Assembly: GCA_937893115.1 (NCBI GenBank)
Contig: CALBGK010000197.1
Location: 1 to 10,716, forward strand
Reading direction: 5' to 3'
Length of the DNA: 10,716 nt
Source of the DNA: an uncultured Erysipelotrichaceae bacterium
Lineage (GTDB): Bacteria > Bacillota_I > Bacilli_A > Erysipelotrichales > Erysipelotrichaceae
Below, one piece after another: positions 1-10,716 of this stretch (the first letter of the stretch is position 1; every line of letters begins with the position of its first letter). Position numbers and translations under genes: made by a program. A model generated the notes under the pieces. It searched no databases. It was not told the origin of the DNA and saw only the letters and a program-made list of their open reading frames with translations.

Positions 1-383
1 CTGTCTACGATAATTTAGCTTCAGCTATATCAATATCCAAGAGTAATTATGGTAAAAAAGATATAGTCGATATTATTAAGAAAGTAGGAATGGATGAAAG
101 CATTCTTTATAATAGAGTGACTAAACTATCAGGAGGAGAAAAACAAAGAGTTGCCATATCACGCTCTGTTTTAACAAATTCCAAGATCATTTTGGCTGAT
201 GAACCGACTGGAAATCTCGACAAAAAGACAGCATGGGAGATAATTCATTTATTTAGAAGCCTTGCGAAAGATTTTAATAAGACGATTATTATGGTTACCC
301 ATAATGAAGCTTACTTTGACTATGTCGATGAATCTTATTATCTAGATCAAGAATTAAAAAGGTTTATAGCTCATGAACATTAA
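1..383 (+). CDS. ABC transporter ATP-binding protein, 5'-truncated by window edge
   Basis: This is the C-terminal part of an ABC ATPase. The reading frame is open from base 3, and the ATG at 90 is internal, because conserved sequence (VYDNLASA, the region just after the Q-loop) lies before it. Visible motifs are the signature LSGGEKQRVAISRS (from 126), Walker B ILADEPTGNLD (from 189) and the H-loop histidine in VTHN (codon 300-302). Walker A and the Q-loop lie outside the window. The EPTGNLD form is typical of the MacB/LolD-type ATPases that pair with FtsX-like permeases, and such a permease follows with an 11-bp overlap. The pair would act at the membrane, with ATP hydrolysis driving export or mechanotransmission. 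Substrate cannot be told. Confidence 0.93.
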   Translation, partial: VYDNLASAISISKSNYGKKDIVDIIKKVGMDESILYNRVTKLSGGEKQRVAISRSVLTNSKIILADEPTGNLDKKTAWEIIHLFRSLAKDFNKTIIMVTHNEAYFDYVDESYYLDQELKRFIAHEH

Positions 384-1443
384 GAGATATTTTTATAATA
401 TTTTGTTATCTATTTATAATCAAAAAAAAGATAGTTTCTTTTTGTTGATTGTTTTTATGCTGATGACCACTATTATTTTTATCTTTTATGGTTTTTCTAT
501 ATCTTCTGAGATAATTGTCTACTCTTATGACGAAAGATTTTATGAAGAGGGTAATAAATTAGTTGAAGGTATTAAAATTCCCTATGGCAATGATGTCTTA
601 ATAGCTAAAAATACAATTATCGAACATAAATTATTGAATATTGGCGATGATATCATCTTGACAAATAATAACGGTGAGACAATTAAACTAAACGTAGCTG
701 GTATCTATTCGAATGATAATGCAATAAATCTATTAGATGATAATCTTTATCAAAGCGATAGCTATCAAATAATCATGGATGAAAAGACTCTTCTAGACTT
801 TGCAAGCAAAAATGATGATTTGATAATTGGTGATATCATGGTCGAATTTAAAGGTGTTGGAAATAGCGAAGAAGTTATCAATATTGTCAATAATTCATTG
901 AGTTCATTCATTGTTCAAGGCAACGCTTATGACATAGAAATAGATGATGAACTAGCTCAAAAGTTAAAATTGCCAATTCAAAACGCTTCTAGATTGTATG
1001 GGTTGATGGTCACAGTCTTCTTTGTAACGCTCACTATCTTATTAATTTTCATCTTAGTATATTGTGTTAAAAACCGTACTAAAGAATATGGCATTTGGAT
1101 GACTATGGGTCTCAATAAGATATCGTTAGTATTAAAGTTTTTCATCGAAGTATCAATCCTGATGTCGGCGGCATTCATCATTTGCTTGCCTTTATCTAAA
1201 GTTATCTTTAGACAGATCAATAATTCGATGGTTGAACAAAACGATTATACGCAAGCACAGATAATGCATCTATATGATACAGAAGTGGATACACAAGTAG
1301 TTGAAAGTGAAGAATATCTAGTTGAAATTGATGTTAGTGAGTATATAAATATTTATTTATTTTTATTGCTGATATGTCTATTATCCTCACTTATTTCCTT
1401 CATCTCATTATTCAATAAAAAAGTGATAGAATTTATTAAATAG
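373..1443 (+). CDS. FtsX/MacB-like ABC transporter permease
   Basis: This is a 356-aa membrane protein with four predicted TM segments: about 22-44, 210-232, 253-278 and 327-347. A large extracytoplasmic domain lies between TM1 and TM2 (about 45-205), rich in Asp, Asn and Ile. That one-plus-three topology is the FtsX/MacB layout. The loop after TM2, KNRTKEYGIWMTMGL (about 233-247), matches the usual R..E.GI...G cytoplasmic motif of the family. A second acidic insert lies between TM3 and TM4. The start at 373 overlaps the ATPase gene, and AAAAAGG (356-362) is a possible ribosome binding site, so the two are probably translationally coupled. The role is inferred as the permease half of a type VII ABC system; the cargo (lipoprotein, peptide or signal) is unknown. 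Confidence 0.85.
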   Translation: MNIKRYFYNILLSIYNQKKDSFFLLIVFMLMTTIIFIFYGFSISSEIIVYSYDERFYEEGNKLVEGIKIPYGNDVLIAKNTIIEHKLLNIGDDIILTNNNGETIKLNVAGIYSNDNAINLLDDNLYQSDSYQIIMDEKTLLDFASKNDDLIIGDIMVEFKGVGNSEEVINIVNNSLSSFIVQGNAYDIEIDDELAQKLKLPIQNASRLYGLMVTVFFVTLTILLIFILVYCVKNRTKEYGIWMTMGLNKISLVLKFFIEVSILMSAAFIICLPLSKVIFRQINNSMVEQNDYTQAQIMHLYDTEVDTQVVESEEYLVEIDVSEYINIYLFLLLICLLSSLISFISLFNKKVIEFIK

Positions 1444-1449
1444 ATTAAT

Positions 1450-1476
1450 CGATATTATTTGAAATATCGCTCTTTA
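1450..1476 (+). terminator. possible weak terminator hairpin after the permease gene
   Basis: A perfect 7-bp stem CGATATT/AATATCG (1450-1456 with 1463-1469) has a 6-nt loop and is followed by CTCTTTA. The stem is AT-rich and the T-run is poor, so termination would be weak. It overlaps the -35 of the rplU promoter. Confidence 0.35.
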
Positions 1477-1487
1477 TATGCTAAAAT
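1459..1487 (+). promoter_or_regulatory. promoter of the rplU-prp-rpmA operon
   Basis: The -35 TTGAAA (1459-1464) and -10 TAAAAT (1482-1487) are separated by 17 bp. A TG at 1479-1480 makes it an extended -10 (TGC-TAAAAT). The predicted transcript starts near 1494. This is a strong sigma-A-type promoter, as expected for ribosomal protein genes. Confidence 0.75.
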
Positions 1488-1493
1488 ACATGT

Positions 1494-1592
1494 GTTATAG
1501 CCTCTTTGGAGTCTATAACCGCTCAAAAAAGGTTCCTAAAATGATTATTCATTACCTTCATGGCGCGTCTTAAGAAGAAAAGGAGGTGCACT
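1494..1592 (+). promoter_or_regulatory. structured 5' leader of rplU (probable L21 leader)
   Basis: About 99 nt of untranslated RNA lie between the predicted transcript start and the L21 start codon. A hairpin forms at the very 5' end: GTTATAG (1494-1500) pairs with CTATAAC (1513-1519), with an inner CTC/GAG extension (1502-1504 with 1509-1511) around a TTTG loop and one mismatch. The leader ends with the strong Shine-Dalgarno AAAGGAGGTG (1579-1588). Low-GC Gram-positives carry a ribosomal-protein L21 leader family at this location, thought to be autoregulatory. I assign it from position, size and the hairpin; I have not matched the family consensus. Confidence 0.55.
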
Positions 1593-1904
1593 ATGTACGC
1601 AATTATCGAAACAGGCGGAAAACAACTTAAAGTTGAACAAGGTTCAGTTATCTATGTTGAAAAATTAGATGTTCAAGAAGGTGAATCATTTACATTTGAT
1701 AAAGTTGTTGCGCTAGGCGGTGATGCGATGAAACTTGGCAATCCATATGTTGAAGGAGCAAGCGTTACTTGCAAAGTAGAAAAACAAGGAAAAGCTAAGA
1801 AAATTGTTATCTTCAAGTACAAAGCTAAAAAAGGTTCTACAAGAAGAAAACAAGGTCATCGTCAACCATATACTAAATTGACTGTTGAAAGCATTAATGC
1901 CTAA
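1593..1904 (+). CDS. rplU: 50S ribosomal protein L21
   Basis: This 103-aa protein begins [17 protein letters not shown], the invariant L21 N-terminus, and has the length usual for L21. The C-terminal half has the expected [21 protein letters not shown] motif region that binds 23S rRNA. The start at 1593 is chosen because a consensus Shine-Dalgarno (AGGAGG, 1581-1586) lies 6 nt upstream and because homology begins exactly there. An in-frame ATG at 1560 would add 11 basic residues with no family support and would use up the leader. The gene is first in an operon with prp and rpmA. Its stop codon overlaps the next start (TAATG), so prp is translated by coupling. Confidence 0.98.
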
Positions 1905-2221
1905 TGGTTAAAGTCATTTATAGCATTGATGACGATATGATTACTTATTTAAATGTAAGTGGTCATGCGAATAGTGCTGATAAGGGCAAGGATCTTATCT
2001 GTGCTGCTATCAGTTCTATCATGTTTGGATTGATGAATGCTATCGACTTATTAGAAATCGATGATGTTGATATTATCGATGCTGGTAATAAGATAGAGAT
2101 CATCAATAAGACGAAAGATATGAGACTTAATGATTATTTAAGTCTTGTCATGATTCAATTAAAGACAATAGAAGAATCATATAAACAATATATTAATATA
2201 AAAAGAAAGGAGCTATCATGA
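1904..2221 (+). CDS. prp: ribosomal-processing cysteine protease Prp
   Basis: This 105-aa protein is Prp (YsxB family). In Firmicutes it removes the N-terminal extension of ribosomal protein L27, a step essential for functional ribosomes in Staphylococcus aureus. The catalytic dyad can be seen: His21 in VSGHAN and Cys33 in [10 protein letters not shown], with the expected 11-residue gap. The gene sits between rplU and its substrate gene rpmA, the conserved arrangement. It begins at the ATG overlapping the rplU stop by one base and has no Shine-Dalgarno of its own, so it depends on translation of rplU. Its last 4 bp overlap rpmA. The matching cleavage site is present in L27. Confidence 0.95.
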
Positions 2222-2502
2222 AATATATCTTAGATATTCAATATTTCGCTTCTAAGAAGGGTGTAGGTTCCACAAAGAACGGTCGTGATTCTCATTCAAA
2301 ACGCTTAGGCGCTAAGAAATCTGATGGAGAATTTGCAACTGCTGGTTCAATCCTATATCGTCAAAGAGGAACAAAGATTCATCCAGGCACAAATGTAATG
2401 CGTGGTGGTGATGATACTTTATTCTGTACTGTAGATGGTATAGTTAAATTTGAACGTTTAGGAAAAGATCGCAAGAAAGTTTCTGTTTACCCAGTAGCTT
2501 AG
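2218..2502 (+). CDS. rpmA: 50S ribosomal protein L27 with Prp-cleaved N-terminal extension
   Basis: This 94-aa protein is an easily recognised L27: [43 protein letters not shown] and the final VSVYPVA. It carries the Firmicute-type leader [10 protein letters not shown] before Ala11. The Prp site in this group follows the last Phe of a hydrophobic QFF/QYF motif, so cleavage after Phe10 is expected, exposing the short N-terminus that reaches the peptidyl-transferase centre. The gene overlaps prp by 4 bp (ATGA) and also has its own ribosome binding site AAAGGAG (2206-2212). A terminator hairpin follows at once. Confidence 0.98.
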
Positions 2503-2509
2503 ATAGTTG

Positions 2510-2532
2510 AAGCCCTTTTATAGGGCTTTTTT
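2510..2532 (+). terminator. intrinsic terminator between rpmA and obg
   Basis: A 7-bp stem AAGCCCT/AGGGCTT (2510-2516 with 2522-2528) has a TTTAT loop and a run of six T (2527-2532). It ends the rplU-prp-rpmA transcript. The obg ribosome binding site begins at the very next base, so obg is expressed either by read-through or from a promoter inside rpmA; I see no promoter in the gap. Confidence 0.85.
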
Positions 2533-2543
2533 AAAGGAGAAAT

Positions 2544-3827
2544 ATGCAATTTATCGACAAAGTAAAATTACATTTAAAAGCTGGCAATGGCGGCGACGGA
2601 ATCGTTGCCTTTAGACGTGAAAAATATGTCCCTTTAGGTGGTCCATCTGGCGGTGATGGAGGTGATGGTGGTTCTATCATCTTTGAAGTAGATACTAATA
2701 AGTCTACCCTTTTAGATTTGCGCTACACTAAGCAGATTAAGGCTCAAAATGGTGAAAATGGCAAGAATAAGAAGATGTATGGGGCGGACAGTGATGATGT
2801 CATCGTCAAGGTACCTCTAGGAACAATGGTTAAAGATGCAAGTACTGGTAATCTAATCGCCGACTTATGTAAAGTAGGCGATAGGGAAGTCATCTGCAAG
2901 GGTGGCAAAGGTGGCAAGGGTAATCGTCACTATGCAACTTCTCGCAATAGTGCACCAGAATATGCCCAACTTGGCGAAAGCGGTGAAGAAAAGGATGTCA
3001 TCGTTGAATTAAAGTTATTAGCTGATGTGGGATTAGTTGGTTTTCCTAGTGTAGGTAAGTCGACATTCTTATCAGTTGTATCTAATGCACGACCAGAAAT
3101 AGCTGATTATCCTTTTACGACTTTGCGACCACAACTAGGTTTAGTTAAAGTTGATGATACTAGCTTTGTCATTGCTGATTTGCCAGGACTTATCGAGGGA
3201 GCTAGCGAAGGAAAGGGACTTGGCCATGACTTTCTAAAACATATCGAGAGATGTCGAGTAATCTTACATATAGTTGATATGGGTGCTAATGATGGACGCG
3301 ATCCTTTAGAAGACTATCGTATCATTCAAAAAGAATTAGCTAGTTATCCAGTTAATCTAGCTGCTAGGCCATCTATCGTCTTGGCCAATAAGATGGACCT
3401 TGATGGTGCAAGTGAAAATCTCATGAGATTTAAAAAAGCCTATCCCGATGTTGAAGTATATGAGGCTAATACCATTATTAATGAAGGCTTACAGATAGTC
3501 TTATATCGATTGAAGGAATTGCTCAATGAGACACCTTACTTCCCAATTTATGACAGCGAAAAATCTAGTCAAAGAGTTGTCTATGAATATAAGGAAGAAT
3601 ATCCATTTAAGGTATTTAATGAAGGTAATGGCATCTATCGCGTAGAAGGAGAAAAACTTAGTCGTCTGCTCAGTCAAGTTGATTTTGATGATGAAGATAG
3701 TATCGTCCGCTTCTCTAATCAATTAAGGAAACTTAAAGTTGATGAAGCTTTACGTGAAAAGGGCTGTAAAGATGGCGATAGAGTTTATATCGAAGACTTT
3801 GGCTTTGACTTTATCGAAGAAGAATAA
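2544..3827 (+). CDS. obg: Obg family GTPase (ribosome assembly / stringent response)
   Basis: This 427-aa protein has the full Obg layout. An N-terminal glycine-rich Obg fold (about 1-158) contains GNGGDGIVAFRREKYVP and repeated GG turns. The G domain follows with G1 GFPSVGKST (166-174), a switch I region with DYPFTTL, G3 DLPGLIEGA (from 212) and G4 NKMD (282-285). The C-terminal OCT domain (about 345-425) includes the FKVFNEGNGIYRVEG region. Obg binds the 50S subunit late in assembly and responds to GTP and ppGpp. The start is supported by AAAGGAGA (2533-2540) just upstream. It follows rpmA as in many Firmicutes, but without spo0B between, and ends before a good terminator. Confidence 0.97.
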   Translation: MQFIDKVKLHLKAGNGGDGIVAFRREKYVPLGGPSGGDGGDGGSIIFEVDTNKSTLLDLRYTKQIKAQNGENGKNKKMYGADSDDVIVKVPLGTMVKDASTGNLIADLCKVGDREVICKGGKGGKGNRHYATSRNSAPEYAQLGESGEEKDVIVELKLLADVGLVGFPSVGKSTFLSVVSNARPEIADYPFTTLRPQLGLVKVDDTSFVIADLPGLIEGASEGKGLGHDFLKHIERCRVILHIVDMGANDGRDPLEDYRIIQKELASYPVNLAARPSIVLANKMDLDGASENLMRFKKAYPDVEVYEANTIINEGLQIVLYRLKELLNETPYFPIYDSEKSSQRVVYEYKEEYPFKVFNEGNGIYRVEGEKLSRLLSQVDFDDEDSIVRFSNQLRKLKVDEALREKGCKDGDRVYIEDFGFDFIEEE

Positions 3828-3834
3828 TAGAACT

Positions 3835-3865
3835 AAAGACATCAGAGATATTTTGATGTCTTTTT
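3835..3865 (+). terminator. intrinsic terminator after obg
   Basis: A perfect 10-bp stem AAAGACATCA/TGATGTCTTT (3835-3844 with 3854-3863) has a 9-nt loop and a T-run to 3865. The A-rich left arm means it could also work on the other strand, but no minus-strand gene converges here. Confidence 0.85.
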
Positions 3866-3920
3866 AATATCAGGGGCAAGCTAAAGACTGGATATTGTTA
3901 TAGTGAGTTGATGAGCTTTT

Positions 3921-3936
3921 TGGTATAATGATTGTA
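3921..3936 (+). promoter_or_regulatory. extended -10 promoter of ruvAB, probably giving a leaderless mRNA
   Basis: TGG-TATAAT (3921-3929) is a perfect consensus extended -10. No good -35 is found at the usual distance, which extended -10 promoters tolerate. The transcript start expected 7 nt after the -10 falls on 3936, the A of the ruvA ATG. There is no Shine-Dalgarno before ruvA. Confidence 0.7.
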
Positions 3937-4496
3937 TGATTGGATTTATCAGAGGGAAAGTTTTTGATTTTGGTTTGGATTATTGTTTGATAGACACGGG
4001 CACTATTGGCTATCGCATTAATTTTTATCATCCTGAAAGTCTTAAACTCAATGAAGATGTAATTATCTATACTTACCAAAATGTGCGAGAGGATGAAATC
4101 AGTTTATATGGTTTTCTCTCTTTAGATGAATATGATTTATTTGTCAAACTCATTTCGGTAAAAGGTCTAGGGCCTAAGATTGCATCTAATATCTTAGCCG
4201 CAACAACAACTAGTGCAATAAAAGAAGCAATTGAAAATAATGACGTCACTTTTATGAAGAGACTACCAGGTATAGGCGCCAAGACGGCATCACAGATTAT
4301 CTTAGACTTAAAGGGCAAGCTAGTTGAAAGCAAGACTATTGATACTAATAATGAGAAGATGAAAGATGTCATCGAAGCTCTAAAGTCACTAGGATATAAA
4401 ACTAATGAAATTACGCCAGTCATCAAGAAGATTGAAGGGGAGGATTTGTCTATAGATGCCTATATTAAAAAGGCACTAGGACTATTATTGAAGTGA
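3936..4496 (+). CDS. ruvA: Holliday junction branch migration protein RuvA
   Basis: RuvA tetramers bind the four-way DNA junction and load RuvB rings. The 186-aa product has domain I (1-65, an OB fold starting MIGFIRGKV). Domain II holds two helix-hairpin-helix motifs, GLGPKIA (77-83) and LPGIGAKTA (110-118), followed by ILDLKGKL. A flexible linker comes next, then domain III (about 140-186, [12 protein letters not shown]), which contacts RuvB. It is slightly shorter than the usual roughly 200 aa, mostly in the linker. The start is fixed by homology (M-I-x-F-x-x-G), although no ribosome binding site precedes it. ruvB follows 7 bp after the stop. Confidence 0.97.
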
Positions 4497-4503
4497 GGAA
4501 AAT

Positions 4504-5511
4504 ATGTCAGAAGAAAGAATTTTATCACCCGATAATCTCTACCAAGATGAAGATGATATCAGTTTAAGACCACAATCAATCAAAGATTATGTCGGCCAGA
4601 AAACTTTAAAAGAGAATTTAGAAATATTTATTCAGGCTGCCAAGATGCGTGATGAATCTTTAGACCATGTCTTATTATATGGACCTCCAGGTTTGGGTAA
4701 GACGACTTTAGCTTATATCTTAGCTAATGAAATGGGCTCAAAAGTAAAAGTTACCAGCGGTCCAAGTATTGAAAGAAGTGGAGATTTAGCTGCTATACTA
4801 TCGACACTTGAGGCTGGAGATATCCTTTTTATCGATGAGATACACCGCTTGCCCAAGGCGATAGAAGAAGTTCTATATCCGGCAATGGAAGACTTTTGTA
4901 TCGATATAGTTGTCGGAAAGGAATCAGGGGCTAGGTCTATTAGATTAGATTTACCACCCTTTACACTAGTAGGAGCTACTACTAGAGCAGGAGATGTCTC
5001 AGCTCCACTGCGTGATCGCTTTGGTATTGTCTCTAAATTAGAATATTATACTAATGACGAGCTTGAACAGATATTAAAACGTACTGCTAAGGTTTTCCAT
5101 ATCACAGCTCAAGATGAGGCAGTGAGGGAAATTGCTAAACGTTCAAGAGGAACACCACGTATTGCTAATAGACTATTTAGAAGAGTTAGAGACTTTGGCC
5201 AAGTATTAAACGAAGGCGAGATCGACTTAGATTTGACTCGTGATGCCCTCAATCGCTTAAAGGTTGACTCTTTAGGCCTAGATAGTGTAGATATTCGCTA
5301 TCTCAGGGGGATTATTGAACGCTTTAACGGTGGACCGGTCGGCTTAGAAGCCATAGCCTCGGCCATCGGAGAAGAAACGATGACTTTAGAAGATGTCTAT
5401 GAACCATACCTTCTACAAATTGGTTTTATTAACAGAACGCCAAGGGGTAGGGTCGTAACTTCTAAAGCTTATGAACATCTAAAAATTGATTTACATCAAT
5501 CTTTATTCTAA
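4504..5511 (+). CDS. ruvB: Holliday junction branch migration DNA helicase RuvB
   Basis: RuvB is the hexameric AAA+ motor that drives branch migration with RuvA. The 335-aa product has the normal length. It shows Walker [10 protein letters not shown] (60-68), Walker B DEIH (111-114), the sensor 1 region GATTRAG (from 157), the conserved RGTPR (215-219) and a C-terminal winged helix ending [17 protein letters not shown] (4495-4498) overlaps the ruvA stop and serves as the ribosome binding site, so the two genes are coupled. ruvC is not next door, as is common in Firmicutes. A short hairpin closes the operon. Confidence 0.98.
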
Positions 5512-5532
5512 ATGCTAGTTCACTAGCATTTT
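5510..5532 (+). terminator. terminator-like hairpin after ruvB
   Basis: A 9-bp stem AAATGCTAG/CTAGCATTT (5510-5518 with 5523-5531) has a TTCA tetraloop and a short T-run (TTTT, then ACTTTATT). It overlaps the ruvB stop codon. The stem is perfect but the U-tract is interrupted, so efficiency is uncertain. Confidence 0.65.
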
Positions 5533-5562
5533 ACTTTATTGTTTATTAAGAGGGTATCTATT

Positions 5563-7010
5563 ATGTCAAAAACAAAAAAAGATTATTTATTCGTCGTATT
5601 AGCTTTATTTATTATCTTTAGTAGTTATTTTTCTAGTGGTTTTATGGGTCTTAGTGCTGACGCTATAAAACTTTTAGCTGTTTTTGTTGCTTCTTTGATC
5701 TTATGGATTTTTGTATCTATTGATTGGCCTAGTTTTATTACTATTTTATTCTTAGGTCTCATTCCTAGCCTGGGCTTTAATCAAGTATTTAAGGATGCCT
5801 TCGGCAATAGCACTGTCGTCTTTTTAATCTTTACTTTTATCTTAGTTTATCCTCTTTCTAAGACTAATTTCGTTAAACGTTGTACTATCTTTTTTATCAC
5901 TAATAAGATTGCAGCTAAAGGGCCATGGTTTTTCGTTGCCTTTCTTTTAGCTTCAGTTACTTTTATGGGCCTATTTATTTCTCCATCTGTCTTATTTGTT
6001 GCCTTTTTACCATTTTTAAAAGACATCATTGAAGTTTTAGGCTTAAAAAAGGGCTCTAAGACAGCTAATATGCTGATGATGGGTTCAGCTATATGTATAA
6101 ATCTATCATCAGGTATGACAGCGATAGGACATGTATGGCCAACGATGGCCATTGGCTACTATAAGGCTTTTACAGGTCTAGATATCAATCAATTTCAGTA
6201 TATGGCCTTTGGTATTCCTAGCGGCTTAATCATTATTATCTTATTATTTCTCGCTTATCGCTTCATTTATCGACCCGATGATATTAATCAAATAGATGTA
6301 AGTAGAGCTAATGTTCTAAAAGGAGATATACCTTCTATTGATTTAAAAGAAAAAGTCATTTTATTGACTATGTTGCTAACGGTAGTTTTATGGGTGATGC
6401 CAAGTTTACTACAAGGTATATGGCCTGCATTTTATAACACCATTAATGCTTATACCAGTGCTTTTCCACCCCTTATTGGTTGTCTAATATTATTTATTAT
6501 TAAAATAGATGATAAACCTATTCTTGATTTTAAAGAAGTTTCTAGCAAAGGTATATTATGGGGCAGCATTATTATGACAGCTGCTGCTACGGCTTTAGGC
6601 GCAGCTTTAACCAATGATACCTTAGGTATTAGCTATCTTTAAATCTATCAATTTATGTACAAAGTTTATCACCGACGTTGATGATTGCCTTTTTTGTTTT
6701 ATGGGCTTTAGTGGAAACTAACTTCTCTAGTAATATCGTTACTACGACAGTAGTTAGTAGTGTCGCCTTAACTGTTTTGACATCTTTAGATAATAATGTA
6801 GTATCAATAGCTAGTGTAATCATGATGATAGGTTTTGCAGCCAGTGTATGCAATATGACACCAGCTGGTCAAAGTACTGTCAATACAGTAGCTATAGGTT
6901 CTAATTATACAGATACTAAATCAATGTTTATTTGGGGATTAGTAGTAGCTATTATTGCCTTTTTGGTACTAGTCTTTGTATCTTATCCTTTGGCCACTTT
7001 AATTATTTGA
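5563..7010 (+). pseudogene. SLC13/DASS-family transporter, disrupted by a -1 frameshift near 6630-6645
   Basis: A polytopic membrane protein is split over two frames. The first part (5563-6642, about 359 aa) stops after NDTLGISYL. The second, in the -1 frame, continues in register with SIYVQSLSP and then ETNFSSNIVTTTV to 7010. Joined, they give roughly 480 aa, the normal size of a divalent-anion:sodium symporter. The start is the ATG at 5563, with AGAGGG (5549-5554) as ribosome binding site; a TTG at 5539 is less likely. The two SNT-like sodium/substrate loops are atypical: SPS at residues 140-142 and SNI at 6729-6737. The substrate is therefore uncertain. No slippery heptamer lies at the junction, so I favour a mutation or a sequencing indel over programmed frameshifting. 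The reading is otherwise intact, so decay would be recent. Confidence 0.8.
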
Positions 7011-7613
7011 TTTATAGACTAGTTCGACATAGTTAAAATATTTAAGACTATTTTTATAATCAGCACGAATAGTTAATTTATTTTTTAACCAATAATTTTT
7101 AAATTCGACATCAATATCTTTCCTAGATTCCATTAAACCTTCTAAGAAACTGATTGTTTCAAAATATTCCGAATTACTAACAATCGCTTTAATGCTTTCA
7201 CCAGTAATTAAGGCTAAGTTCAAGACAGTATTGGCATTACTGTCTTTTTCTATATAGAAGCCCATAACAAAATTAATAGGGACATATTTATTAGCAAATC
7301 TTAGCCAATGATCTGATACTTCAACTAACTTGTTTACTTGGCGAAATTCTTCTTTTTCCATCATGGCAATTAAGTCTTTATCTTTAAATGAATCATAGAC
7401 AAAGTCAAAGTCTTCAAATTTATTGCGATATACTCTTTTATACCAATAATAGTAGTAACAAGCCCATGCGCATGAGAAGATAAATGTCATGATATATGAT
7501 GTGATAGCAGGGAAATGGGCAGTATAGATGATTGATAATATCATAGCTATTGAAGCTATGATGAATATGATATTTAAAATGATATTTCTTGATTTATTAC
7601 TTTTGATGGTCAT
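6999..7613 (-). CDS. hypothetical two-TM membrane protein
   Basis: This 204-aa protein matches no family I recognise. Two hydrophobic segments at about 10-31 and 34-57 form an N-terminal hairpin. The aromatic, basic stretch YYYYWYKRVYRNK follows, then a soluble mixed-charge domain of about 140 residues with several Trp and Tyr and no obvious catalytic motif. The start is supported by AAGGAG on the minus strand (7621-7626), 7 nt before the ATG. A TATAAT lies further upstream at 7652-7647, but its -35 is weak. The 3' end overlaps the transporter gene by 12 bp in convergent orientation, with no terminator between them. The cytoplasmic domain may be regulatory or structural, but nothing visible says which. 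Confidence 0.7.
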   Translation of the reverse strand: MTIKSNKSRNIILNIIFIIASIAMILSIIYTAHFPAITSYIMTFIFSCAWACYYYYWYKRVYRNKFEDFDFVYDSFKDKDLIAMMEKEEFRQVNKLVEVSDHWLRFANKYVPINFVMGFYIEKDSNANTVLNLALITGESIKAIVSNSEYFETISFLEGLMESRKDIDVEFKNYWLKNKLTIRADYKNSLKYFNYVELVYKSNN

Positions 7614-7646
7614 GTGTATGCTCCTTATATCTTTATCTTATGCTTA

Positions 7647-7652
7647 ATTATA
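7647..7652 (-). promoter_or_regulatory. candidate -10 box for the minus-strand hypothetical gene
   Basis: A perfect TATAAT reads on the minus strand, 34 bp upstream of the start codon. The region 17 bp further upstream (7670-7675, AATAAG) is a poor -35, so this is tentative. Confidence 0.35.
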
Positions 7653-7809
7653 GAAAATTAAAATCTTATCTTATTTATTTCACAAAAAACTTGCATTATA
7701 AAAACAAATTTAATCACTTTGTTGATGATATGTAATAAATTTCCTACATTTTAATTTTGTTTTGTATTGAATACGATTTTAGTTTTGTATATAGAAATTT
7801 AATAAAATA

Positions 7810-7858
7810 GATGTCAATTGACAAAGATGTTTGATTATTTTTAAGATAGATATATCAT
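7810..7858 (+). promoter_or_regulatory. operator palindrome and promoter of the peptide-regulator operon
   Basis: A perfect 12-bp palindrome TGTCAATTGACA (7812-7823) lies in the context GATGTCAATTGACAAA (7810-7825). The same element recurs before the protease gene. A -10-like TATCAT (7853-7858) begins 29 bp after the palindrome, placing the operator centre near -48, suitable for an activator that replaces a weak -35. The right half, TTGACA (7818-7823), is also a perfect -35, with TAAGAT (7842-7847) 18 bp downstream. A repressed or basal promoter overlapping the operator is therefore an alternative. The predicted 5' UTR is about 27 nt. The rest of the 278-bp intergenic region is AT-rich, with nothing else I recognise. 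Confidence 0.65.
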
Positions 7859-7891
7859 TTAAAATAGCAGTTGGTATAAAGGGGGATACAT

Positions 7892-8104
7892 ATGCTTAAA
7901 AAAATATCTATTATTTTATCCATTATATTCTTATTGACTAATCAAAATGTTTTATTACATGCAGATAACTATACTGATGATAGTAAAGAAAATAGTGATA
8001 TCAATGAAATAAACAAGAATGATTATTCTAATGAAGAATATGAAGAAATTTACGAAATAGAATTATACGAATTTAAGGGCGACGGTGGAAATAACGGTAA
8101 ATAA
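7892..8104 (+). CDS. small secreted peptide precursor, candidate pheromone
   Basis: This 70-aa precursor has a classic signal peptide: Lys-Lys at 3-4, a hydrophobic core at 5-15 and a likely signal peptidase I site after LHA (residue 24). The mature 46 residues are strongly acidic (EEYEEIYEIELYEF) and end in the small, Gly/Asn-rich tail FKGDGGNNGK. There is no cysteine and no lipobox. The start is backed by AAAGGGGGAT (7878-7887). The stop lies 6 nt before an RNPP-like regulator. In RNPP systems (PapR/PlcR, NprX/NprR, Phr peptides) a short secreted precursor is encoded beside its TPR receptor, and the active peptide comes from its C-terminus. The pheromone role is inferred from this arrangement; I recognise no homologue by sequence. 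Confidence 0.75.
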   Translation: MLKKISIILSIIFLLTNQNVLLHADNYTDDSKENSDINEINKNDYSNEEYEEIYEIELYEFKGDGGNNGK

Positions 8105-8110
8105 TTGTCT

Positions 8111-9361
8111 ATGATAAATGAGCAATTAAAAAGAATTATCGTTTCTAGAATTTTAAGATATCAGTTGGATCAATGCGATATTTCTCAGATACAATTAGCA
8201 AATCAACTTAAGAAAAGCAGACAAAATTTAAATCAAATATTTAAAGGTAAAATATCCATTTATCCAAGAACCATAAATCAAATTCTGCAAGAATTGGGCG
8301 TTAATGACAAATTCTTTGACAATGATGAAAAATATGAAGAGTTATGTAATTTGCTTAACGTCTGTTTGAAAGAGTTTTATTGTTGTGAATTTGATAAATG
8401 TTTAAATCATATAAATGAAATAGAGAATCTTTCTTATAAATACAGTTATTTTACTCCTAAACGTATAATCGCTTTGGCAGTGAAATATTCTATTGTTGAA
8501 GATTATGATGGGTTGTTTGAATGCATAAGTGTATTAGAAAATTATTTTAGTGATGTATTAGATAATGAAAGCGAAATAGCTTATCTTATCTTGGCTAGTG
8601 ATTATGAGATAGAGAATGGTGATTTTGAAAGTGCACTTAAACATTTAGATAAAGCTTCGAAAATATCAACTTTGTTATATGATGCAACAGGCATGATTTA
8701 TATGTTTATAGGAATGATCCATTTTTGGAGATGGCAACCAATACAAGCTATAGTTAACGATAATAAAGCCATTAGTTTCTTTGAAAGAACATCTAATTTT
8801 TATCGTTTAGTGGCAGTATTTAATAACATCGGAGCATGTTATGTTCAATTGAAAGAATTTGATATAGCCGAAAGTTACTTCCTTCAATCAGTAAATAGAT
8901 CTAAACAAATTGGTAGAGAAAAAACGCTTATTGGTGCTTATTCTAATCTTGCCAATATGTATCGTCAAAGCAAAAGATATGAAGAATCTATTGAATATGG
9001 GAAAATGACATTAAGTAAATCAAGGAATAATGTTTCCGCAATGCTATCTGTTGCTTGGTCTTCATTTTATTTAAATGATCTTAAAACGGCATCAGATTAT
9101 AAAAAAATGATTATACCTTTTATACATGAAGGCAATAGAAGAAATCTATTTATTGAATTGCTTGATTTATATATAAATCAAAAAGAAATAGAAGCCAAAA
9201 TTAGTAAATTAGAAGAAATGGTATATTTATTTGATAAAGATGGCGATAGAAACAATATGATGTTTTGTGCAGAAATGTTATTAGATGAATTGGAAAAAAC
9301 GCAAGATTATAAAAAACTATATAAGTATCAAAAAACTGTTCTAAATGTATATCATTATTGA
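8111..9361 (+). CDS. RNPP/Rgg-like transcriptional regulator (HTH + TPR)
   Basis: This 416-aa cytoplasmic protein begins with an Xre-type helix-turn-helix (about 10-64; IQLANQLKKSRQNLNQIFKG spans helices 2-3), followed by a long all-helical C-terminal region. TPR-like repeats are clearest at about 232-265 (NNIGACYVQLKEFDIAESYF) and 272-305 (YSNLANMYRQSKRYEESIEY), with weaker ones before and after. This is the architecture of peptide-binding regulators such as PlcR, NprR, PrgX and Rgg/RopB. The ATG at 8111 is preferred; a TTG at 8105 would add two residues. Neither has a nearby Shine-Dalgarno, so translation is probably coupled to the peptide gene 6 nt upstream. It presumably binds the palindromes at 7812 and 9365 as a dimer. 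No terminator is visible after it. Confidence 0.85.
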   Translation: MINEQLKRIIVSRILRYQLDQCDISQIQLANQLKKSRQNLNQIFKGKISIYPRTINQILQELGVNDKFFDNDEKYEELCNLLNVCLKEFYCCEFDKCLNHINEIENLSYKYSYFTPKRIIALAVKYSIVEDYDGLFECISVLENYFSDVLDNESEIAYLILASDYEIENGDFESALKHLDKASKISTLLYDATGMIYMFIGMIHFWRWQPIQAIVNDNKAISFFERTSNFYRLVAVFNNIGACYVQLKEFDIAESYFLQSVNRSKQIGREKTLIGAYSNLANMYRQSKRYEESIEYGKMTLSKSRNNVSAMLSVAWSSFYLNDLKTASDYKKMIIPFIHEGNRRNLFIELLDLYINQKEIEAKISKLEEMVYLFDKDGDRNNMMFCAEMLLDELEKTQDYKKLYKYQKTVLNVYHY

Positions 9362-9362
9362 T

Positions 9363-9411
9363 GATGTCAATTGACGAAACTATAGTCTATCAAATTACTA
9401 AATGGTATATT
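9363..9411 (+). promoter_or_regulatory. second operator and extended -10 promoter of the protease operon
   Basis: GATGTCAATTGACGAA (9363-9378) matches the upstream operator at 15 of 16 bases and holds the 10-bp palindrome GTCAATTGAC (9366-9375). It begins 2 bp after the regulator stop codon. An extended -10, TGG-TATATT (9403-9411), starts its hexamer exactly 29 bp after the 12-bp operator unit (9365-9376), the same spacing as at the peptide promoter. The -35 position (9383-9388) is poor, so activation by a bound regulator is likely. The 5' UTR of about 80 nt to 9497 holds a possible weak stem (ATCAAC 9435-9440 with GTTGAT 9461-9466). Confidence 0.65.
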
Positions 9412-9497
9412 TTAATTGAAAATAAGTAAGCGCTATCAACTCCTAGGTTAAAAGTATATCGTTGATTAATCTTGCTATTTTCAAGAAAGGAATAAAT

Positions 9498-10616
9498 ATG
9501 AAAATGAAAAAGATAATACTTTTTGTAGCGATGATTTCATTGTTTCTTCCAACTCAATTATCCGCAAATGATAATTATTCTGAAGAAGAAAATGCAATTA
9601 AGTCTTCTTCTGTTGAACTTGCAGAAAAAATGTTAGATAGTCTTAATACTGAGTTATACATTGTGTCAAGGACACCATTATATGATGGAGAAGACAATAT
9701 AAATGGTTTCCTATTTCACTTATCCAACGGAAACAAGAGCGGATATATGATAGTTTTTAATGTAGAAGGAAGACTAAAAGTAACAGAGTTCTCTTTAGAT
9801 GACGATTTACCTATTGTCGGAAATCAAAAGTTATACTATGGAGGATTAGCATCTTATTCCATAAAAAATAATGGAACGTTATATAATGTTTATACGAATA
9901 AAGAAATTTCAAACGCTTATATCGCCAAACCTTTAATTAACTATGGCAAAGAAAAAAAGATTGCCCCGATGTCTGCTGTATCGTTCAATGTTGGTTATTC
10001 CTCTTTGGATAACACAATGGCAAAAATAATGCAAAGAGAAGTTTCGCCATACGGAAATGCAAAATGTATGCAAACTGCTGCCGCAATGCTTATTCAATAT
10101 TGGGATGAGTATAAAGTCGGATTTGGAAACTTCACTAATAAAAAAGGGGTTGATCTAGTTCGGGAAATAGAAAATTATGTGCCATTAAAACCTGATAAAT
10201 CAGGAACTTATCTATCTACTTTGGTTAGCGGCATGAGAAATTATATTTCCGACAAAGGGTTTAATTATTCGGTATCTTCTCATGCTTGCGATTTAAATAA
10301 CGATACATTGCCAGAGAACTATATTTTAACAGTAAAGCAAGATATTTTGAACGAAAGACCTAGCATTGTAATTGTTGGTCAAGATGCTGAGTACAGTGGG
10401 AATAACGGTATAGATTTAGAAGGGACAACCATGCATGCTATGACTGTAATTGGAACAACAACTGCAATGATAGATACGGGTGATAATGTTGATTACTTAC
10501 GAGTAATTGACCCATGGGATGGAATATCCAAGTATGTTGCTTGGGATCCGTATAATTGGGAGGCCAGAGATTACTTTGCTATTTACGCTATTGTTAGAAT
10601 TAACATTACAAAATGA
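9498..10616 (+). CDS. secreted C39/papain-like cysteine protease with prodomain
   Basis: This 372-aa preproprotein has a signal peptide (1-23; KMKKIILFVAMISLF, cleavage after LSA). A domain at about 30-140 (SRTPLYDGEDNINGFLFHL and GYMIVF) resembles the propeptide-like region of streptopain-type and C39-like enzymes. The catalytic domain runs from about 170 to 370. The likely catalytic residues are Cys190 in NAKCMQTAAAMLIQYW, His313 in MHAMTVIG and Asp338 in RVIDPWDG. The usual CGP is replaced by CMQ, and no Gln stands six residues before Cys190, so the oxyanion-hole residue is unclear. The start at 9498 is chosen for its ribosome binding site (AGAAAGGA, 9484-9491) and signal peptide; an upstream in-frame start lacks both. 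The gene is downstream of the regulator, with the shared operator before it, so it is the probable effector. Its stop overlaps a lipoprotein start. Confidence 0.8.
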   Translation: MKMKKIILFVAMISLFLPTQLSANDNYSEEENAIKSSSVELAEKMLDSLNTELYIVSRTPLYDGEDNINGFLFHLSNGNKSGYMIVFNVEGRLKVTEFSLDDDLPIVGNQKLYYGGLASYSIKNNGTLYNVYTNKEISNAYIAKPLINYGKEKKIAPMSAVSFNVGYSSLDNTMAKIMQREVSPYGNAKCMQTAAAMLIQYWDEYKVGFGNFTNKKGVDLVREIENYVPLKPDKSGTYLSTLVSGMRNYISDKGFNYSVSSHACDLNNDTLPENYILTVKQDILNERPSIVIVGQDAEYSGNNGIDLEGTTMHAMTVIGTTTAMIDTGDNVDYLRVIDPWDGISKYVAWDPYNWEARDYFAIYAIVRINITK

Positions 10617-10654
10617 ACAAAATGCATTCTGTTATGAACAAAATACATTCTGTT
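10613..10654 (+). repeat. 21-bp tandem duplication covering a start codon
   Basis: Two adjacent 21-bp units (10613-10633 and 10634-10654) differ at one base (G/A at unit position 12). Each unit begins with ATGAACAAAAT. The unit is a multiple of three, so the frame is kept and the encoded protein reads MNKMHSV-MNKIHSV. Confidence 0.95.
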
Positions 10655-10716
10655 TCTCGTTTCTTGATATTATTTATTATTGTCATTAGTCTCAGCTCTT
10701 GTAGTGGTAATACTGA
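10613..10716 (+). CDS. N-terminus of a lipoprotein, cut off by window end
   Basis: An open frame from the ATG at 10613 runs off the window. It begins MNKMHSVMNKIHSVSR, then a hydrophobic core FLILFIIVI and the lipobox LSSC followed by SGNT. This is a standard lipoprotein signal sequence: the Cys would be lipidated and the protein anchored outside the membrane. Two starts are possible, 10613 and 10634, because a 21-bp tandem duplication repeats the start region. The first overlaps the protease stop as ATGA, giving translational coupling; neither has a Shine-Dalgarno. Position in the same transcript suggests a function linked to the protease, such as an inhibitor, chaperone or surface partner. 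Only 34 codons are visible, so the function is unknown. Confidence 0.7.
   Translation, partial: MNKMHSVMNKIHSVSRFLILFIIVISLSSCSGNT

Follow-up and report, generated by a model that had tools for sequence, protein, structure and literature searches.

A candidate RRNPP-type peptide signalling system beside a secreted cysteine protease gene in an uncultured Erysipelotrichaceae bacterium

Results and discussion

Organisation of the locus

The locus described here raises the question of whether a small secreted peptide, a TPR regulator, a secreted protease and a lipoprotein, which are encoded one after the other, belong to a single signalling circuit. The window, i.e., the whole stretch of 10,716 nucleotides that was analysed, originates from contig CALBGK010000197.1 of an uncultured Erysipelotrichaceae bacterium. 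A sequence-only reading of this DNA had interpreted four consecutive plus-strand genes as a peptide-pheromone circuit, an interpretation that is supported by the present analysis. We consider it probable that the genes constitute an RRNPP-type peptide signalling system controlling the secreted protease, and the best reading is that of an undescribed RRNPP-type lineage. What is directly shown, and forms the basis for this, is the gene order, the domains, the promoter palindromes, the recurrence in relatives and the association between the kind of peptide tail and the kind of receptor. The list of open reading frames (ORFs) and their translations place all four successive genes on the plus strand, as had been claimed:

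7892 to 8104, plus strand: candidate pheromone precursor, 70 aa, beginning with MLKK and a hydrophobic stretch, tail ending in YEFKGDGGNNGK
8111 to 9361, plus strand: candidate peptide receptor and transcription regulator, 416 aa, with HTH_3 and TPR repeats
9498 to 10616, plus strand: predicted secreted papain-like (C39-like) cysteine protease, 372 aa, with signal-type N-terminus, pro-region and catalytic domain
10613 to 10716, plus strand: lipoprotein, start only, frame open at the window end, lipobox-like ISLSSC

The N-terminus of the 70-aa peptide is hydrophobic and bears lysine, and judged by eye there is a possible signal peptidase site after LLHA. The ORF is kept elsewhere, in the near-identical proteins P0017 and P0018, and forms one row of the peptide family alignment (A8). 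The regulator starts with the ATG at 8111, which lies 6 nt past the peptide stop, the distance given in the earlier reading; the database entry P0001 also takes this ATG, and a TTG at 8105, immediately past the stop, is an alternative start. In Pfam, the regulator scores 25.7 bits with HTH_3 (PF01381, cut-off 23) and 52.1 bits with TPR_12 (cut-off 30.1, E 7.7e-14). The description of the third product as a secreted cysteine protease with a prodomain agrees with its signal-type N-terminus, pro-region and catalytic set: the catalytic domain comprises approximately residues 165–372, and Gln179, Cys190 (10065–10067), His313 and Asp338 are invariant across nine aligned sequences. With PF13529, the window protease reaches 15.6 bits, which is under the cut-off of 24, and the homologues L001 (26.7) and L002 (24.7) slightly exceed it; these homologue scores, together with the Gln/Cys/His/Asp set, assign the window protease at the sequence level to the C39-like papain-fold peptidases. 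The lipoprotein ATG (10613) shares bases with the protease stop codon, and a second in-frame ATG, at 10634, falls within 21 bp that repeat the start region.

The criteria for RRNPP(A) systems given in the main text of the RRNPP_detector paper include a propeptide of 10–100 aa, a receptor of 250–500 aa with TPR, direct neighbourhood of the two genes and, in all but Rap, an N-terminal HTH (PMC10075063). Four of five criteria apply outright to the window, since the propeptide has 70 aa, the receptor has 416 aa with TPR_12 over the cut-off, the two genes are 6 nt apart and PF01381 is above its cut-off, whereas Sec export of the propeptide was judged by a surrogate rule from a KK duplet, one hydrophobic stretch and an RBS. 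The locus can therefore be placed beside the novel candidate subfamilies of RRNPP_detector; the term Erysipelotrich* is absent from the main text of that paper, and overlap via its supplements is possible (PMC10075063). In the main texts of the open-access literature searched, no account was found of RNPP/RRNPP quorum sensing or peptide pheromones in Erysipelotrich*.

Pairing of peptide and regulator

A signal-peptide mini-gene is located within 400 bp of 16 of the 21 evaluable window-type regulators, all of which were reached by the regulator search alone, as opposed to 4 of 110 control ORFs (Fisher 6e-13); the other five are without a peptide under the rule used. Searches with the peptide only led to 14 places with intact flanks, 13 of which lie within 500 bp of a window-type regulator, and with the five already known places excluded, the same holds for 9/9 new loci. 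The sequence-only reading had named as counter-evidence the case in which homologous regulators are never found beside this peptide or protease; this case was tested and did not arise, and the pairing recurs far above the control rate.

The peptide tail type follows the receptor clade. A second clade of regulators, referred to here as the sister clade and searched in 17 genomes, is homologous to the window-type clade from end to end (hhalign 98.7%), and a cysteine pair is present in the tails of 9 of 10 sister-clade peptides versus 1 of 19 window-type peptides. Peptide-binding proteins of the SBP_bac_5 type occur in 5/5 relatives searched, and in L078 one is encoded downstream of the lipoprotein in the same orientation. 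The pairing and the tail types bear on the explanation that the regulator is a nutrient or eavesdropping sensor for prey, host or other-species peptides freed by proteolysis and that the mini-gene makes no ligand. Rap receptors without a peptide of their own provide a precedent (PMC9765709), and the five window-type regulators lacking a peptide would fit it, but the frequency of the mini-gene relative to the controls and the agreement of tail type with receptor clade make this explanation very improbable.

Placement of the receptor family

The sequence-only reading had proposed an RNPP-like logic with PlcR and RopB as models. The first part is supported, but the models have to be replaced: the closest known logic is that of NprR-NprX-nprA rather than PlcR or RopB, because the regulator resembles NprR and Rap by profile. 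Positions 69–415 of a profile of 10 regulators align to 6–360 of 4gpk, the NprR TPR domain (E 7.8e-18), so that NprR-type homology extends over the whole TPR array in this profile of 10 relatives. Among the known bacterial regulators matched by the profile, NprR ranks best, and it is colinear across the array; designed TPR proteins and LGN outscore it, over parts. The profile matches Rap too, and Rap105 is slightly better than NprR in a second profile. With the window regulator as a single sequence, phmmer did not find NprR. Structure prediction gave a poor model for the regulator (pLDDT 55.7), with matches to NprR and PlcR no higher than to unrelated TPR proteins, and the fold search was discarded as family evidence because TPR matches are too general to decide. 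An Rgg-type name for the sister regulators was likewise discarded, as these regulators match seven NCBIfam families, none of which is a model for RRNPP proteins; they match ComR by the HTH only (E 0.02).

NprR-NprX of the Bacillus cereus group, which controls the neutral protease gene nprA, shares with the window the HTH with a long TPR array and a secreted protease among the targets, which here is a putative target. The gene of a small exported precursor adjoins that of the regulator in both cases, but nprX lies after nprR, whereas the order is reversed here, with the peptide gene first. Furthermore, the NprR-NprX target is a metalloprotease and the system belongs to Bacillales, while a papain-like cysteine enzyme is encoded here, in Erysipelotrichales. 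PlcR-PapR, also of the Bacillus cereus group, is similar in its HTH-TPR regulator, adjacent secreted precursor and exoprotein regulon with a common palindrome. It differs in its operator: the consensus PlcR box is not enriched in the window (13 matches with at most two mismatches versus 15.3 expected) and has no match in either promoter, and it was rejected as the operator. In RopB-SIP-SpeB of Streptococcus pyogenes, a peptide-sensing HTH regulator adjoins a secreted papain-like cysteine protease, as the candidate regulator does here; no match to Pfam C10 was obtained for the window protease. SIP is a short, leaderless peptide from a 24-bp ORF (PMC10518010), whereas the precursor described here has 70 aa and a hydrophobic signal-type N-terminus.

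Protease loci and other cargo

The relatives of the window genes are Erysipelotrichaceae. Eight protease loci were compared, one of them that of the window; the protease has a small secreted peptide as its neighbour in five, an HTH regulator in five and a lipoprotein in seven. Peptide, regulator, protease and lipoprotein occur together again in L002 and L022, and the first three without the lipoprotein in L001; L020 has a peptide and no regulator, L019 a regulator and no peptide, and L017 and L018 neither. Conserved synteny had been put forward as a check of the circuit, and the trio of peptide, regulator and protease does recur in other Erysipelotrichaceae genomes. Weak protease matches (L013, L014, L015, L028–L032, L034) were left out of these counts as partial or different proteins; on two of these contigs (L021 for L014, L050 for L028) the matching region is directly followed by a lipoprotein, and neither peptide nor regulator was seen. 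A pattern scan of viral contigs found no relative of the protease or regulator and thus gives no support for phage carriage.

Near the peptides, other enzymes are found as well: a matrixin-like secreted protease with intact HExxHxxGxxH in L073, L078 and L079, and a C39-like secreted protease in L075 and L110. In 9 of 17 peptide loci, no secreted protease was seen in the ORF lists, with Pfam run on part of the neighbours, and protease control is therefore not the sole cargo. These loci bear on whether the peptide is instead a secreted partner of the protease, be it an inhibitor, a substrate or a bacteriocin-like product that the C39-like enzyme trims, with the regulator sensing something else. 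C39-like enzymes cut leader peptides, the sister peptides are rich in cysteine and a peptide adjoins the protease in 5/8 loci, all of which would suit such a role; however, peptides of the same family stand beside regulators at the nine places without a visible protease and near matrixin-like enzymes at three, and it is the regulator that is the constant partner of the peptide (13/14), which renders a protease partner unlikely.

A further idea, that the lipoprotein duplicates the pro-region of the protease as a Spi-like inhibitor, was rejected after comparison of 12 lipoproteins with 8 proteases (best value 0.015, N-terminal stretches). At the three matrixin loci, the lipoproteins form one family (28–46% identity, E 2e-10 to 2e-79), but among the window-type protease loci that were compared, the lipoproteins match one another at most weakly and over short stretches. 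There is also no convincing similarity to the proteases, and a role in immunity is thus no more than a guess.

Promoter palindromes

The same palindrome had been reported for both promoters, and it was confirmed at two sites:

7812 to 7823, no strand assigned: palindrome TGTCAATTGACA, peptide promoter
9365 to 9376, no strand assigned: palindrome TGTCAATTGACG, protease promoter, with the perfect core GTCAATTGAC at 9366–9375

The right half of the first site is the consensus −35 hexamer TTGACA (7818–7823), and a −10-like TAAGAT follows at 7842–7847; promoter-like matches in the region are no commoner than in shuffles (23 versus 23.9). Any 10-nt palindromic core common to both intergenic regions appeared in 2 of 2000 shuffle pairs and a common word of at least 13 nt in 23 of 2000, while a weak whole-window consensus test allowing two mismatches reached two matches in 27 of 200 shuffles. 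In 626 kb searched, overlapping loci included, the core is found solely at these two sites, and the window palindrome was not found in the DNA of relatives searched. Among 27 promoter regions of relatives tested, a dyad common to two promoters was present only in L074, where ATACTTTAGTA(T), which is unlike the window palindrome, is present in one copy ahead of the peptide and in two copies ahead of the regulator; some shared 12-mer was also obtained in 50 of 1000 shuffles of L074.

The palindromes bear on a further explanation, according to which peptide and receptor are a genuine signalling pair, protease and lipoprotein are unrelated neighbours and the palindrome belongs to another regulator. 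A palindrome that is not conserved in relatives, and protease loci without peptide and regulator (L017 and L018), are what one would then expect, but the core is common to exactly the two promoters in question and the linkage to proteases recurs with two receptor clades and three protease types, so we assign this explanation a small, though not negligible, probability.

Proposed mechanism and significance

In the favoured RRNPP-type system, the 70-aa precursor would be exported by Sec and trimmed, and a short C-terminal peptide, around FKGDGGNN, would build up outside the cell. The mature peptide would be re-imported by an oligopeptide permease and bind the TPR domain of the regulator, which would act at the palindrome before its own peptide gene and before the protease-lipoprotein operon, so that protease output would follow cell number. 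Since the −35 box of the peptide promoter lies within the palindrome, activation and release from repression are equally likely.

More tentatively, and with the odds rather against so broad a view, Erysipelotrichales may harbour a large superclade of RRNPP receptors that has gone unrecognised and that uses two ligand codes, namely mostly cysteine-free acidic, glycine-rich or proline-lysine tails for the window type and a C-x3-C-W cysteine pair, possibly disulfide-closed or modified, for the sister clade. To this would be added a cassette in which the secreted protease, of the cysteine or the zinc type, is exchanged while the kind of peptide switch stays the same, and a lipoprotein that may protect the producing cell from the protease it releases. 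Disulfide-closed or modified signals would contrast with the unmodified linear pheromones that this superfamily is thought to need, which raises the question of whether cysteine-paired peptides can serve as intracellular pheromones; matched receptor-peptide pairs from two clades would be available for specificity studies.

If the proposed system is real, another bacterial order would gain a signalling family described in the literature examined for bacilli, streptococci, enterococci and clostridia, and a ready list of ligands could be tried in cultured relatives. Extracellular proteolysis in these mostly uncultured gut Firmicutes would then be a social trait under peptide control: in gut-type Erysipelotrichaceae, crowding may switch on protein digestion outside the cell, and some relatives keep the same kit with other proteases.

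Gene set in the window

Translation of the window confirmed the four consecutive plus-strand genes claimed in the sequence-only reading, which the ORF calls place as follows:

7892-8104, plus strand: candidate pheromone peptide, 70 aa
ATG at 8111, plus strand: regulator, 416 aa, starting 6 nt beyond the peptide stop
9498-10616, plus strand: secreted protease, 372 aa
From 10613, plus strand: start of a lipoprotein, whose ATG overlaps the protease stop and whose frame is still open where the window ends

The upstream genes, named from their translations, are presumably rplU, prp, rpmA, obgE, ruvA and ruvB, so the setting is taken as chromosomal. The window ObgE is 62 and 65% identical to ObgE of two Erysipelotrichaceae MAGs, by which the source is assigned to this family or its close surroundings. 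A DASS-type anion symporter seemingly lies in two ORFs of different frames, 5539-6642, which matched the dass model, and 6678-7010, and the split (5539-7010) seems to reflect a sequencing error or a frameshift. A 204-aa membrane protein on the minus strand (6999-7613) diverges from the peptide gene, shares its intergenic region and has no family match above cut-off. A 21-bp direct repeat at 10613-10654 doubles the region of the lipoprotein start codon; its units pair as an 18-pair hairpin, scored terminator-like on the minus strand, and it possibly regulates lipoprotein translation or terminates a gene running towards it.

Recurrence of peptide and receptor

With peptide profiles, built from four peptides and then from thirteen including that of the window, 17 strong places emerged at E < 1e-6, spread over 14 of 315 genomes. 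Weaker matches among those listed mostly resembled signal-peptide noise within longer frames, apart from the loci L114 and L115 (L numbers denote loci or contigs in relatives' genomes). Where the flank is intact, that is, outside L075, L077 and L110, which are cut by a contig end, an HTH regulator of the window type or of its sister clade, homologous end to end (hhalign 98.7%), lies within 500 bp of the peptide in 13 of 14 places, L020 being the exception; in L074 a small HTH gene stands between the two. When the places known beforehand (L001, L002, L020, L044, L046) are excluded, the count is 9 of 9. In the protein database the peptide profile matched 13 proteins, of which the entries P0017 and P0018 are almost the same as the window peptide and have GDGGNNGE as their last residues.

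The window regulator as sole query had matches in 8 of 315 genomes; a second regulator search covered 17 genomes picked for their module parts, a bias in the sample, although most of the regulators counted are other paralogues. A neighbouring mini-gene was defined by an ATG start, 38-100 aa, an RBS, K/R near the start, one hydrophobic stretch and a distance of up to 400 bp. Among window-type regulators from the regulator searches only, 16 had a mini-gene and 5 did not, as against 4 of 110 control ORFs (other ORFs of 200 aa or more from the same set of loci, none close to a regulator; Fisher 6e-13):

Mini-gene present: L044, L045, L046, L048, L049, L153, L155, L159, L160, L161, L163, L164, L166, L168, L169, L172
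Mini-gene absent by the rule: L043, L047, L170, L175, L176

The present set includes a doubtful 43-aa ORF (L045) and a broken regulator (L049, longest piece 307 aa), other broken or partial regulators under 300 aa being uncounted. Outside this count stand the window; L111, L113 and L114, which came from the peptide search; L019, which came from the protease search; and L158 and L165, both of them long TPR proteins, unrelated and at contig edges. Window-type regulators taken together number 20 with a mini-gene, 6 without and 2 at contig edges. For the sister clade the figures are 9, 6 and 4; among the six without, L002 and L078 have a peptide overlooked by the rule, and two, in L076 and L112, share theirs with another regulator some 600 bp off. 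By the ORF picker's starts, peptide and regulator are separated by 5 nt in L044, 3 nt in L153 and 0 nt in L114, and overlap by 4 nt in L046. In L076 (3170-8241) and L112 (3122-6592), receptors cluster in twos or threes round a single Cys-pair peptide, and a small HTH protein lies between them.

Peptide tails and receptor type

A Cys pair within the last 14 residues occurs in 9 of 10 peptides beside sister-clade receptors and 1 of 19 beside window-type receptors; the automatic tally, 13 of 14, also counts four peptides for which no receptor was seen. Three peptides lay outside the tally: L045 beside a window-type receptor, lacking the pair; L128 beside a sister receptor, with the pair in its ending CIVDCY; and L143, also sister, whose C-x4-C is no pair by the rule. 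Adding them gives 10 of 12 versus 1 of 20. The association is partly ascertainment, because the profile was seeded with Cys-pair tails; the L128 peptide, found via its receptor, has the pair, and the L022 peptide, missed by the profile, lacks it. Tails like that of the window (GDGGNNGK) stand beside window-type receptors in L114 (GNNHQGGDD) and L166 (GKDHQGGGK). According to PMC12998947, receptors of this kind are thought to respond to short unmodified pheromones alone; for this reason the sister-clade Cys-pair tails are the most surprising part.

The 41-aa peptide of L076 (ending ICPGPGCDPS) and the 42-aa peptide of L143 (ending ICPQPLCKQL) perhaps form a further class. Another subclass, with Cys/His motifs resembling CTHxHxEECG, accompanies window-type regulators:

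L048, 6299-6490: Cys/His-motif peptide
L160, 1059-1223: Cys/His-motif peptide
L161, 1320-1490: Cys/His-motif peptide
L169, 1452-1619: Cys/His-motif peptide

The 390-aa protein after the L048 peptide had no Pfam match up to 0.01.

Protease, cargo and import

With the window protease, the protein database search returned two homologues only and the genome scan two loci; a four-sequence profile matched 9 of the family's 272 genomes. A nine-sequence profile gave seven loci in six genomes below 1e-90 (315 genomes of the order), flattering values, as these loci are rows of the profile; their first-pass E-values with the four-sequence profile were 8e-10 or better. Across these seven loci and the window, the peptide is present at five of eight (window, L001, L002, L022, L020), and an HTH regulator adjoins the protease at five (window, L001, L002, L022, L019). 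Neither was found at the protease in L018, a 4.1-kb contig, or L017, which ends 150 bp beyond it; the genome of L017 has a window-type regulator, peptide and lipoprotein on a separate contig, L046. The lipoprotein adjoins the protease at seven of eight loci, L001 excepted, and is upstream in L017.

Three kinds of secreted protease lie near peptides, at 8 of the 17 peptide places:

Window-type protease: L001, L002, L020
Matrixin-like protease (HExxHxxGxxH): immediately downstream in L078 and L079, some 1 kb further along in L073
Short C39-like protease: L075, L110

The ORF lists of the other nine, with Pfam run on part of the neighbours, showed no secreted protease. Lipoproteins at the three matrixin loci are homologous. 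In gene content, L078 (908-5500) is an export-to-import kit: the peptide, the matrixin-like protease, the lipoprotein, an oligopeptide-binding protein and a permease are encoded consecutively on the same strand, and the regulator is divergent from them. An SBP_bac_5 protein, with a permease, follows the L078 module, and a search of 5 relatives found SBP_bac_5 proteins in all 5, which provides a route for import.

Promoter palindromes

The same palindrome had been claimed for both promoters, and its core GTCAATTGAC is indeed present in both intergenic regions of the module. Dinucleotide shuffles of the two regions shared any 10-nt palindromic core in 2 of 2000 pairs and a word of at least 13 nt in 23 of 2000; a whole-window palindrome test with two mismatches was weaker (27 of 200 shuffles). 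The peptide-promoter palindrome contains TTGACA at -35, with TAAGAT 18 nt further, promoter-like matches in the region being at chance level (23 vs 23.9 in shuffles). As the window palindrome was absent from the relatives' DNA examined, and only L074 among 27 relatives' promoter regions tested had a dyad common to two promoters, the window operator is deduced from a single locus. The L074 dyad, ATACTTTAGTA(T), is a candidate operator of a sister-clade receptor, with some 12-mer common to this promoter pair in 50 of 1000 shuffles:

L074, 5002-5013: one copy, peptide promoter
L074, 5707-5762: two copies, regulator promoter

Proposed circuit and known systems

Five RRNPP criteria were taken from PMC10075063; PMC9765709 reports a KK duplet in propeptides. 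NprR-NprX-nprA is the closest known logic; RopB-SIP-SpeB differs in that the SIP peptide is leaderless, according to PMC10518010. NprR is treated as activator of nprA in PMC4970707, and lowered extracellular protease activity of an nprR deletion mutant is described in PMC7756075. For the window module, where anatomy and recurrence are observed directly, the best-supported course is that the peptide precursor would be exported and trimmed to a C-terminal fragment, which an oligopeptide permease would import and which would then bind the TPR domain of the regulator, acting in turn at the palindrome.
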